The notes under the pieces were generated by a model. It searched no databases. It was given only the letters and a program-made list of their open reading frames with translations, and was not told the DNA's origin. Of a stretch of DNA of 60,745 nucleotides, positions 1 to 60,745 are shown one piece after another. A program made the position numbers and the translations under genes. The DNA lies in the NCBI GenBank assembly GCA_021201315.1, contig JAJQFG010000060.1, forward strand, positions 1 to 60,745, written 5' to 3'. Each line of letters starts with the position of its first letter. The first letter of the stretch is position 1. This DNA is from Erysipelotrichaceae bacterium. Its GTDB lineage: Bacteria; Bacillota_I; Bacilli_A; Erysipelotrichales; Coprobacillaceae.

Positions 1-265
1 ATGAAACAGTGTTTTGGGTTTTAAAATAAATAAAAAATAATAAAGGTTCAGAAGCGACCTGTGCTAGGAAAAAGTAGTGCCAAAGCATGAAAAGTCTCAA
101 TAAAGAGACTCGGGCACGAAATCGAACAGGCAGCTTATAATTTGTAATCATATATATCATATGATTATGTATGCGGCTGTTGGATAACACCGTAAAAGGT
201 GAAATTCACAGGCGGAGTTTATTACTCTGCTAGAATCTCCTGGTTTTAACCAGGAGAGGCTTCAA
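1..265 (+). mobile_element. Right end of an IS200/IS605 (TnpB-type) element
   Basis: Only the 3' portion of the element is in the window. The last 35 bases (about 231-265) hold a hairpin with arms TCTCCTGGTT and AACCAGGAGA (236-257) followed by GGCTTCAA. This matches the layout of right ends of TnpB-encoding IS605-family elements, where a short hairpin precedes a terminal TCAA. Upstream lie several more stems, described in the RNA entry. In frame 3 the first bases read ETVFWVLK and a TAA ending at base 29, which could be the last codons of the transposon ORF, but this is too short to prove. The element ends four bases before the first ATG of the zinc-ribbon ORF, so it probably inserted into or next to that gene. 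Family recognition comes from the end sequence alone, not from a transposase. Confidence 0.68.
47..265 (+). ncRNA. Putative omega/right-end RNA (reRNA) scaffold of the TnpB element
   Basis: The stretch between the presumed ORF end and the element end is rich in short stems. AGTCTC/GAGACT closes around 90-111, TAATCATA/TATGATTA around 147-167, CACC/GGTG around 188-201, GCGGAGT/ACTCTGC around 212-230, and the terminal TCTCCTGGTT/AACCAGGAGA hairpin at 236-257. A longer-range GTGC/GCAC pairing is possible. In known TnpB systems this region is transcribed as the guide RNA scaffold and the guide is the host sequence just beyond the right end. Here that would be the first 16-20 bases after 265, inside the zinc-ribbon ORF. 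The stems are seen; the function is inferred from the family. Confidence 0.5.
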
Positions 266-269
266 TGGT

Positions 270-629
270 ATGATGCAGGAAATTCAAGCATCACAAGAAA
301 TCATTAGAGATTGTAAGGAACAGATTAAACAAATTAAAGGTGTTGTTGTATGTGAAAACTGCAATACTGAAAATCCATTAGGAGCAACTTATTGTTCTAA
401 ATGTGGTAAAGAATTACCTAAATCAAATATAGACACTGAAAATATGGTTCAATGTTCATCATGTAGTAAATACAATCCAAAAGGTATGCGTTTTTGTACT
501 GGTTGTGGACAACCATTAGTAGTAGAAGAAAAAAAGATTGAATATCCAACAAAGAAGATATGTCCTTCTTGTGGCGCTGAAAATAATGTAGAAAATGCTT
601 TTTGTGAGGAATGTGGTAATAAATTATAA
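270..629 (+). CDS. Zinc-ribbon protein with three CxxC...CxxC modules, probably 5'-truncated
   Basis: The 119-residue product starts with a short helical stretch (about residues 1-24), followed by three four-cysteine zinc ribbons: CENC/CSKC near 29-45, CSSC/CTGC near 62-80 and CPSC/CEEC near 98-116. No Shine-Dalgarno precedes the ATG. The bases before it belong to the IS605-type right end, and the in-frame stop upstream (231-233) lies inside the element. The true start was therefore probably removed or displaced by the insertion. The gene is 15 bp ahead of the protease gene and shares its orientation, so the two were likely one operon. Multi-zinc-ribbon proteins of this kind are common small adaptors in Firmicutes, often with membrane domains. 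No enzymatic function can be assigned. Confidence 0.75.
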   Translation: MMQEIQASQEIIRDCKEQIKQIKGVVVCENCNTENPLGATYCSKCGKELPKSNIDTENMVQCSSCSKYNPKGMRFCTGCGQPLVVEEKKIEYPTKKICPSCGAENNVENAFCEECGNKL

Positions 630-644
630 GGAAGGAGATTTTAT

Positions 645-2981
645 ATGGCTAAAAAATCTCATATATTTAGAAATATTATCTTTATATTATTGATACTTAT
701 TATTGGTATAGGTTTAGGTGTTGGGGTATTCTTATTTAAAGATAAATTGTCATCTAATCAATATGATGAAGATAATGTAGTAGAAATCTATTATCAGGGA
801 ATTGATGAGGAACATGTAGCTAGTATTGATGATTATATCAGCTATGCTGATAATGAAGTATTAGTAGTTACGAATGATGGTGTTAGTTATAGTAAAATAG
901 AAAAGCTTGCTTCTTCATATAATGCATCTATTGTAGGTTATATTGAACAAACAGGTGATTATCAATTAGAATTAAATGATGCTTATACAGTTGATGCATT
1001 AGAAGATTTAATAAAGCAGCTAGAAAATGAAGATATTATTGATAGTGCAAGCATCAATTATATTACTGAAGTAACTGAAGATACTATCAATTATGGTAAT
1101 GAATGGAGTGAAGAACTCGAAAGTCTTGATAATTCAGGAAAAGGATGGAATTTAAAATTAGCGAATGTCTTAAGTGCTTGGGATACCCTTGATAGGCAAA
1201 ATCAAGATACAATTAATCCAGTACGAATTGGTCTTATTGATAGTGGTTTTGATACGACTCAGGAAGATTTGGGATTTGCTGAAGTATTCTATAATGATAA
1301 TATTGATTCAAAAAACTATTCACATGGTACACATGTGGCTGGTATTATGGCAGCTAAGTCAAATAATGATGAGGGTATATGTGGTGTTTATCCTTATGGT
1401 GATGGAAATTTATATGGTGTTTCTACAACGGGTATCAAAAATAATTCTGAAAATAATGTTTCGACAATGGCATATAAAATTGCTTTTGCAGAATTGATTT
1501 TTCGTAATGTGAAGGTGATTAATGTAAGTCAAGGTTATAACTGGTATTTGCATAAAGCTTTTTCAACATATTTGGGAGATACACGTATCTATACAGATTA
1601 TCAAGATCTACTAGACTTTTGGCAGACATATGATTTTAGTGGATATGAAGAAGAGGCACGTTGCTTAGGAGATTTTCTTAATAGAACGCTGGAAAAAGGA
1701 TTTGATTTTGTGATTGTATCAACAGCTGGTAATGATTCTGATACATCAATAGGTCATTTAGAAAGTCGATATGCTTCTTCATTAAATCTTATCACTGAAG
1801 ACGATTATCCAGATGTTTATAACAGAATTATTGTTGTTGGATCCATAGATAGTACTGCTGAAACAGCTTACTATTCAAATGGTGGAAATAGAGTAGACAT
1901 TTATGCTCCTGGAGGAGAAGAAAGTTCAAAACAAAGTGATAAGAAAATGATTTATTCTACATTACCAGATGATGATTATGGATATTTGGTTGGAACATCG
2001 CAGGCAGCCCCACTTGTTTCAGGTGTAGCAGGTATGGTTTGGTCTGTTTATAATGAATTAACAGGTGAAGAAGTTAAGGAAACGATTATTTCAAGTGCAA
2101 ATACATACAATGATGTGTTAGTTGTTGATGCTTCTGATGCCTTGTCAAGTGTTTTGATGACATCAAAATTCACTGAATTAAGTACAGCAGATTATGGTGG
2201 TATTCTTTGCTTTGTTGTTAATAGCGAAAATGAAGATGAAAGGATTAGTGAAGCAACGGTTACAGCTATAAATAAAGATACAAATGAAATTGAAACGACA
2301 ACAACAGATACCTTTGGACATTTTGAATTAATTATTACTGAGGGAGAATATATATTAACAGTGAGTGCTGATGGCTATGAGGATTATACAATTGATACAG
2401 TTGAAGTAAAAGCAGCAGGAGTTAATTACTTAGATGATTGGATTAAATTATCTCCAAAAATAGAAATATCAAAAATTGCTTTTAGCTCTGATTATAACAA
2501 TGGCTATCAATATGCAAGTGTCAACGCCTATGATAGCGATAATCAAGTTGTTTGGACTTATACGACTTCCCAATATACGGCTACTGAATTGGATAGAGTT
2601 AGTGATATTGGACAAAAAGATAATGTTTATTATATTGTTGAAGATAGACAAGTTATTGCATTGGATGTTTCATCAGGAAATGTATTGTGGAAAAGTGAAC
2701 AAAAAGTTGGAGCTGGTAATGGTTTCGCTTTTGGAGATGATGCTATTTATCTATGTGGATATTATGGACCTGATTTTATAGCCATTTCATATAGTGGTGA
2801 TACATTATATGAAATAGGAACTTTTGATGATAATTATTCTTGGCCTTATAAGATTGAAGTAAAGAACGATAAAGCTTATGTATATATGGAAGGTAATAGT
2901 ATTGATTATAATGATATACCTATTATCTTTTGTGTGGATTTAATAACATGGGAATATCAAAAAGTGACTTCAACTACTTAA
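645..2981 (+). CDS. Membrane-anchored subtilisin-like (S8) serine protease with regulatory-like and beta-propeller C-terminal domains
   Basis: This 778-residue protein begins with a basic stretch and one membrane segment (about 10-31), without an obvious lipobox. Residues about 45-140 look like a propeptide-type inhibitor domain. The S8 catalytic domain spans about 190-500 with Asp199 (LIDSG), His227 (SHGTHVAG), oxyanion Asn363 (AGND) and Ser452 (GTSQAAP), so all catalytic residues are present. About 515-605 resembles a carboxypeptidase regulatory-like beta-sandwich, and about 610-778 has PQQ/YVTN-type propeller repeats (for example VIALDVSSGNVLWK). The protease should act outside the cell, tethered to the membrane. 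The start is supported by AAGGAAGGAG just upstream. Extracellular processing of a surface or secreted protein is likely; the substrate is unknown. Confidence 0.88.
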   Translation: MAKKSHIFRNIIFILLILIIGIGLGVGVFLFKDKLSSNQYDEDNVVEIYYQGIDEEHVASIDDYISYADNEVLVVTNDGVSYSKIEKLASSYNASIVGYIEQTGDYQLELNDAYTVDALEDLIKQLENEDIIDSASINYITEVTEDTINYGNEWSEELESLDNSGKGWNLKLANVLSAWDTLDRQNQDTINPVRIGLIDSGFDTTQEDLGFAEVFYNDNIDSKNYSHGTHVAGIMAAKSNNDEGICGVYPYGDGNLYGVSTTGIKNNSENNVSTMAYKIAFAELIFRNVKVINVSQGYNWYLHKAFSTYLGDTRIYTDYQDLLDFWQTYDFSGYEEEARCLGDFLNRTLEKGFDFVIVSTAGNDSDTSIGHLESRYASSLNLITEDDYPDVYNRIIVVGSIDSTAETAYYSNGGNRVDIYAPGGEESSKQSDKKMIYSTLPDDDYGYLVGTSQAAPLVSGVAGMVWSVYNELTGEEVKETIISSANTYNDVLVVDASDALSSVLMTSKFTELSTADYGGILCFVVNSENEDERISEATVTAINKDTNEIETTTTDTFGHFELIITEGEYILTVSADGYEDYTIDTVEVKAAGVNYLDDWIKLSPKIEISKIAFSSDYNNGYQYASVNAYDSDNQVVWTYTTSQYTATELDRVSDIGQKDNVYYIVEDRQVIALDVSSGNVLWKSEQKVGAGNGFAFGDDAIYLCGYYGPDFIAISYSGDTLYEIGTFDDNYSWPYKIEVKNDKAYVYMEGNSIDYNDIPIIFCVDLITWEYQKVTSTT

Positions 2982-3014
2982 TAAAATAAGTTCTTTTTTC
3001 TAAAACCTGTCTGA

Positions 3015-3155
3015 TTCTTTGATACATCTAATGTTAAGGATATGGCTTATATGCTTTCTGAATGTGAATCATTAGAAGATTTGGATGTTTCTTCTTTTGA
3101 TACTTCTAAAGCTGATACACTTGGTATGTTTGATGGTATGGATGAAAATGATTAA
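3015..3155 (+). pseudogene. Remnant of a BspA-like (DUF285) surface protein C-terminus
   Basis: An open stretch of 46 codons follows an in-frame stop at 3012-3014 and has no start site. It reads SFDTSNVKDMAYML, then LEDLDVSSFDTSKADTLGMF. This is the characteristic DUF285 / BspA-like repeat pattern (DxSxFDTSxVxxMxxMF) found in long repeat-rich surface proteins of gut Firmicutes. The stretch ends at a TAA that lies inside a good terminator hairpin, so it looks like the preserved 3' end of a deleted gene. There is no membrane anchor or signal sequence left. The motif is read directly; the deletion is inferred. Confidence 0.65.
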
Positions 3156-3177
3156 GGTTGTTCCTTAATCATTTTTA
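3148..3177 (+). terminator. Rho-independent terminator after the BspA-like remnant
   Basis: Arms ATGATTAAGG (3148-3157) and CCTTAATCAT (3163-3172) form a perfect 10-bp stem with a 5-nt loop, followed by a run of T. It overlaps the remnant's stop codon and would also end transcription coming from the protease gene. Confidence 0.8.
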
Positions 3178-3239
3178 TATCTTGGTATATTTGACAAAGT
3201 GAATGAATGTGTTAAGATATGCGTAAGAAGGTGGCAGTA

Positions 3240-5117
3240 TTGAAATACATACGTGAAAAAAAGTTATTAAGAGATATATTTAAATTTGAAATATTTTATA
3301 AGATAATTGTATTATTTGTTTTATGTCCAATACTTAGAAAAATATTAAATTTATATTTAGATAAAGTATCTTATGGTATTGCTTTTAATATGGCAACTTT
3401 TAGTAGCTTTTTTTCTTTATCAGGTATATTGATATTCTTATTGATTGTCACTTTAATCACTTTAATTATCTACTATGAAACCTATGTATTTATTCAAATT
3501 ATAGCTATTTATCATCAAAAAAGAGAATACTCATTACGAGAAATCATGCTTAAAAGCATATATGCTCTTAAACATATCCATAAACCATCATTCTTATTAA
3601 GCTGTGCTTATTACTCACTACTTCTTCCATTAGTACATATAGGTTATCTTAATAGTTATATCCAAAATTGGAGCATTCCTAGTTTTATTTTTAAAAACCT
3701 TCGCTTAACATTGAGTGGTCAAATACTAACTATCATGATATATGCATCCTATTATCTATTATTTATCATGATGCTATTTGTTCCTGTATACATGGTATTA
3801 AAAAGACAAAACATCATGCAAGCCACCTCATCATCTAAAAAACTTATCAAATCATTAAACTTACATAATCAATTAAAACTATTGATTTCGATTATTCTAT
3901 GGATATTAATAGAAACTGGTATCAATAATGTATTACCTTATGCAACGATTAATAATCGTGACTTTAATTTTTATTTTATTAAATACATTATTAGTTCAAC
4001 TTCTTTTAGAAATGCTTTTATTCAATATGTTGGTATGTTTATCATATATTTATTAGCTAAAACAGGATTCATGTTGTCTATGGTAAAATTTGTTTTAAAC
4101 AGGGAAGAAGATATTGATTATATTAATCAACAGGCGATTGATATCCAATGGTTAAGTTTAAATATTATTAAAATACGACATGTATTTTGGGATAGTATGA
4201 TACATATCTTTGATATGATTCATTCTTCTAAGATATATCAAAACTATAAGAAAGTGATTTATTTTGTGTTGATTTGTATATTGATATTCAGTTTATCTTT
4301 GTATTTAGATGGCAATATGTTGATTCACACACCACAAGTTATGGGACATCGAGGAAGTAATGAAACTATAGAAAATACATATGAAGCTGTGGAAATAGCT
4401 AATAGTTACGGAGCTGATTATGCTGAAATTGATATTCAATTAACGAGTGATGGTGTTCCTGTTGTTTTTCATGATTCATCTATGGCTCGTTTATCTAGTA
4501 GTAATGTTGATGTATGTGATATTACAGCAGAAGAATTTGAAAGTATAGAGTTGTCACAAAATGGACAAAGTGGTTATGGTATCACATTAGCTCATATGAT
4601 AGAACAAATTCAGGAAAATGATTTAGAAATATCTTTATTGATAGAATTAAAACCAACATCTGATAATTACAAGATGATGGTAGATGCTGTGGTTGAAGTT
4701 GTTGAAGAAAACTATTTTGCTTCTAGATGTATTTATATGTCACAGAATTACAATTGTGTACATTATATGAATCAACAACGATCAAAGTATTGGGTTGGGT
4801 ATTGTATTTATAGTAGTGTTGGTGATATTAGTGATGAAATATTTGAAATGGATATTGATTTTTTGGCTATGGAAGAAAGTATTGTTAATACGACTATGAT
4901 ACAAAAAGCTGTTACACAAATGTTGCCAGTTTATGTTTGGACTGTAGATGATAGTAAAAGTATGAAACAGTATTTGAATATGGGTGTGACTGGTATTATC
5001 AGTGATAATGTCGAAATAGCTAGAAGTGTTGTGGATAATTATTTGAAAAGTGATAATCATATTTATTATTATGAAGATGATGAATATCGTATTTTAGGAA
5101 CTCTAGGATCACTCTAG
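3240..5117 (+). CDS. Membrane-bound glycerophosphodiester phosphodiesterase (GDPD)
   Basis: This is a two-part protein of 625 residues. The first ~350 residues hold several hydrophobic segments, as in the GDPD membrane domain family. From about residue 365 there is a complete GDPD barrel start, MGHRGSNETIENT (His370), EIDIQLTSDGVPV (Glu396, Asp398) and FHD (His411), which are the metal and catalytic residues. It should hydrolyse glycerophosphodiesters or lipoteichoic-acid-like polymers at the membrane. The TTG at 3240 is chosen as start because AGAAGGTGG lies 5 bases upstream; an ATG at 3219 exists but has no ribosome site. The gene ends convergently with asnB, and the two stop regions overlap by four bases within a palindrome. 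Confidence 0.85.
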   Translation: MKYIREKKLLRDIFKFEIFYKIIVLFVLCPILRKILNLYLDKVSYGIAFNMATFSSFFSLSGILIFLLIVTLITLIIYYETYVFIQIIAIYHQKREYSLREIMLKSIYALKHIHKPSFLLSCAYYSLLLPLVHIGYLNSYIQNWSIPSFIFKNLRLTLSGQILTIMIYASYYLLFIMMLFVPVYMVLKRQNIMQATSSSKKLIKSLNLHNQLKLLISIILWILIETGINNVLPYATINNRDFNFYFIKYIISSTSFRNAFIQYVGMFIIYLLAKTGFMLSMVKFVLNREEDIDYINQQAIDIQWLSLNIIKIRHVFWDSMIHIFDMIHSSKIYQNYKKVIYFVLICILIFSLSLYLDGNMLIHTPQVMGHRGSNETIENTYEAVEIANSYGADYAEIDIQLTSDGVPVVFHDSSMARLSSSNVDVCDITAEEFESIELSQNGQSGYGITLAHMIEQIQENDLEISLLIELKPTSDNYKMMVDAVVEVVEENYFASRCIYMSQNYNCVHYMNQQRSKYWVGYCIYSSVGDISDEIFEMDIDFLAMEESIVNTTMIQKAVTQMLPVYVWTVDDSKSMKQYLNMGVTGIISDNVEIARSVVDNYLKSDNHIYYYEDDEYRILGTLGSL

Positions 5118-5123
5118 AGTTCC
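5097..5123. terminator. Palindrome covering both convergent gene ends (weak bidirectional terminator)
   Basis: GGAACTCTAG (5097-5106) and CTAGAGTTCC (5114-5123) form a 10-bp stem with a 7-nt loop. It sits on the last codons of the phosphodiesterase gene and the asparagine synthetase gene. The flanking T tracts are poor, so its strength as a terminator is uncertain. Confidence 0.45.
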
Positions 5124-6913
5124 AGCTTAATATGATAAATCTTTCCCCATAAATAAATCTGATAAAAATAAGCCATAAGCTGTGGTCCCATCATGAGTTG
5201 ACCAAACCAGGGAACATTAAAGCTTTGACCATGGCTATGAATAAATAATAATAGTTTATCTATATTAAAAAGTTGTAATAATAGGTTAGAAGAGTCATGA
5301 AGTGATTCTTCTAATTTTTTTTCAATTAATTGTAAATATATGGGTGAATGGGTTTTAGGATAAGGGTTCTTTTTACGATGAATGATGCTTTGTGGTAAGA
5401 CATCTTTAAAAGCTTCACGTAATATACCTTTTTCTTCATTATTGTAGAACATATAATCATAAGGCATATTATAAAGATATTGAAGTAATTTTGTATTAGC
5501 AAACGGAACACGAACTTCAATAGAAGAGTGCATAGTTTGACTATCGGTTCTTGTAAGCAGTGTTTGCATAAACCATTGGATATTTAGATAGATGAGTTGT
5601 TTCTTTTTATCAGTAGTTGCTATTTCACTAAGTGATTGTTGATAAGCGTTGATAATATAGGACTTTATATCTAATGCCTTTATGCTTTCATGAAATAAAT
5701 CTATTTTTTGATCAATTTCTCTCATCCATGGAAAATATGGTTGATTATAAAGCTCTTCTTTATAAAACCACGGATATCCACCAAATATCTCATCCGCACA
5801 TTCTCCTGATAAACATACTTTATGAGTTTTTGATATTTCTTTAGAAAACAATAAAAAACTAGAATCTATATCTGCCATACCAGGCATATCTCTGGCAATC
5901 AATGCCTCTTGCAAGGCTTCTATTAAATCATTTTGTTTTAATATTACTTGATGATGTTTGGTTGGATACATTTTCAACATATCATTGATATACATATCAT
6001 CTTGTGTTGTTTGATAATCATAAGCTTTAAAATACTTATTCTGATCTTCATAAGTAATACTATAGGTTGATAAAGGTTGAATATATTGATAACTTATAGC
6101 ACTTAAAATACTAGAATCCAAACCACCTGATAACATTGAAGTAACTTCTACATCACTTAAAAGTTGATGTTGAATACTTTCACTGACATATTTTCTTACT
6201 TTATAGATAGTTTCTTCTATTGAATCTATATGTTGCTTATCTTCTAACTTAAAATAACATTGTTGATAAACATGATCTTGATAATACATATAATAACCTG
6301 GTCTTAATGAATAAATATTTTTATATAATGTATGCCCTGGTGTTAACGAAGGCGCTAAACCTAATAATTCTTTAATACCTCTTTGATCAACTATAGCTTC
6401 ACCAATAAAACATAAAATACTTTTAACTTCACTGGCAATAACCAATGTCTCATCATTATCCACATAATAAAACAATGGCTTTACACCTAATTGATCTCTA
6501 GCAATAAATAACTTCTCTCCATCATCAATCACAAACGCAAAAATACCTTCAAACATCTTTAAACATTTTTCTTTATAGGCAATATAAGCAACTAAAATTA
6601 CTTCTGTATCACTCATCGTATAAAAACGATAACCTTCTGATATAAGCTTATTTTTAATTTCAATCATATTATAAATTTCACCATTATAAGTAATATGATA
6701 ATCCTTATGATGATAACGATATGACATAGGTTGTTGACCATTATGAAGATCAATAATAGATAAACGACGATGTGCCATCATACAATGCTTAGAAACATAT
6801 TCACCACTATCATCAGGACCTCTATATTTTAATAAATGATTCATATCTTTAAGCTTATTATGATAATGTGTAACATCTCTATGATAATTACAAATAGTTA
6901 CAATTCCACACAT
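5114..6913 (-). CDS. asnB: Asparagine synthase (glutamine-hydrolysing)
   Basis: The 599-residue enzyme makes asparagine from aspartate, glutamine and ATP in the cytoplasm. The start at 6913 places Cys2 directly after Met (MCGIV), the required N-terminal nucleophile of class II glutamine amidotransferases. GAGGTGATCTAT precedes it; longer in-frame starts would block the cysteine. The N-terminal glutaminase shows RGPDDSG and AHRRLSIID motifs. The synthetase half shows the PP-loop motif SGGLDSS near residue 260 and the downstream ECADEIFGGYPW motif. The length is normal for the family. It is transcribed divergently from comFA across a 217-bp gap containing a spaced direct repeat. A free-standing asnB of this type may supply asparagine or amidate another substrate; asparagine is the default. 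Confidence 0.92.
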   Translation of the reverse strand: MCGIVTICNYHRDVTHYHNKLKDMNHLLKYRGPDDSGEYVSKHCMMAHRRLSIIDLHNGQQPMSYRYHHKDYHITYNGEIYNMIEIKNKLISEGYRFYTMSDTEVILVAYIAYKEKCLKMFEGIFAFVIDDGEKLFIARDQLGVKPLFYYVDNDETLVIASEVKSILCFIGEAIVDQRGIKELLGLAPSLTPGHTLYKNIYSLRPGYYMYYQDHVYQQCYFKLEDKQHIDSIEETIYKVRKYVSESIQHQLLSDVEVTSMLSGGLDSSILSAISYQYIQPLSTYSITYEDQNKYFKAYDYQTTQDDMYINDMLKMYPTKHHQVILKQNDLIEALQEALIARDMPGMADIDSSFLLFSKEISKTHKVCLSGECADEIFGGYPWFYKEELYNQPYFPWMREIDQKIDLFHESIKALDIKSYIINAYQQSLSEIATTDKKKQLIYLNIQWFMQTLLTRTDSQTMHSSIEVRVPFANTKLLQYLYNMPYDYMFYNNEEKGILREAFKDVLPQSIIHRKKNPYPKTHSPIYLQLIEKKLEESLHDSSNLLLQLFNIDKLLLFIHSHGQSFNVPWFGQLMMGPQLMAYFYQIYLWGKIYHIKLEL

Positions 6914-6958
6914 ATAGATCACCTCAATTATTATATGTATCCACTTTTTAAAAATCCT

Positions 6959-6994
6959 AAAAAAGTTCCAAAATAGTCTCAAAAAAGTTTCAAA
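6959..6994. promoter_or_regulatory. Direct repeat spaced two helical turns in the asnB-comFA gap
   Basis: AAAAAAGTTCCAAA (6959-6972) recurs as AAAAAAGTTTCAAA (6981-6994), 13 of 14 bases identical, with starts 22 bp apart. Two direct half-sites on the same DNA face fit a dimeric regulator of the LytTR sort. Which gene it would control is unclear. The region is A-rich, so chance similarity must be considered. Confidence 0.35.
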
Positions 6995-7130
6995 TCAAAT
7001 TGTATTATTTTAATTTATATTGATAATATCGATATTATTTGATGAAACAAAAGGGAAACAAAAGAGAAATAAACTTAGGATTTATAACCTTCATGTTCAT
7101 GCTATGATGATTGTAGGTGGTGATGATACC

Positions 7131-8270
7131 ATGGAGTGTCCAAGATGCAAAAACAATGATATAAAAAAATTATATATGATTAATGGCCAATATTATTGTC
7201 GTAACTGTGTTTCGTTTGGAAGAGTTAATATTCATGACACCAGAAATACTAAACTCATGCAATACTCTCGCAATCAAAGGATACAATATTACCTTGATTT
7301 TTCTCTTTCAAAGAAACAAAATGAAATATCTCAGCAATTATTGGCTAATTATCAGAAACATCAAAATTCACTTGTTTTAGCAGTTTGTGGATCAGGCAAA
7401 ACTGAAATTGTATATGAAGTCATAGCTTATGCCTTATCTAAAGGGCATCGTGTATGCTTTTGTGTTCCAAGAAAAGAATTAGTTAAGGAGCTTTATGAAA
7501 GAATAACGTATGCTTTTAAAGGCATAACTATTGGTGTGCTTTATGGAGGGCGTCAGGAAAATAGTGATGCTCAATTTATTGTATGCACTATGCATCAGCT
7601 GTATCGTTTTGAAAATAAGATAGGTTTTCAATTGATGATTGCTGATGAAGTTGATGCTTTTCCTTTTTATGGAAATGAAGTATTGCAACAGATATTTAAT
7701 CGTGTTTGCTTAGGTAATTATATTAAATTAAGTGCTACTTTTAATAGTGAAGATGTTAAGGATGAACAATTGCTTATTATGAATAGAAGATATCATGATG
7801 TAGATTTACCGGTCCCGAGATGCCTTATTGTTCCTTCTTCTTTACAAAAAATATTGGCTTTACAGTTAATAAAGAGAATGCATAAGAAATGCATTGTTTT
7901 TGTTCCATGTATAGCAGATGTAGATAATCTTGTTCGATATTTTAAGGCTCATCATATAAAAGCCAAAGGCGTTTCATCCATCCATGAAAATAATCAGTTT
8001 GTCATCCAGGAATTTAAGCAAAATAAGATAGATATTGTTGTTTCAACAACAATTCTTGAACATGGTATTACAATTGAAGATGTTCAGGTTATTGTTTTGA
8101 GTGGTGAACATAGCTTATTTGATAGTAGAACTCTTATTCAAATTGCAGGCCGTGTTGGTAGAAAACCAGATCATCCAACAGGTTATATTTATATTTTATC
8201 TGCAGTTAAAACAAAGAGTATAACATCATGTATCAACAAAATAAAAGAATTAAATACGATGAATGTCTAA
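7131..8270 (+). CDS. comFA: ComFA-like DEAD-box DNA helicase of the competence machinery
   Basis: The 379-residue ATPase is the cytoplasmic motor associated with DNA uptake in naturally competent Firmicutes. An N-terminal four-cysteine zinc module (Cys3, Cys6, Cys23, Cys26) is followed by motif I CGSGKTE near residue 87, motif II ADEVDAF near 171 (the DEVD form seen in ComFA), and helicase C-terminal motifs ending QIAGRVGRKPDHPTG. It is a little shorter than the Bacillus protein. The start at 7131 has GTAGGTGG upstream and begins directly with the zinc module; longer in-frame starts lack a ribosome site. It overlaps comFC by 43 bp, so the two are one operon, as in related genomes. Confidence 0.9.
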   Translation: MECPRCKNNDIKKLYMINGQYYCRNCVSFGRVNIHDTRNTKLMQYSRNQRIQYYLDFSLSKKQNEISQQLLANYQKHQNSLVLAVCGSGKTEIVYEVIAYALSKGHRVCFCVPRKELVKELYERITYAFKGITIGVLYGGRQENSDAQFIVCTMHQLYRFENKIGFQLMIADEVDAFPFYGNEVLQQIFNRVCLGNYIKLSATFNSEDVKDEQLLIMNRRYHDVDLPVPRCLIVPSSLQKILALQLIKRMHKKCIVFVPCIADVDNLVRYFKAHHIKAKGVSSIHENNQFVIQEFKQNKIDIVVSTTILEHGITIEDVQVIVLSGEHSLFDSRTLIQIAGRVGRKPDHPTGYIYILSAVKTKSITSCINKIKELNTMNV

Positions 8271-8899
8271 TATGCCATACACCACTGCTTAAAGAAATAT
8301 CTATAACCCATCTTTTAAAACCTATACCACTATGTAAACAATGTTTATATAAATTTGAAATCATTGATTTGCATCTTGATTTTCACCACTATCCTATGCG
8401 TATTCTTTATCAATACGATGATTTCTTTAAAACTTTATTATTCCAGTATAAAGGTCTCTATGATATTGCTTTAAAAGATGCTTTTCTATGTATGTATAAT
8501 CAAGAACTAATTTCAAGTTATAAAAATTATTGGATTGTAGTAGCGCCCTCTACAACACATGACAATAATTTGCGAGGATTTGCCCCCGTAGCAACCATCG
8601 CTTCTACTTTTACAACACAAGTATTTACTGGATTATATAAAAAGGAAGACTATAAACAAAGTAGTGACACATATGAGAAACGTAAAGAAGTGATTCATAA
8701 AATTGGAATACGTCACGGAGAAATTTTGACGAATAAAAATGTTTTGATTCTTGATGATGTGCTAACATCATCATCTACAATGTTCGCATGTTTAAAGCTT
8801 GTAGAGTCATACAATCCTCGTAAGATTGCCTTAATGGCTTTATCAACCAATCAGACATTAGAGCAAATTCAAGAAGCAATAGCGAATCAGACAACCTGA
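8228..8899 (+). CDS. comFC: ComFC-like phosphoribosyltransferase-fold protein
   Basis: This is a 223-residue protein of the ComF/GntX family. It has an N-terminal CxxC pair (CLIC and CKQC near residues 14-40) forming a zinc ribbon, and a C-terminal PRTase signature VLILDDVLTSSST near 175. ComFC binds single-stranded DNA during transformation and partners ComFA; its substrate as a PRTase is not known. It starts inside the end of comFA, which suggests translational coupling. A clean terminator covers its stop codon. All diagnostic residues are present and the gene looks intact. Confidence 0.88.
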   Translation: MYQQNKRIKYDECLICHTPLLKEISITHLLKPIPLCKQCLYKFEIIDLHLDFHHYPMRILYQYDDFFKTLLFQYKGLYDIALKDAFLCMYNQELISSYKNYWIVVAPSTTHDNNLRGFAPVATIASTFTTQVFTGLYKKEDYKQSSDTYEKRKEVIHKIGIRHGEILTNKNVLILDDVLTSSSTMFACLKLVESYNPRKIALMALSTNQTLEQIQEAIANQTT

Positions 8900-8915
8900 T
8901 TCGCTTTGTATTTTA
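8881..8915 (+). terminator. Terminator of the comF operon
   Basis: AGCGAATCAG (8881-8890) pairs perfectly with CTGATTCGCT (8896-8905) around a 5-nt loop, followed by TTGTATTTTA. The hairpin overlaps the comFC stop. Confidence 0.85.
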
Positions 8916-9031
8916 TTGATGCGTTCGACTCATTATGACGAATTATAATAAGTTGATTCTTTATAATAATGTTAGTCAAAGGAGGTATTTATTCAAATCA
9001 AAAAATAAACCACAAAGGAAGGAGAATATAT

Positions 9032-9229
9032 ATGCAAGGCAAAGTAAAATGGTTCAATGCTGAAAAAGGCTTTGGTTTTATTGATCGTGGTGAAGGTAAA
9101 GATGTATTTGTTCATTATAGTCAAATTGTACAAGATGGATATAAATCTTTAAATGAAGGCGAATTAGTAGAATTTGAACTTTATCAAAGTGATCGTGGTT
9201 TGCAAGCTAGACACGTTATGAAAGTTTAG
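9032..9229 (+). CDS. csp: Cold-shock protein (CspA family)
   Basis: A 65-residue single cold-shock domain with RNP1 KGFGFI and RNP2 VFVHY, the RNA-binding faces of an OB fold. It starts MQGKVKWFN, as is standard, and has GGAAGGAG seven bases upstream. The reading frame is open further upstream to an ATG at 8969, but that would add 21 unusual residues. The 5' leader carries a second, unused-looking AAAGGAGGT at 8978-8986. Long leaders are common in cold-shock genes, where they fold differently at low temperature. The protein acts as an RNA chaperone in the cytoplasm. Confidence 0.93.
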
Positions 9230-9233
9230 TGAG

Positions 9234-9267
9234 GAAGGGATGTACAATTAATGTACATCCTTTCATG
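9234..9267 (+). terminator. Terminator after csp
   Basis: GGATGTAC (9238-9245) pairs with GTACATCC (9253-9260), extended by G-U and A-T pairs on both sides, with a modest T-rich tail. Confidence 0.65.
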
Positions 9268-9341
9268 TTTATATAAAAATTTTAAAAAATGATGCTTTAT
9301 TTTAATAATGATAGTAAAATAGGGACAAGGAGTGAAACAAA

Positions 9342-10541
9342 ATGATAAAAGGAACTTATGATATTTATATTCAAGGATATGATTATGGTTGTGGTGTAAA
9401 TAAAGTATTGGTTACGTTAGATACACCAATTCATGATATTAAAAAAGAGACATTAAAAATTATTGAAACAAAGCAGGAAACAGATATGAATGATTCTTTA
9501 TTTCCAGTGAAGATTGTTAGTAATGAAAGACATATTGTTGATGCTTATTTATGTAATAACAAGGGTAAGAAAACAAATGATGATTCAAAGTATATTATGA
9601 TAGAACTGGTTTGTTCACCTATAGAGGGGAATCCATTATTATTTAATATGCATACACAATATAATACTTATAGTAAGCCTTATACATTAGATATTGATTA
9701 TAATGGTGAATGGAATATAGATAAGAATTATATTAATAAATATACATGTGCTGATGCTTTTATATTAGAAAGTAATACTTATGAAGGTGTAACTTATCAA
9801 TATTTATATTATCAACCTGAGCATGATAGTCATTCACTTGTGGTATGGTTACATGGTATGGGTGAAGGAGGTATAGTGGATACTGATCCATATGTGAGTG
9901 TATTAACAAATAAAGTTACTGCTTTGATTGGTGATGAATTTCAAAGTATGTTTAAAGGTGTTCATGTTTTGGTGCCTCAATGTCCAACATATTGGATGGA
10001 TGATGATGGTAAAAGTAGTAATTTTCATAATATTTTAATAGATGCTTCAAGAAATTCTTATTATACAGCATCATTGCATGCATTGATTGATGATTATAAA
10101 AATAAGCATCATATTGATAATGTGATTATATGTGGATGTTCTAATGGTGGTTATATGACATTGTTAATGGGATTAGAGTATCCTCAAGAATATAAAGCTA
10201 TTGTTCCTATATGTGAAGCTATGCCTGATAAATGTATTAGTGATGAAGACTTATTGAATATTAAAGATTTACCAATGTATTTTGTATATTCTAAAGATGA
10301 TAATGTTGTGAATCCTAATTTGCATGAAATACCAACGATTCAACGTTTAAGAAATATAGGCGCAACAGATTTACATGTTTCAGTGAGTGAACATGTAATT
10401 GATACAACAGGTCAATATGGTGATGAAAATCATCAACCATTACAATATATGGGTCACTGGTCATGGATTTATTTTGATAATAATGATTGTTTAAGTGAAG
10501 ATAATATAAAGGCATGGGAATTTATGGTTACTAGAATGTAA
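9342..10541 (+). CDS. Alpha/beta-hydrolase (esterase / prolyl-oligopeptidase-like) with N-terminal beta domain
   Basis: The first ~130 residues of this 399-residue protein form a predicted beta-rich domain of the kind that precedes some secreted or intracellular esterases. From about 140 on there is an alpha/beta-hydrolase: the VWLHGMGEGG oxyanion loop, the nucleophile elbow GCSNGG with Ser267, an acid in SKDDN (Asp319 or Asp320) and His372 in GHWSW. There is no signal peptide, so it is cytoplasmic unless exported another way. AAGGAGTG supports the start. It resembles feruloyl-esterase-like and dienelactone-type hydrolases in domain order, but the substrate cannot be read from sequence. Confidence 0.8.
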   Translation: MIKGTYDIYIQGYDYGCGVNKVLVTLDTPIHDIKKETLKIIETKQETDMNDSLFPVKIVSNERHIVDAYLCNNKGKKTNDDSKYIMIELVCSPIEGNPLLFNMHTQYNTYSKPYTLDIDYNGEWNIDKNYINKYTCADAFILESNTYEGVTYQYLYYQPEHDSHSLVVWLHGMGEGGIVDTDPYVSVLTNKVTALIGDEFQSMFKGVHVLVPQCPTYWMDDDGKSSNFHNILIDASRNSYYTASLHALIDDYKNKHHIDNVIICGCSNGGYMTLLMGLEYPQEYKAIVPICEAMPDKCISDEDLLNIKDLPMYFVYSKDDNVVNPNLHEIPTIQRLRNIGATDLHVSVSEHVIDTTGQYGDENHQPLQYMGHWSWIYFDNNDCLSEDNIKAWEFMVTRM

Positions 10542-10564
10542 AGATGATTTTACTTTTATGTGAC

Positions 10565-10592
10565 TTGTTTTTCATGGTTAATGTGATATAAT
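10565..10592 (+). promoter_or_regulatory. Predicted promoter of secA-prfB-yitT
   Basis: TTGTTT (10565-10570), 16-bp spacer, perfect TATAAT (10587-10592). It sits 37 bp before the secA start. Confidence 0.65.
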
Positions 10593-10628
10593 GAGTCTGT
10601 TTTACCAAGCATGAAAGGAGATATATTC

Positions 10629-13271
10629 ATGGCAAGTAGAAAACAGGAAGTTAGAAAGAAATTAAAGAAAAAAGAAGCTAAAGAATTAGAAAAGAACGGA
10701 TTGAATCCTGATGCTGAAATTGTGGATTTGAATGATGATTTAGGTGAAGATATTGTTGTTGAAACATTTGAAGAAGAAAGTAATAATAATGTTAAACCTA
10801 TAGAATTTTCTACGACACCACAAAAAGAAAAGAAGGGTTTCTTTGGTTCTATAAAAAAAGCTTTTTCTCAAGATAATAAGATTCTAAAAGATTTAGATAA
10901 ACAAGCCCAACAAGTTTTAGATTTAGAGCCTAAATATCAAGTGATGAGTGATGAAGAGTTAGCATCTCAAACTGATATTTTTAAGGAAAGATTAAGTAAT
11001 GGCGAAACTTTAGATGATATATTAGTAGAAGCTTATGCTACAGTTAGAGAGGCAGCTTATCGTCGTTTAGGTTTAAAAGCATTTAAAGTTCAGATTATGG
11101 GTGCTATTTCTTTACATAATGGTGATATTGCTGAAATGAAGACAGGTGAAGGTAAAACCTTGACATCTATTTTCCCTGTATATTTAAATGCCTTAGAAGG
11201 CAAAGGTGTGCATGTTGTTACAGTTAATGATTATTTAGCTGGCCGTGATAAAGTAGATAATGGAAAAGTTTTTGAATTTTTAGGGTTAACTGTTGGTTTA
11301 AATAAGCGTGAGTTAACAAAAGATGAAAAACGTGCGCAACATGGTTGTGATATTACATATACAACCAATGCTGAACTTGGTTTTGATTATTTACGTGATA
11401 ATATGGTAACACGATTAGAAGATAAAGTTTTAAGACCATTAAACTTTGCTTTAGTGGATGAGGTTGACTCTATCTTAATTGATGAATCACGTACACCATT
11501 AATTATATCCGGCGGTAAGAAAAATACAGCTGCTTTATATATTCAAGTTGATAAATTTGTAAAATCATTAAAAGAAGATATAGACTATGAAATTGATGTT
11601 GAATCAAAAACAGTTACATTAACCCCTGAAGGTATAAGTAAAGCTGAAAAAGGATTTAAAATTCAAAATCTTTATGATCCTCAACATACAGCTTTAGTAC
11701 ATCGTATTAATCAAGCATTAAAAGCAAATTATACGATGAGCCGCGATGTTGAATATATGATTGCTACAGAAGATGGATCACATGATATTAGAAACGCAAG
11801 TATCATGATTATTGATCAGTTTACTGGTCGTGTGATGCCAGGACGTGCTTATAGTGATGGTTTACATCAAGCCATTGAAGCAAAAGAAGGTGTACCAATC
11901 AAAGAAGAAACTGTCACACTAGCAACTATTACTTATCAGAACTTCTTTAGATTATTCAATAAATTAGCTGGTATGACAGGTACAGCTAAAACTGAAGAAG
12001 AAGAGTTTAGACTTATTTACAACATGCGTGTTATTGAAATACCAGCCAATAAACCTGTCATTCGTGATGATAAACCAGATTTAGTCTATGCCAAACAAAG
12101 TGCTAAATATAAAGCTATTTGTGATGAGGTTGAAAAAAGACATGCTTATGGACAACCTATCTTATTAGGTACTGTATCTGTTGAAACCTCTGAACTATTA
12201 AGTAAAATGCTTACTAAAAGAAAAATTAGACATAATGTTTTAAATGCTAAAAACCATGCTAAAGAAGCATTAATCATTGAAAAAGCAGGAGTTAAAGGTG
12301 CTGTTACCATTGCAACTAACATGGCTGGTCGTGGTACTGATATTAAATTAGGCCCTGGTGTGGCTGAAATTGGTGGATTGATGGTTATTGGTAGTGAAAG
12401 ACATGAGTCTAGACGTATTGATAATCAGTTAAGAGGTCGTTCTGGAAGACAAGGTGATCCTGGCTGTTCTTTATTCTTTGTATCTTTTGAGGATGATTTG
12501 ATGCAAAGATTTGCGAGTGAAAGAGTTGCTCAATTTACGGAACAATTCTTAGAAGATGAAGCTATTGAAAGTAAAACAGTTACAAAATCTATTGAAAGTG
12601 CACAAAAACGTGTAGAAGGTCAAAACTTTGATGTTCGTAAACACTTACTAGAATATGATGATATTATGCGTCAACAACGTGAAATTATGTATAAAGAACG
12701 TGATGATATCATGTCACAAACTGATTTAGGTGAAATTGTCAAAGGAATGTTTGAAACATCTATAGAACATGCTGTAAAGAGTTATACGAAACATGAAGAT
12801 AAACAAGACAGCGTAGATGTGGATGGCGTTTTGAATTTTGTTGGTAAAAATTATATGTTATTGGCACGTTTAGAAGCTAAAAATAAAGAAGTGGTAGAAC
12901 ATGATCCACAAAAACTTCAAAAGAGTTTATCAGAAGTATGTTATCTTCAATATCAAAATCGCTTTAATAAAGATTTACCACCTGAAATCAAATTGAACTA
13001 TGAAAGACGTGTATTATTAGGTATCATTGATCATTCTTGGATTAATCATATTGATGCTATGCAAAAATTAAGAAATGGTATTTATTTACGTGCTTATGCG
13101 CAAAAAGATCCTTTACAGGAATATACTGAAGAAGGTTTCTATATGTTTGAACAAATGACTGAATCTATTGCCTTGGATATTGCTAGAAATATTGTTCATA
13201 TGGGTATTGCTCCTGGTAGTGAACAGGAGAAGCAGATTCCATCTGTGAAAATTGATTTGGAGTTTAAGTAA
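10629..13271 (+). CDS. secA: Protein translocase ATPase SecA
   Basis: SecA is the ATP motor that pushes secretory proteins through SecYEG. All expected motifs are present: MKTGEGKTL (Walker A), LVDEVDSILIDE (Walker B), the preprotein cross-linking region, GMTGTAKTEEEEF and the TNMAGRGTDIKLG helicase motif. The 880 residues include two deviations. A charged ~70-residue extension precedes the point (GFFGSIKKAFS) where most SecA proteins begin. The protein ends at DLEFK without the C-terminal CxC...CH zinc motif. The start at 10629 has AAAGGAG upstream; the in-frame ATG at 10611 contains that ribosome site and is rejected. It overlaps prfB by one base and has a good promoter 37 bp upstream. Confidence 0.96.
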   Translation: MASRKQEVRKKLKKKEAKELEKNGLNPDAEIVDLNDDLGEDIVVETFEEESNNNVKPIEFSTTPQKEKKGFFGSIKKAFSQDNKILKDLDKQAQQVLDLEPKYQVMSDEELASQTDIFKERLSNGETLDDILVEAYATVREAAYRRLGLKAFKVQIMGAISLHNGDIAEMKTGEGKTLTSIFPVYLNALEGKGVHVVTVNDYLAGRDKVDNGKVFEFLGLTVGLNKRELTKDEKRAQHGCDITYTTNAELGFDYLRDNMVTRLEDKVLRPLNFALVDEVDSILIDESRTPLIISGGKKNTAALYIQVDKFVKSLKEDIDYEIDVESKTVTLTPEGISKAEKGFKIQNLYDPQHTALVHRINQALKANYTMSRDVEYMIATEDGSHDIRNASIMIIDQFTGRVMPGRAYSDGLHQAIEAKEGVPIKEETVTLATITYQNFFRLFNKLAGMTGTAKTEEEEFRLIYNMRVIEIPANKPVIRDDKPDLVYAKQSAKYKAICDEVEKRHAYGQPILLGTVSVETSELLSKMLTKRKIRHNVLNAKNHAKEALIIEKAGVKGAVTIATNMAGRGTDIKLGPGVAEIGGLMVIGSERHESRRIDNQLRGRSGRQGDPGCSLFFVSFEDDLMQRFASERVAQFTEQFLEDEAIESKTVTKSIESAQKRVEGQNFDVRKHLLEYDDIMRQQREIMYKERDDIMSQTDLGEIVKGMFETSIEHAVKSYTKHEDKQDSVDVDGVLNFVGKNYMLLARLEAKNKEVVEHDPQKLQKSLSEVCYLQYQNRFNKDLPPEIKLNYERRVLLGIIDHSWINHIDAMQKLRNGIYLRAYAQKDPLQEYTEEGFYMFEQMTESIALDIARNIVHMGIAPGSEQEKQIPSVKIDLEFK

Positions 13272-14380
13272 TGGAATTATATGAAATAAAAAATGGGCTT
13301 GAAAAAGCCCGTTCTTTAATGAACGAATTATATATTTCTTTAGATATTGAAGGCTTAAAAAGAGAAATTGAAGGTAAAACTTTACAAACTATGGATGAAC
13401 ATTTTTGGGATGATCAAGATCATGCCAAAAAAGTATATGATGAATTAAGTGCTATGCAAAAACAAGTTGATTCTTATGATTCGTTGTTGAATCAACTCAA
13501 TGAATTAGAAGAAACCTATGATTATGTTAAAGAAAGCAATGATGAAGAATTTCAAGCTGTTTTAGATGAAGATTATACATCGTTTGATCATGACTTATCA
13601 GAATTCGAAAAAACATTGTTATTTTCTGGAGAATATGATCATAATAATGCTATCTTAGAAATTCATCCTGGAGCTGGTGGAACAGAATCTCAGGATTGGG
13701 CTAGTATGCTTATGCGTATGTATGATCGATATGGGGATAAAAAAGGGTATAAAGTAGAGGTTTTGGATTATTTAGATGGTGAAGAAGCTGGTTTAAAATC
13801 AGTTACCATGCGTTTTGTTGGTTATAATGCCTATGGTCATTTAAAAGCTGAAAAAGGTGTCCATCGATTAGTAAGAATATCACCATTTGATTCTAATAAA
13901 CGCAGACATACATCTTTTGCCTCAGTAGATGTGATGCCTGAATTCAATAATGATATTCAAATAGAAATTGATCCAAATGATTTACGTATTGATACCTTTA
14001 GAGCATCAGGGGCTGGAGGTCAACATATCAATAAAACCGATTCAGCTATCCGTATTACCCATATTCCTACCAATACTGTTGTTACATGTCAATCACAACG
14101 TTCTCAATTACAAAACAAGGAACAAGCGATGATTACTTTAAAATCAAAACTCTATCAACTCATGTTAGAGGAACAAGCTTCTAAATTAAGTGATATTAAA
14201 GGAGAACAAAAAGCTATTGAATGGGGTAGTCAAATAAGATCTTATGTTTTACATCCATATTCAATGGTTAAAGATAATCGTAGTAATTATGAATCCAATA
14301 ATCCTAAAGCCATCTTAGATGGCGAATTGGATGATTGTATCTATGCTTATTTAAAGTCAATTGTAAAGGAAGGTGAATAG
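13271..14380 (+). CDS. prfB: Peptide chain release factor 2, encoded without a frameshift
   Basis: RF2 ends translation at UGA and UAA. The 369-residue product shows SPF (RISPFDS, the stop-codon-reading tripeptide) and GGQ at residues 249-251 (GAGGQHINK), where the Gln is needed for peptidyl-tRNA hydrolysis. Most bacteria encode RF2 with a +1 programmed frameshift at CUU UGA C near codon 25. Here codons 23-25 read TCT TTA GAT, and the whole gene is one continuous frame. The stop of secA overlaps the ATG by one base, and the yitT-type gene starts immediately after the prfB stop, so all three genes are probably one transcript. Confidence 0.96.
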   Translation: MELYEIKNGLEKARSLMNELYISLDIEGLKREIEGKTLQTMDEHFWDDQDHAKKVYDELSAMQKQVDSYDSLLNQLNELEETYDYVKESNDEEFQAVLDEDYTSFDHDLSEFEKTLLFSGEYDHNNAILEIHPGAGGTESQDWASMLMRMYDRYGDKKGYKVEVLDYLDGEEAGLKSVTMRFVGYNAYGHLKAEKGVHRLVRISPFDSNKRRHTSFASVDVMPEFNNDIQIEIDPNDLRIDTFRASGAGGQHINKTDSAIRITHIPTNTVVTCQSQRSQLQNKEQAMITLKSKLYQLMLEEQASKLSDIKGEQKAIEWGSQIRSYVLHPYSMVKDNRSNYESNNPKAILDGELDDCIYAYLKSIVKEGE

Positions 14381-15232
14381 ATGAAAAAAGTCATAAGTGA
14401 TATCTTACTTGTTTTAATCGGAAATGCTATATTAGCTTTTGGCTATGCTGTATTTGCAATACCTGCCAATTTGATTGTTGGTGGGGCAACAGGTATTGCT
14501 TTAACTTTAGAAAAAATATTGAATATTGATTATACAAATATTGTATTTGTTATTAATATGCTTATGTTAGTGATTGGATTTATATTTATAGGTAAAACTT
14601 TTATTGCTGGAACATTATTAAGTTCCTTTGCATTTCCAATTTTTCTAGAAATATTTGAAAATATTGAACAACTACAAAATGTTTCTAATGACGTACTATT
14701 GTGTACTATTTATGCTGGTGTTTGTATTGGTATAGGGTTGGGTATTGTTTTTAGAAGAGGTTATAGTACTGGTGGTATGGATGTTCCACCATTGATTATT
14801 AATCAAAAAACAGGTATTTCATTAGCCTCTATTATTAATGCTTGTGATATTATGATTTTATTTATGCAGATATTCTTTTCTAGTTTTGAAGGTATCTTAT
14901 ATGGTATTATAGCTGTTGTTATATCTAATTATGTATTAGATAAAGTTTTGATTATTGGTGAAAGAAATATTCAAGTATTAGTTATATCTTCAAAACATCA
15001 GGAAATTGCAGATGCTTTATTTAAAGATATCAATCGTGGCTGTACATTTGTCAATGTAACAACTGGTTATTTACATGAGCCTCAATTTGCTGTACTTTCA
15101 GTAGTCAGTGCCAGACAATATCCGCAAGTTAATGAACTTATATTAAACATTGATCCAACAGCATTTATTATCAGTAATGATATCCATAGTGTTAAAGGTC
15201 GAGGATTTACATTACCGAATATAGATTTGTAA
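14381..15232 (+). CDS. YitT-family membrane protein (DUF161-DUF2179)
   Basis: A 283-residue protein with five or so membrane segments in the first ~170 residues, including the glycine-rich repeats FAIPANLIVGGATGIA and RRGYSTGGMDV typical of the YitT family. A soluble C-terminal domain ends SNDIHSVKGRGFT, typical of DUF2179. The function of the family is unknown; a transport role has been suggested. It starts directly at the prfB stop with GGAAGGTGAATAG before it, so translation is coupled. The terminator at its end closes the secA operon. Confidence 0.88.
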   Translation: MKKVISDILLVLIGNAILAFGYAVFAIPANLIVGGATGIALTLEKILNIDYTNIVFVINMLMLVIGFIFIGKTFIAGTLLSSFAFPIFLEIFENIEQLQNVSNDVLLCTIYAGVCIGIGLGIVFRRGYSTGGMDVPPLIINQKTGISLASIINACDIMILFMQIFFSSFEGILYGIIAVVISNYVLDKVLIIGERNIQVLVISSKHQEIADALFKDINRGCTFVNVTTGYLHEPQFAVLSVVSARQYPQVNELILNIDPTAFIISNDIHSVKGRGFTLPNIDL

Positions 15233-15259
15233 GAGAAAAGCAAAATTTTCTCTTTTTTT
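15231..15259 (+). terminator. Terminator of the secA-prfB-yitT operon
   Basis: AAGAGAAAA (15231-15239) pairs with TTTTCTCTT (15246-15254) around GCAAAA, followed by five T. It overlaps the stop codon. Confidence 0.85.
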
Positions 15260-15314
15260 ATAAAATTTAAAGAATATATGAAGAAAAAATCAAATTTTTA
15301 TAAAAAAGAATGTT

Positions 15315-15365
15315 TTGTTTTATAAGATTATATGTTATAATCCATCACGGAACGTAGTGTTCTGT
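15315..15365 (+). promoter_or_regulatory. Promoter and start-site hairpin of the phosphorelay operon
   Basis: TTGTTT (15315-15320) and TATAAT (15336-15341) are 15 bp apart, slightly short. ACGGAAC (15347-15353) and GTTCTGT (15359-15365) form a 7-bp inverted repeat (one G-U) with loop GTAGT, just where transcription should begin. It could be an operator or a 5' stabilising stem. Confidence 0.5.
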
Positions 15366-15390
15366 TATTTATTTCAATGGGGGAGGAAAA

Positions 15391-16833
15391 ATGAATAAAA
15401 TCAGGAAAATACTATCTGCAAAAGTATTTCTTGGGTTACAATTTGTTGTGAGTTGTATCTTTTTATATATGCTTATAAAGATAAATATTCTTCCACAAAA
15501 ATATCTTATTCCTGTTATAGTGGGTATTATATTATTATGGATTTTAAATTTCTTATTACAGCTGAAGGCTAAAGATATAGGAATTAGATCAATCATTTCA
15601 AGAATCATTGCAGTTATTGTTTCTGTAGGTTTGATTATTGGTTGTGTGATGATTAATCAAGGGAATAGTTATTTAGCTAGTTTTGTGAATGGCACATATC
15701 AGACAAATGCTATGTCTGTTATTGTATTAGCTAGTAGTGATTATGAAGAATTAGTTGATCTTAATGAACAAAAAATTGGTATTAATCAGGAAACTGATCA
15801 AGAGAATTTAACTACAGCATTAAGTGAATTGAGAGAGAATATTAGTGCAGAATATACGTCTTATAGTGATTTTTATTATCTTGCAGATAGCTTATATGAT
15901 GGTTCAGTAGAAGCAATCGTTGTTAATGAAGCTTATCGTAGTATGCTAGAAGAGGAACATGAAGATTTTGAATTAGATACAAGAGTTATTTATCAAGTTG
16001 AAATTCAAGAGGAAATTGAAAATATTGCGAATACAGGTGCTGTTAATAATGGTGTTTTTAATATTTGTATTACAGGTATTGATACATATGGTGCCGTATC
16101 TACAAGATCAAGAAGCGATGTTAATATGGTGATGAGTGTTAATATGAATACTCATAAGATTTTATTTACTGGTATTCCTAGAGATTATTATGTCACTTTA
16201 GCTTCTTTTAATGCTAAGGATAAGTTGACACATTCAGGTATTTATGGTGTAAATGAGACTGTAAATACGATTAGTAATTTATTAGATGTTGATATTGATT
16301 ATTATTATCGTATTAATTTTACTTCATTAGTTAATATTGTAGATGTTTTAGGTGGTATTGATGTTTATAGTGATTTAACTTTTACACCTCATACAAATAG
16401 TTCTATTACGATATATGAAGGTGAAAATCATATGGATGGGGCTACAGCTTTAGCTTTCTCTAGAGAAAGATATGCTTATGCATCTGGAGATAGACATCGT
16501 ATTCAAAACCAACAAGCTGTTTTAATGGCTATTATTGAGAAATTAATAACTCCTGAAGTATTATCTAATTATCAGGAAATATTAGAAAATGTTGAAGGTA
16601 CTTTTGAAACAAATATGACTTCTGAAGAAATCTTAACGATTATTAATTATCAATTAAATGATATGACTGGTTATGAAATGACCAATCAGTATTTAGATGG
16701 AACCGGTTTATTAACTTATGGATTGTATTCAATGCCAAATAGTAAGTTATATACGATGGTTCCAGATGAAGAAACCGTTGCTAATGCAACTGCGACCATT
16801 AAAGAAATAATGAATGAGGAGGTAAATGAATAA
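15391..16833 (+). CDS. LytR-CpsA-Psr (LCP) family cell-wall polymer ligase
   Basis: LCP enzymes transfer lipid-linked polymers such as teichoic acid or capsule to peptidoglycan on the outer face of the membrane. The 480-residue protein has three N-terminal hydrophobic segments (about 12-30, 36-54 and 68-88), as in CpsA-type members. An accessory extracellular region follows (about 100-210), then the LCP domain from about 220 with GIDTYG, SRSDVNM, GIPRDYYV and FSRERYAYASGDRHR. These contain the conserved Asp and Arg residues. GGGGAGGAAAA precedes the ATG. It is the first gene of an operon whose other members form a tyrosine phosphorelay, and the stop overlaps the next start by one base. Confidence 0.9.
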   Translation: MNKIRKILSAKVFLGLQFVVSCIFLYMLIKINILPQKYLIPVIVGIILLWILNFLLQLKAKDIGIRSIISRIIAVIVSVGLIIGCVMINQGNSYLASFVNGTYQTNAMSVIVLASSDYEELVDLNEQKIGINQETDQENLTTALSELRENISAEYTSYSDFYYLADSLYDGSVEAIVVNEAYRSMLEEEHEDFELDTRVIYQVEIQEEIENIANTGAVNNGVFNICITGIDTYGAVSTRSRSDVNMVMSVNMNTHKILFTGIPRDYYVTLASFNAKDKLTHSGIYGVNETVNTISNLLDVDIDYYYRINFTSLVNIVDVLGGIDVYSDLTFTPHTNSSITIYEGENHMDGATALAFSRERYAYASGDRHRIQNQQAVLMAIIEKLITPEVLSNYQEILENVEGTFETNMTSEEILTIINYQLNDMTGYEMTNQYLDGTGLLTYGLYSMPNSKLYTMVPDEETVANATATIKEIMNEEVNE

Positions 16834-17522
16834 TGGAAGAAATGAATGAAGAAATTGAGATAAATTTGCTTGAATTATTCGAATACTTAAAGAAAAGATT
16901 AGGGAAGATTATTATTATCACACTTGTTTGTATGATTATTGCAGCAGCAATTACAATATTTGTGATTCCTAGCAAATATACATCTACAGCTCGTATATTC
17001 CCTAAAATGGAAACAAGTAGTGATAGCGGAACAGTTAGTGATACAAGTTCTATTAGTGTTAATACATCAATGATTAACAATTATGTTGAACTTATTGGTG
17101 GAACAACAATTTTAGGAGAAGTTGCTGATCAATTAGATATGGAAAGAGATGAAATTCAAAGTTGTATTAGTGTATCGAATGAATCTGATACTATGATTAT
17201 TAATATTTCTGCTACAACAGTAGATCCAGAATTAAGTAAAGAAATTGTTGATACAACGATTGATGTTTTCTATGCAGAGATTAAAGAAAAATTAGATGTT
17301 GACAATATGATTACCGTTGATAAAGCAGAAGTAGCTGAAAGTCCTTCATCACCAAGCTTTACTAGAAATGTTGCCATTGCTGGTTTAATTGGTATTGTAT
17401 TAAGCTGTGGTTATTATTTTATTAAATTTATGTTGGATACACATATTCATAGTAAAGAAGAAGCTGAAAAATACTTTGAATTACCTGTATTAGGTGTTAT
17501 TCCATATTTTGAGGATAAGTAA
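16833..17522 (+). CDS. Wzz/CpsC-like polysaccharide chain-length and kinase-activator protein
   Basis: The 229-residue protein has a short cytoplasmic start, a membrane segment (about 30-48), an extracellular Wzz domain beginning SKYTSTARIF, a PSSPSFTRN proline motif, and a second membrane segment (about 178-198). This is the layout of CpsC/YwqC/CapA, which control chain length and activate the partner BY-kinase through the short cytoplasmic tail. The start has GAGGAGG upstream and overlaps the LCP gene's stop by one base. It sits between the LCP gene and the phosphatase gene, as in capsule operons. Confidence 0.87.
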   Translation: MEEMNEEIEINLLELFEYLKKRLGKIIIITLVCMIIAAAITIFVIPSKYTSTARIFPKMETSSDSGTVSDTSSISVNTSMINNYVELIGGTTILGEVADQLDMERDEIQSCISVSNESDTMIINISATTVDPELSKEIVDTTIDVFYAEIKEKLDVDNMITVDKAEVAESPSSPSFTRNVAIAGLIGIVLSCGYYFIKFMLDTHIHSKEEAEKYFELPVLGVIPYFEDK

Positions 17523-18313
17523 TGAAGTACATTGATATACATGGGCATTATGCCTGGAATATTGATGATGGCATACCTACTAAAGAAGATGCTTTGAAAG
17601 CTTTAAATAAAGCTAAAAACATGGGAGTTGTAGGTATTATTGCTACACCACATTTAGTTTGTGGAAAGCATAATGGTGATGATATAAATCGTTTTACAAA
17701 ACGTATAGATGAATTGGCACAACTTGGAAAAGACAATGATATAGCTGTTTTTCGAGGTGCAGAATTATTTCTTAATGACGAATATATGAGTCAATTGAAA
17801 AATAAGTGGGTTATTCCTATTGAAGGAACTAATACGCTTTTATGTGAGTTTGATGTTAGAAAAAAACATCATGAAGATGATGAATTTGAAGAAAGATTAT
17901 ACGAAGTTCGTCAAGCAGGTTATAAGGTAGTTATAGCTCATATAGAAAGATATTTTAGAGGTGGTATGGACATTGAACGAGTGGAAAATCTTGTTGATAA
18001 TGGCTATATAATTCAAGTTAATTCTACTAGTTTTTTAGGATTGCATGGTAAAACAATTCAAGAAAATGCTTATGAATTATTAAGACATAATCTGATTCAT
18101 TGTATTGCTACCGATACACATCGTGCTGATAGTGAAAGGTCACCTAATTTTGATAGAGTTTATCAATTACTAAAAAAAGAAGTAAGCGAAGACGATCTTC
18201 AAATATTAATGTATAGAAATCCTATACATATATTAAAAAATGAAAATGTTGAAACAACACATTATGTCAAAAAGGGATTATTCTCTCAATTAATGAAAAG
18301 GAGAAAAGGGTAA
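17522..18313 (+). CDS. CpsB/Wzh-type PHP-family protein-tyrosine phosphatase
   Basis: A manganese-dependent phosphatase of 263 residues that would remove phosphate from the tyrosine cluster of the neighbouring BY-kinase. Metal-binding motifs are present in order: DIHGHYAWNIDDG near 5-17, ATPH near 41, GAELF near 80, AHIERY near 140 and DTHRAD near 199. The family usually has DIHSH and AHPERY, so small substitutions exist, but all metal ligands look intact. It is cytoplasmic, without membrane segments. Start and stop codons each overlap neighbouring genes by one base. Confidence 0.87.
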   Translation: MKYIDIHGHYAWNIDDGIPTKEDALKALNKAKNMGVVGIIATPHLVCGKHNGDDINRFTKRIDELAQLGKDNDIAVFRGAELFLNDEYMSQLKNKWVIPIEGTNTLLCEFDVRKKHHEDDEFEERLYEVRQAGYKVVIAHIERYFRGGMDIERVENLVDNGYIIQVNSTSFLGLHGKTIQENAYELLRHNLIHCIATDTHRADSERSPNFDRVYQLLKKEVSEDDLQILMYRNPIHILKNENVETTHYVKKGLFSQLMKRRKG

Positions 18314-19038
18314 TGTTTAACAAAAAAACAAGAAAGCAAAAAAAAGGGTTTACCTTATTAACACAAAATGGTGATTCACAATTTGATTATGGTGAAGTTT
18401 ATAGACATATTAGGACTAATATAGAATTCTCTACAGTAGATAATGATATTTCTTCTATTGCCATCACTTCTACACAACCATTTGAATCAAAAACAACAAC
18501 TGCTTTAAATTTAGCCATTATATTTGCAGCTAAATATGAAAAAGTATTAATTATAGACTGCGATTTAAGAAAACCAAGATTACATCAATACTTGAATATT
18601 TCTAATCAAACAGGTCTAACTAACGCTTTAAGAGATTTCTCTAAATCAAATAGAATTGATCAAGAATACTTTAAAAGAATTACTGACAATTCTTTTGCAG
18701 GTTATTTAACTGTTTTGACTTCAGGTAATAAAGTACCTAATCCAAATGAAATATTAGGCTCAAATACATTCAAAAACTTTATTTCTGAACTCAAAAAATC
18801 ATACGATTTCATTATTATTGACTGCCCACCAATTTCAAATGTTAGTGATGCTGTTCCAGTTTCTTATGCAGTGGATGGGACATTATTCATTTGCTCATGC
18901 CAGGATACTAATAGAAAGGATGCCATGAACGCTTTATCAATGCTAAAACAAAGTAATGTCAATATTATTGGTACAGTTTTAACAAAAGCTGATTCATACC
19001 ATAATGGATATGGTTATGGATATGGATACAAGTACTAA
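18313..19038 (+). CDS. CpsD/BY-kinase-like tyrosine autokinase with deviant P-loop
   Basis: The 241-residue protein has the CpsD layout: a QFDYGEVYRHIRTNIEFS start, Walker A' LIIDCDLRKPRL near 78-89, Walker B FIIIDCPP near 162, and a C-terminal tyrosine cluster YGYGYGYKY that should be autophosphorylated. The Walker A loop is unusual. Where the family has PGEGKST, this one reads PFESKTT, so both glycines are replaced while the lysine and threonine remain. Activity may be altered or depend strongly on the CpsC-like partner. It lies between the phosphatase gene and an SGNH-like gene with one-base overlaps. Confidence 0.85.
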   Translation: MFNKKTRKQKKGFTLLTQNGDSQFDYGEVYRHIRTNIEFSTVDNDISSIAITSTQPFESKTTTALNLAIIFAAKYEKVLIIDCDLRKPRLHQYLNISNQTGLTNALRDFSKSNRIDQEYFKRITDNSFAGYLTVLTSGNKVPNPNEILGSNTFKNFISELKKSYDFIIIDCPPISNVSDAVPVSYAVDGTLFICSCQDTNRKDAMNALSMLKQSNVNIIGTVLTKADSYHNGYGYGYGYKY

Positions 19039-20024
19039 TGAAAACTCATAAATTATTGACAGGATTTATTATTGTTGTATTGGTTGGTATTTTAGGTTTT
19101 TTGACAGCTTATCATTATTTTGGTTATGATTTATTGTTTTCAAATGATGAGGAACAAACTGAAGAAGTAAGTAGTGTTGAAGAGGAAGCAGAAACAAAAG
19201 AAGAAACCGTAGAAGAAACAGTGACAAACTCTAATGCTAGGATTATATGTATTGGTGATAGTCAAACAGTCATGAATAATGGATATCCTACTAAATTAGA
19301 AGATGAGATTGATTTAAAGATTTCAACATTTGGTGGTAAAGAACTTACATCGAGGGATATAGCTGCAAGACTTAACGCTTATCCTCTTTATATTAAAGGG
19401 ATAAGTATACCTGAAGATACAAGTGCAGTATCTATAGAACTTTATAACAATAATGGCTCTACAAGCACTTTGTTACAAAGTGATAGTTCATCTATTCCTA
19501 CATGTACAATTGATGGTATTGAAGGTACTATAAAGTATAGTAATGGATCTTATACATTTACTAGATCTAGTGCTGGTGAAGCGAAGACAATTGAAGGTAC
19601 AGCACATGTAGAATTTACTAAGCAGGATATTAATGAAGAAGATATTGTTATATTTTTAATGGGTAATTATGATGATGAAGATGAATATTTTTCTGAAAAT
19701 CTTATTACTTTTTATAACAATATTATTGATGAATATGATATTAAAAATTATATTATTATTGGATTAACTACTAGAAATGATAGTGATGAAGCTAATGAAG
19801 CTTTAGAAAAGGAATTTAAAGATCATTTCTTAGATTTTAAATCTTATTTATTATCTGATGGGTTAGAAGGCATTGATTTATCAGATGAAGATAATGAGGC
19901 TATTGAAGATGGTGAAGTACCACCATGTTTCTTAAGTGATGATATCAATGGTAATTCTACTTTCAATACATTATTGGCAAAACAATTAGTTGAAAAAACG
20001 CAAACATTAGAATATATCGATTAA
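19038..20024 (+). CDS. Membrane-anchored SGNH/GDSL-like protein
   Basis: Residues 8-27 form a membrane anchor, about 37-64 an acidic linker, and the remainder an extracellular domain (328 residues in total). Residues 73-77 read GDSQT, which matches block I of SGNH hydrolases with Ser75 as possible nucleophile. Gly99 and LMGNYD fit blocks II and III. In the last block the usual DxxH reads DDIN, so the catalytic histidine seems to be Asn. It is the last gene of the phosphorelay operon. It may be a polymer acyl- or deacylase, or a non-catalytic derivative that binds glycan. The assignment rests on short motifs. Confidence 0.6.
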   Translation: MKTHKLLTGFIIVVLVGILGFLTAYHYFGYDLLFSNDEEQTEEVSSVEEEAETKEETVEETVTNSNARIICIGDSQTVMNNGYPTKLEDEIDLKISTFGGKELTSRDIAARLNAYPLYIKGISIPEDTSAVSIELYNNNGSTSTLLQSDSSSIPTCTIDGIEGTIKYSNGSYTFTRSSAGEAKTIEGTAHVEFTKQDINEEDIVIFLMGNYDDEDEYFSENLITFYNNIIDEYDIKNYIIIGLTTRNDSDEANEALEKEFKDHFLDFKSYLLSDGLEGIDLSDEDNEAIEDGEVPPCFLSDDINGNSTFNTLLAKQLVEKTQTLEYID

Positions 20025-20055
20025 GCAGGATAGTAAGCTATCTTGCTTTTGTTTT
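20024..20055 (+). terminator. Terminator of the LCP-phosphorelay operon
   Basis: AGCAGGATAG (20024-20033) pairs with CTATCTTGCT (20038-20047) around TAAG, followed by TTTGTTTTAT. No glycosyltransferase gene intervenes. Confidence 0.85.
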
Positions 20056-20093
20056 ATAAAAAAATAATTCATTCTTTTTTTGAACTAGTTTTA

Positions 20094-20102
20094 TGATATA
20101 AT
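20094..20102 (+). promoter_or_regulatory. Extended -10 element before the SNF2 gene
   Basis: TGATATAAT is a perfect TATAAT with the TGn extension. The -35 region is only T-rich, which an extended -10 can compensate for. Confidence 0.5.
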
Positions 20103-20122
20103 AAATTACTAGGGGTGAGCTT

Positions 20123-23100
20123 ATGCATATTCAAGATCGTGAAATAAGAAGAATAGTTAATGATGAAAAAGAATATCGTTTTGGGCGTATTATGGATATT
20201 TCACAATTATTGGAGAGAATGACGATTTCATTAGACGAATCTAGTCAATGTGTGAGAGTTAATGCTAGAGTTAATGATGGCCGTAATAAATATGTTACAT
20301 CTATGAAAATCAATGCTGATGGTGAAATTATACAATATTCATGTACGTGTGGTGTTAACGGATGTCGTCATGAGGCTGCTATATTACTTTATTTAAGAAA
20401 ACAAAACATTGATCATTTTCCTTATTTCTATGAAAAAGCACCTGAAGTATCCAAATACCAACAACTTCAACAAATAGAAGAAAATAGAAAGCAACGTATT
20501 CTTACAAAAAAACAACAAGAAGCCAATGATCTTATCTCATTATATAAGGATCAATTAGTAAGAGATTCCTTAGTACCATTGTCAAGTAAACAATATCAAC
20601 TAAAAACATATATTAAACAAAACAATGATTCTTTATTAATGACACTGCGTGTAATCAATAATAATCAAGGCTATATAGTAAAAAATATAGAAACATTTTT
20701 AAATGCCATTGAACATCATGAAAACCTTAAATATGGTAAGAATTTTGAATTTATTCATAGTTATGATGCATTTGATGAAGATTCTAAAGAAATAATTAAT
20801 TTTACAAAAGAGTGCTTTCTAAAAAATCAGTTAATACAAACTGGTGTTATTAAAAGCCTTATCATTAATGATCATCATATGGATGAATTCTTTGATATGA
20901 TGAATAGTCTACCTTCAACTTATAGTGATATAGCATTTGATAAGCGTTATATGCAAATACCATTAGATTTACATCAAGAAAATAATAATTATATTTTAGA
21001 TTTTAAAGAATACCAAAATATTGAAAATATGCTTATGTCATCTAACTATTTATATAGTTTAGAAAATGATATTTTATATCGTTATGAATTTCATGAACCT
21101 CAAAAAACATTAACTTTTATCAAAAAACTGATGGATATTAGAGGTGGTTTATATATCAGTAAGGAATCTTTGAATGATTTTTATAAATATATTTTAGTTG
21201 ATTTAATGGAAGATATATCATTAAATACTGATATATTTAATGATTATCATCAAGAAAATATGATTAATCTTTATGGTGATATGACAAACGATGGACAAAT
21301 ATGTTTACAGATTGAATATATTTATGATGATGGTTTGGCTTATGGGTTTGATGATAATGATCATAAATCAAAAGAAGCGGATCTTATTGAAGATTATATT
21401 AAACCTTATATAGAGGATATTGAAGATCATATTATTTATTTACAATATGATCATGAATTCTCTTATCAGTTTATTAAAGAAGGATTACCTTATTTATCAA
21501 ATTATTGTACGATATATGTTAGTGATGCACTTAAGGATATTTCTAAGAATCAGCCATTGGATATTGAAATAGGAGTTCGTATTAGTAATGGTTTATTGTC
21601 TATTCAAATAGATAGTGTTAATGTTCAAAAAGAAGAATTAATGGATATTTTAAAAGCTTATAAGAAGAAACGTAAATTTTATAAGTTAAAAGATGGTAAA
21701 ATATTGTCATTAGAAAATAATGAATTGAGTGAATTAGAAGCATTAACAGATTCATTACATTTAAAAAATTTAGATTTAACAAATGGAGAAATACAAGTCC
21801 CAACATATCGTTTATTTGAATTAGATCATTTAATGTCACAAGATTCTTCTTTACATTTTTCTAGATCACAACAATTTGATCAATGGTTAAATGATTTATC
21901 ATTAAAACAAACCCATTTTGATGTACCAAAACGTTATGAATCTATTTTAAGAGAGTATCAGATTGAAGGTTATCAATGGTTAAGAATGATGGAACAATAT
22001 GGTTTTGGTGGTATTTTAGCTGATGATATGGGGTTAGGAAAGACTTTACAGATGATTGTTTATTTTGATTCTTTAAAAGATGCTGGTGTTCATTTGGTAA
22101 TTACCCCTGCCAGTCTATTGTTGAATTGGGCTGATGAAATAGAGAAGTTTTCCAAGGATTTAAAATATTTATGTATTTATGGTACTAAAGCTAAACGTGA
22201 AGAACTAATTCAAACAATCAATGACTACCAGATTGTCATAACATCTTATGACTATATGCGTCGTGATATTGATCTATATCAAAACTATCAATTTCATACA
22301 ATCGTCATAGATGAAGCACAATACATTAAAAATCCAAAAACAAGAAATGCATTAACAGTTAAGATGCTTAAAGCAAAACAACGCTTTGCTTTAACAGGTA
22401 CACCTATTGAAAATTCATTATCAGAATTATGGTCTATTTTTGATTTTTTGATGCCTTATTATCTATATAATTATCATTATTTCATGAATAACTATGAAAA
22501 ACCAATTATTAATGAACATGATGAAGAAAAACAGTCACAATTAAAAAATATGATATCGCCATTTGTTTTAAGAAGAAACAAAACAGATGTTTTAAAAGAA
22601 TTACCAGAAAAAATAGAACAAACACTTTATTTGCAATTTAATGAAGAAGAAGAAAAACTCTATTTAGCGTCTCTTGTTCAAGCTAATCAATCATTGCATG
22701 AAAAACTTAATATGCCTCATGTTGGCCAAGTAGAAATATTAGCATTACTGACACGACTTAGACAACTATGTCAAGATCCACGCTTGCTTTATGAAGATAT
22801 TGATGAACCTTCATCAAAAATGAAAGGATGCATGGAATTGATTCATTCATTAGAAAATAGTCATAAGAAAATATTATTGTTTTCTTCATTTACTTCAGTA
22901 TTAGAATTATTAGAAGAACAATGTCAAAAAGAACATGTTTCTTATTATTTATTAGAAGGATCAGTATCTAAAATAAAACGTAAAAAAATGATAGATGCTT
23001 TTCAAAATGATGATACAACACTGTTTTTAATATCATTAAAAGCAGGAGGCTCAGGATTAAATCTAACCAGTGCTCAAGCTGTCATACATTATGATCCATG

Positions 23101-23323
23101 GTGGAATATGTCAGCTAAAAATCAAGCAACTGATAGAGCTTATCGTATTGGGCAAAATCAAAATGTTCAAGTGTTTTCATTGATTATGAAAAATAGTATT
23201 GAAGAAAAAATTATGGATTTACAAAGTCAAAAGAAAGATTTGGCTGATACATTTGTAGAAGGTAATGATGGTACACTATCTTCTATGAGTATTGATGATA
23301 TCAAAGCGTTGTTTGAAATATAG
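20123..23323 (+). CDS. SNF2-family helicase-like ATPase with SWIM zinc finger
   Basis: The 1066-residue protein starts with a SWIM zinc finger (Cys74, Cys76, Cys81, His83). After a long middle region it has a complete SNF2 motor: ADDMGLGKTLQ (motif I, near 632), IDEAQYIKN (motif II, near 729), ALTGTPIENS (motif III), SLKAGGSGLNLT (motif V) and DRAYRIGQNQ (motif VI). Bacterial SWIM-SNF2 proteins of this size are common in Firmicutes and are thought to remodel protein-DNA or RNA polymerase complexes; the substrate is not known. The gene stands alone, with terminators on both sides and a strong extended -10 upstream. GGGGTGAGC precedes the ATG. Confidence 0.9.
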   Translation: MHIQDREIRRIVNDEKEYRFGRIMDISQLLERMTISLDESSQCVRVNARVNDGRNKYVTSMKINADGEIIQYSCTCGVNGCRHEAAILLYLRKQNIDHFPYFYEKAPEVSKYQQLQQIEENRKQRILTKKQQEANDLISLYKDQLVRDSLVPLSSKQYQLKTYIKQNNDSLLMTLRVINNNQGYIVKNIETFLNAIEHHENLKYGKNFEFIHSYDAFDEDSKEIINFTKECFLKNQLIQTGVIKSLIINDHHMDEFFDMMNSLPSTYSDIAFDKRYMQIPLDLHQENNNYILDFKEYQNIENMLMSSNYLYSLENDILYRYEFHEPQKTLTFIKKLMDIRGGLYISKESLNDFYKYILVDLMEDISLNTDIFNDYHQENMINLYGDMTNDGQICLQIEYIYDDGLAYGFDDNDHKSKEADLIEDYIKPYIEDIEDHIIYLQYDHEFSYQFIKEGLPYLSNYCTIYVSDALKDISKNQPLDIEIGVRISNGLLSIQIDSVNVQKEELMDILKAYKKKRKFYKLKDGKILSLENNELSELEALTDSLHLKNLDLTNGEIQVPTYRLFELDHLMSQDSSLHFSRSQQFDQWLNDLSLKQTHFDVPKRYESILREYQIEGYQWLRMMEQYGFGGILADDMGLGKTLQMIVYFDSLKDAGVHLVITPASLLLNWADEIEKFSKDLKYLCIYGTKAKREELIQTINDYQIVITSYDYMRRDIDLYQNYQFHTIVIDEAQYIKNPKTRNALTVKMLKAKQRFALTGTPIENSLSELWSIFDFLMPYYLYNYHYFMNNYEKPIINEHDEEKQSQLKNMISPFVLRRNKTDVLKELPEKIEQTLYLQFNEEEEKLYLASLVQANQSLHEKLNMPHVGQVEILALLTRLRQLCQDPRLLYEDIDEPSSKMKGCMELIHSLENSHKKILLFSSFTSVLELLEEQCQKEHVSYYLLEGSVSKIKRKKMIDAFQNDDTTLFLISLKAGGSGLNLTSAQAVIHYDPWWNMSAKNQATDRAYRIGQNQNVQVFSLIMKNSIEEKIMDLQSQKKDLADTFVEGNDGTLSSMSIDDIKALFEI

Positions 23324-23348
23324 GAAATACGTTAGGTATTTCCTTTTT
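23323..23348 (+). terminator. Terminator of the SNF2 gene
   Basis: GGAAATAC (23323-23330) pairs with GTATTTCC (23336-23343) around GTTAG, followed by five T. Confidence 0.82.
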
Positions 23349-23352
23349 ATAT

Positions 23353-23376
23353 AAAAAAGAATGCATTTTTGCATTC
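23353..23376 (-). terminator. Terminator of punA (minus strand)
   Basis: GAATGC (23359-23364) and GCATTC (23371-23376) form the stem; on the minus strand a run of six T follows. It directly abuts the punA stop. Confidence 0.8.
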
Positions 23377-24189
23377 TTACATTTCACTAATGATTTCTTT
23401 TACAAGTTTGACCAAATCTTCTTCAGCCCTGTCAGCTGCTTCCATTACTTCTTTATGATCCAATTGATTGATAGATAAGCCAGCAGCTTTATTTGTAACA
23501 AGAGAAATACCTAAAGTTGTCATACCTGAATGTCTAGCAACGATTGCTTCAGGAACTGTTGACATACCACACATATCTCCACCCATTGCCTTAAACGCTC
23601 TAATTTCTGCAGGTGTTTCAAACATCGGTCCCTTAAAGAAACAATAAACGCCTTCTTTTAAATTAACGTTTACTTTTTTAGCAGCATGATAAGCAATATC
23701 TCGCAATTCTTTAGAATAAACTTCAGTCATATCTTTAAAACGAGGTCCAAATTCATCTAAATTAGGACCACGAAGTGGACTAGGCGCAAATAAACCAATA
23801 TGATCACTAATCAAAGTAATTTGTCCTGGATTCAAATCTTCTCTAATACCACCACAAGCATTCGTAACAAATAAATACTTAATACCTAGCTTCGCAAATA
23901 CACGAATTGGTAAAGTCACAACATCCATATCATGACCTTCATAATAATGAAAACGTCCTTTCATGGCACAAACAGTTTTACCAGATATTTTACCAATATA
24001 AAGTTTTCCTTCGTGTCCTGGCACGGTTGAAATAGGAAAACCTGGAATATCTTTATAGTCAATAATAACAGGATTTTCAATTTCATTAGCTAAAGGTCCA
24101 AGTCCAGATCCTAAGATAATGGCAATATCAATAGGATGACTATATTTAGAATATATATATTCATAAGCTTGATTAATTGTTGTATACAT
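23377..24189 (-). CDS. punA: Purine-nucleoside phosphorylase (PunA-type, trimeric class)
   Basis: This enzyme splits inosine or guanosine with phosphate into the base and ribose-1-phosphate in purine salvage. At 270 residues it has the length of the trimeric PNP class. Motifs include ILGSGLGPLA near 25, the phosphate-binding VPGHEGKLYIG, KGRFHYYEGH near 78, TNACGGI near 112, MFETPAEIRA near 190 and GMSTVPEAIVARH near 208. AGGAGG lies 10 bases before the ATG. The gene is downstream of the ferritin gene in the same orientation, but a terminator separates them. Confidence 0.93.
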   Translation of the reverse strand: MYTTINQAYEYIYSKYSHPIDIAIILGSGLGPLANEIENPVIIDYKDIPGFPISTVPGHEGKLYIGKISGKTVCAMKGRFHYYEGHDMDVVTLPIRVFAKLGIKYLFVTNACGGIREDLNPGQITLISDHIGLFAPSPLRGPNLDEFGPRFKDMTEVYSKELRDIAYHAAKKVNVNLKEGVYCFFKGPMFETPAEIRAFKAMGGDMCGMSTVPEAIVARHSGMTTLGISLVTNKAAGLSINQLDHKEVMEAADRAEEDLVKLVKEIISEM

Positions 24190-24223
24190 TTTTCTTTCCT
24201 CCTAGGCTATTATAGCATAAGAA

Positions 24224-24244
24224 AAAAGCGTTTAAAACGCTTTT
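24224..24244 (-). terminator. Terminator after the ferritin gene (minus strand)
   Basis: AAAAGCGTT (24224-24232) pairs with AACGCTTTT (24236-24244) around a 3-nt loop; on the minus strand it is followed by TTCTT. Confidence 0.72.
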
Positions 24245-24767
24245 ATTCATCGGTTGTTCCTAAAATAGATGCTTGTGTATATGTTCTAGTAGCTAATTCA
24301 CTATCTAATGAATAAAGTGATTGTGGATCATGTCCAAATAATTCAAACTTTGTTAATAAATCATTTGCATTCACTTCTTCTTCACCTTGTTCATCTACGT
24401 ACCAATCCAAGAACTTCATCGTTCTAAAATCCTTTTCTTCATAAGCAGCACCATAAATATTATGAATCAAGCTTGTAACATATTTTTCATGTTCTAAACC
24501 ATATTTTAATGGATCATCTAAATTAACCAATTCTTTATCAGGTTTAGCAATTGCTGATAATGTAACAACATAATCATTATCCTGTAAATATCTTAATATA
24601 CCAATCGCATGATCCATTTCTTCTTTAGCTTGAATATCATACCAATTAGCATAACCATCTAATCCTTTTCTCTCATAAAAATTCGCAAAATCCAAATATA
24701 AATATGCAGAATACATTTCTTTATTAATTTGATCATTCAATAAATTTCCAACTTTTTCACTTAACAT
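24243..24767 (-). CDS. ftnA: Non-haem ferritin
   Basis: A 174-residue four-helix bundle iron-storage protein. The ferroxidase ligands can be matched: Glu17 (NKEMYSAY), Glu50 and His53 (EEMDHA), Glu94 (LEHEKY) and the EQGEEE motif near 127. It starts MLSEKVGNLLNDQ, as bacterial FtnA proteins do. It should assemble into 24-mers that oxidise and store iron in the cytoplasm. AGGAGG is 9 bases before the ATG. The palindrome TTAACATGTTAA (24761-24772) overlaps the start codon. No recognisable Fur box is visible near the promoter. Confidence 0.94.
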   Translation of the reverse strand: MLSEKVGNLLNDQINKEMYSAYLYLDFANFYERKGLDGYANWYDIQAKEEMDHAIGILRYLQDNDYVVTLSAIAKPDKELVNLDDPLKYGLEHEKYVTSLIHNIYGAAYEEKDFRTMKFLDWYVDEQGEEEVNANDLLTKFELFGHDPQSLYSLDSELATRTYTQASILGTTDE

Positions 24768-24789
24768 GTTAACTACCTCCTATAATTGT

Positions 24790-24818
24790 ATTATACATAT
24801 TATTAACCTTTAAGACAA
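24790..24818 (-). promoter_or_regulatory. Predicted promoter of the ferritin gene
   Basis: On the minus strand TTGTCT (24818-24813), 17-bp spacer, TATAAT (24795-24790). The spacing is ideal and the site lies about 20 bp before the start codon. Confidence 0.7.
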
Positions 24819-24873
24819 ATCATATGCTTTAAAATATTGTTGGTATTTGATACAATATGAATAGGTGATGATT

Positions 24874-26133
24874 ATGGGATTTAAAGAAGATTTTAAACTT
24901 CAATCAAATGAATTATTAGAAAAACGTGTTATGCGTGATGCCATTCATGATTATATACGTGTTGATCATTTGATTATATGGCGTTTGATAAATGCTCAAG
25001 AAGTGCAACGCCTTAGAAGAATTAAACAATTAGGTGGTACACATCAAGTTTTTCAAAGTGCTGAACATTCACGCTTTGTTCATTCTTTAGGTGTTTATCA
25101 AACCGTTAGACGTATGTTAGAAACTGAATGCTTAGATCATTATTTGAGTGATTATGATAAGCTATGTGTGATGATTGCAGGGTTACTTCATGATATCGGT
25201 CATGGTCCTTTTTCGCATTCTTTTGAAGGTGTTTTTCATGATAATCATGAAGATATGACAGTTCGTCTTATTTTAGAAGATAGTGAAGTTCATGATATAT
25301 TGGTTGATTTTTATGAAGAACTGCCTTATGACGTGGCCTCTATCATTCAACATTCGCATCCAAACCAAGCTTTAATACAAATGATATCTAGTCAATTAGA
25401 TGCTGATAGAATGGATTATCTACTTAGAGATTCATATATGAGTGGAACCACTTATGGTCAATTTGATATGTCTAGAATACTACGTACTATGCGTATTAAA
25501 GATGATCATATTGTATATAAAGAATCAGGTGTTCAAGCTATTGAAAACTATATATTAGCTCGTTATCATATGTATTGGCAGGTTTATTATCATCCTACAG
25601 CAAGAAGCTATGAACATCTATTTCAAAGTATTTTCTTAAGAGTCAAAGACCTTTATCATCAACATTATATCTTTAAAACAAATATGAAATATATTTTACC
25701 ATTCTTAGAAAATAAAGAAACCAATACGGATTTTACCAATCTTGATGAATCGGTTATCTTATATTATTTTAGAGAATTTTCTAAAGAAGATGATGCTATT
25801 TTAAAAGATTTATCATTACGCTTTCTAAATAGAAGATTGTTTAAATATGTGGATTTTGATGATATACAAGAAGTAGAAGAAATCAAAAACATGGCGATAA
25901 AACATGGTTACGATCCACGTTATTATATTATCACTGATAATCAAAAACAAATTCCTTATCTTCATTATGGAGATAACTTTAATGAAATAGAAATCTTAGA
26001 TCGTCATAACCAATTATCACCATTACCATTAAAGTCTGAAATTGTATCAGCTATACTCAATTCTAAAAATTATAAATCTGACCAAAAAGTATTTTTTCCA
26101 AAGGAGCTTAAAGATGACATATCAATTTTATGA
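24874..26133 (+). CDS. HD-domain phosphohydrolase (YwfO-like, dNTPase family)
   Basis: A 419-residue metal-dependent phosphohydrolase related to dNTP triphosphohydrolases. Motifs are VMRDAIHDYI near the N-terminus, RLRRIKQLG (substrate contact), SRFVHSLGVY (first metal His), LLHDIGHGPFSHSFEG (the HD pair) and LDADRMDYLLRDS. All five belong to this family. The ATG at 24874 is chosen because TAGGTG is six bases upstream; a GTG at 24865 overlaps that site. The end overlaps the acetyltransferase start by 20 bp. The likely role is nucleotide-pool control. Confidence 0.87.
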   Translation: MGFKEDFKLQSNELLEKRVMRDAIHDYIRVDHLIIWRLINAQEVQRLRRIKQLGGTHQVFQSAEHSRFVHSLGVYQTVRRMLETECLDHYLSDYDKLCVMIAGLLHDIGHGPFSHSFEGVFHDNHEDMTVRLILEDSEVHDILVDFYEELPYDVASIIQHSHPNQALIQMISSQLDADRMDYLLRDSYMSGTTYGQFDMSRILRTMRIKDDHIVYKESGVQAIENYILARYHMYWQVYYHPTARSYEHLFQSIFLRVKDLYHQHYIFKTNMKYILPFLENKETNTDFTNLDESVILYYFREFSKEDDAILKDLSLRFLNRRLFKYVDFDDIQEVEEIKNMAIKHGYDPRYYIITDNQKQIPYLHYGDNFNEIEILDRHNQLSPLPLKSEIVSAILNSKNYKSDQKVFFPKELKDDISIL

Positions 26134-26527
26134 ACAATTACCTCAAGAAGCTAAAATGATAAGAGAAGAAGTGTTTGTGAAGGAGCAAGGATTTCAAGTA
26201 GAATTTGATGATATGGATCATCATTGTTTACATTTGGTACTATATAAAGATCATCAACCTGTAGGATGCGCTCGTATGTATGATGATCATCATCAGATGA
26301 TATTAGGTAGAATTGCTGTCTTAAAAGCATATCGTCATTTGCATCTTGGCTCTCAAATTCTAGAAATTTTAGAAAATAAAGCTAAGGAATTAGGATATCA
26401 TACAGTTTATTTATCAGCACAAGTACGTGCAAGTGATTTTTATTTAAAAAATGGTTATATAAGATATGGTGAAGAATATCTTGATGAATATTGTCCTCAT
26501 TGTCATATGAAAAAAGATATTGAATGA
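26114..26527 (+). CDS. GNAT-family N-acetyltransferase (ElaA/YjcF-like)
   Basis: A 137-residue acetyl-CoA-dependent acetyltransferase. The pattern IREEVFVKEQGF near the start, VGCARMY and LGRIAVLKAYRHLHLGSQI (the acetyl-CoA pyrophosphate loop) match the ElaA/YjcF-like group. YLKNGYIRYGEEYLDEYCPH gives the standard C-terminal strand, ending in a CPHCH motif. AAGGAG is 7 bases before the ATG at 26114, inside the end of the HD gene, so translation is coupled. The acetylated substrate is not known. Confidence 0.83.
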   Translation: MTYQFYEQLPQEAKMIREEVFVKEQGFQVEFDDMDHHCLHLVLYKDHQPVGCARMYDDHHQMILGRIAVLKAYRHLHLGSQILEILENKAKELGYHTVYLSAQVRASDFYLKNGYIRYGEEYLDEYCPHCHMKKDIE

Positions 26528-26630
26528 TTATATAAAATGTATAATATTATGCAAATTATTAGAAGAAATATAAATTTGATACTTGTTATTGATGATTAGT
26601 TTCTTTGTTGTTTTTATACAAAACAATATT

Positions 26631-26655
26631 AAAAAACAGCAGGTTGCTGTTTTTT
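26631..26655. terminator. Bidirectional terminator between the GNAT and ACP-like genes
   Basis: AAAAAACAGCA (26631-26641) and TGCTGTTTTTT (26645-26655) form an 11-bp stem with loop GGT. Its A/T arms act as T tracts on either strand. It serves two convergent genes. Confidence 0.8.
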
Positions 26656-26674
26656 ATCTTTTATAATGTTATTG

Positions 26675-26908
26675 TTAACCATTATTTTTGATTTCTCTTT
26701 CGACATAATCGACTAAATCTGCTATTGTTATTAAATCTTCATTATCCTCAAGATATAAATGATATTCATCTCCTAAATCGTTTAATATAAGAACTCTATC
26801 CAATGCTTCGATATCTAGCTCTTCCAGAGTAGTTTCTAATTTTATTTTTTCTGGAATAATATCAAGTTGATCGTAAATAATATTCTTAATAGTTGTTAAT
26901 GTATCCAT
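26675..26908 (-). CDS. Acyl-carrier-protein-like protein lacking the phosphopantetheine serine
   Basis: The 77-residue acidic protein aligns along its full length with acyl carrier proteins, with helix I VKKII-like (IKNIIYDQL) and the TTLEEL loop. The diagnostic DSL motif is changed. The position that should be serine, site of the 4'-phosphopantetheine arm, is alanine: DIEALD, codon GCA. The residue before it is Glu rather than Asp. It therefore cannot carry acyl groups in the normal way. The start at 26908 has AAGGAGGAATTA upstream. It stands alone with no fatty-acid or polyketide genes nearby. It may be a structural or regulatory ACP mimic, or a decaying copy. Confidence 0.7.
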   Translation of the reverse strand: MDTLTTIKNIIYDQLDIIPEKIKLETTLEELDIEALDRVLILNDLGDEYHLYLEDNEDLITIADLVDYVEREIKNNG

Positions 26909-27118
26909 ATTATAATTCCTCCTTAATTTTGGCACATTATTATTTTAATACAAAATTAAAAAGACAGCAAGAGCTCTTACTATGGTTTCAAATTTTAAAA
27001 GTAAATAAGCAATCATCATTAGATGATATAAATGTTACCTATTTGCTGAATTGTATCATATAAACTCACATTTTAATCCCATAATGGTTATGTAGAATCA
27101 TTTTGGAGGTTTTAAAAA

Positions 27119-27400
27119 ATGGACAGAGAAGAAATTGAATATGAGACAGTACATCGTTCTTTGGCTATTATATGTTATGTAGTGATGATTGTTTGTGTTA
27201 TATTTTTTATAATTATGTTCTACTATCATTTTAACTATGTCTCTGATTTGATAGCTGATGGTGATATTGAATTAGTTGGAGATTTTTATGAAATCGTATA
27301 TTATTTTTTATCAGATAATGATTTTATTTATTTGTTGGGAGCATTTTTGTTTGGAATAATGGGTTATTGTATTGATAATTATGTTAGTGAAGAGGTTTGA
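27119..27400 (+). CDS. Small two-segment membrane protein, unknown function
   Basis: The 93-residue hydrophobic protein has membrane segments at about 14-36 and 67-85, separated by an acidic loop (ADGDIELVGD), and short charged ends. TGGAGG is 8 bases before the ATG, so it is probably translated. It lies 210 bp from the divergent ACP-like gene and 58 bp before the MATE transporter gene in the same direction, and may be co-transcribed with it. I do not recognise the family. Confidence 0.6.
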   Translation: MDREEIEYETVHRSLAIICYVVMIVCVIFFIIMFYYHFNYVSDLIADGDIELVGDFYEIVYYFLSDNDFIYLLGAFLFGIMGYCIDNYVSEEV

Positions 27401-27458
27401 GAAAAGCTCTTTTAAAATATAAAAGTTAGAATTATAATAGATGCGAGGTGAGAGGAAA

Positions 27459-28820
27459 ATGAATGATAATCAGAATAATTTTGCGGTTGGTTCAGTGTCA
27501 AAACATATTTTATCTTTGGCAGGGCCAATGATTGTCGCACAATTGATTAATGTTTTATATAATGTGATTGATCGTATTTATATTGGTCGTATTGGTAGTA
27601 ATGCAACTTTGGCAATGAGTGGACTAGGTATTTGTTTGCCTGTGATTACAATTATTACGGCATTTGCTAATTTATTTGGTATGGGTGGATCGCCATTATG
27701 TTCTATCGCAAGAGGAAAAGGTGATAATGATGAAGCAGAAGAAATTATGGGGAATTCTTTTACTTTGTTATTGATTTTTGGTGTTATTATTATGATTTTC
27801 TTCTATATTTTTAAGACACCTGTTTTATGGGCATTTGGTGCAAGTGAAGATACTTTTTCCTATGCTAATAGTTATTTGTCTATTTATTTAGTGGGTACTT
27901 TATTTGTATTAGTAGAATTAGGACTCAATTATTTTATTAATAGTCAAGGCTTTGCGAAGATTGGTATGATGACAGTTTTATTAGGTGCTATTGCGAATAT
28001 TATATTGGATCCGTTGTTTATTTTTTATTTTGATATGGGTGTTAGTGGAGCTGCTTTGGCAACTGTTTTTTCACAGCTACTTTCAGCCATTTGGACTTTT
28101 CAGTTTCTAACGAGTAAGCGTACTATTTTAAAATTAAAAATGAGTTGTATGAAATTAAAATGGGATTATGTTAAAAAAATCTTTTCTTTAGGAACAGCTG
28201 GATTTATGATGGGGATTACAAATTCTGTTGTAAGTATTGTTTGTAATTCAACATTACAGATTTATGGTGGCGACTTGTATGTGGCGATTATGACAATTAT
28301 TAATTCCATGAGAGAAGTTACTTCTTTGTTTGGCCAAGGTATAGCGAATGCTAGTCAGCCGGTTTTAGGTTATAATTATGGTGCAAAAGAATATAAAAGG
28401 GTAATTGATGCGATTAAATTCACAACGATTGCAGCTTTAGCTTTAATGCTTATTGTATGGTTATCTGTTACATTATTTCCAGAGGTATATATTCGTATTT
28501 TTTCTGATAATAGTGAAATTGTGGCTGATGGTACACGTGCTATCCGTTTATATTTCTTTGGTTTCTTTATGATGTCTTTTCAAATGTGTGGACAATCTGT
28601 AGCAGTAGGATTAGGTAAATCAAAACAAGCTGTTTTCTTTTCGGTTTTTAGAAAAGTGATTATTGTTGCACCTTTGACTATTATTCTTCCACGCTATATT
28701 GGTGTTGATGGCGTTTTTATTAGTGAAGCTATTAGTAATTTTATTGGTGGCAGTGCTTGTTATATCACAATGCTTTTAACGATTGGAAGAGATATGAAAA
28801 AAAGAATAAATAATACATAA
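27459..28820 (+). CDS. MATE-family multidrug or metabolite exporter
   Basis: A 453-residue membrane protein with about twelve hydrophobic segments in two repeats. It begins with the MATE signature PMIVAQLINVLYNVIDRIYIG and has the second-half counterpart FGQGIANASQPVLGYNYGA. Family members expel cationic drugs or metabolites using Na+ or H+ gradients. The ATG at 27459 follows GAGGTGAGAGG; the upstream in-frame ATG at 27441 overlaps that ribosome site and is rejected. TATAAT at 27433-27438 may be its -10. No regulator is adjacent, and the substrate is unknown. Confidence 0.9.
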   Translation: MNDNQNNFAVGSVSKHILSLAGPMIVAQLINVLYNVIDRIYIGRIGSNATLAMSGLGICLPVITIITAFANLFGMGGSPLCSIARGKGDNDEAEEIMGNSFTLLLIFGVIIMIFFYIFKTPVLWAFGASEDTFSYANSYLSIYLVGTLFVLVELGLNYFINSQGFAKIGMMTVLLGAIANIILDPLFIFYFDMGVSGAALATVFSQLLSAIWTFQFLTSKRTILKLKMSCMKLKWDYVKKIFSLGTAGFMMGITNSVVSIVCNSTLQIYGGDLYVAIMTIINSMREVTSLFGQGIANASQPVLGYNYGAKEYKRVIDAIKFTTIAALALMLIVWLSVTLFPEVYIRIFSDNSEIVADGTRAIRLYFFGFFMMSFQMCGQSVAVGLGKSKQAVFFSVFRKVIIVAPLTIILPRYIGVDGVFISEAISNFIGGSACYITMLLTIGRDMKKRINNT

Positions 28821-28860
28821 AGTAACGCATTTCTTCTTATAATAAAGAGGAGTGGTGTGA

Positions 28861-28956
28861 ATGCTTTGGGTTAGTTATTTTGTTACTTTTAATGGTGGTG
28901 TGTTTGTAGGTGTTATGCTTATGGCTTTAATTGTTGGTGGATCAAGAGATAAATAA
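28861..28956 (+). CDS. Thirty-one-residue single-pass membrane peptide
   Basis: ATG at 28861 follows AAGAGGAGTGGTGTGA, a strong ribosome site at good distance, and the frame ends with TAA at 28954-28956. The predicted peptide starts MLWVSYFVTF and carries a glycine-spaced hydrophobic segment (GGVFVGVMLMALIVGG), ending in charged SRDK. The composition resembles small DUF3789-type membrane peptides. It sits between the MATE gene and the amidase gene. The ribosome site and membrane helix support it being real; no function is known. Confidence 0.55.
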   Translation: MLWVSYFVTFNGGVFVGVMLMALIVGGSRDK

Positions 28957-28989
28957 TTATTTTTTTCATATAATCAAATGGGTGATAAA

Positions 28990-29658
28990 ATGAAAAAATT
29001 AACATCAATGATAATTGTTTTAGCATTATGTGCCTTTTTATATAAACCTGTGATTCAAGTGGATAATATTCAAACTTTAGATAAGAAAGTGATTGTACTA
29101 GACCCAGGACACGGAGGATTGGATAATGGTGCTAGTGTTGGTGGTGTTAATGAAGATGATCTTAATCTAGAAATTAGTTTTGTTTTAAAAACAGAGTTGG
29201 AATCACGGGGTGCAACTGTTTATTTAACTAGAACAGATGATCAAGATATGACGAAACGCAACTATAATTATTCTAAACAGGATGATATGTATCTACGTGC
29301 ATTAGCTATTGATGCTTATCATCCAGATATTTTTTTAAGTATTCACTTAAATTCAGCCACTAATAATTCATGGGGTTCACAAGTATTTTATTATCAAAAT
29401 AGTAGTGAAGGTAAAAAATTAGCTAATATTATACATGAAAGTATGAAAAAGGTAACTGGCACACAAAAAAATATTTCATCATGCAGTTTTTATATTTTAC
29501 GCAATACTGCCTCTTTAGGCGTATTGATTGAATGTGGCTTTTTATCTAATAGTAATGAGAGAGGACAACTTAAAAGTAATAAGTATCAAAAAAAGTTAGC
29601 TATATCTATAAGTGATGGTATTGAAAATTATTTTAATGCTTTAGCATCCTCGTTGTAG
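28990..29658 (+). CDS. N-acetylmuramoyl-L-alanine amidase (Amidase_3, CwlD-like)
   Basis: The enzyme cuts the bond between muramic acid and the stem peptide in peptidoglycan. The 222-residue product has an uncleaved-type membrane or signal segment at about 4-20, then the zinc enzyme motifs: DPGHGG (first His), VNEDDLN (Glu), LSIHLNSA (second His) and LIECGFLSN (catalytic Glu). Length and order fit CwlD, which acts in spore cortex maturation. With no other sporulation genes in the window a vegetative wall role is equally possible. The start at 28990 has GGGTGAT upstream; an ATG at 28978 lacks one. Confidence 0.87.
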   Translation: MKKLTSMIIVLALCAFLYKPVIQVDNIQTLDKKVIVLDPGHGGLDNGASVGGVNEDDLNLEISFVLKTELESRGATVYLTRTDDQDMTKRNYNYSKQDDMYLRALAIDAYHPDIFLSIHLNSATNNSWGSQVFYYQNSSEGKKLANIIHESMKKVTGTQKNISSCSFYILRNTASLGVLIECGFLSNSNERGQLKSNKYQKKLAISISDGIENYFNALASSL

Positions 29659-29723
29659 TGGTGTTTTTTTACTTGTTGTTTTGATTATTTGTGGTATACT
29701 ATACCTATACGAGGAGGTATTCT

Positions 29724-30035
29724 ATGGCTCAATGGATTGATAATAATTTTAAAAGAATAGCATTACTCTTATGGGGATTACTTTGGGTTATATATATAGG
29801 TTTTATGATTTTCATGTTTATATCATTACCTATGATATCAATGTTAGTAGTTTTAGGAGTCTTAGATATTCCTTATCTTGTTTTAGCAACGATTATGCTT
29901 GTTATGATATCAAGTGAAGTAGAAGATGAATTTAAACAAAATAAAGCTTTAGCAGCTTATTTGGTTGTACCATATGCTATTGTATTTGTAATTACATGTG
30001 GATGTTTAGGCTGGTTATTATTAGGCTCAATATAA
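29724..30035 (+). CDS. Small multi-pass membrane protein, unknown function
   Basis: A 103-residue hydrophobic protein with three membrane segments (about 10-32, 34-58 and 77-100) and a charged EVEDEFKQNK loop. GAGGAGG is directly upstream of the ATG at 29724; the longer frame from 29691 has no ribosome site and overlaps a likely promoter (TTGTTG-16-TATACT, ending at 29700). It is expressed alone, because a bidirectional terminator overlaps its end. The family is not recognised. Confidence 0.65.
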   Translation: MAQWIDNNFKRIALLLWGLLWVIYIGFMIFMFISLPMISMLVVLGVLDIPYLVLATIMLVMISSEVEDEFKQNKALAAYLVVPYAIVFVITCGCLGWLLLGSI

Positions 30036-30060
30036 AAATGAGGTTAGTCCTCATTTTTTT
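30035..30060. terminator. Bidirectional terminator between convergent genes
   Basis: AAAATGAGG (30035-30043) pairs with CCTCATTTT (30049-30057) around TTAGT, with T tracts on both strands. It overlaps the end of both flanking genes. Confidence 0.83.
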
Positions 30061-30688
30061 GTTTTTCTAAATTTTCACGCATATTTCTTAAAATACTACG
30101 ATAATCTTTGGTGGCAAATAGTGTTGTATCCACACAAAAAATAGGTTTTTCACGATGTGTATAAGCAGTAATTTGAGGTTGCTGATAGGCAATCTGCGGT
30201 GCTAAATAAATAGCATCATAGCGTTGATAATTCTCATATAAGCGATCCAATGACATTGACACAACATTTAAATGAATATTTTCTAATTCACAAATTTCTT
30301 CAATTTCACTTGCAAAAACACTCGTTGATAAACCATTAGTACATACTAATGCAATATAAATATCTTTGGTCTTACTATGTTTTAACATATTACTATAAAA
30401 TTCATTAAACATATCAATGCATTGAGCTAAATCAATAATTGTATAATGTAAATAGAATAATAATTTCTTATCTTCTCTTTGATGAATCTCTTCTTCTACA
30501 ATATTATTATTCCATATAGTTACTTCACCATAAATTTTATCCATTTGGAAACTTAATGCCAAATAACGCTTGTTAGGCTCTACATACTCCATTCTAACAT
30601 GATCTTTTTGATAATCCTCTTCATTAGCAACCAGCCATTTATAAAATAAATCCTTATAAATTGTACTATTAAACTCATTACTAATCAT
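30044..30688 (-). CDS. Protein with a C-terminal PTS EIIB (lactose/cellobiose)-like domain
   Basis: The 214-residue cytoplasmic protein has two parts. The first ~105 residues are unrecognised and helical near the end. From about 108 the sequence follows the EIIB lactose/cellobiose fold: IALVCTNGLSTSV with the P-loop cysteine that would be phosphorylated, then AIYLAPQIAYQQPQI, equivalent to the VVLLGPQVRY motif. There is no transport (EIIC) or EIIA gene nearby. A sensor that reports PTS phosphorylation is therefore more likely than a sugar transporter part. The start at 30688 has GAGGTG upstream. It is divergent from the metallophosphatase gene. Confidence 0.62.
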   Translation of the reverse strand: MISNEFNSTIYKDLFYKWLVANEEDYQKDHVRMEYVEPNKRYLALSFQMDKIYGEVTIWNNNIVEEEIHQREDKKLLFYLHYTIIDLAQCIDMFNEFYSNMLKHSKTKDIYIALVCTNGLSTSVFASEIEEICELENIHLNVVSMSLDRLYENYQRYDAIYLAPQIAYQQPQITAYTHREKPIFCVDTTLFATKDYRSILRNMRENLEKQKNED

Positions 30689-30828
30689 ATGTATCACCTC
30701 AACATCATTATTCTTACTCTTTTATTGTAAGCTTGTCAATAATTCAAAAAAATTTTTTAAAAAAAGTGAGCTTTAGTTTAATAAAAAATATAATTATGTT
30801 AGAATAAAGATAGGGAAGGTGATGATAT

Positions 30829-31602
30829 ATGGAAAAAAGAATATTTGTTATATCAGATCTTCATGGACAATTTGTATTGCTGCAGCTTTTATTAGAACGT
30901 ATTGGGTTTACAGATAATGATGAACTTTATATCTTAGGAGATATTATGGATAGGGGACCTAATAGTATTGATATCTATTATTTTGTACAAGCTATGGATA
31001 ATATCCATATGCTTAAAGGTAATCATGAAATTATGATGCGCCGTTCAATGCAAACTGCCTTGAAATATAATGATTTAGATTCTGAAAGGAGTAATCCTTA
31101 TCGTTTGTGGAAACAAAACGGAGGTCAAAAAACTGTTAACAGTATTCGTGAATATTTACAAAAAGATGCTATTCCTTATGAGGAATATTTTGATACGAAA
31201 CGTATATTTATACAAGAGCTTGTTGATTTTATTGATTCTTTGCCTAGTTATATAGAATTAGATTATCAAGGTAAACATTATGTCATGGTACATGCTGGAG
31301 TTGATCCTGAATTACCATTGGAAGAAAATGATGAAGAATTAATGGCTTGGATCAGAGAGTATTTTTATTTAAATGAAGCAAACCCTGATTATACTTATAT
31401 CTTTGGTCATACACCATGTTGCTTTATTAATGATGACGGTTCTTTTGATGTTTGGTATGATCCTGATTATGGTAATAAGATTGCAATTGATGGAGGTTTA
31501 GCTGTTGGTGATAAAGGACAACTTAATTGTTTATGTTTAACTACTGGTGAAGTAACAGTTTTAAAATATGCTGAAGGGCAGCCATCACAGGAGATGGAAT
31601 AA
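30829..31602 (+). CDS. Metallophosphoesterase of the PPP serine/threonine phosphatase type
   Basis: A 257-residue phosphatase with the full bimetal motif set: ISDLHGQ near 8, GDIMDRGP near 38, LKGNHE near 61, VHAGVDP near 150 and FGHTPC near 188. The family includes PrpA/PrpE-like protein phosphatases and diadenosine tetraphosphatases, and the exact substrate cannot be separated by sequence alone. GGGAAGGTGATG precedes the ATG. The next gene, an RpiR-type regulator, begins only two bases after its stop, so the two are likely co-transcribed. Confidence 0.85.
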   Translation: MEKRIFVISDLHGQFVLLQLLLERIGFTDNDELYILGDIMDRGPNSIDIYYFVQAMDNIHMLKGNHEIMMRRSMQTALKYNDLDSERSNPYRLWKQNGGQKTVNSIREYLQKDAIPYEEYFDTKRIFIQELVDFIDSLPSYIELDYQGKHYVMVHAGVDPELPLEENDEELMAWIREYFYLNEANPDYTYIFGHTPCCFINDDGSFDVWYDPDYGNKIAIDGGLAVGDKGQLNCLCLTTGEVTVLKYAEGQPSQEME

Positions 31603-31604
31603 TT

Positions 31605-32414
31605 ATGAGAAGCGCATTTTATAGTCTTGTCAATTTTATTAACACTACAAATGTTAATGATGTTTATTGGGGCGCTGCTAAAAAGATATTACAAAATATT
31701 TATCATATTCCAAATTGCACAATTAATGAAGTAGCAGATATGTGCTATGTTTCTACCGCAACTATTTCTAGGTTATGTCGAAAACTCAATTATGAATCAT
31801 TTGCTGATTTTAAAAGAGATGTTGCTAATAATTTAAGTTATTTTAATCAGGATTCTAAAAGACTTATATTTGATCATCAATTGCCTGAAGCTGAAACAAT
31901 TAATGATGGAAAAGAAGTATTTAGAGATCATTTTCAGAATGTTATTCATAATCTAGAGGATACTTATGAAAATATCCAATATGATGATCTTATTAAAATA
32001 GTAGATAAAATTCATGATAGTAAACGTATCATTTTTGCAGGAAACTTCTTAACCCAATCTATATCTATGCAATTACAAATTGAATTATCTTATCTTGGTA
32101 AAGATTGTATAGCTATGTATTCTTTAGAGGAACAACGTAAAATATTCAAAACACTCACTAATAGAGATATGATTATTCTTTCTTCGATAGCTGGTGGATT
32201 TATTCATGATTGTCCTGATATTATGCGTGAAATTATTAAAACACCTGCTTATAAAGTTGTTATTACGCAATTAGAAGAATTTGATTATGATGATAAGTTT
32301 GATCTTCTTTTAAAAGTAGGTAATGATCATCATTCACTTATTGGTAAATTCTCTGTTACATATATTTTTGAAGTCTTAGAAGCTTTGTATCATTTGAAAT
32401 ATGGTATGGTTTAA
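31605..32414 (+). CDS. RpiR-family transcriptional regulator (HTH-SIS)
   Basis: A 269-residue DNA-binding regulator. The N-terminal helix-turn-helix (about 20-75) contains TINEVADMCYVSTATISRLCRKLNYESFADFK, here split by a typical turn at VSTAT. The C-terminal SIS domain (about 110-255) binds phosphosugars in known members. No sugar-phosphate pathway gene lies next to it; its operon partner is the phosphatase upstream. It ends at a good terminator. Confidence 0.85.
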   Translation: MRSAFYSLVNFINTTNVNDVYWGAAKKILQNIYHIPNCTINEVADMCYVSTATISRLCRKLNYESFADFKRDVANNLSYFNQDSKRLIFDHQLPEAETINDGKEVFRDHFQNVIHNLEDTYENIQYDDLIKIVDKIHDSKRIIFAGNFLTQSISMQLQIELSYLGKDCIAMYSLEEQRKIFKTLTNRDMIILSSIAGGFIHDCPDIMREIIKTPAYKVVITQLEEFDYDDKFDLLLKVGNDHHSLIGKFSVTYIFEVLEALYHLKYGMV

Positions 32415-32439
32415 AGGATCTGAAATGATCCTTTTTTTA
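32413..32439 (+). terminator. Terminator of the phosphatase-RpiR operon
   Basis: AAAGGATC (32413-32420) pairs with GATCCTTT (32427-32434) around TGAAAT, followed by a T run. Confidence 0.85.
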
Positions 32440-32465
32440 ATAAGGGTAAGATTTTTTGTAATTTC

Positions 32466-32494
32466 TTGAAATATACACATGATTATGATAATAT
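32466..32494 (+). promoter_or_regulatory. Predicted promoter of the second LCP gene
   Basis: TTGAAA (32466-32471), 17-bp spacer, TAATAT (32489-32494). Spacing is ideal and the site is 28 bp before the start. Confidence 0.55.
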
Positions 32495-32521
32495 TTGAAA
32501 GTAAAAGAAAAGAGGGATAAA

Positions 32522-33979
32522 ATGACGAATATTATTCGTAAAATAACTGATTGGAAAGTCATTTTTGCACTGCAGACAATTGCTTCTATTGTATTAGTGG
32601 CTTTATTATTTAACTTAGGAATATTACCGATGAAATATGCTATTGTAGCAATTGTTGTTTTGGCTATTATAGATATACTTGTAGCTTTATTAATGAAACC
32701 ATCTAAAAATGGCAAAGGTAAAGTTAGAAATATTATAGGTAAAGTTGTGAGTGTTTTATTAAGTGTTATCTTAATGATTGGATCTTTATATGTGGCTCAA
32801 GGTAATTCAGCATTGGATTCTATTAGTGGTACAACAACACAAACGCATAGAATGGTTGTGGTTGTATTGGATGAAAGTGATTATGAGTCTTTATCAGATA
32901 TAAGTGGTCAAACAATAGAATATAATAGTGATGATGATAGTGATAATATAGCTACTGCTATTACAGCTTTAAATGAAGAAGATTCTTCTATTAGTACTGA
33001 AGATGTTAATGATTATGAAACTTTGTGCAATGATTTGTATGATAGTAGTGTAGTTGCTGTATTAATCAATGAAACTAATTATGCATTTATGGAAAATTAT
33101 CAAGAAGATTTTGCGGATGAAACGCGTATTATCTGGTCTTATGATATTGAAAGTGAAGTAGAAGATATTTCTAAGAATGTTGATGTTACAAATACAACAT
33201 TTACAATTTTTATTAGTGGTATTGATACAAGTGGTAAGGTCTCAACTGTATCGCGTAGTGATGTTAATATGCTTGTAACGGTTAATCCAACTACAAAACA
33301 GATTTTATTAACATCTATTCCAAGAGATTATTATGTTACATTAGCTAATAAAGGTGCTAAGGATAAATTAACCCATGCTGGACTTGCAGGTGTTGAAAAT
33401 TCTGTTGCAACTATTGAAAACTTTATGAATATTGATATTAACTATTATGCAAGAGTTAATTTTACATCGTTAGTGACAATGGTTGATGCTTTAGGTGGTG
33501 TATCTGTTTATTCTGATTATAACTTTACATCTAGACATGGTGGCTATACTTTTGTAAAGGGTTATAATAGTGTTAATGGGGATCAGGCTTTAGGTTTTGT
33601 AAGAGAAAGATATAGTTTACCTAATGGTGATAATGATCGTATTAGAAACCAACAATACCTTTTGACTGCTATGCTTAAAAAAGCCATGTCACCTGCAATT
33701 ATTACAAATTATTCTAGTGTACTAGATTCTATTTCAGGATCATTTGAAACCAATATGTCATCAAGTGAAATCACTTCACTTATTAAAATGCAATTAAATG
33801 ATATGGCTGATTGGGATATTCAACAAATTCAATTAACTGGTACTGGTACTACAATGACTGGTGGTGCTTATATGCCAAATAATAAGTTGTATTATATGAT
33901 TCCTAATGAAGATAGTGTGGATAATGCTTCATCATTAATTCAAGCAATGGTTAATAATGAAACAATTAGTGTGGAATAG
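32522..33979 (+). CDS. Second LytR-CpsA-Psr (LCP) family polymer ligase
   Basis: The 485-residue protein is a paralogue of the LCP protein at 15391, sharing the same three N-terminal membrane segments, the accessory region and the LCP motifs GIDTSG, VSRSDVNML, SIPRDYYVTLANKGAKDKL and FVRERYSLPNGDNDR. It is expected to attach wall polymers to peptidoglycan. Unlike its paralogue it is monocistronic, with its own promoter and terminator. AGAGGG precedes the ATG at 32522; the upstream in-frame ATG at 32495 is unsupported. Two related LCP copies within 17 kb suggest division of labour between different polymers. Confidence 0.9.
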   Translation: MTNIIRKITDWKVIFALQTIASIVLVALLFNLGILPMKYAIVAIVVLAIIDILVALLMKPSKNGKGKVRNIIGKVVSVLLSVILMIGSLYVAQGNSALDSISGTTTQTHRMVVVVLDESDYESLSDISGQTIEYNSDDDSDNIATAITALNEEDSSISTEDVNDYETLCNDLYDSSVVAVLINETNYAFMENYQEDFADETRIIWSYDIESEVEDISKNVDVTNTTFTIFISGIDTSGKVSTVSRSDVNMLVTVNPTTKQILLTSIPRDYYVTLANKGAKDKLTHAGLAGVENSVATIENFMNIDINYYARVNFTSLVTMVDALGGVSVYSDYNFTSRHGGYTFVKGYNSVNGDQALGFVRERYSLPNGDNDRIRNQQYLLTAMLKKAMSPAIITNYSSVLDSISGSFETNMSSSEITSLIKMQLNDMADWDIQQIQLTGTGTTMTGGAYMPNNKLYYMIPNEDSVDNASSLIQAMVNNETISVE

Positions 33980-34007
33980 AGATTTGGATAAACCAAATCT
34001 CTTTTTT
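33978..34007 (+). terminator. Terminator of the second LCP gene
   Basis: AGAGATTTGG (33978-33987) pairs with CCAAATCTCT (33993-34002) around ATAAA, followed by five T. Confidence 0.88.
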
Positions 34008-34013
34008 GCTTGC

Positions 34014-34042
34014 TTGATTTCACTATGCTCATCATGTATAAT
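34014..34042 (+). promoter_or_regulatory. Predicted promoter of the hydrolase-aroD-HD-Gx operon
   Basis: TTGATT (34014-34019), 17-bp spacer, TATAAT (34037-34042), 27 bp before the chosen start. Confidence 0.72.
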
Positions 34043-34068
34043 GCTAATAAGATGAAGGTGAAATGAGT

Positions 34069-34734
34069 ATGAATTATGAGATTATAGGCCATGGGTTTCC
34101 TATCATTATGTTACATGGAAACGGAGAGAATCATCATGTATTTGATCAAATCGCTAAAGATCTTTGTGATTATCAATGTATTTTACTAGATGCTAATTAT
34201 GAAGGAAAGATAAGTTATCAAAAGCTTTGCGATGATGTGATAAAAGTTATTCATGCATTAAAATTAGACGCTTATGATGTTATAGGTTTTAGTGATGGTG
34301 GTATCATTGCCTTAATGTTAGCTATGCAAGAAGAACATGTAAAACATGTTATTACATTAGGCGCTAATACTAATCCACATATGATAAAACCGTTCTTTAT
34401 TTTTAATAGCTACATTCGTTTGGGATGTTTATTACCTTTTTGTATATATTCCAAAAAAGCTAGATTATCATTTAAATTAACAAAGCTGATGCTTACTGAA
34501 CCTCATATTTCTTATGAATCATTAAGTGATATAAAAATACCTGTATTAGTTATGGCAGGTGAATATGATTTGATTAAAGAAGAGGATACACAAAATATTG
34601 CAAAAGCTTTACCTTATAGTGTTTTAAGAATCATACCACAAGGATCACATTTTTTGCTTAGGGATTATTATAAACAAACGTATAAAGAAATACGTTTGTT
34701 CTTAGATATATGTCATGAGGAGGATAAGATATGA
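34069..34734 (+). CDS. Alpha/beta-fold hydrolase
   Basis: This 221-residue cytoplasmic hydrolase has the oxyanion motif HGNGENHHVFD near 15, the nucleophile elbow GFSDGG near 82, an acid in VMAGEYDLIKEED near 170 and a histidine in PQGSHFLLRDY near 197. It resembles small esterases and carboxylesterases, with no signal peptide. The ATG at 34069 has AAGGTG eight bases upstream; the nearby ATG at 34063 is too close to it. It overlaps aroD by four bases, so it is the first gene of a coupled operon. Substrate unknown. Confidence 0.82.
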   Translation: MNYEIIGHGFPIIMLHGNGENHHVFDQIAKDLCDYQCILLDANYEGKISYQKLCDDVIKVIHALKLDAYDVIGFSDGGIIALMLAMQEEHVKHVITLGANTNPHMIKPFFIFNSYIRLGCLLPFCIYSKKARLSFKLTKLMLTEPHISYESLSDIKIPVLVMAGEYDLIKEEDTQNIAKALPYSVLRIIPQGSHFLLRDYYKQTYKEIRLFLDICHEEDKI

Positions 34735-35483
34735 AAGTATGTCAAGTTAGAAATATAAAAATAGGTGAAGGTAAACCAAAAATATGTTTACCTATTGTTG
34801 GAACTACAGATGATGAAATTATGGCTCAATTAGCATCATTTGAAACATTAAAATATGATCTTATAGAATTACGTATTGACTTTTATAAAGACATTCATGA
34901 TATTAAAAAAGTGTTATCTCTATTAAGAGATATAAGAGTTAATACTGCAAAACCAATATTATTTACTTGTCGTTCCAAAAAAGAAGGTGGTGAAATAGAA
35001 TTAGATAAGGAAGAATATAAGGATCTTATAAGAGAGGTTTTATTAGCACGTTGTATTGATATGGTTGATATCGAAGTTTCTGGTAGTGATTATATTATTA
35101 CACTACTAATAGGTATTGCTCATCGTAACAATGTCAAAGTGATTATGTCTAATCATGATTTTGAAAAAACACCTGATAATGATGTTCTTATTGAACGTTT
35201 GCAAAAAATGGAAAAATATGATGCTGATATTGCGAAAATTGCTGTTATGCCTCAAAGTAAAGAAGATGTAATACGTCTTATAAATTTAACTATGGAAATG
35301 GATGTACAGTTAGATATACCATTAGTAACGATGTCTATGGGAGAATTAGGTGTTATTTCTAGAATTACAGGTGAATTAACTGGTTCTTCTATTACTTTTG
35401 CTACTGGTGTTAAAGCTTCAGCACCTGGACAAATTAATGTTAATGATATGAATATTATTTTAGAGGTGCTTCATCATGATTGA
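34731..35483 (+). CDS. aroD: Type I 3-dehydroquinate dehydratase
   Basis: The enzyme converts 3-dehydroquinate to 3-dehydroshikimate in the shikimate pathway. The 250-residue protein has the type I signature: IELRIDFYKD near 46, VIMSNHDFEKTP with the catalytic His near 144, DIAKIAVMP with the Schiff-base Lys near 170, and MSMGELGVISR near 206. All active-site residues are present. No other shikimate gene is close by, so the operon partners (an esterase, an HD protein and a Gx-type transporter) are not an obvious pathway set. The start overlaps the hydrolase stop as ATGA. Confidence 0.93.
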   Translation: MKVCQVRNIKIGEGKPKICLPIVGTTDDEIMAQLASFETLKYDLIELRIDFYKDIHDIKKVLSLLRDIRVNTAKPILFTCRSKKEGGEIELDKEEYKDLIREVLLARCIDMVDIEVSGSDYIITLLIGIAHRNNVKVIMSNHDFEKTPDNDVLIERLQKMEKYDADIAKIAVMPQSKEDVIRLINLTMEMDVQLDIPLVTMSMGELGVISRITGELTGSSITFATGVKASAPGQINVNDMNIILEVLHHD

Positions 35484-36246
35484 TTTAAATATAGCTTATC
35501 AGGCATTTGATAAGTATATCTCTAATTATGATACTTCTATTCCCTCTATACATCTTAAATTGGTTCATACTTATGAAGTTGTTAAAGTGTCTGATTATCT
35601 ATGTGATAAGTTAAAACTTAGTCAAGAAGATAAACAATTGGCGGCATTAACTGCCTTACTTCATGATATAGGTCGATTTGAACAATGGATGCAATTTCAA
35701 AGTTTTGCAGATTATAAAACCATTGATCATGCTTTGTTTTCTAGTGAACTTTTATTTTCTAAAAATCTTATAAGAGAATTTATTAGTGATAATCAATATG
35801 ATGAAATTATAAAAAATGCCATAGAACAACATAATAAATATCAAATAGATAATGGATTTGATGAGCGAACATTGATGTTTATATATTTAATAAGAGATGC
35901 TGATAAGTTGGATAACTTTAGAGTTAAAGAAGAAGAAAATATTGAAAATATTTTATATAGAACTATCGAAGAAATCAATGATGAGACTATTTCACCAATC
36001 ATTTATGAACAATTTTCTAATAAGGAACTGATATATGGACCAAATCGTTTAACCCATATAGATATGTGGTTATCATATATAGCTTTTATTTTTGATTTAA
36101 ACTTTAAAGAAAGTCTTATTTATATTAAAGATAATCATTGGGTTGAACGTTCTTTTGAACGTTTGCAACCAACTCGTAAAGATACATTAAAGCAATATCA
36201 AACATTACAACAAATTGCTTTAAAATTTATAGAGGAAAATGTATGA
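35476..36246 (+). CDS. HD-domain metal-dependent phosphohydrolase
   Basis: A 256-residue protein with an HD domain: His at LKLVHTYEVVKV, the LLHDIGRFEQW doublet near 63 and a further His at TIDHALFSSELLF. A conserved Asp lies in IRDADKLDNF near 139. The substrate could be a nucleotide or phosphosugar; family members differ widely. It overlaps aroD by 8 bp and the next gene by 4 bp, indicating one transcript with coupled translation. Confidence 0.8.
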   Translation: MIDLNIAYQAFDKYISNYDTSIPSIHLKLVHTYEVVKVSDYLCDKLKLSQEDKQLAALTALLHDIGRFEQWMQFQSFADYKTIDHALFSSELLFSKNLIREFISDNQYDEIIKNAIEQHNKYQIDNGFDERTLMFIYLIRDADKLDNFRVKEEENIENILYRTIEEINDETISPIIYEQFSNKELIYGPNRLTHIDMWLSYIAFIFDLNFKESLIYIKDNHWVERSFERLQPTRKDTLKQYQTLQQIALKFIEENV

Positions 36247-36731
36247 GAACAAGAAAAATGGTTTATTTAGCTCTTTTAAGTGCTATAGCTATTATTTTAC
36301 ATATGGTTGATCATTATTTATCTGCACCATTGCCTTTTGGTGTGAAATTTGGTATAGCGAATATTATTAGTTTAATGGCTATAGAAATGTATGGTATTAA
36401 AGAAATGTGGATTATTAATATTATGCGTGTTATTATATCAGGACTACTTACAGGAAATATTATGACATATCCATTCTTTATGAGTTGTGGTGGGGTATTT
36501 TTAAGCTCGATTGCTTTAAGTATATTACATATATTTCATTTTTTACCGATGGTATCAACTTCTATTATTTCAGCTATATGTCATAATATTGGACAAATAA
36601 TCGTTATATCATTCATTATATCATCAAAAGCTGTTGTTCCTTATATATTTATTATGCTTATATCATCTATTCCTACAGGTATCTTAACAGCACTCATTGC
36701 TCAAAAATCGTTAAAACGCATAAAAACATAG
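36243..36731 (+). CDS. Gx-family transporter (Hpre_diP_synt_I / ECF S-like membrane protein)
   Basis: A 162-residue protein with four or five membrane segments, of the group once labelled heptaprenyl diphosphate synthase component I. Typical features are GVKFGIANIISLMAI near 34, NIMRVIISGLLTGN near 60 and the final SSIPTGILTALI. This group resembles substrate-binding (S) subunits of ECF transporters, although no ECF ATPases are in the window. ATGA overlap with the HD gene; a strong hairpin covers its end. Confidence 0.75.
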   Translation: MRTRKMVYLALLSAIAIILHMVDHYLSAPLPFGVKFGIANIISLMAIEMYGIKEMWIINIMRVIISGLLTGNIMTYPFFMSCGGVFLSSIALSILHIFHFLPMVSTSIISAICHNIGQIIVISFIISSKAVVPYIFIMLISSIPTGILTALIAQKSLKRIKT

Positions 36732-36749
36732 CAATTATGCTATGTTTTT
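36722..36749. terminator. Bidirectional terminator shared with clpP
   Basis: AAAAACATAGCA (36722-36733) pairs with TGCTATGTTTTT (36738-36749) around ATTA. It serves the aroD operon on the plus strand and clpP on the minus strand. Confidence 0.87.
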
Positions 36750-37319
36750 TAATACCTCATCAATGAGACCATATTCTAAAGCATCATAAGCATTCAAGTA
36801 ATAATCACGATCAGTATCTTTTTTTATACGTCGTAGACTTTGACCAGTCATCTGTGCTAATAATTTATTAAGTTTATCTTTTTGTTTTAAAATATGTTTT
36901 GTAGATATTTCCATATCACTTGCTTGTCCTTGAATACCACCAAGAGGCTGATGAATCATAATTTCACTATTTTCTAAAGCTGCACGTTTTCCTTTTGTAC
37001 CAGCTGCTAATAAAAAAGCACCCATACTTGCAGATAAACCAATACTAATAGTAGCAACATCACATTTTACAAAATTCATAGTATCATAAATAGCTAATCC
37101 TGCCGAAACACTGCCACCAGGAGAATTGATATACATATCAATATCACTGTTTTTATCTATAGATTCAAGATACAGTAATTGACTAATAATAGAACTAGCC
37201 ATTTCGTCATTAATTTCTCCACATAACATAATAATTCGATCTTCTAATAATCTAGAAAATATGTCATAAGCATATTCTTTAGTATTTCTTTTTAAAATAA
37301 CTGTAGGTATATATGGCAT
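36735..37319 (-). CDS. clpP: ATP-dependent Clp protease proteolytic subunit
   Basis: ClpP forms the barrel that degrades proteins fed by Clp ATPases. The 194-residue product has the catalytic triad in context: GLSASMGA (Ser, near 97), MIHQPLGG (His, near 122) and DTDRDYYL (Asp, near 171), together with YINSPGGSV. Start choice: GGAGGGAATAAG lies directly before the ATG at 37319, while the longer ATG at 37340 includes it. A TATAAT-like sequence is immediately upstream. I see no clear CtsR heptad repeat, so stress control is not visible here. Confidence 0.95.
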
Positions 37320-37411
37320 CTTATTCCCTCCATAATTCATTATAGGGAAAAAATTGAGTTTTATACATCTTAATAATCTGTAATTTTTTTCACAATCCTT
37401 ACAACTTTTAT

Positions 37412-37440
37412 TGATTTATTTTCGATTGTAGATTATAATA
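37412..37440 (+). promoter_or_regulatory. Strong predicted promoter of gap
   Basis: TTGATT (37412-37417), 17-bp spacer, TATAAT (37435-37440). The gene behind it shows highly-expressed codon use. Confidence 0.78.
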
Positions 37441-37473
37441 GATGCATAAGATTAAAAGGAGGATGTCAAAAAA

Positions 37474-38487
37474 ATGGCAGTAAAAGTAGCAATTAATGGA
37501 TTTGGACGTATCGGTCGTCTTGCATTTAGACAAATGTTTAATGCAGAAGGGTATGAAGTTGTAGCAATCAACGATTTAACTAGCCCAAAAATGTTGGCTC
37601 ATTTATTAAAATATGATTCAGCTCAAGGTACTTATGCTTTAGCAGATAAAGTTGAAGCAAAAGAATCTTCAATCGTTGTAGATGGAAAGGAAATTGAAAT
37701 CTATGCAAAAGCTAATGCTGAAGAATTACCTTGGGGAGAATTAGATGTTGATGTAGTATTAGAATGTACAGGTTTCTATACTTCTAAAGCTAAAGCAGAA
37801 GCTCATATTAAAGCAGGTGCTAAGAAAGTCGTTATCTCAGCTCCAGCTGGAAATGATTTACCAACTATCGTATTTGGCGTAAACGAAGGAACTTTAAAAC
37901 CAGAAGATACAGTTATCTCTGCAGCTTCTTGTACAACTAACTGCTTAGCTCCTATGGCTAATGCATTAAACAAATTGGCTCCAATCAAATCAGGTATCAT
38001 GTTAACAGTACATGCTTACACTGGTGATCAAATGACATTAGATGGACCACAAAGAAAAGGTGATTTAAGAAGAGCTCGTGCAGCTGCAGTTAATATCGTA
38101 CCTAACAGTACTGGTGCAGCTAAAGCTATCGGTTTAGTAATTCCAGAATTAAATGGTAAATTAATCGGTTCTGCACAACGTGTACCTGTTCCTACAGGAT
38201 CTACAACTATCTTAACTTCTGTTGTCGAAGGTGAAGTTACTGTTGAAGAAATCAACGCAGCTATGAAAGCAGCTCAAACTCCATCATTTGGATACACTGA
38301 AGAAGAATTAGTTTCTTCTGATATCGTTGGTATCACTTATGGATCATTATTTGATGCAACTCAAACTATGGTTAAACCATTAGACAACGGAACTACTGAA
38401 GTCCAAACAGTTTCTTGGTATGACAACGAAAATTCATATACTTCTAACATGGTTAGAACTATTAAATATTTCGCTGAATTAAAATAA
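37474..38487 (+). CDS. gap: Glyceraldehyde-3-phosphate dehydrogenase
   Basis: The NAD-linked glycolytic enzyme is 337 residues. It has [12 protein letters not shown] (Rossmann nucleotide loop), [13 protein letters not shown] with the catalytic cysteine near 155, HAYTGDQ with the catalytic histidine, and [10 protein letters not shown] near the end. Codon use differs from neighbours: many C-ending codons (ATC, AAC, GGT over GGA), as expected of a very highly expressed gene. AAGGAGG is 11 bases before the ATG. It has its own promoter and terminator. Confidence 0.97.
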
Positions 38488-38495
38488 TCTTATTT

Positions 38496-38526
38496 AAAAA
38501 AAGTGAAGCTAAGCTTCACTTTTTCT
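38496..38526 (+). terminator. Terminator of gap
   Basis: GTGAAGC (38503-38509) and GCTTCAC (38513-38519), flanked by runs of A and T that extend the stem, loop TAA. Confidence 0.88.
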
Positions 38527-38601
38527 TTTCTACAATTTTTGTAAAAATATATACCCAATTGTGTCATTTTTGTGTAAAATAGAGGAAGAGGTGAGGTTAA
38601 G

Positions 38602-38916
38602 ATGATTAAGATTATGTTGGTATGTGCCGAAGGAATGTCTATAACATTACTTATGGATATTATGCAAAGGGAAGCAGAAAATCAAAATATTGATTGTTGT
38701 ATATATGCAGTTAGTCCTCAGGATGTTCGTGCTGGATATATTGAATATAATGTTGATATTATCTTGCTAGGTCCTCAAGTTGGCTATATGCAAAAGCAAT
38801 TAGAAAAAGATGTGGATCATAAAATACCAGTTGCTGTTATAAATATTAAGGATTATGGTTTAATGGATGGTAAGCATGTATTGCATGAAGCTTTGAAACT
38901 GGTGCATAATGATTGA
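38602..38916 (+). CDS. Orphan PTS EIIB (lactose/cellobiose-type) protein
   Basis: A 104-residue single EIIB domain. MLVCAEGMSITLL carries the phosphorylatable cysteine near residue 8, and IILLGPQVGYMQKQL near 53 is the second family motif. Such domains pass phosphate from EIIA to the sugar bound by EIIC, but neither partner gene is close. AAGAGGTGAGG precedes the ATG. The gene is 44 bp upstream of the ZIP transporter gene and is probably read through into it. It may act as a regulatory phosphoacceptor. Confidence 0.82.
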   Translation: MIKIMLVCAEGMSITLLMDIMQREAENQNIDCCIYAVSPQDVRAGYIEYNVDIILLGPQVGYMQKQLEKDVDHKIPVAVINIKDYGLMDGKHVLHEALKLVHND

Positions 38917-38937
38917 AATAATTTGATAGATACTTTA

Positions 38938-38972
38938 AGATGATTGCATAGGAGGTTAATATGCAATCATCT
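38938..38972 (+). promoter_or_regulatory. Perfect 12-bp hairpin presenting the ZIP gene's ribosome site
   Basis: AGATGATTGCAT (38938-38949) is exactly complementary to ATGCAATCATCT (38961-38972), with an 11-base loop containing AGGAGG. The 3' arm is the start codon and the next three codons of the ZIP gene. In RNA this would lock the start codon in a stem while the Shine-Dalgarno sits in the loop. In DNA it is a palindrome that a dimeric repressor could bind. Confidence 0.6.
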
Positions 38973-39734
38973 ATTATTTTAGGTATTATGATTCCTTTTA
39001 TTGGGACAACTTTGGGTTCGGCATGTGTTTTCTTTATGAAAGATGATATGAATCCTTTTGTACAAAAATTATTATTAGGTTTTGCTTCAGGGGTTATGGT
39101 GGCAGCATCTGTTTGGAGCTTATTGATACCAAGTATTGAGATGAGTGAAGGAACATTGTCTTTTATACCAGCTGCTGTGGGATTTTTATTAGGTATGGGA
39201 TTTTTATTGTTTTTAGATAAAACGATTCCTCATATGCATTTGGATCATCAAACAGAAGGGCATCAATCTTCTTTGTCAAATACTACAATGATGATTTTAG
39301 CAGTGACAATGCATAATCTTCCTGAAGGTATGGCTGTCGGGATTGTTTATGCAGGTTCTATTTTGAATAATAGTGAAATATCCATAGCAGCAGCATTAGC
39401 TTTATCTTTAGGCATTGCCATTCAAAATTTTCCTGAAGGTGCTATCATTTCGATGCCTTTAAAAAATGAAGGTCTTAGTAGCTATAAAGCTTTTATATAT
39501 GGTATGCTTTCAGGCATTGTTGAACCAATTGGAGCTTTAATGACGATGATATTATCATCTTATATTCTACCAATATTACCTTATTTGTTGTCATTTGCAT
39601 CAGGAGCTATGTTATATGTTGTTGTAGAAGAATTAATACCTGAAGGTTCGACTGGTTCACATTCTAATAATGCAACCATAGGTTTTGCGATTGGTTTTGT
39701 GTTAATGATGATTTTAGATGTAGCATTAGGATAA
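38961..39734 (+). CDS. ZIP-family divalent metal transporter
   Basis: The 257-residue membrane protein has about eight segments. The two metal-site helices are clear: MTMHNLPEGMAVG near 113-125 and IQNFPEGAIISM near 153-164, with a histidine-containing loop between helices III and IV (HMHLDHQTEGHQ near 92-103). ZIP proteins bring zinc, iron or manganese into the cytoplasm. The start codon lies in a perfect hairpin. The DtxR-type regulator gene follows 36 bp later in the same direction, and suggests metal-dependent control of this pair. Confidence 0.9.
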   Translation: MQSSIILGIMIPFIGTTLGSACVFFMKDDMNPFVQKLLLGFASGVMVAASVWSLLIPSIEMSEGTLSFIPAAVGFLLGMGFLLFLDKTIPHMHLDHQTEGHQSSLSNTTMMILAVTMHNLPEGMAVGIVYAGSILNNSEISIAAALALSLGIAIQNFPEGAIISMPLKNEGLSSYKAFIYGMLSGIVEPIGALMTMILSSYILPILPYLLSFASGAMLYVVVEELIPEGSTGSHSNNATIGFAIGFVLMMILDVALG

Positions 39735-39770
39735 AAAAGTGTGCTATAATATGGATGACGAGGTGATAAT

Positions 39771-40139
39771 ATGGACTTACACGAATCAGGTGAAATGTAT
39801 TTAGAAACAATTCTTTTATTAAAGACAAAAAATCAATATGTGCGTTCGATTGATATTGCTCATGAAATGAATTTTTCTAAACCAAGTGTTTCTAGAGCTA
39901 TTAAAATATTACGTGAAGGGAATCTTGTTATTGTTGATGATAAGGGTTATATTGATTTCACAGAAGAAGGTCGTGCAAGAGCTGAGAAAGTTTATAATCG
40001 CCATGTAAATCTTACAAAGTTTTTGGTTAGCATAGGTGTAGAAGCAAAACAGGCGGAAGAAGATGCTTGTCGTTGGGAACATATTATTAGTGAAGAAACT
40101 TATCAGTGTATTTGTGATTATCTTGAAAAACAATCTTAA
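39771..40139 (+). CDS. DtxR/MntR-family metal-dependent transcriptional regulator
   Basis: The 122-residue protein has an N-terminal winged helix (SIDIAHEMNFSKPSVSRAIKIL near 29-50, shown here by its HTH core NFSKPSVSRA) and a dimerisation/metal domain (about 65-120) with HVNLTKFLVSIGV, EEDACRWEHIIS and a final Glu-rich helix. The residues DxxE and CxxEH match metal ligands of MntR/IdeR. There is no C-terminal SH3 domain, as in the short MntR type. It should bind DNA when manganese or iron is replete. GAGGTGATAAT precedes the ATG. Confidence 0.86.
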   Translation: MDLHESGEMYLETILLLKTKNQYVRSIDIAHEMNFSKPSVSRAIKILREGNLVIVDDKGYIDFTEEGRARAEKVYNRHVNLTKFLVSIGVEAKQAEEDACRWEHIISEETYQCICDYLEKQS

Positions 40140-40153
40140 AGATTGTTTTTTAT
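40126..40153 (+). terminator. Terminator of the ZIP-DtxR pair
   Basis: AAAAACAATC (40126-40135) pairs with GATTGTTTTT (40141-40150) around TTAAA. Confidence 0.82.
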
Positions 40154-40197
40154 TAATAAGAAAAATAAAATATATAAGACAAAGATTGATAAATACT

Positions 40198-40226
40198 AGT
40201 GATATCGCATAAGATATCACTTTTTA
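40198..40226 (+). terminator. Second hairpin with T tail
   Basis: AGTGATATC (40198-40206) pairs with GATATCACT (40213-40221) around GCATAA, followed by T. It may be a backup terminator. Confidence 0.62.
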
Positions 40227-40242
40227 TGTAAAGTCAATAAGT

Positions 40243-40271
40243 TTGTATTATAAGTGTTTTTATGATAAAAT
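40243..40271 (+). promoter_or_regulatory. Predicted promoter of the ctpA-uvrB-HD-uvrA run
   Basis: TTGTAT (40243-40248), 17-bp spacer, TAAAAT (40266-40271) with a TGn extension. No LexA-type GAAC...GTTC box is visible nearby. Confidence 0.65.
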
Positions 40272-40291
40272 ACACTTCGAGGTGTACATCC

Positions 40292-41710
40292 ATGGATTAT
40301 TTAGAAAACAGGAAGAAAAGAAGACTAAAAAAAGATGTTATTTATATTATTGCGTGTGTTGTTTGTTTGATTTTAGGTTTATTTGGTGGTTATTTTATTC
40401 ATGTTAAAACTAGTGATACAACTAGCGAAAGTAGTATTTATGATGAAGTTGTTGAATATATTGAAGATTTATATTTGGATACCACTGATAGTGAAACTGA
40501 AATAAGTGAAAGAATATTAAGTGGTATGGTTTCAGCTTTGGGGGATCCTTTTTCATCATATCTTACTAGCGAAGAGACTGATGAATTAAATACATCTATT
40601 GATGGTAGTGTAGAAGGTATTGGTGTGAGTTATACTACTGTTGATGCTGGAGCTTTAATTATGCATGTGTATCAAGATGGGCCTGCAAGTAATGTCGGCA
40701 TACAAAATGGTGATATCATAACTCATGTTGCTGGAACATCAATCGCTGGTTATACTTCAGATAAAATAAAGACTGTTATTCAAGGTAGTAGTGGAACAAG
40801 TGTGACTTTGAAAATACTAAGAGATGGAAAATCTATGGAATTTACACTTACTAGAGCTAATGTCGAAACGTCTGTTTATGGGGAAGTAAGAACGTTATCT
40901 GATCAAAGTGTAGGTTATTTACAAATTACTACATTTGGTAGTACAAGTGCTTCGTTGATTGAAACATATTTAAAGGAATTTGTAGAAGCAAATGTGAGTG
41001 CTATTATTATTGATTTAAGAGGTAATGGCGGTGGTTATTTGAACGCTGTTATGGATATTTTGGATTTGTTTATTGATGAAGGTGAAACGTTGTTTTCTAT
41101 TGCAGATGTGAATAATAATACAAGTGTATATGAAGCATCAGATAGGGAAAAATATACTTTTGATAAAGGTTATATTTTAGTAGATAGTTCAACGGCTAGT
41201 GCATCTGAAGTAATGAGTGCTAGTTTAAAGGAGAATCTTAATTATGTATTGGTTGGAGAAACAACTTATGGAAAAGGAATAGTTCAAACACAAATTACTT
41301 TATCTGATGGTTCTACATTGAAATTAACGACGCAAAAATGGTTAACACCTGATGGTAATTGGATTCAAGGAGAGGGTATTACACCTGACGTAGAAGTTGA
41401 TGATATTACTTTAAGTGATTTTAAGATTCCAGATATGAGTGATAGTTATCAATATGATGATGTGGATGATAATATTAGTTATATGCAGCTTGTGTTAAAG
41501 CAATTAGGATATAATATAGATAGAGTGGATGGTTATTTTTCTAAAGATACGCAAAAGATATACAAACAATTTGAAAGTGATTATGATTTAGAAGTTGATG
41601 GTGTTTTTGACGAGGATGATGCAACAATTCTTTTAAGTGCATTAGCTTATCAAGTCTATCAACAAGAAACTGATTATTCTTATGAAAAAGTAGGGGAATT
41701 ATTGAAGTAG
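40292..41710 (+). CDS. CtpA-like S41 carboxy-terminal processing protease
   Basis: The 472-residue membrane-anchored protease has a basic N-terminus and one membrane segment (about 17-37), a PDZ domain (about 105-185), and an S41 serine-protease core with [10 protein letters not shown] (nucleophile Ser) and TTYGKGIVQ (catalytic Lys). A C-terminal peptidoglycan-binding domain (about 395-460, [14 protein letters not shown]) follows. This order is typical of CtpA/CtpB in Firmicutes, which trim exported proteins outside the cell. The ATG at 40292 follows GAGGTGTACATCC. The uvrB start is 10 bp after its stop, so they may be co-transcribed. Confidence 0.9.
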
Positions 41711-41720
41711 AGGTGATTGT

Positions 41721-43691
41721 ATGGATTTTAAGCTTGTGAGTGATTATCAACCAATGGGGGATCAACCTGCTGCTATTGAACAATTAGTGCAAGGTATTCA
41801 TGAAGGTAAAAAGGAACAAGTATTATTAGGTGGAACAGGCTCAGGTAAAACATTTACTGTGGCCAATGTTATTGAACAAATCAATAAACCCACTTTAGTT
41901 TTATCCCATAATAAAACACTTGCTGGACAATTGTATTCGGAATTAAAGGAATTCTTTCCTGAAAATCGTGTAGAATATTTTATTTCTAACTTTGATTTTT
42001 ATCAACCTGAAGCTTATATTCCTAAAAGTGATACATATATCGATAAAAATGCACAAACCAATTATGAAATAGAAATGTTACGCTCTTCTGCTATGAATTC
42101 TTTATTAGAAAGAGAAGATACGATTGTTGTAGCATCAGTAGCATCTATTTATGGTTTAGGAAATCCTGATCAATATCGTGATATGATATTTTCACTTCGT
42201 GTAGGTCAGGAAATAGATCGTAATGAATTATTAACCTTTTTGGTCGATCGTCAATATCATCGTAATGATATTGAACAATCTAAAGGAACCTTTAGAGTTC
42301 GTGGTGATGTGATTGAAATTGTTCCTGGACATAGCGAAAGCTATTTGATACGTATTGAATTGTTTGGCGATGAAGTTGATCGTATTTGCGAAGTTGATCC
42401 ATTAACAGGTAAAATAAATGGTAGTTTTAAAAGCTATACTATTTATCCTGCTTACGGCTATGTAACTGCCAAAGAACAAATGCTTCATGCTTGTGATACG
42501 ATAAGTGCTGAACTTAAAGAAAGATTAGCTTATTTTGATAAAGAAAAAAAGCCATTAGAATATGAAAGATTAGATCAACGTACTAGACATGATGTTGAAA
42601 TGCTTAGAGAGGTAGGTATGTGTCCAGGTATCGAAAACTATTCACGTCATATAGATGGAAGGGCACCAGGCCAACGACCTTATACATTGATTGATTATTT
42701 TCCTAAGGATTTTTTGATGATTGTGGATGAAAGTCATGTCATGTTACCACAAATTAGAGGTATGTATAATGGTGATAGGAGTCGTAAAGAAACACTTGTA
42801 GAATACGGTTTTCGTTTGCCTAGTGCTTTAGATAATAGACCTTTAAGATTTGAAGAATTTGAAAATATAATAAATCAAGTCATTTATGTATCAGCTACGC
42901 CTGGTGATTATGAATTAGAAAATACGCATAATACTTATGCTGAACAAATCATTAGACCAACAGGATTATTAGATCCTATTGTAGAGGTGCATCCTATTAA
43001 AAATCAAATTGATGATATGATTAATGAAATCAATGAACGTATTGAAAAAAATGAACGTGTATTAATTACTACACTTACTAAAAGAATGGCTGAGGATTTA
43101 AGTGCGTTTTTAAAAGAAACAGGATTAAAAGTTGCTTATCTTCATTCGGATACAAAAACATTAGAAAGAACAGAAATATTAAGAGATTTGAGATTGGGTA
43201 AATATGATGTTTTAGTAGGTATTAACTTACTTAGAGAAGGGTTGGATATTCCTGAAGTTTCTTTAGTATGTATTTTAGATGCAGATAAAGAAGGATTTCT
43301 ACGTAGTGAAAGATCTCTTATTCAAACAATTGGTCGTGCTGCTAGAAATGCTAATGGAAAGGTTATTCTTTATGCTGATAACATCACTGAAAGTATGAAA
43401 CATGCGATGGAAGAGACAGCACGTAGAAGAGAAATACAAGCTACTTATAATAAAGAACATGGAATTATACCACAAACGATTCATAAAGAAATCAGAGATC
43501 TGATACAAGGAAAAGAAAGTGTTGACGATGCAACTTCATTATTACAAAAAGGTAAGAAAGCATCGAAGAAAGCAAAGCAAAAAATGATTGATGATATAGA
43601 AAAAGAAATGAAAGAAGCTGCGAAAGCTTTAGACTTTGAACGTGCCATGGAACTTCGTGATATTATGCTAGAATTAAAAGGTGAAATATGA
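41721..43691 (+). CDS. uvrB: Excinuclease ABC subunit B
   Basis: UvrB verifies DNA damage during nucleotide excision repair. The 656-residue product includes [10 protein letters not shown] (Walker A, near 38), the beta-hairpin region with the tyrosine-rich [22 protein letters not shown], helicase motif [15 protein letters not shown], and the C-terminal UVR motif ([12 protein letters not shown]) that contacts UvrC. It starts ten bases after the protease gene and shares ATGA with the HD gene behind it. Everything expected is present. Confidence 0.97.
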
Positions 43692-44392
43692 TTAATTATG
43701 ATGCATTATTGATGAGTGATAAACCATCAATTGCTTTTAAGCAGTTATATGATGATCATCTTTTACCTGATTATTTAGAAATATTAGCTCATACTTTGCA
43801 AAGAAGTGATTATCATCCTGAAGGGGATGTATTTACACATACTTTGATGGTATTAGACGAAGGTGCAAAACGTAAATATCAGAGTGATCATCCATTATGG
43901 TTTATGTGGGCTTGTTTGCTTCATGATATTGGTAAACCAGCTGTGACAACAATAGATGGACATGCGCCCTATCATAATGAATCAGGTGTAGAAGTTTTTA
44001 AAAAGGTATCGATTATTACTGATATGAAACAACGTCAATATGTAGAAACTATGATCATGTATCATATGCATTTGATGAATATGGCTAGAAATCATGCACC
44101 TAATTGGCGTTATTTAAGATTACTTAAATTAATAGAAAATAAAGTTTCTTTGAATGATTTGATATTGATGAGTATTTGTGATAAATTAGGCAGAGGTTAT
44201 GTGGCTTATGATCAATTGTTTAAATTTTATCAATATATTATTGATAAGCAAGTACGTTTAGGAACAAAGCCTATACCTGCAATTATAACTGATATCGATG
44301 AAGAAACCTTTTGGATAGCCTATGAAATGCAGCTTCAAGGTTTAAGTAAAGAGGAAATATTAAGGAGTTTGGATATAAATGTTAAGGGATAA
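43688..44392 (+). CDS. HD-domain protein encoded between uvrB and uvrA
   Basis: A 234-residue protein whose first ~170 residues follow the HD domain of CCA-adding enzymes and related nucleotidyltransferases: [15 protein letters not shown] (metal His), [11 protein letters not shown] (HD pair) and [10 protein letters not shown]. The nucleotidyltransferase domain is absent, so it is an HD hydrolase alone. It overlaps uvrB by 4 bp and uvrA by 14 bp and is certainly in the same operon. A role with the repair genes, such as phosphodiesterase or nucleotidase activity, is inferred only from position. Confidence 0.8.
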
Positions 44393-47204
44393 AATTGTTA
44401 TAAAAGGTGCTCGTGTTAATAATTTAAAGAATATAGATGTGGAAATTCCTCGTGATAAACTTGTTATTATGACAGGATTATCTGGAAGCGGAAAAACGTC
44501 ATTAGCATTTGATACGATCTATGCAGAAGGACAAAGGCGTTATGTAGAATCATTAAGTGCTTATGCTAGACAATTTTTAGGTGGCGTTGAAAAACCAGAT
44601 GTAGATAGTATTGAAGGGTTATCACCTTCAATCGCTATTGATCAAAAAACAACTTCCAACAATCCACGTTCTACAGTTGGAACTGTAACGGAAATCTATG
44701 ATTATTTGCGTTTATTATATGCTAGAGTTGGACATCCTTATTGTCCTACACATCATGTTTTGATTGAATCACAAACAATTAAACAGATGTGTGATTTTGT
44801 AGATACCTATCCAGATCGCACAAAAATACAAATATTAGCACGCATGTGTAGGAATCAAAGAGGCACACATAAAGATTTATTTGAACAATTGCTTAAAGAT
44901 GGTTTTGTACGTGTTAAAGTAGATGGTGAAGTTAGGTTATTAGAAGAAGAAATTGTTCTAGATAAAAATAAAAAACACAATATTGATGTAATAGTTGACC
45001 GTATTATTAAAAAAGATGGTTATCGTTCTAGGTTGGCGGATTCTTTAGAGACAGCTTTAAAATTAGCTGATGGTGAAGCTATTGTTGAAAATTTGGATGA
45101 TCATACTGAAAAACTTTTTTCACAGCATTTATCATGTCCTTATTGTGGCTTTTCGGTACCAAAGCTTGAACCTCGTTTGTTTTCATTCAATAATCCTTTG
45201 GGTGCTTGTCCTGATTGTAAGGGATTAGGTGTTAAAAATGAGGTGGATGATGATTTATTGATTCCTGATTGGTCATTATCTATTAATCAGGGTGGTTTAA
45301 GATATTTTAAGACATCAGTAGGAACGGATCGTATTGAATGGCAAAGGTTTTTAATTTTATGTGAAACATACAATATTGATTTGGATAAGCCATTAAAAGA
45401 TTTTAGTAAAAAAGAATTAAATATTATTTTAAAAGGTAGTGATAGACCAATTAGCTATACGATTACTTCTAGTTCAGGTAATGTTTCTAAAACTACAAAA
45501 TATATTGAAGGTGTTAAAACATTAATAGCTAGACGTTATGAAGAAACCAATTCAGCTTGGGTTAAAGAATGGTTAGGTTCATTTATGGCAGAACATACTT
45601 GCCCAACATGTCATGGTAAAAGATTAAATGATCAAGTATTAAGTGTTAGAGTTAATGGTCTTAATATTAGTGAGTTTACTGATATGTCTATTGAAAAAGC
45701 TTTGGATTTTGTCAAAAATATTGAATTAAGTGATATGGAAACACAGATTGCAAAGCTTATATTAAAAGAAATTGGTGATCGTTTAACTTTCCTTAATGAT
45801 GTTGGTTTGGGTTATCTGACAATGTCTAGAAGGGCTGGAGGTTTATCTGGTGGAGAGGCTCAACGTATTCGTTTGGCAACACAAATTGGTTCTAGATTAA
45901 CAGGCGTTCTTTATGTTTTGGATGAACCATCTATTGGTTTGCATCAAAGAGATAATGAGAAGTTGATACATACATTATGTAATATGAGAGATTTAGGAAA
46001 TAGTGTGATTGTTGTAGAACATGATGAGGAAACAATGTTAGCATCTGATTATATTGTGGATATTGGTCCTGGGGCTGGTATTCATGGTGGACAAGTGGTT
46101 GCAGCTGGGACACCTCAGGATATCATGAATTGCCCTGATTCGATTACAGGACAATATTTATCAGGAAAAATGAAAATACCTGTTCCTAAAAAAAGAAGAA
46201 AAGGTAATGGCTTGTATTTAGAAGTACGTGGTGCTCAAGAACATAATCTTAAAAATATTAATGTGAAATTTCCTTTAGGAAAGTTTATTGTTGTTACTGG
46301 TGTATCTGGTAGTGGTAAATCGACTTTAGTAAATGATATTTTATGCAAAGCTGTTCGTGCTAAACTTTATCGTTCTAAAGATAAACCAGGTAAACATAAA
46401 GAAATACGTGGTTTAGAAAATGTTGATAAAGTCATAGAAGTATCTCAAGATCCTATTGGTAGAACACCACGTTCTAATCCTGTAACATATACAGGTGTCT
46501 TTGATGATATTCGTGAATTATATGCTAAAACCAATGAATCTCAAATTCGTGGTTATGATAAGAGTCGTTTTTCCTTTAATGTAAAAGGTGGACGCTGTGA
46601 AGCTTGTCAAGGTGATGGTGTTAAACGCATTAGTATGCATTTTTTACCAGATGTTTATGTTCCTTGTGAACAATGTGAGGGTAAACGCTACAACGAAGAA
46701 ACTTTGCAAGTTACTTTTAAAGATAAAAATATTTATGATGTTTTAGAAATGACTGTTGAAGAATCATTGGAATTCTTTGATAATTTACCACGTATTAAAA
46801 GTAAACTACAAACACTTTATGATGTAGGTTTGGGTTATATAAAGCTTGGACAAAGTGCAACCACGCTCTCAGGTGGTGAAGCGCAACGTGTTAAATTAGC
46901 TAGTGAACTACAAAAGAAAGCAACGGGAAAAACGGTATATATATTAGATGAACCAACAACGGGTTTACATAGTCATGATGTCGCAAGACTTATTGATGTT
47001 CTTAATCGAATTGTTGATCAGGGTGATACTGTTATAGTGATTGAACATAACTTAGATGTTATTAAAGTTGCTGATCATATTATTGATTTAGGCTTGGAAG
47101 GTGGCGACAATGGTGGTACAATTGTAGTATCAGGAACACCTGAAAAAGTCACTCAATGTGAAGTAAGTCATACAGGGCGCTTTTTGAAGAAAGTGTTAGA
47201 ATAG
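44379..47204 (+). CDS. uvrA: Excinuclease ABC subunit A
   Basis: UvrA recognises DNA lesions and loads UvrB. The 941 residues contain two ABC ATPase modules: GLSGSGKTS near 33 and GVSGSGKST near 640, each with an LSGGEAQR signature. Zinc fingers include CPYCG...CPDC near 250-290 and CEACQGDG...CEQC near 740-770, and the Walker [11 protein letters not shown] and [12 protein letters not shown] motifs are intact. AAGGAG is upstream within the HD gene. It is co-transcribed with uvrB, the common arrangement apart from the HD gene between them. hprK follows 9 bp later. Confidence 0.97.
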
Positions 47205-47213
47205 GAGGCTATA

Positions 47214-48149
47214 ATGGCAAAATCTGTAAAAGTAAAAGATTTATTGAAACCTTCGTTGTATAAGCAAATATCAGGTAATGAAGAAGCTCTAGAAAGAGAA
47301 ATCTTTGTTGCGGAAATGAATCGTCCAGGATTTGAATTAGCAGGTTTTTTCAAACATACTGATTTTAGAAGAATTATTTTATTTGGTGAAAAAGAAATTG
47401 CCTTTGTCAAGGAAATGTCTAAAGAAGCACAATTAGCTTGTTTTGCTAAACTTGCTAATGATGAAACACCTTGCATTATTATTGCAAAAAATTATTCTTG
47501 TCCTGAAATACTTAAAAACATTGCAATCAAAAGAAACTTTCCAATTTTTGAAACAAGCCAGGCAACTGGTCGTGTTTCCATTGATTTAACTGCTACACTA
47601 GATGAAGCTTTAGCTGCTGATACTTTAATTCATGGTGTATTTTTAAATATCTATGGTAAAGGTGTTATTATGCGTGGTGATAGTGGTGTGGGTAAAAGTG
47701 AAATTGCTTTAGAATTAATTAAACGTGGTCATATTTTAATTGCAGATGATGCGATTGAACTTTATCATATTGGCCAATCAATTGTTGGTAAACCACCTGC
47801 TGTATTAAGTAACTTTCTAGAAATACGTGGTATAGGTGTTATTGATGTTTCCAAGATGTTTGGTGTAGCTTCAGTTTTGAAACAAGATACTGTTGATTTG
47901 ATTATTCAACTGGATAGATGGTTACCATCTAGAGAATATACTCGTATTGGCGTAGAAGAGGATGATATTTATGAAGAAATATTAGATGTTCAAATACCAA
48001 AAATAGTAGTACCAGTAACTGGTGGACGTAGTATGGCGGCTATTATAGAAGCTGCTGTTATGAATATGCAATTAAAAGATTATGGTTATGATTCTAGTAA
48101 GGAATTTGTCAATCGTGTATTAGACAATATTAAGAATAAGACAATATGA
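47214..48149 (+). CDS. hprK: HPr kinase/phosphorylase
   Basis: HprK phosphorylates HPr on a serine in response to glycolytic intermediates, which drives carbon catabolite control. The 311-residue protein has the P-loop GDSGVGKSE near 157-165, the family signature LEIRGIGVIDVSKMFG near 203, and a Walker-type DDAIELY in between. The N-terminal half is the expected HprK regulatory domain. AGGAGG lies just upstream. It overlaps lgt by 4 bp, the classic Firmicute hprK-lgt arrangement, and may be read through from uvrA. Confidence 0.95.
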   Translation: MAKSVKVKDLLKPSLYKQISGNEEALEREIFVAEMNRPGFELAGFFKHTDFRRIILFGEKEIAFVKEMSKEAQLACFAKLANDETPCIIIAKNYSCPEILKNIAIKRNFPIFETSQATGRVSIDLTATLDEALAADTLIHGVFLNIYGKGVIMRGDSGVGKSEIALELIKRGHILIADDAIELYHIGQSIVGKPPAVLSNFLEIRGIGVIDVSKMFGVASVLKQDTVDLIIQLDRWLPSREYTRIGVEEDDIYEEILDVQIPKIVVPVTGGRSMAAIIEAAVMNMQLKDYGYDSSKEFVNRVLDNIKNKTI

Positions 48150-48955
48150 AATTTTTTGAAGATTTTTCAACATTTGTATCTATTGGTCCTTTTACCATTA
48201 CATGGTATGCGGTATGTATATTGGTTGGTGCATTGATTGCTTATGCTATTGGAAAGTATCGCTTTAAACAGTGTGGTTATCGTACCGATATATTATCAGA
48301 TTATTTAATCAATCTTTTATTGCTTGGTATTATTGGTGCTAGAGTTTGGTATGTGATTTTTACTTTTGATGAGTTTTATGCTTCTAATCCTTTAGAAGTT
48401 TTTGCCATATGGCATGGTGGCTTAGCTATTCAAGGTGGTATATTTGTAGGACTTATTTATAGTTATTATTTTTTTAAGAAACATGATATACCTTTCCTTG
48501 TTGCCGGGGATTGTATTATGCCTGGTGTTTTAATAGCTCAAGCATGTGGTAGATGGGGTAATTTCTTTAATCATGAAGCTTATGGTAGTGAAGTTTCTTT
48601 AGCGTTTTTACAAAATCTCCATTTACCAGATTTTATTATAAATAATATGTACATTCAAGGTGCTTATCATCATCCTACATTTCTTTATGAGTCTTTAGGA
48701 AATATATTATGTTTTTTAATCATCATCTTTATAATAAGAAAATTTCAAAAACATCAAGGTGTTCAATTCTTTAGTTATTTTTTGTGTTATGGGATAGTAA
48801 GGTTTTTTGTAGAAGGTTTAAGAACTGATAGTTTGATGTTTAGTGCTATTAAAGTAGCACAACTTATTTCTATTATATTTATTATTGTTGGTATTGCTGG
48901 TATTGTATATGTTCATTTTTATGGCAACGAAATAAAGAATCAGGGAGAATCCTGA
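48146..48955 (+). CDS. lgt: Prolipoprotein diacylglyceryl transferase
   Basis: Lgt attaches diacylglycerol to the lipobox cysteine of prolipoproteins in the membrane. The 269-residue protein has about seven membrane segments, the HGGLAIQGG motif near 91-99, the Lgt signature GRWGNFFNHEAYG near 134-146, and the C-terminal FVEGLRTDSL. These contain the catalytic histidine and arginine residues. The start overlaps hprK as ATGA, and a terminator follows. Confidence 0.95.
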   Translation: MKFFEDFSTFVSIGPFTITWYAVCILVGALIAYAIGKYRFKQCGYRTDILSDYLINLLLLGIIGARVWYVIFTFDEFYASNPLEVFAIWHGGLAIQGGIFVGLIYSYYFFKKHDIPFLVAGDCIMPGVLIAQACGRWGNFFNHEAYGSEVSLAFLQNLHLPDFIINNMYIQGAYHHPTFLYESLGNILCFLIIIFIIRKFQKHQGVQFFSYFLCYGIVRFFVEGLRTDSLMFSAIKVAQLISIIFIIVGIAGIVYVHFYGNEIKNQGES

Positions 48956-48962
48956 TTCTTTT
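48934..48962 (+). terminator. Terminator of the hprK-lgt operon
   Basis: AAAGAATCAGG (48934-48944) pairs with CCTGATTCTTT (48951-48961) around GAGAAT, followed by T. It overlaps the lgt stop. Confidence 0.85.
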
Positions 48963-49016
48963 AACATAATGTTCATGAATTTTTCATATTGCTTGTTTAT
49001 ACTTATACCATGGATG

Positions 49017-49361
49017 TTAAAAATTACGTTTGATAAGACCATCAGCAAAGCTAATAGGAATACCAAAGATAATACCTGTATCAGGATTATCAATACCTCC
49101 TAAAACTTCATTAACAGTTTTTCTCACAATTTCAACTTGGCTATCTTTCACAATAAAAAATAAAGTTTTGCTTTCAGGTCTTGGATTATCTAAGAATAAA
49201 CGTAATGATCCTAAAATATAACTTTCATCTGAATCTCCTAAACGATTCATCATACCTGTAGATTCAATGATTGTACCACCTGATACTCCCGCTTTTTTGA
49301 ACTTTGCGAGGAGATCATCCAAATAATCGATTTTATTCAATACAACAACTATAACTTGCAT
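49017..49361 (-). CDS. P-II-like signalling protein
   Basis: The 114-residue protein fits the small P-II/GlnB-like ferredoxin fold: a VIVVVLNKIDYLDDLL first strand and helix, GVSGGTIIESTGM near 25, an exposed loop (near 37-55), a second half starting TLFFIVKDSQVEIV, and IFGIPISFADGL. The classical uridylylation T-loop (RGY) is missing, so it is one of the P-II-like relatives that bind other nucleotides. It is transcribed alone on the minus strand. AGGTGGTGATAATC precedes the ATG. The ligand and target are unknown. Confidence 0.65.
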   Translation of the reverse strand: MQVIVVVLNKIDYLDDLLAKFKKAGVSGGTIIESTGMMNRLGDSDESYILGSLRLFLDNPRPESKTLFFIVKDSQVEIVRKTVNEVLGGIDNPDTGIIFGIPISFADGLIKRNF

Positions 49362-49462
49362 GATTATCACCACCTATTCTATATTATATCGAATGTTTTA
49401 TAAAATTGCTAGTTATTATCACAAAAATGAGTTATAATTAAGAAAAGATGTATTAAATTTTT

Positions 49463-49590
49463 AAGGAGGAATATTAAAACAAGAATAATATATGATTATA
49501 TATCATAAAATAATATATATAATAGTAATATCTAATATTCGACATACTTTTTGTATGTCTAAAACTATAATAGGAAGTCGGGAGGAATGA
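49463..49590 (+). promoter_or_regulatory. Leader of the MIF-like gene with orphan Shine-Dalgarno and hairpin
   Basis: AAGGAGGA (49463-49470) has no start codon at working distance. A 32-codon frame runs from ATG at 49492 to TGA at 49588-49590, overlapping the real ribosome site of the next gene. GACATAC (49541-49547) and GTATGTC (49553-49559) form a hairpin with loop TTTTT. This could be a coupled leader peptide or a chance frame in AT-rich DNA. Confidence 0.35.
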
Positions 49591-49593
49591 ATT

Positions 49594-49935
49594 ATGCCAT
49601 ATATGAATATTACTACTACAAAAACACTAACTTTATATCAGGAAAAGAAACTCAAAACAACCATTGATGAACTCATTACAATATTACCTGGTAAAAGTGC
49701 TGAAAATCTTATGATTCATATCGAAGATAATCAAGTTATCTATTTTAGAGATAATGACTTAGATTGTATGAAAATTACCATTCAGGTATTTCATCATATT
49801 GATTATGAATATAAAAGAGAATTTGTACAAAAATTGACAAAAGCTGTTGAACATATTACAAAAATACCAGTAAGTCAACAATATGTAACTATTGAAGAAT
49901 ATGAACATTGGGGCAAAAATGGTGACTTTGAATAG
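49594..49935 (+). CDS. MIF-like tautomerase-superfamily protein
   Basis: The 113-residue protein matches macrophage migration inhibitory factor in length and layout. After removal of Met the N-terminus is Pro, the catalytic base (MPYMNI). A lysine at position 33 lies in PGKSAENLMIHI, in line with Lys32 of MIF (GKPPQYIAVHV). The C-terminus WGKNGDF parallels MIF's WGWNNSTF. Bacterial members usually act as tautomerases of phenylpyruvate or unknown enols. GGGAGGAATGAATT precedes the ATG. It stands alone with its own terminator. Host interaction would be speculation. Confidence 0.75.
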   Translation: MPYMNITTTKTLTLYQEKKLKTTIDELITILPGKSAENLMIHIEDNQVIYFRDNDLDCMKITIQVFHHIDYEYKREFVQKLTKAVEHITKIPVSQQYVTIEEYEHWGKNGDFE

Positions 49936-49961
49936 ATATGGGTAAAACCATATCTATTTTT
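49933..49961 (+). terminator. Terminator of the MIF-like gene
   Basis: TAGATATGG (49933-49941) pairs with CCATATCTA (49948-49956) around GTAAAA, followed by T. Confidence 0.85.
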
Positions 49962-50030
49962 ATATAATAAAAAAGTTGCTATTGATATAATTTATATGCT
50001 ATAATTGCTATAAGGAACAAGGAACAACAT

Positions 50031-51605
50031 ATGGAACCAATAGCTATAAATATCACTGACTTTAAAGAATTAATCGATAATCATTATTACTATATTGATA
50101 AAACATTGTTTATAAAAGATGTAGTAGATGAATATATCGTTTTTTATCAACGACCATATCATTTTGGTAAATCACTTAATATGAGCATGCTTTATTACTT
50201 TTTCTCAATAAATGAAAAAGATAACGCCTACTTATTTAATGACTTAGAAATATCTAAAGAAAAAGATGTCATGAAACATCAAAACCAATATCCTGTCTTA
50301 TATATTTCTTTAAAAAATATGAAAGGAGATACATTTGCCCAACAAGTTAAAATATTCTCACAAATCATTTCTGATTTATGTCACCAATATCAATGCCCTA
50401 AAGATAGTTCTTTTTTGCAAAAAGAATTTTTAGAATTATATAATGGAACAAATGATATTGTAAAATTGGATTTTTCTTTATATTACTTAACAAAGTGTTT
50501 AAAACAATACTATCATAAATCTACAATCATTCTGATTGATGACTATGATACACCATATATTAATGCTTATCAGAATGGTTTTTATGATGATACTAAAAAA
50601 TTATTAGAAAGTGTTTTTACAGCTGTATTTAAAGGCAATGATCTTAATTTGGAAAAAGGCATTTTAACAGGTGTTTATAAAATTCCTAGAGGAACAGATT
50701 TTGGCGGTGGATTTAATAATCATAGTGAATATGATGTGACAGATATAAGGTCATCTAGTCGTTTTGGTTTTAAATATGATGAAGTTCATGAATTATTAAA
50801 ATATTATCATCTTGAATCTTGCTACGATGAGGTTTTAGAGTGGTATGGTGGTTATAGGGTGAAAAATACATATTTGTTTAATACTAGTAGTGTTTTAAAT
50901 TATGTGAGTTATGCTTTAAATGGAGAAATGGAACCACAAGTATTTTTTCATGATATAAATGATATGATTTCTCATTATATCAATGAACATTATCTTCATT
51001 TATATGAATTAGAATCTCTTATTAATGAGGGAACAATAGCAGATAATTTCTTCTTAGTAGCTACATATGATCAATGGAATAATCGCAATCATATTTTTAA
51101 CTTCTTATTATATGGTGGTTATTTAAGGATTAAGGAATATATTGATAGATCACTTGGTATATATGAATTACCAATTCCTAATAAAGAAGTTAAAGAAATA
51201 TATATTAATATCTATAAAAAATGGTTTAAATCTTATGCAGATGCTAAAATATCTGATTTAATGAAAGCATTAGATCATAATGATGTTACTGAAGTCATGA
51301 ATTTAATGAGTGATATATTTGTAAAAACTATAAAGTATTATGATAATTATGAAGATTTTTGTTTTAACTTATTATGCGATATTTTTAACAAATATAATAT
51401 TAAAACAAAGAGAAACAAGAAAGATAAAACCTTTGAAATATCAATTACATCTAATCATCATATTATCTTAAGATGCCAAATATCTAATGGAATCAGATAT
51501 TTACGTTCAGATAGTCAGAAAATGATAGATAATGTCGATTCAAAGTATGTTTATGGTATAGCTTTTTATGGAAAGTCTTGTTTTGTAACTGGTAATATTC
51601 AATGA
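50031..51605 (+). CDS. AAA-ATPase-like / PDDEXK-family protein with degraded nuclease part
   Basis: The 524-residue protein belongs to the family where a P-loop ATPase-like domain (pfam AAA-ATPase_like) is joined to a PD-(D/E)XK nuclease-like tail. The start NITDFKELIDNHYYYIDKT, RPYHFGKSLNMSML (family RPRRFGKSL) and LIDDYDTPYINAY are diagnostic. The C-terminal ~80 residues should carry GRxDL and ExK nuclease motifs. Here they read DKTFEISI and ILRCQIS, so the acidic and lysine residues are missing. These proteins are multi-copy in gut Firmicutes and Bacteroidetes; their role is unclear. It lies just before the tRNA cluster. Confidence 0.8.
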   Translation: MEPIAINITDFKELIDNHYYYIDKTLFIKDVVDEYIVFYQRPYHFGKSLNMSMLYYFFSINEKDNAYLFNDLEISKEKDVMKHQNQYPVLYISLKNMKGDTFAQQVKIFSQIISDLCHQYQCPKDSSFLQKEFLELYNGTNDIVKLDFSLYYLTKCLKQYYHKSTIILIDDYDTPYINAYQNGFYDDTKKLLESVFTAVFKGNDLNLEKGILTGVYKIPRGTDFGGGFNNHSEYDVTDIRSSSRFGFKYDEVHELLKYYHLESCYDEVLEWYGGYRVKNTYLFNTSSVLNYVSYALNGEMEPQVFFHDINDMISHYINEHYLHLYELESLINEGTIADNFFLVATYDQWNNRNHIFNFLLYGGYLRIKEYIDRSLGIYELPIPNKEVKEIYINIYKKWFKSYADAKISDLMKALDHNDVTEVMNLMSDIFVKTIKYYDNYEDFCFNLLCDIFNKYNIKTKRNKKDKTFEISITSNHHIILRCQISNGIRYLRSDSQKMIDNVDSKYVYGIAFYGKSCFVTGNIQ

Positions 51606-51633
51606 TTATGAAACTTGCTAGAAGTATATAATG

Positions 51634-51691
51634 CAAGTATGAAAATTTTCTAAAAAAAGTACTTGCATTTATAATACCACTATGATATTAT
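51634..51691 (+). promoter_or_regulatory. Predicted tRNA promoter and overlapping inverted repeat
   Basis: TTGCAT (51663-51668), 17-bp spacer, TATTAT (51686-51691), 24 bp before the first tRNA. ATGCAAGTA at about 51632-51640 is the exact complement of TACTTGCAT at about 51660-51668, so the -35 is in one arm of an inverted repeat. Confidence 0.6.
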
Positions 51692-51714
51692 ATTAAAGCA
51701 CTAGCAAGAATACT

Positions 51715-51790
51715 GCTTCAATAGCTCAGTTGGTAGAGCAACGGACTGTTAATCCGTGGGTCGTAGGTTCGAGTCCTACTTGAAGCGCCA
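51715..51790 (+). tRNA. tRNA-Asn (anticodon GTT)
   Basis: Cloverleaf with acceptor GCTTCAA/TTGAAGC, D-arm AGCTCAGTTGGTAGAGC, anticodon loop CTGTTAA, T-loop GGTTCGAGTCC. CCA is encoded. It is 76 nt and the first of five tandem tRNA genes. Confidence 0.96.
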
Positions 51791-51792
51791 GT

Positions 51793-51868
51793 GGCTCGTT
51801 GGAGAAACGGTTAACTCACATGCCTTTCACGCATGCATTCGCGGGTTCGAATCCCGCACGAGTCACCA
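51793..51868 (+). tRNA. tRNA-Glu (anticodon TTC)
   Basis: Acceptor GGCTCGT/ACGAGTC (one G-U), anticodon loop CTTTCAC, T-arm GGGTTCGAATCCC, encoded CCA. 76 nt. Confidence 0.96.
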
Positions 51869-51872
51869 ATGT

Positions 51873-51948
51873 GGAGGTTTAGCTCAGTTGGGAGAGCATC
51901 TGCCTTACAAGCAGAGGGTCAGCGGTTCGAGCCCGTTAACCTCCACCA
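51873..51948 (+). tRNA. tRNA-Val (anticodon TAC)
   Basis: Acceptor GGAGGTT/AACCTCC, D-arm AGCTCAGTTGGGAGAGC, anticodon loop CTTACAA, encoded CCA. 76 nt. Confidence 0.96.
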
Positions 51949-51960
51949 TTTTTATTATCA

Positions 51961-52036
<76 letters not shown>

Positions 52037-52037
52037 T

Positions 52038-52117
52038 GCGGATATGGTGAAACTGGCAGACACGCTAGACTTAGGATCTAGTGCTTCGGCGTGCAGGTTC
52101 GAGTCCTGTTATCCGCA
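52038..52117 (+). tRNA. tRNA-Leu (anticodon TAG), CCA not encoded
   Basis: Acceptor GCGGATA/TATCCGC, anticodon loop CTTAGGA and a class II variable arm (TGCTTCGGCGT). The discriminator A is followed by TCT, so CCA must be added enzymatically, unlike the four tRNAs before it. Confidence 0.94.
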
Positions 52118-52128
52118 TCTTGGAGTGT

Positions 52129-52158
52129 AAGATATGAAGAAATTCATATCTTTTTTTA
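52129..52158 (+). terminator. Terminator of the tRNA cluster
   Basis: AAGATATGAA (52129-52138) pairs with TTCATATCTT (52143-52152) around GAAA, followed by a T run. Confidence 0.9.
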
Positions 52159-52492
52159 TTTTATAAAATGTTGATAAAATCAATGTTTTTTGTGTATTCG
52201 CTTATTAAATTATAGATAAAAATGAGATTTAAATTGAAGGATTATAAATCTTTGAAATATGATAGAGTGCACTACATTTCTCGAAAAAGCACCTCCAATG
52301 CACATCCAAAAGTTTGTTGGCTGAATGTATTTTCATAATGTCATTAATAGTTATATCAAATTACGTGCCATATATTCAATTTTATGCCTCGATTGATTTC
52401 TTTTGATTTTTTTTGTTGTATAATGAATATGAAGTTAAAATATAAAATGCGTTTATATATGACTTATTAAACCGAAAGGAGAAAATTATACT
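52159..52492. other. Intergenic region after the tRNAs, no gene recognised
   Basis: About 330 bases of AT-rich sequence. A 35-codon frame on the minus strand (52336-52229) lacks a ribosome site. TTGATT occurs twice (52393-52398, 52403-52408) before TATAAT (52419-52424), which is probably the promoter region of the next gene. The change from core to accessory genes happens here. Confidence 0.5.
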
Positions 52493-53125
52493 ATGTATAA
52501 TAAAAAGATAATTGGTAGTAAAATGGATAGAAAAAGAGTTATTATAAATTTTATATTTATAATAATTTATTCAGGGTTTTGGACTTTCCTAGGTATATAT
52601 ATGGTTTTAGGCAATTTATTTAATTTAAATGATATTACAAAAATGTATTTGTTAATATTATCAGTACTTATATTGTTTATAATTCAACTTCCTATGTTAG
52701 GAGCTACTCAACGAATAGAATATTCTAATGAAACCATTGAATTTTATTCTATCAAAGGATTTATGAATCAATTTCAAGAAGTTATCAATATTCTCATAAA
52801 CAAATCAAGTCCTTCAGCTATTAGCATTTCAATTAAAGAATTAGATTCTATTAAATTATCATATCGTGAAACACTTGGTGGTTATGGCATTGAAGGTTAT
52901 GCTTTAAAATTATCATTTTTAATGAAAAATGGAACTATTATTTGTTTATCACCAGAAAATATGGATAAAACAGAAGAAGGAGCATATTTTAGTCTGTTAA
53001 ACATGTTAGAAAATAACAGTATTAAAATTATTGATAATTTTAATTTAAAAGATGGATTAATTAAGGATTCTGTTTATTTTCAAAATTATGTTAAAAAATT
53101 AATAGATAGTGGGTGTATAAAATGA
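52493..53125 (+). CDS. Membrane protein with a cytoplasmic PH-like domain, partner of the LytTR regulator
   Basis: The 210-residue protein has two membrane segments (about 16-40 and 49-67). A cytoplasmic remainder with beta-strand pattern follows (QRIEYSNETIEFYSI, then SIKLSYRETLGGYGIEGYALKLSFLMKNG), resembling bacterial PH-like or sensor domains. AAAGGAG precedes the ATG. Its stop overlaps the start of the LytTR gene as ATGA, so the two proteins are made together. In known LytTR regulatory systems a membrane protein inhibits the DNA-binding partner, and by analogy this could be such an antagonist. I do not recognise the family. Confidence 0.6.
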   Translation: MYNKKIIGSKMDRKRVIINFIFIIIYSGFWTFLGIYMVLGNLFNLNDITKMYLLILSVLILFIIQLPMLGATQRIEYSNETIEFYSIKGFMNQFQEVINILINKSSPSAISISIKELDSIKLSYRETLGGYGIEGYALKLSFLMKNGTIICLSPENMDKTEEGAYFSLLNMLENNSIKIIDNFNLKDGLIKDSVYFQNYVKKLIDSGCIK

Positions 53126-53733
53126 TTAATATTGTTTTAGATTGCTCAATAGAATTAAAAGAGAACTTAATAAATATTATGAATGATTATGATATAAGTA
53201 TGACAACTGAAATAAATAATCAATCAATTATTATTAAGGAAATTCACACTATTAATGATATAAAGGACTTAGAAAAGCGAAAAAATCAATTTCATTGTCA
53301 TGTGATATGTATTATCAATGATCCTAATTTGGCTTTTGATGCTATTGATTTACTTCCATTAAGTATATGGCGAAAGCAAAATCTCATACATGATTGTCAA
53401 ACACTAACAGATATTATTTCACATAAAAATATCATTAATGATGTTATGAAATTCAAATCGAATTCCAATACAATTATAGTTAATACCAAGGACATTATTT
53501 ATTTGGAATCATTTTCACATTATCTAGTCATCCATACAATTAATTCAGACTTTAGAATAAGAGAAAAGATTTCGATTGCTAAAGAAAGATTAAAGAATTT
53601 TGGATTTATTCAGATTCATAAATCTTATCTAGTTAATAAAAAGTATATTCAAACTATTAATTCAACAAGCTGTAAATTGCGTGGTGACATCATATTACCT
53701 ATCGGTAAGAAGTATAATCAAATACAATTATGA
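53122..53733 (+). CDS. LytTR-family DNA-binding regulator without a canonical receiver
   Basis: A 203-residue regulator. The C-terminal half (about 108-203) is a LytTR domain: IIVNTKDIIYLESFSHYLVI, FIQIHKSYLVNKKYI and a final LPIGKKY, which bind direct repeats of about 9 bp. The first ~100 residues start like a receiver (INIVLDCS) but lack the acidic pocket, the phosphoacceptor Asp in the usual place and the conserved Lys. It is therefore unlikely to be phosphorylated by a histidine kinase. The ATG at 53122 overlaps the upstream membrane-protein stop. Confidence 0.72.
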   Translation: MINIVLDCSIELKENLINIMNDYDISMTTEINNQSIIIKEIHTINDIKDLEKRKNQFHCHVICIINDPNLAFDAIDLLPLSIWRKQNLIHDCQTLTDIISHKNIINDVMKFKSNSNTIIVNTKDIIYLESFSHYLVIHTINSDFRIREKISIAKERLKNFGFIQIHKSYLVNKKYIQTINSTSCKLRGDIILPIGKKYNQIQL

Positions 53734-53831
53734 TAAACCTAAGAACGAACAGAATGATATAATTGATTTGTAAGTATCAATATTAAATACATTTGATAAG
53801 AGAAATGAGCATTCCATGCTTATATAAAGTG

Positions 53832-53861
53832 AAAACCCTAGAGTAGCTATTCTAGGGTTTT
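53832..53861 (+). terminator. Terminator of the LytTR pair
   Basis: AAAACCCTAGA (53832-53842) pairs with TCTAGGGTTTT (53851-53861) around an 8-nt loop. Confidence 0.85.
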
Positions 53862-53947
53862 GTTGTTTTTATTTTCCATCAAGTTATTTGTATTGTATTA
53901 TAAATTTTTTGATAAAATCATTTTTTATTGTCCTATTTTTGATTGAT

Positions 53948-55037
53948 TTATTCTATAATATCAAGTTTATCATTATGTTGTTGCATATAAATAGACTTTT
54001 GTGTTTCTATTTCACGACGTAATTCTTCTTCCGAAGGAAGATAAAGCTTATATTTTGATGCAAAAAGCTGCTCATTTCCGTTTAACACAGAGTATTTAGC
54101 CACATCTTCATCTGTATCAGAACATAACACTATTCCAATAGTAGGATTATCTCCTTCATTTCGTTTTAAATCATCATACATGCGTATGTACATATCCATT
54201 TGACCTACATCCTGATGTGTTATTTCTCCTGTTTTTAAATCAATTAAAACAAAACATTTTAAAATATAATTATAAAAAACTAAATCAATGTAATAATCAG
54301 ATAATTCAGTTCGTATATGTTGTTGTCTTGCAACAAAAGCATAGCCTTTACCTAATTCCATCAAGAATTTCTGTATATGAGTCAAAATAGCACTTTCTAA
54401 ATCAGTTTCTGTAAATGCAGTATTAGATGAAAGTCCTAAAAATTCAGCAACTATCTGGATTTTTAATAAATTCTAATTTGTTCGTTTGATAAGCACTGGT
54501 TTTTTCTTTCATTTCCTTAATAACTGGTTCTTTTATTTGAGATTTTAATAAACGATAGTAATATTGTGTTGATATATTACGTTCTAAAGTTTTTACACTC
54601 CAGTTTTCTTCTATAGCTTCGTTCATATACCAATCTCTTGCTTTTTTATCATTTACTCTAAGAAGAGCATTGAAATGTGACCATGTTAAATTTGGCAGAT
54701 GCGTCTGCCAAATTTCATCTTCAGAAAAGGTTTGATAAAACATTCTATAACTTCTAAGGTTTCTTGGACTATAACCACTACCTAAATCTGATGTTAAACT
54801 TTTTGATAAATCATTAATTATGTGAGCACCATACTTTGCACGTTTTTGACCTTTTTGTTCTTCTTCAACAATTCGTCTTCCGATGAGCTAATTTTTACGA
54901 ATAATAATTGTATTAACTGCACCATAAGCATTATTTTGAGAATGTTCAATAATTGCTTTTACATCTTCAATAATATTATCAGTACTTTTATAATTAGCTA
55001 AAGAAAAATCACTATAATTATTTACATTATTTTCCAT
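53948..55037 (-). pseudogene. yhcG: yhcG/DUF1016 PDDEXK nuclease family gene, broken
   Basis: Read from ATG at 55037 (AGGAATAAAA upstream), the frame codes for a DUF1016 N-terminal domain until a TAG at 54888-54890, codon 50. Homologous positions read W in NWLIGRRI; here N-stop-LIGRRI, so TGG has become TAG. Translation continues in the same frame through GRRIVEEEQKGQKRAKYG and LTWSHFNALLRV until FIKNP. There an extra base (near 54455) shifts the frame: the following VAEFLGLSSNT, FLMELGKGYAFVARQQH and DLVFYNYILKCFVLIDLK (nuclease core) are in the next frame to 53948. The two lesions make it a pseudogene, although the nuclease residues themselves survive. Confidence 0.85.
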
Positions 55038-55177
55038 TTTTATTCCTCAATTTCTATAATAATCTTATCTATTATTATCATATAATACATCTTATCTAGC
55101 AACTATATTTATTATTTTAACATTAAGCTTTATAATGTCAACCTTGCTTTTTATATATAGTCATTTGAATTTAGTTG

Positions 55178-56440
55178 TTATAGTTTGTTCTCTAAATTCA
55201 AAGTAACCATAAAATAATGATATGAATAATCATAAGTTATTTTGCCGTTATATTTTTGAACAATTCTTTCGATTGTATCTATGCCAAATCCATGACTAGA
55301 TACATCTTTTTTTGTTGTATCTAAAGAAGAATTAGATATAAGTGGGTTATGTGTACAAGTGTTTTTTAATTCTATAATTAAATGATCATTTTCTTCATAA
55401 ATATCCAAAAGTACTTTTTTGATGGATTGGGAAGTGCAGTTTTCTATAGCATTGTCTAATAAATTTCCTAATAACGTATAAAAATCAATTTTATCTATAT
55501 GAATTTGATTATCAAATGTATTGGATATAAATTCTATGTTTTCTTTTTGTAACTTACTCATTCTTGAAGCAATAATCAAATCAAGGGAATAATTTCCTGT
55601 GTCAATGATTGTAGAAGTATCGTTTATCAAATTTAATTTTGTAACAAGTGATTGGTACATTTTATCATAGTCCTGATGATTATAATCTTCTATCAGTGAT
55701 AAAAGCATATGGTTCATGTCATGTTTTAATGATTTGACTTCATGAATGCTCATTTTAAGATTATCATAATTTGTTTGATTAAACTGAAGTTCTTGATTAT
55801 GTAATTTGATTAGATAATTTTCCTTTTCTATTATGATGACCTTATTCATCATCTGATATATGAGGTAGACTAAAAGCGTTATTAATACGATTTCAATAGA
55901 ACTTTCTATAGGAAGTTCACCTTTTTCAAAAACAGTCATAAGATATGATAAATAAATAAGAATCAATACAATATGTATTGCTACATGAAAAATTGTATAT
56001 TCCTTTAATTTAGCTAAATAGTTTTTAAAAAATGGCAAGGAAATGAATAAGCATGCAAATAAGAGTATATCTGACAAATATATGGTATACGAAATAGGGA
56101 ATATAACATCATAGGACATTAAGTTCATAGACCATGTTACAATAACATATGAAAGGATTTTTATGAAAATAAGATATAAATTTATTAAAATATATTCCAA
56201 TATGTGATTGTTCTTCTCTATGATTTTAAATGAAATAAAAAATAATAAATATTGTATCGTTATAGCATAGAAGCTATTAGTAAAGTTAAAACAAATTATT
56301 GATGGAACTATTAATAGGCATAATGATAATAAATATTTGAATATATGATGTTTTATATCAATAGAATAAACCTTTGTAAAAAAGATAAGAATGATTATTG
56401 GTGTTACAATTAGGCTTATAATATTAGTTTCCATAATCAT
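55178..56440 (-). CDS. AgrC-like GHKL sensor histidine kinase
   Basis: The 420-residue kinase has six or so membrane segments in the first ~200 residues, a coiled-coil linker (about 205-225), the H-box SLKHDMNHML near 238, and a GHKL ATPase with LLDNAIENC (N box near 330) and GFGIDTIERIV (G box near 385). This layout matches AgrC/ComD-type kinases that sense peptides outside the cell. AAGGAGG is upstream of the ATG at 56440. Its start overlaps the response-regulator gene by 17 bp. No AgrB-like processing enzyme or AgrD-like peptide gene is visible in the window. Confidence 0.87.
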   Translation of the reverse strand: MIMETNIISLIVTPIIILIFFTKVYSIDIKHHIFKYLLSLCLLIVPSIICFNFTNSFYAITIQYLLFFISFKIIEKNNHILEYILINLYLIFIKILSYVIVTWSMNLMSYDVIFPISYTIYLSDILLFACLFISLPFFKNYLAKLKEYTIFHVAIHIVLILIYLSYLMTVFEKGELPIESSIEIVLITLLVYLIYQMMNKVIIIEKENYLIKLHNQELQFNQTNYDNLKMSIHEVKSLKHDMNHMLLSLIEDYNHQDYDKMYQSLVTKLNLINDTSTIIDTGNYSLDLIIASRMSKLQKENIEFISNTFDNQIHIDKIDFYTLLGNLLDNAIENCTSQSIKKVLLDIYEENDHLIIELKNTCTHNPLISNSSLDTTKKDVSSHGFGIDTIERIVQKYNGKITYDYSYHYFMVTLNLENKL

Positions 56441-57134
56441 GAGATACGACCTCCTTTAAACAATCCATAACTTTTGTCTTATTTCTACGTGAAATAGGAA
56501 CCTGATAATCACAAGGTAAATAAAGTGTATTATTTTCAAATTTCAAAACTTTTTTCATATTTACTAAATAAGATCTTCCTACTCTCATAAAATAATCAGT
56601 ATTAATAGTCGTTGTTACATCGGATAATTGCTGATTAATTTTTATAGTATGATTATCAAAATGGATTTCTGTATGATGGTTGAAACTTTCACAAAAAATA
56701 ATGGAATCTATCTGAATAATATAAGCATTTCCATTCATATAAAATGTTACTGTAGGAAACATATCATTGAGCTTATAAAACAACTCTTCGATAACCATAG
56801 TGATTTCCTGCTGGAGATTTTCTTTTCTAATAAAATCAAAAGGATGTATATTACATGCTTGATAAACAAGTTCATTATGGCTTGTGACAAAAATAATAAG
56901 AGATTCTTTATGATTAGCTTTATATTCCCTAGCTAATTCTAAGCCTGATTTTTCAGGCATATCAATATCTAAAAATAAAGCATCAAAGTTGATATCTATT
57001 GGAAATGATTGAATAGAATGATATTTTTGAATATCAACTTGAATATTTTTTTGTACTAATAATGTATTGATGAGATGATAAGTTTTATCTAAATCATTGA
57101 TATCATCATCAACTATTGCTATACGATATATCAT
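56424..57134 (-). CDS. AgrA-like LytTR response regulator
   Basis: A 236-residue regulator with a receiver domain (about 1-120): IVDDDINDL acidic pair, LFLDIDMPEKSG phosphoacceptor Asp near 55, VTSHNE switch and IRKE Lys. A LytTR DNA-binding domain follows (about 135-232): IDSIIFCESFNHHTEIH, FMRVGRSYLVNMKKVL, VPISRRNKTKV. It forms a pair with the AgrC-like kinase. GGAGGT precedes the ATG at 57134; the longer frame lacks a site. It is divergent from the ABC transporter operon, a likely target, with tandem CAATT repeats in the gap. Confidence 0.88.
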   Translation of the reverse strand: MIYRIAIVDDDINDLDKTYHLINTLLVQKNIQVDIQKYHSIQSFPIDINFDALFLDIDMPEKSGLELAREYKANHKESLIIFVTSHNELVYQACNIHPFDFIRKENLQQEITMVIEELFYKLNDMFPTVTFYMNGNAYIIQIDSIIFCESFNHHTEIHFDNHTIKINQQLSDVTTTINTDYFMRVGRSYLVNMKKVLKFENNTLYLPCDYQVPISRRNKTKVMDCLKEVVSHDYGN

Positions 57135-57237
57135 ATTTACCTCCATTGACGCCTTAAAAAAGTCCATTCACGCTTGTTGCGTTGTGATGAAAGATTGAAT
57201 GTTTTAAAATAAGTCTAGCATAAAGATTTATTGCTTT

Positions 57238-57275
57238 CAATTCTAGTCAATTGTAGCAATTCTTTGTGTCAATCT
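57238..57275 (+). promoter_or_regulatory. Tandem CAATT repeats in the divergent regulator-ABC gap
   Basis: CAATT occurs at 57238, 57248 and 57257 with CTAGT/GTAG spacers, and CAATC at 57270. The spacing is 10, 9 and 13 bases. LytTR regulators bind direct repeats of about 9 bp, so this may be the operator for the ABC genes that start at 57298. Confidence 0.4.
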
Positions 57276-57297
57276 TATGGAAGGAGGCCAATAATTT

Positions 57298-58173
57298 ATG
57301 AATTATTACCGTTGTTTTTTCGCTTTGTTCAAATCCAAACGTAAAATAGCGTTGTTTATTGTTTATTTTATAGCCATTATTGTGGGTGTCTTTATTGTAT
57401 ATCATAGTGAATATGGATCATTTAATGGTGATGAACTTAATCAAATGAAGGCATTTGATAAAGAAATGGGTTTGGATTTCTTTTATTTATTGCAGGATTC
57501 TGGACTGACATTAATCATGTTTTTTCTTACCTGTATTATATTATCCAATATTATTAGTTCAGATTTTTTATCTTATAATCATAATAAATTTGATCATTTT
57601 CTTATCGTACGTATGTCTACAAAGCAATACAATAAAATAAGCAAGATATTTAATTTCTCTGTAACATTTATAGTCATCTTATTGACTCATTTAATAACAT
57701 TAATGATTATCCATTTGTTTTGTTTTCCTATTTCATTTTCAATGAGTGAGGCTTATTTTGGTGCTACCAGACAAACAACATTATTTTCCAATTCTATGCT
57801 GATCAGTTTAATTATTTATATTTTACTTTCTTCAATAGGTTATGGTATATTTTCAAATTTCATATATGCTTTGCAGTCATTTGTTAAAAATATTTATTTA
57901 TATCGTACTTTAGGTATCTTATTAGCATTAATATTATATATTGGTTCATCAGTTGTATGCAGATATGTTATTGATTATATCGGAAGTACATTACTTGCAA
58001 CCATAGCTTATTTTATAAATATTATAAATATAATAACACCTGGGATTATTCAAAGTGCTTCATTAGATAATCATTACATTTTATTTTATATAGGTTCATT
58101 ATTGTTATATAGTTTATTAACTTCATTATTTTTTGATATAAAGGAAAAGCATATGTATGAATATAATCAATAA
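57298..58173 (+). CDS. ABC-2-like membrane protein of the peptide-type transporter operon
   Basis: The 291-residue protein has about six membrane segments and a large hydrophilic loop after the first, as in ABC-2 permeases of antibiotic or lantibiotic exporters (LanE/LanG-like). AGGAGG precedes the ATG. It overlaps the second membrane gene by 17 bp, so both subunits are made together. With the ATPase downstream it likely forms an exporter. The cargo is unknown; regulation by the divergent two-component system suggests a peptide or an antibiotic. Confidence 0.7.
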   Translation: MNYYRCFFALFKSKRKIALFIVYFIAIIVGVFIVYHSEYGSFNGDELNQMKAFDKEMGLDFFYLLQDSGLTLIMFFLTCIILSNIISSDFLSYNHNKFDHFLIVRMSTKQYNKISKIFNFSVTFIVILLTHLITLMIIHLFCFPISFSMSEAYFGATRQTTLFSNSMLISLIIYILLSSIGYGIFSNFIYALQSFVKNIYLYRTLGILLALILYIGSSVVCRYVIDYIGSTLLATIAYFINIINIITPGIIQSASLDNHYILFYIGSLLLYSLLTSLFFDIKEKHMYEYNQ

Positions 58174-58654
58174 TTATTATAAGCTATTTAAGAAATCAGA
58201 AATTCTTTTATTATTATTTTCATACTTAATAATGCCTTTTTTGATTCAAGTAAACGGCCATATTAATTTCATTTATATTGTATTAACAAGTAACTATATA
58301 ACACTTATTATTAATACTTATTATTTGGTTCTTATATATAAGAAAACACAAAGTATGAATAATTTGAGTCATTATCTCATAACAAGATTAGGATACAAAA
58401 CGGCTTTGATATCTATTCATTCTTTTGGTAATAGTTTGACTTTATTTATGACATTGGGATTATATTTGTTTTTATTCGTTGTTTATGGTGCTGTTCATAT
58501 GAGTATTGATTTATTATGGTTGTTAGTGATAAACACTTTTATCTATTTTATTGAAACAAATATGATATTACTGCAGTTTAATAGAAAGCCAAATATAATG
58601 TTTATCGTTATACCAATTATTATCAACCTAGTTTATCACTATGTATTTTTTTAG
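58157..58654 (+). CDS. Second membrane subunit of the ABC operon
   Basis: A 165-residue hydrophobic protein with five membrane segments (about 15-32, 36-58, 80-110, 115-135 and 145-162). It has no recognisable family motif. It overlaps the 3' end of the first permease gene by 17 bp and ends 16 bp before the ATPase gene. Probable partner permease of a small exporter complex. Confidence 0.6.
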   Translation: MNIINNYYKLFKKSEILLLLFSYLIMPFLIQVNGHINFIYIVLTSNYITLIINTYYLVLIYKKTQSMNNLSHYLITRLGYKTALISIHSFGNSLTLFMTLGLYLFLFVVYGAVHMSIDLLWLLVINTFIYFIETNMILLQFNRKPNIMFIVIPIIINLVYHYVFF

Positions 58655-58669
58655 AAGGAGGAATGTGAA

Positions 58670-59275
58670 ATGTCATTACTGGAATTAAAACATATTAGCA
58701 AGAGTTTTAAAGAACATATAGTTTTAGAAGATATTAATCTTAGAATTAATGAAGGTGAATGTATATATATTCATGGTAAAAATGGATGTGGTAAATCCAC
58801 TTTATTCAAGATTATATGTGATATTATGAAGGCTGATGATGGAATCATTAATGTTAGCGATCATACTTATGTTGGTGCACTTATTGAGAATCCTGGTTTT
58901 ATTGAAACTGAAACAATAAAATTTAATCTTAAGTTTTTAGCATCTTTAAAAAATCATTATGATGAAAGTAAAATCATAGGTTTATGTAGTGATTATAATT
59001 TGGATTATTCAAACCGTTCATCTATGAAGAGCTATTCTGTAGGCATGAGACAGAAAGCGGGAATTATACAGGCAGTTATGGAGAATCAAAATCTTATTTT
59101 ATTTGATGAGCCAACAAGAGGATTGGATGAAGAAAGTATAGAGACTTTTGAGAAAATGATTAGAGATTTATTGGATGAAAATAAAAGTGTTATCATTGCC
59201 TCGCATGATTTACTTCCTCATATAGCTTATTCTAAAAAATATATGCTAGAAAAAGGGATACTAATTGAAGAATGA
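58670..59275 (+). CDS. ABC transporter ATP-binding protein
   Basis: The 201-residue ATPase carries HGKNGCGKSTLFKI (Walker A near 36-45), SVGMRQKAG (signature near 122) and LILFDEPTRGLDEESIE (Walker B near 142), with the switch His in ASHD. It is shorter than usual (about 230) but complete. AAGGAGGAATGTG precedes the ATG. The sequence resembles BcrA/LanF-type ATPases that power drug or lantibiotic efflux. Its stop overlaps the next gene by four bases. Confidence 0.9.
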   Translation: MSLLELKHISKSFKEHIVLEDINLRINEGECIYIHGKNGCGKSTLFKIICDIMKADDGIINVSDHTYVGALIENPGFIETETIKFNLKFLASLKNHYDESKIIGLCSDYNLDYSNRSSMKSYSVGMRQKAGIIQAVMENQNLILFDEPTRGLDEESIETFEKMIRDLLDENKSVIIASHDLLPHIAYSKKYMLEKGILIEE

Positions 59276-59748
59276 AAAAGTTATTGAATAATTATTTGTG
59301 GTTTTTTCTAATTTCTGTTATATGTTCTATTGTTTTAAAAATATCTTATAATGATTATATTGATATGAAGTATTTATTTTCTATAAGACCAATACACATA
59401 ATGATAAGCATGATATTTAATTATATTTATTTAAACATTGTATTTGATTGTATGAAATATTTCCTTGAAATAGATACTTTTGTGTTAATAAGGATAAAAA
59501 GGGAAGCTTATTATATAATGTTGTTGAAAAAGATTATATTTTATACCATATCATTTTTGGCTTTATTAGCCATAACAGATTTTATATTATATGGTGTTAT
59601 ATATTATCCTGGGTTAATGGTAACTTTTATTATAGAAGTTATTGTAGGCTTCTTTATGGTAATTATGAATAAGAGATTGAATAATTATTTGTTTGTGGTT
59701 TCTTATTTGTTGTGCATGTGTTTAAGAGTATTCATTTTATTTTTGTAA
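59272..59748 (+). CDS. Small membrane protein at the end of the ABC operon
   Basis: A 158-residue protein with four membrane segments (about 7-25, 38-58, 85-108 and 112-130) and a final hydrophobic tail. It starts inside the ATPase gene's stop as ATGA, so translation is coupled. It may be a third permease subunit or an accessory immunity-like protein. No family motif is recognised. Confidence 0.6.
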   Translation: MKKLLNNYLWFFLISVICSIVLKISYNDYIDMKYLFSIRPIHIMISMIFNYIYLNIVFDCMKYFLEIDTFVLIRIKREAYYIMLLKKIIFYTISFLALLAITDFILYGVIYYPGLMVTFIIEVIVGFFMVIMNKRLNNYLFVVSYLLCMCLRVFILFL

Positions 59749-59808
59749 GTTGATCTTATGAAAAAATATAATATAATTAAGAAAAATATTTAAAAGGAGT
59801 GTTTTTAT

Positions 59809-59979
59809 ATGGCAACAATTGACGTGAAGATTACATTACACCATTCTATGGATATGACTGCTTTATCTGATGAAGAACTCGACGCTGAAATAGAGAAAGG
59901 AAATGCTGATATAAAAGCTGGAAGGACGAGAAATGTAAGTGATGTTTTTGCAGATATTCGTAAAGATTACAATTTATGA
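59809..59979 (+). CDS. Orphan RelB/DinJ-like antitoxin, short form
   Basis: The 56-residue protein ends with the C-terminal half of RelB/DinJ-family antitoxins, the toxin-wrapping region: LSDEELDAEIEKGNADIKAG and then DVFADIRKDYNL. The N-terminal ribbon-helix-helix DNA-binding part is shortened (MATIDVKITL followed by a brief linker). AAAAGGAG lies 9 bases before the ATG, so it is probably translated. No RelE-type toxin gene follows; the next gene is an ABC ATPase after 315 bp. It could be a remnant or a free antitoxin. Confidence 0.6.
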   Translation: MATIDVKITLHHSMDMTALSDEELDAEIEKGNADIKAGRTRNVSDVFADIRKDYNL

Positions 59980-60025
59980 TGTATAAAATAAAGTTACAAC
60001 ATTTTGATATAAAAATCTCATTACC

Positions 60026-60051
60026 AAAAATTGCGTATTTACGCATTTTTT
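60026..60051 (+). terminator. Terminator after the antitoxin-like gene
   Basis: TGCGT (60032-60036) pairs with ACGCA (60041-60045) with A/T flanks and a run of T; an outer TTAC/GTAA pairing encloses it. Confidence 0.6.
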
Positions 60052-60294
60052 AGTAATGGATTATATAAAACAAAAGATAATTATAGATGTTTTTGACGTT
60101 AAAAAGTCATAGGCAATTAAACCAATGACTTATATTTTATAAAAAATTAATATAGGTAATTATTTGTACGTAATGTAATCAATGTTTTAAACAACATCAC
60201 CATTTATATTTACAATTATAATAATCCTATTTATTTCAAAATAATCTCGTAAAGTGTATAATAAAAGTAACACAAATGAAGGAGATTTAATCTT
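60052..60294. other. Intergenic region with a hairpin and a promoter-like -10
   Basis: AAGTCAT and ATGACTT (around 60100-60131) form a 7-bp stem followed by T-rich sequence. TATAAT at 60257-60262 with TTCAAA at 60235-60240 (16-bp spacer) is a candidate promoter for the following ATPase gene, and AAGGAG precedes its ATG. No coding sequence is recognised. Confidence 0.5.
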
Positions 60295-60689
60295 ATGCAA
60301 ATAAATATAAATAACGTTAGTTTTTCATATTATAAAGAAAAAGAAATATTCAGAAATTTTCATCATAGTTTTGAATTTAATAATGATTGTATAGTAATCA
60401 TTGGACATAATGGTGCAGGGAAAACGACTCTATTGAATTTAATATGTGGAATTTTAAGACCTCAATCCGGTAATATATCTCACAATATCGATTTAGCTTA
60501 TTTACCATATGATAATAATCTTTATGCCCATTTGACAGTTTTGGAAAATATTGAATTCTGGTATCAAATATATAATAAGGAGCCATTAGACTATAATAAT
60601 CAATACTATAATGAGTTATTACAAATATTAGAGTTAAAAAAATTATTAAACTTAAATATTCTTACATTATCAACAGGTGAAGAAAAAAA
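60295..60689 (+). pseudogene. ABC transporter ATP-binding protein, cut off after the signature motif
   Basis: The 5' part of an ABC ATPase: IGHNGAGKTTLLNL (Walker A near 40), the Q-loop region near AYLPYD, and a signature LSTGEEKK near 126. Intact proteins continue with the Walker B strand and the switch region; this one loses similarity directly after the signature, where a run of A (60683-60689) meets GGGTTCTT. The reading frame ends at 60717 in foreign-looking sequence. The probable cause is an insertion sequence whose left end begins at 60690. A distant second half may lie beyond the window. Confidence 0.72.
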
Positions 60690-60745
60690 GGGTTCTTACT
60701 CGACAATGGGTAATTGAAACCAGTGGCAGTGCATAAAAATGCACT
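60690..60745. mobile_element. Putative left end of an ISL3-like insertion sequence, truncated by the window
   Basis: GGGTTCTTACTCGACAATGG (60690-60709) begins exactly where the ATPase homology ends. A subterminal perfect hairpin AGTGCAT/ATGCACT lies at 60728-60745. ISL3-family ends begin with GG(G/C)TCTT-like terminal repeats and duplicate 8 bp of AT-rich target, and the run GAAAAAAA before 60690 would suit. No transposase is in view. Confidence 0.45.

Follow-up and report, generated by a model that had tools for sequence, protein, structure and literature searches.

The window, a stretch of 60,745 nucleotides from an Erysipelotrichaceae bacterium, carries a small gene for an acyl carrier protein (ACP) relative in which the serine that receives the 4'-phosphopantetheine arm is replaced by alanine. 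Our best explanation, which we put forward tentatively and at close to an even chance, is that the gene is a stand-alone ACP paralogue whose carrier chemistry has been lost and which survives as a folded non-carrier protein. Judged by sequence comparison and a predicted structure, its product is a true but divergent serine-less ACP relative. The gene and its immediate signals are as follows.

26675 to 26908, minus strand: ACP-like gene of 77 amino acids with EAL replacing DSL and no serine (frame, profile and fold evidence)
26806 to 26804, minus strand: GCA codon, Ala35 at the position of the phosphopantetheine serine (sequence and alignments)
26923 to 26918, minus strand: AGGAGG ribosome-binding site, 9 nt upstream of the ATG (sequence)

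A predicted ACP fold without the carrier serine

The reading frame runs from an ATG at 26908-26906 to a stop at 26677-26675, and the plus-strand translation of 26675-26908 contains many stops. The position of DSL is occupied by E34-A35-L36, and the whole protein of 77 residues has neither serine nor cysteine. It is acidic, with 21 D/E versus 6 K/R. The first-pass annotation had described an unbroken frame with a good ribosome site, encoding an ACP-like protein of ACP-like length and helix pattern that lacks the phosphopantetheine serine, and each part of this description stands; the protein is an ACP homologue by profile. Promoter-like matches near the gene were at chance level (7 found, 6.3 expected), and expression is therefore unsupported by them.

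The curated cut-offs for the AcpP family were missed in all three models, namely Pfam PF00550 (20.3 bits, E 6.6e-4, just below the cut-off of 20.8), NCBIfam NF002150 (47 bits, E 2.2e-12, cut-off 66) and TIGR00517 (27.3 versus 70.45). In a sequence search, PDB chains of ACPs matched from E 1.1e-7. AlphaFold2 predicts an ACP fold with high confidence (pLDDT 95.5, pTM 0.85), and solved ACPs matched this model with TM of about 0.8 and Z of 11-13. The predicted structure thus shows the ACP helical fold of 75-80 residues; DSSP called three long helices in the model and did not call the short third helix of ACP. Two other hallmarks of the family are missing. One is the DSL/DSI motif with its 4'-phosphopantetheine serine, replaced by EAL, and the other is the acidic and hydrophobic recognition face of helix II, which is altered at the positions of E41, M44 and E47. 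Here and below, residues of Escherichia coli ACP (D35, L37, D38, E41, M44 and E47) carry their E. coli numbers and are placed by our own reading of the alignments.

Distribution of the serine-less relative

The search for relatives covered the family (43 genomes) and the order (315 genomes, at E up to 1e-7). One close relative was found, at C118:853-1089 of G003 (Erysipelotrichaceae bacterium isolate MI.10_11), a genome of the same genus, with 53% identity. It also lacks serine at the motif position and has glutamate there (DEDN). Conservation of the alanine is thus not supported by the only close relative found; the serine loss is common to the two proteins, but not the alanine. Beyond G003, the 315 genomes of the order yielded no other serine-less member at E up to 1e-7, and the third match of that search, in G008, was an ordinary DSL ACP. 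The two further genomes of the genus, G001 and G002, have no close relative, so two of the genus's four genomes carry the gene, and their loci are unrelated.

Serine occupied the motif position in 72 of 74 distinct ACP-like proteins recovered by profile, a set biased toward profile resemblance; the exceptions were the window protein (Ala) and its G003 relative (Glu). As far as these sequences tell, serine loss at this position is rare among ACP-like proteins. Two short peptides taken from the profile were also scanned against a genome collection in which each species has one genome; this returned three loci, which were G003 and two serine-bearing ACPs of Coriobacteriia. Of 392 genomes drawn evenly from the phylum, 58 had a match to a four-sequence profile; 30 of the 61 places listed were taken as loci, and those read have DSL or DSI, the window gene excepted. 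Within what could be searched, the serine-less ACP relative therefore seems limited to one genus.

The two Coriobacteriia proteins are stand-alone ACPs from Slackia exigua and a Coriobacteriaceae MAG (L043 and L041). They share with the window protein the N-terminus MDTLATIK and a short loop before helix II, at 39-40% identity, in a search that was steered to the shared N-terminal peptide; they differ in keeping DSL and in belonging to another phylum. The tree (73 columns, 74 rows) does not securely group them with the window protein, and in it the branch of the G003 copy is very long. The N-terminus hints at an origin of the window gene in Coriobacteriia, for which the tree gives no secure support.

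Genomic context

The surroundings of the gene were compared within the genus.

26114 to 26527, plus strand: left neighbour, GNAT acetyltransferase, in the same place in G001 and G002
26537 to 27057, no strand: stretch of about 515 bp absent from G001 and G002 and holding only the ACP-like gene (edges approximate)
26630 to 26656, no strand: likely bidirectional terminator, a hairpin carrying T-runs on each strand, between the GNAT and ACP-like genes
27119 to 27400, plus strand: right neighbour, small membrane protein, directly after the GNAT gene in G001 and G002

As had been annotated, fatty-acid and polyketide genes are not near the gene; the 17 ORFs listed between 20 and 34 kb include none. 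The order in G001 and G002 is GNAT, small membrane protein, MATE, and the first two genes are direct neighbours. The stretch of about 515 bp may have been gained here or lost in G001 and G002, and the comparison favours neither. Terminator-like sites around the gene numbered 2, versus 0.1 expected. A possible 7-bp repeat, ATATAAA, lies at both edges of the stretch; it is AT-rich, has 9 copies in the surrounding 4 kb and may be there by chance.

The G003 copy lies elsewhere and adjoins comEC (by ORF reading). DNA likeness between the two copies is 74% over 300 bp, covering the gene with its ribosome site and ending halfway through the terminator. No partner gene is common to the neighbourhoods of the two copies. 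In G003:C118, two copies of a comEC-like 3' end (L036 520-711 and 1507-1699, 81-83% alike) flank the ACP-like gene, and the segment looks as if it had arrived with its own comEC end.

A phage or plasmid origin of the gene and its insertion by a known element were considered and rejected. Neither 72,556 plasmid records (E up to 1e-3) nor 50,697 phage records (E up to 1e-2) contained a match. In IMG/VR, searched with a two-sequence profile, 99 stretches matched a pattern and none was confirmed. The sole sign of insertion by a known element is the possible 7-bp repeat, which is not persuasive.

Other carriers in the genome

A whole-genome Pfam search for PP-binding domains returned six places, the window gene being the fifth. 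The first-pass annotation had advised looking for a normal acpP elsewhere in the genome, and one is found at C65, where a DSL ACP lies within a fatty-acid operon whose ORFs were read by eye as fabH, fabK, fabD, fabG, fabF, fabZ and acc genes, with fabF confirmed separately. Since this ACP of fatty-acid synthesis (FAS) keeps DSL, carrier work is already covered in the genome. A stand-alone ACP with DSL is encoded at C17. At C131, an ACP reading GGASI retains its serine and adjoins genes resembling those of acyl-CoA metabolism. This ACP (L003 1462-1716), in which the Asp is replaced, lies directly 5' of phosphate acyltransferase-like and butyrate/acetate kinase-like genes, and the GGASI form also occurs in G001 and G002 (L099 and L097). 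The sixth place, at C3, consists of a short stretch matched within a long frame (E 3.8) and was not counted as an ACP.

The remaining place, at C97, is a second accessory ACP-like gene (L004 1444-1695, minus strand; G000:C97), which reads DPL, the serine being replaced by proline; its protein is not in the set of 74. Its relative in G002 (L061 1501-1746; 54-57% identity) keeps DSL, and the pair has a dN/dS of 0.54. Both genes lie near genes for BspA-type LRR_5 proteins and a DUF1292-type gene.

Each of the genus's four genomes has fabF; in G003 it is split between two contigs (G003:C29:51-704 and G003:C90:6145-6723), possibly through an assembly break. The FAS-type ACPs of G003 and G002 were not found in these assemblies of about 320 contigs, and may have fallen into assembly gaps.

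Evolutionary rates: decay or retention

The gene could instead be a decaying accessory ACP, once serine-bearing and either acquired or duplicated on a stretch holding just that gene, that is now unneeded, weakly constrained, functionless and heading to loss. We regard this as quite possible, if short of probable. Between the window and G003 copies, dS is 0.50, dN 0.30 and dN/dS 0.61, a ratio that favours decay. Four other genes, compared within the genus in seven pairs, gave dS of 0.46-0.88, which takes in the value of 0.50, dN of 0.02-0.10 and dN/dS of 0.03-0.14; the latter was 0.03 for the FAS ACP (against G001), 0.08 for the C17 ACP (against G003), 0.05-0.06 for MATE (three congeners) and 0.09-0.14 for GNAT (G001 and G002). 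Amino-acid change in the window gene is thus several-fold to ten-fold faster than in the comparison genes. Against G003, dS was 0.46 for the C17 ACP and 0.74 for MATE, with dN of 0.04 for each. As the dS of 0.50 is near the former and under the latter, the two copies may have parted at about the time of the species split.

The patchy presence in half of the genomes of the genus, at different loci, also fits decay. So does the C97 gene: because it reads DPL while its G002 relative keeps DSL, at a similarly high dN/dS, accessory ACPs appear to lose their serine readily in this genome, which points to a general loosening of such genes. Over the whole gene, pN<pS was not significant (p 0.11), which leaves room for drift.

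Against decay stands the fact that an open frame and a ribosome site are retained in both copies; in a neutral simulation, the chance of one copy staying open through 32 substitutions was 0.11-0.22, and both are open. There is a single length difference within the coding region, of 6 bp and in frame, and the full ACP fold is predicted. Moreover, the changes are unevenly spread. With region boundaries set after the alignment had been seen, counts rounded for the tests and a single sequence pair, dN/dS was 0.19 for residues 1-31, 2.6 for residues 32-50 and 0.89 for residues 51-77. The first 31 codons, which include helix I, are constrained (pN<pS, p 0.0008), an observation that speaks against decay. 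In residues 32-50 (helix II), 4 of 19 positions are identical, versus 37 of 58 elsewhere (p 0.0015), and the share of amino-acid change exceeds that in residues 1-31 (p 0.008) and in all the rest (p 0.035). Taken alone, this region does not significantly exceed a ratio of 1 (pN>pS, p 0.11). By our reading of the alignment, the core of helix II is hydrophobic in both copies (V39/F, I41/L, L45/I and Y49/Y).

Mimicry of ACP partners and other alternatives

The first-pass annotation had proposed a carrier mimic that binds ACP partners, such as ACP synthase or stress regulators, in unacylated form; it would so compete with AcpP. The fold and the acidic make-up agree with this idea, and E34, L36 and D37 are similar in character to D35, L37 and D38 of E. 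coli ACP. Nevertheless, helix II is the part least alike between the copies, and in the DEDN of the G003 relative the equivalents of L37 and D38 are lost as well. The position of M44 is Asn in the window protein and Asp in the relative, that of E41 is Leu in the window protein, and that of E47 is Gly in the window protein and Gln in the relative. E. coli ACP meets SpoT and the FAS enzymes through helix II, and its M44I variant is reported to bind SpoT, FabZ, FabA and PlsX no longer (PMC3340395); S36T is reported to suffice for the loss of IscS binding (PMC13343975). As the partner-binding face is not kept, a decoy of AcpP partners becomes less likely, and on these sequences we consider the proposal improbable.

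A more speculative possibility, which we rate lower still, is a genus-specific, permanently apo protein of ACP fold whose former recognition helix is under diversifying selection. It would be a free adaptor, or a decoy, facing an opponent that itself changes (a phage, a competitor or a surface system), and would have moved between loci as a single-gene unit. The dN/dS of 2.6 in helix II points that way, but its excess over 1 is not significant (p 0.11). That an ordinary ACP was misread in sequencing or assembly is highly implausible, and this explanation was rejected: GCA is one change from TCA and the assembly is in 136 contigs, but many further residues of helix II differ too, and a base error is unlikely because the only close relative found, in an independent genome of the genus, also lacks the serine.

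Proposed retention as a folded non-carrier protein

Under the preferred reading of a retained non-carrier, loss of the serine would remove the usual site of the 4'-phosphopantetheine arm; the serine being absent, no arm is expected there. Even a change of serine to threonine abolishes arm attachment in E. coli ACP (PMC3340395) and likewise in Ralstonia ACPs (PMC9542644). The protein would presumably be made in the cell and remain permanently apo. Any remaining role would depend on binding away from the DSL/helix-II face; the better-kept parts are helix I and the C-terminal region. The protein might serve as a small structural or adaptor subunit of some partner outside fatty-acid synthesis.

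Constraint on ACPs is strong because many enzymes contact the carrier arm and helix II. A free-standing, fold-keeping, serine-less relative, if true, would be a clean case of a carrier turned non-carrier, and would make it possible to ask which ACP surfaces persist without the arm; in this case helix I has been retained, unlike helix II. If the gene is merely decaying, it would represent a minor loss of an accessory gene and would caution against labelling genes of this kind as carriers.

Comparison with known carrier proteins

Among the literature titles found in searches on serine-lacking, inactive or unusual ACPs, none concerned a free-standing serine-less bacterial ACP; we do not claim that such a protein is absent from print. 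The window protein resembles AcpP-type bacterial ACPs (PF00550; NF002150 and TIGR00517) in length, predicted fold, acidity and roughly 30-40% identity to serine-bearing members. It differs from them in having no serine and no carrier chemistry at the usual site, in scoring under the curated cut-offs, in its fast evolution and in lacking FAS neighbours. Its best PDB sequence match is AcpA of Enterococcus faecalis (PDB 8gsa; E 1.1e-7, fold match with TM 0.82), which differs in being a holo-ACP with DSL.

A carrier fold called inactive is known from Pks13 of Mycobacterium tuberculosis, whose description refers to a non-functional ACP domain (PMC11649247). Unlike the window protein, that domain is part of a multi-domain synthase and not a free protein, and we liken the two by description. 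The ACP fold also occurs in complexes outside lipid synthesis, according to the entry titles of AcpM with MmpL5 or EmbAB, of ACP with MukBEF and of the mitochondrial Nfs1-ISD11-ACP assembly. Unlike the window protein, these structural-subunit ACPs keep their serine.
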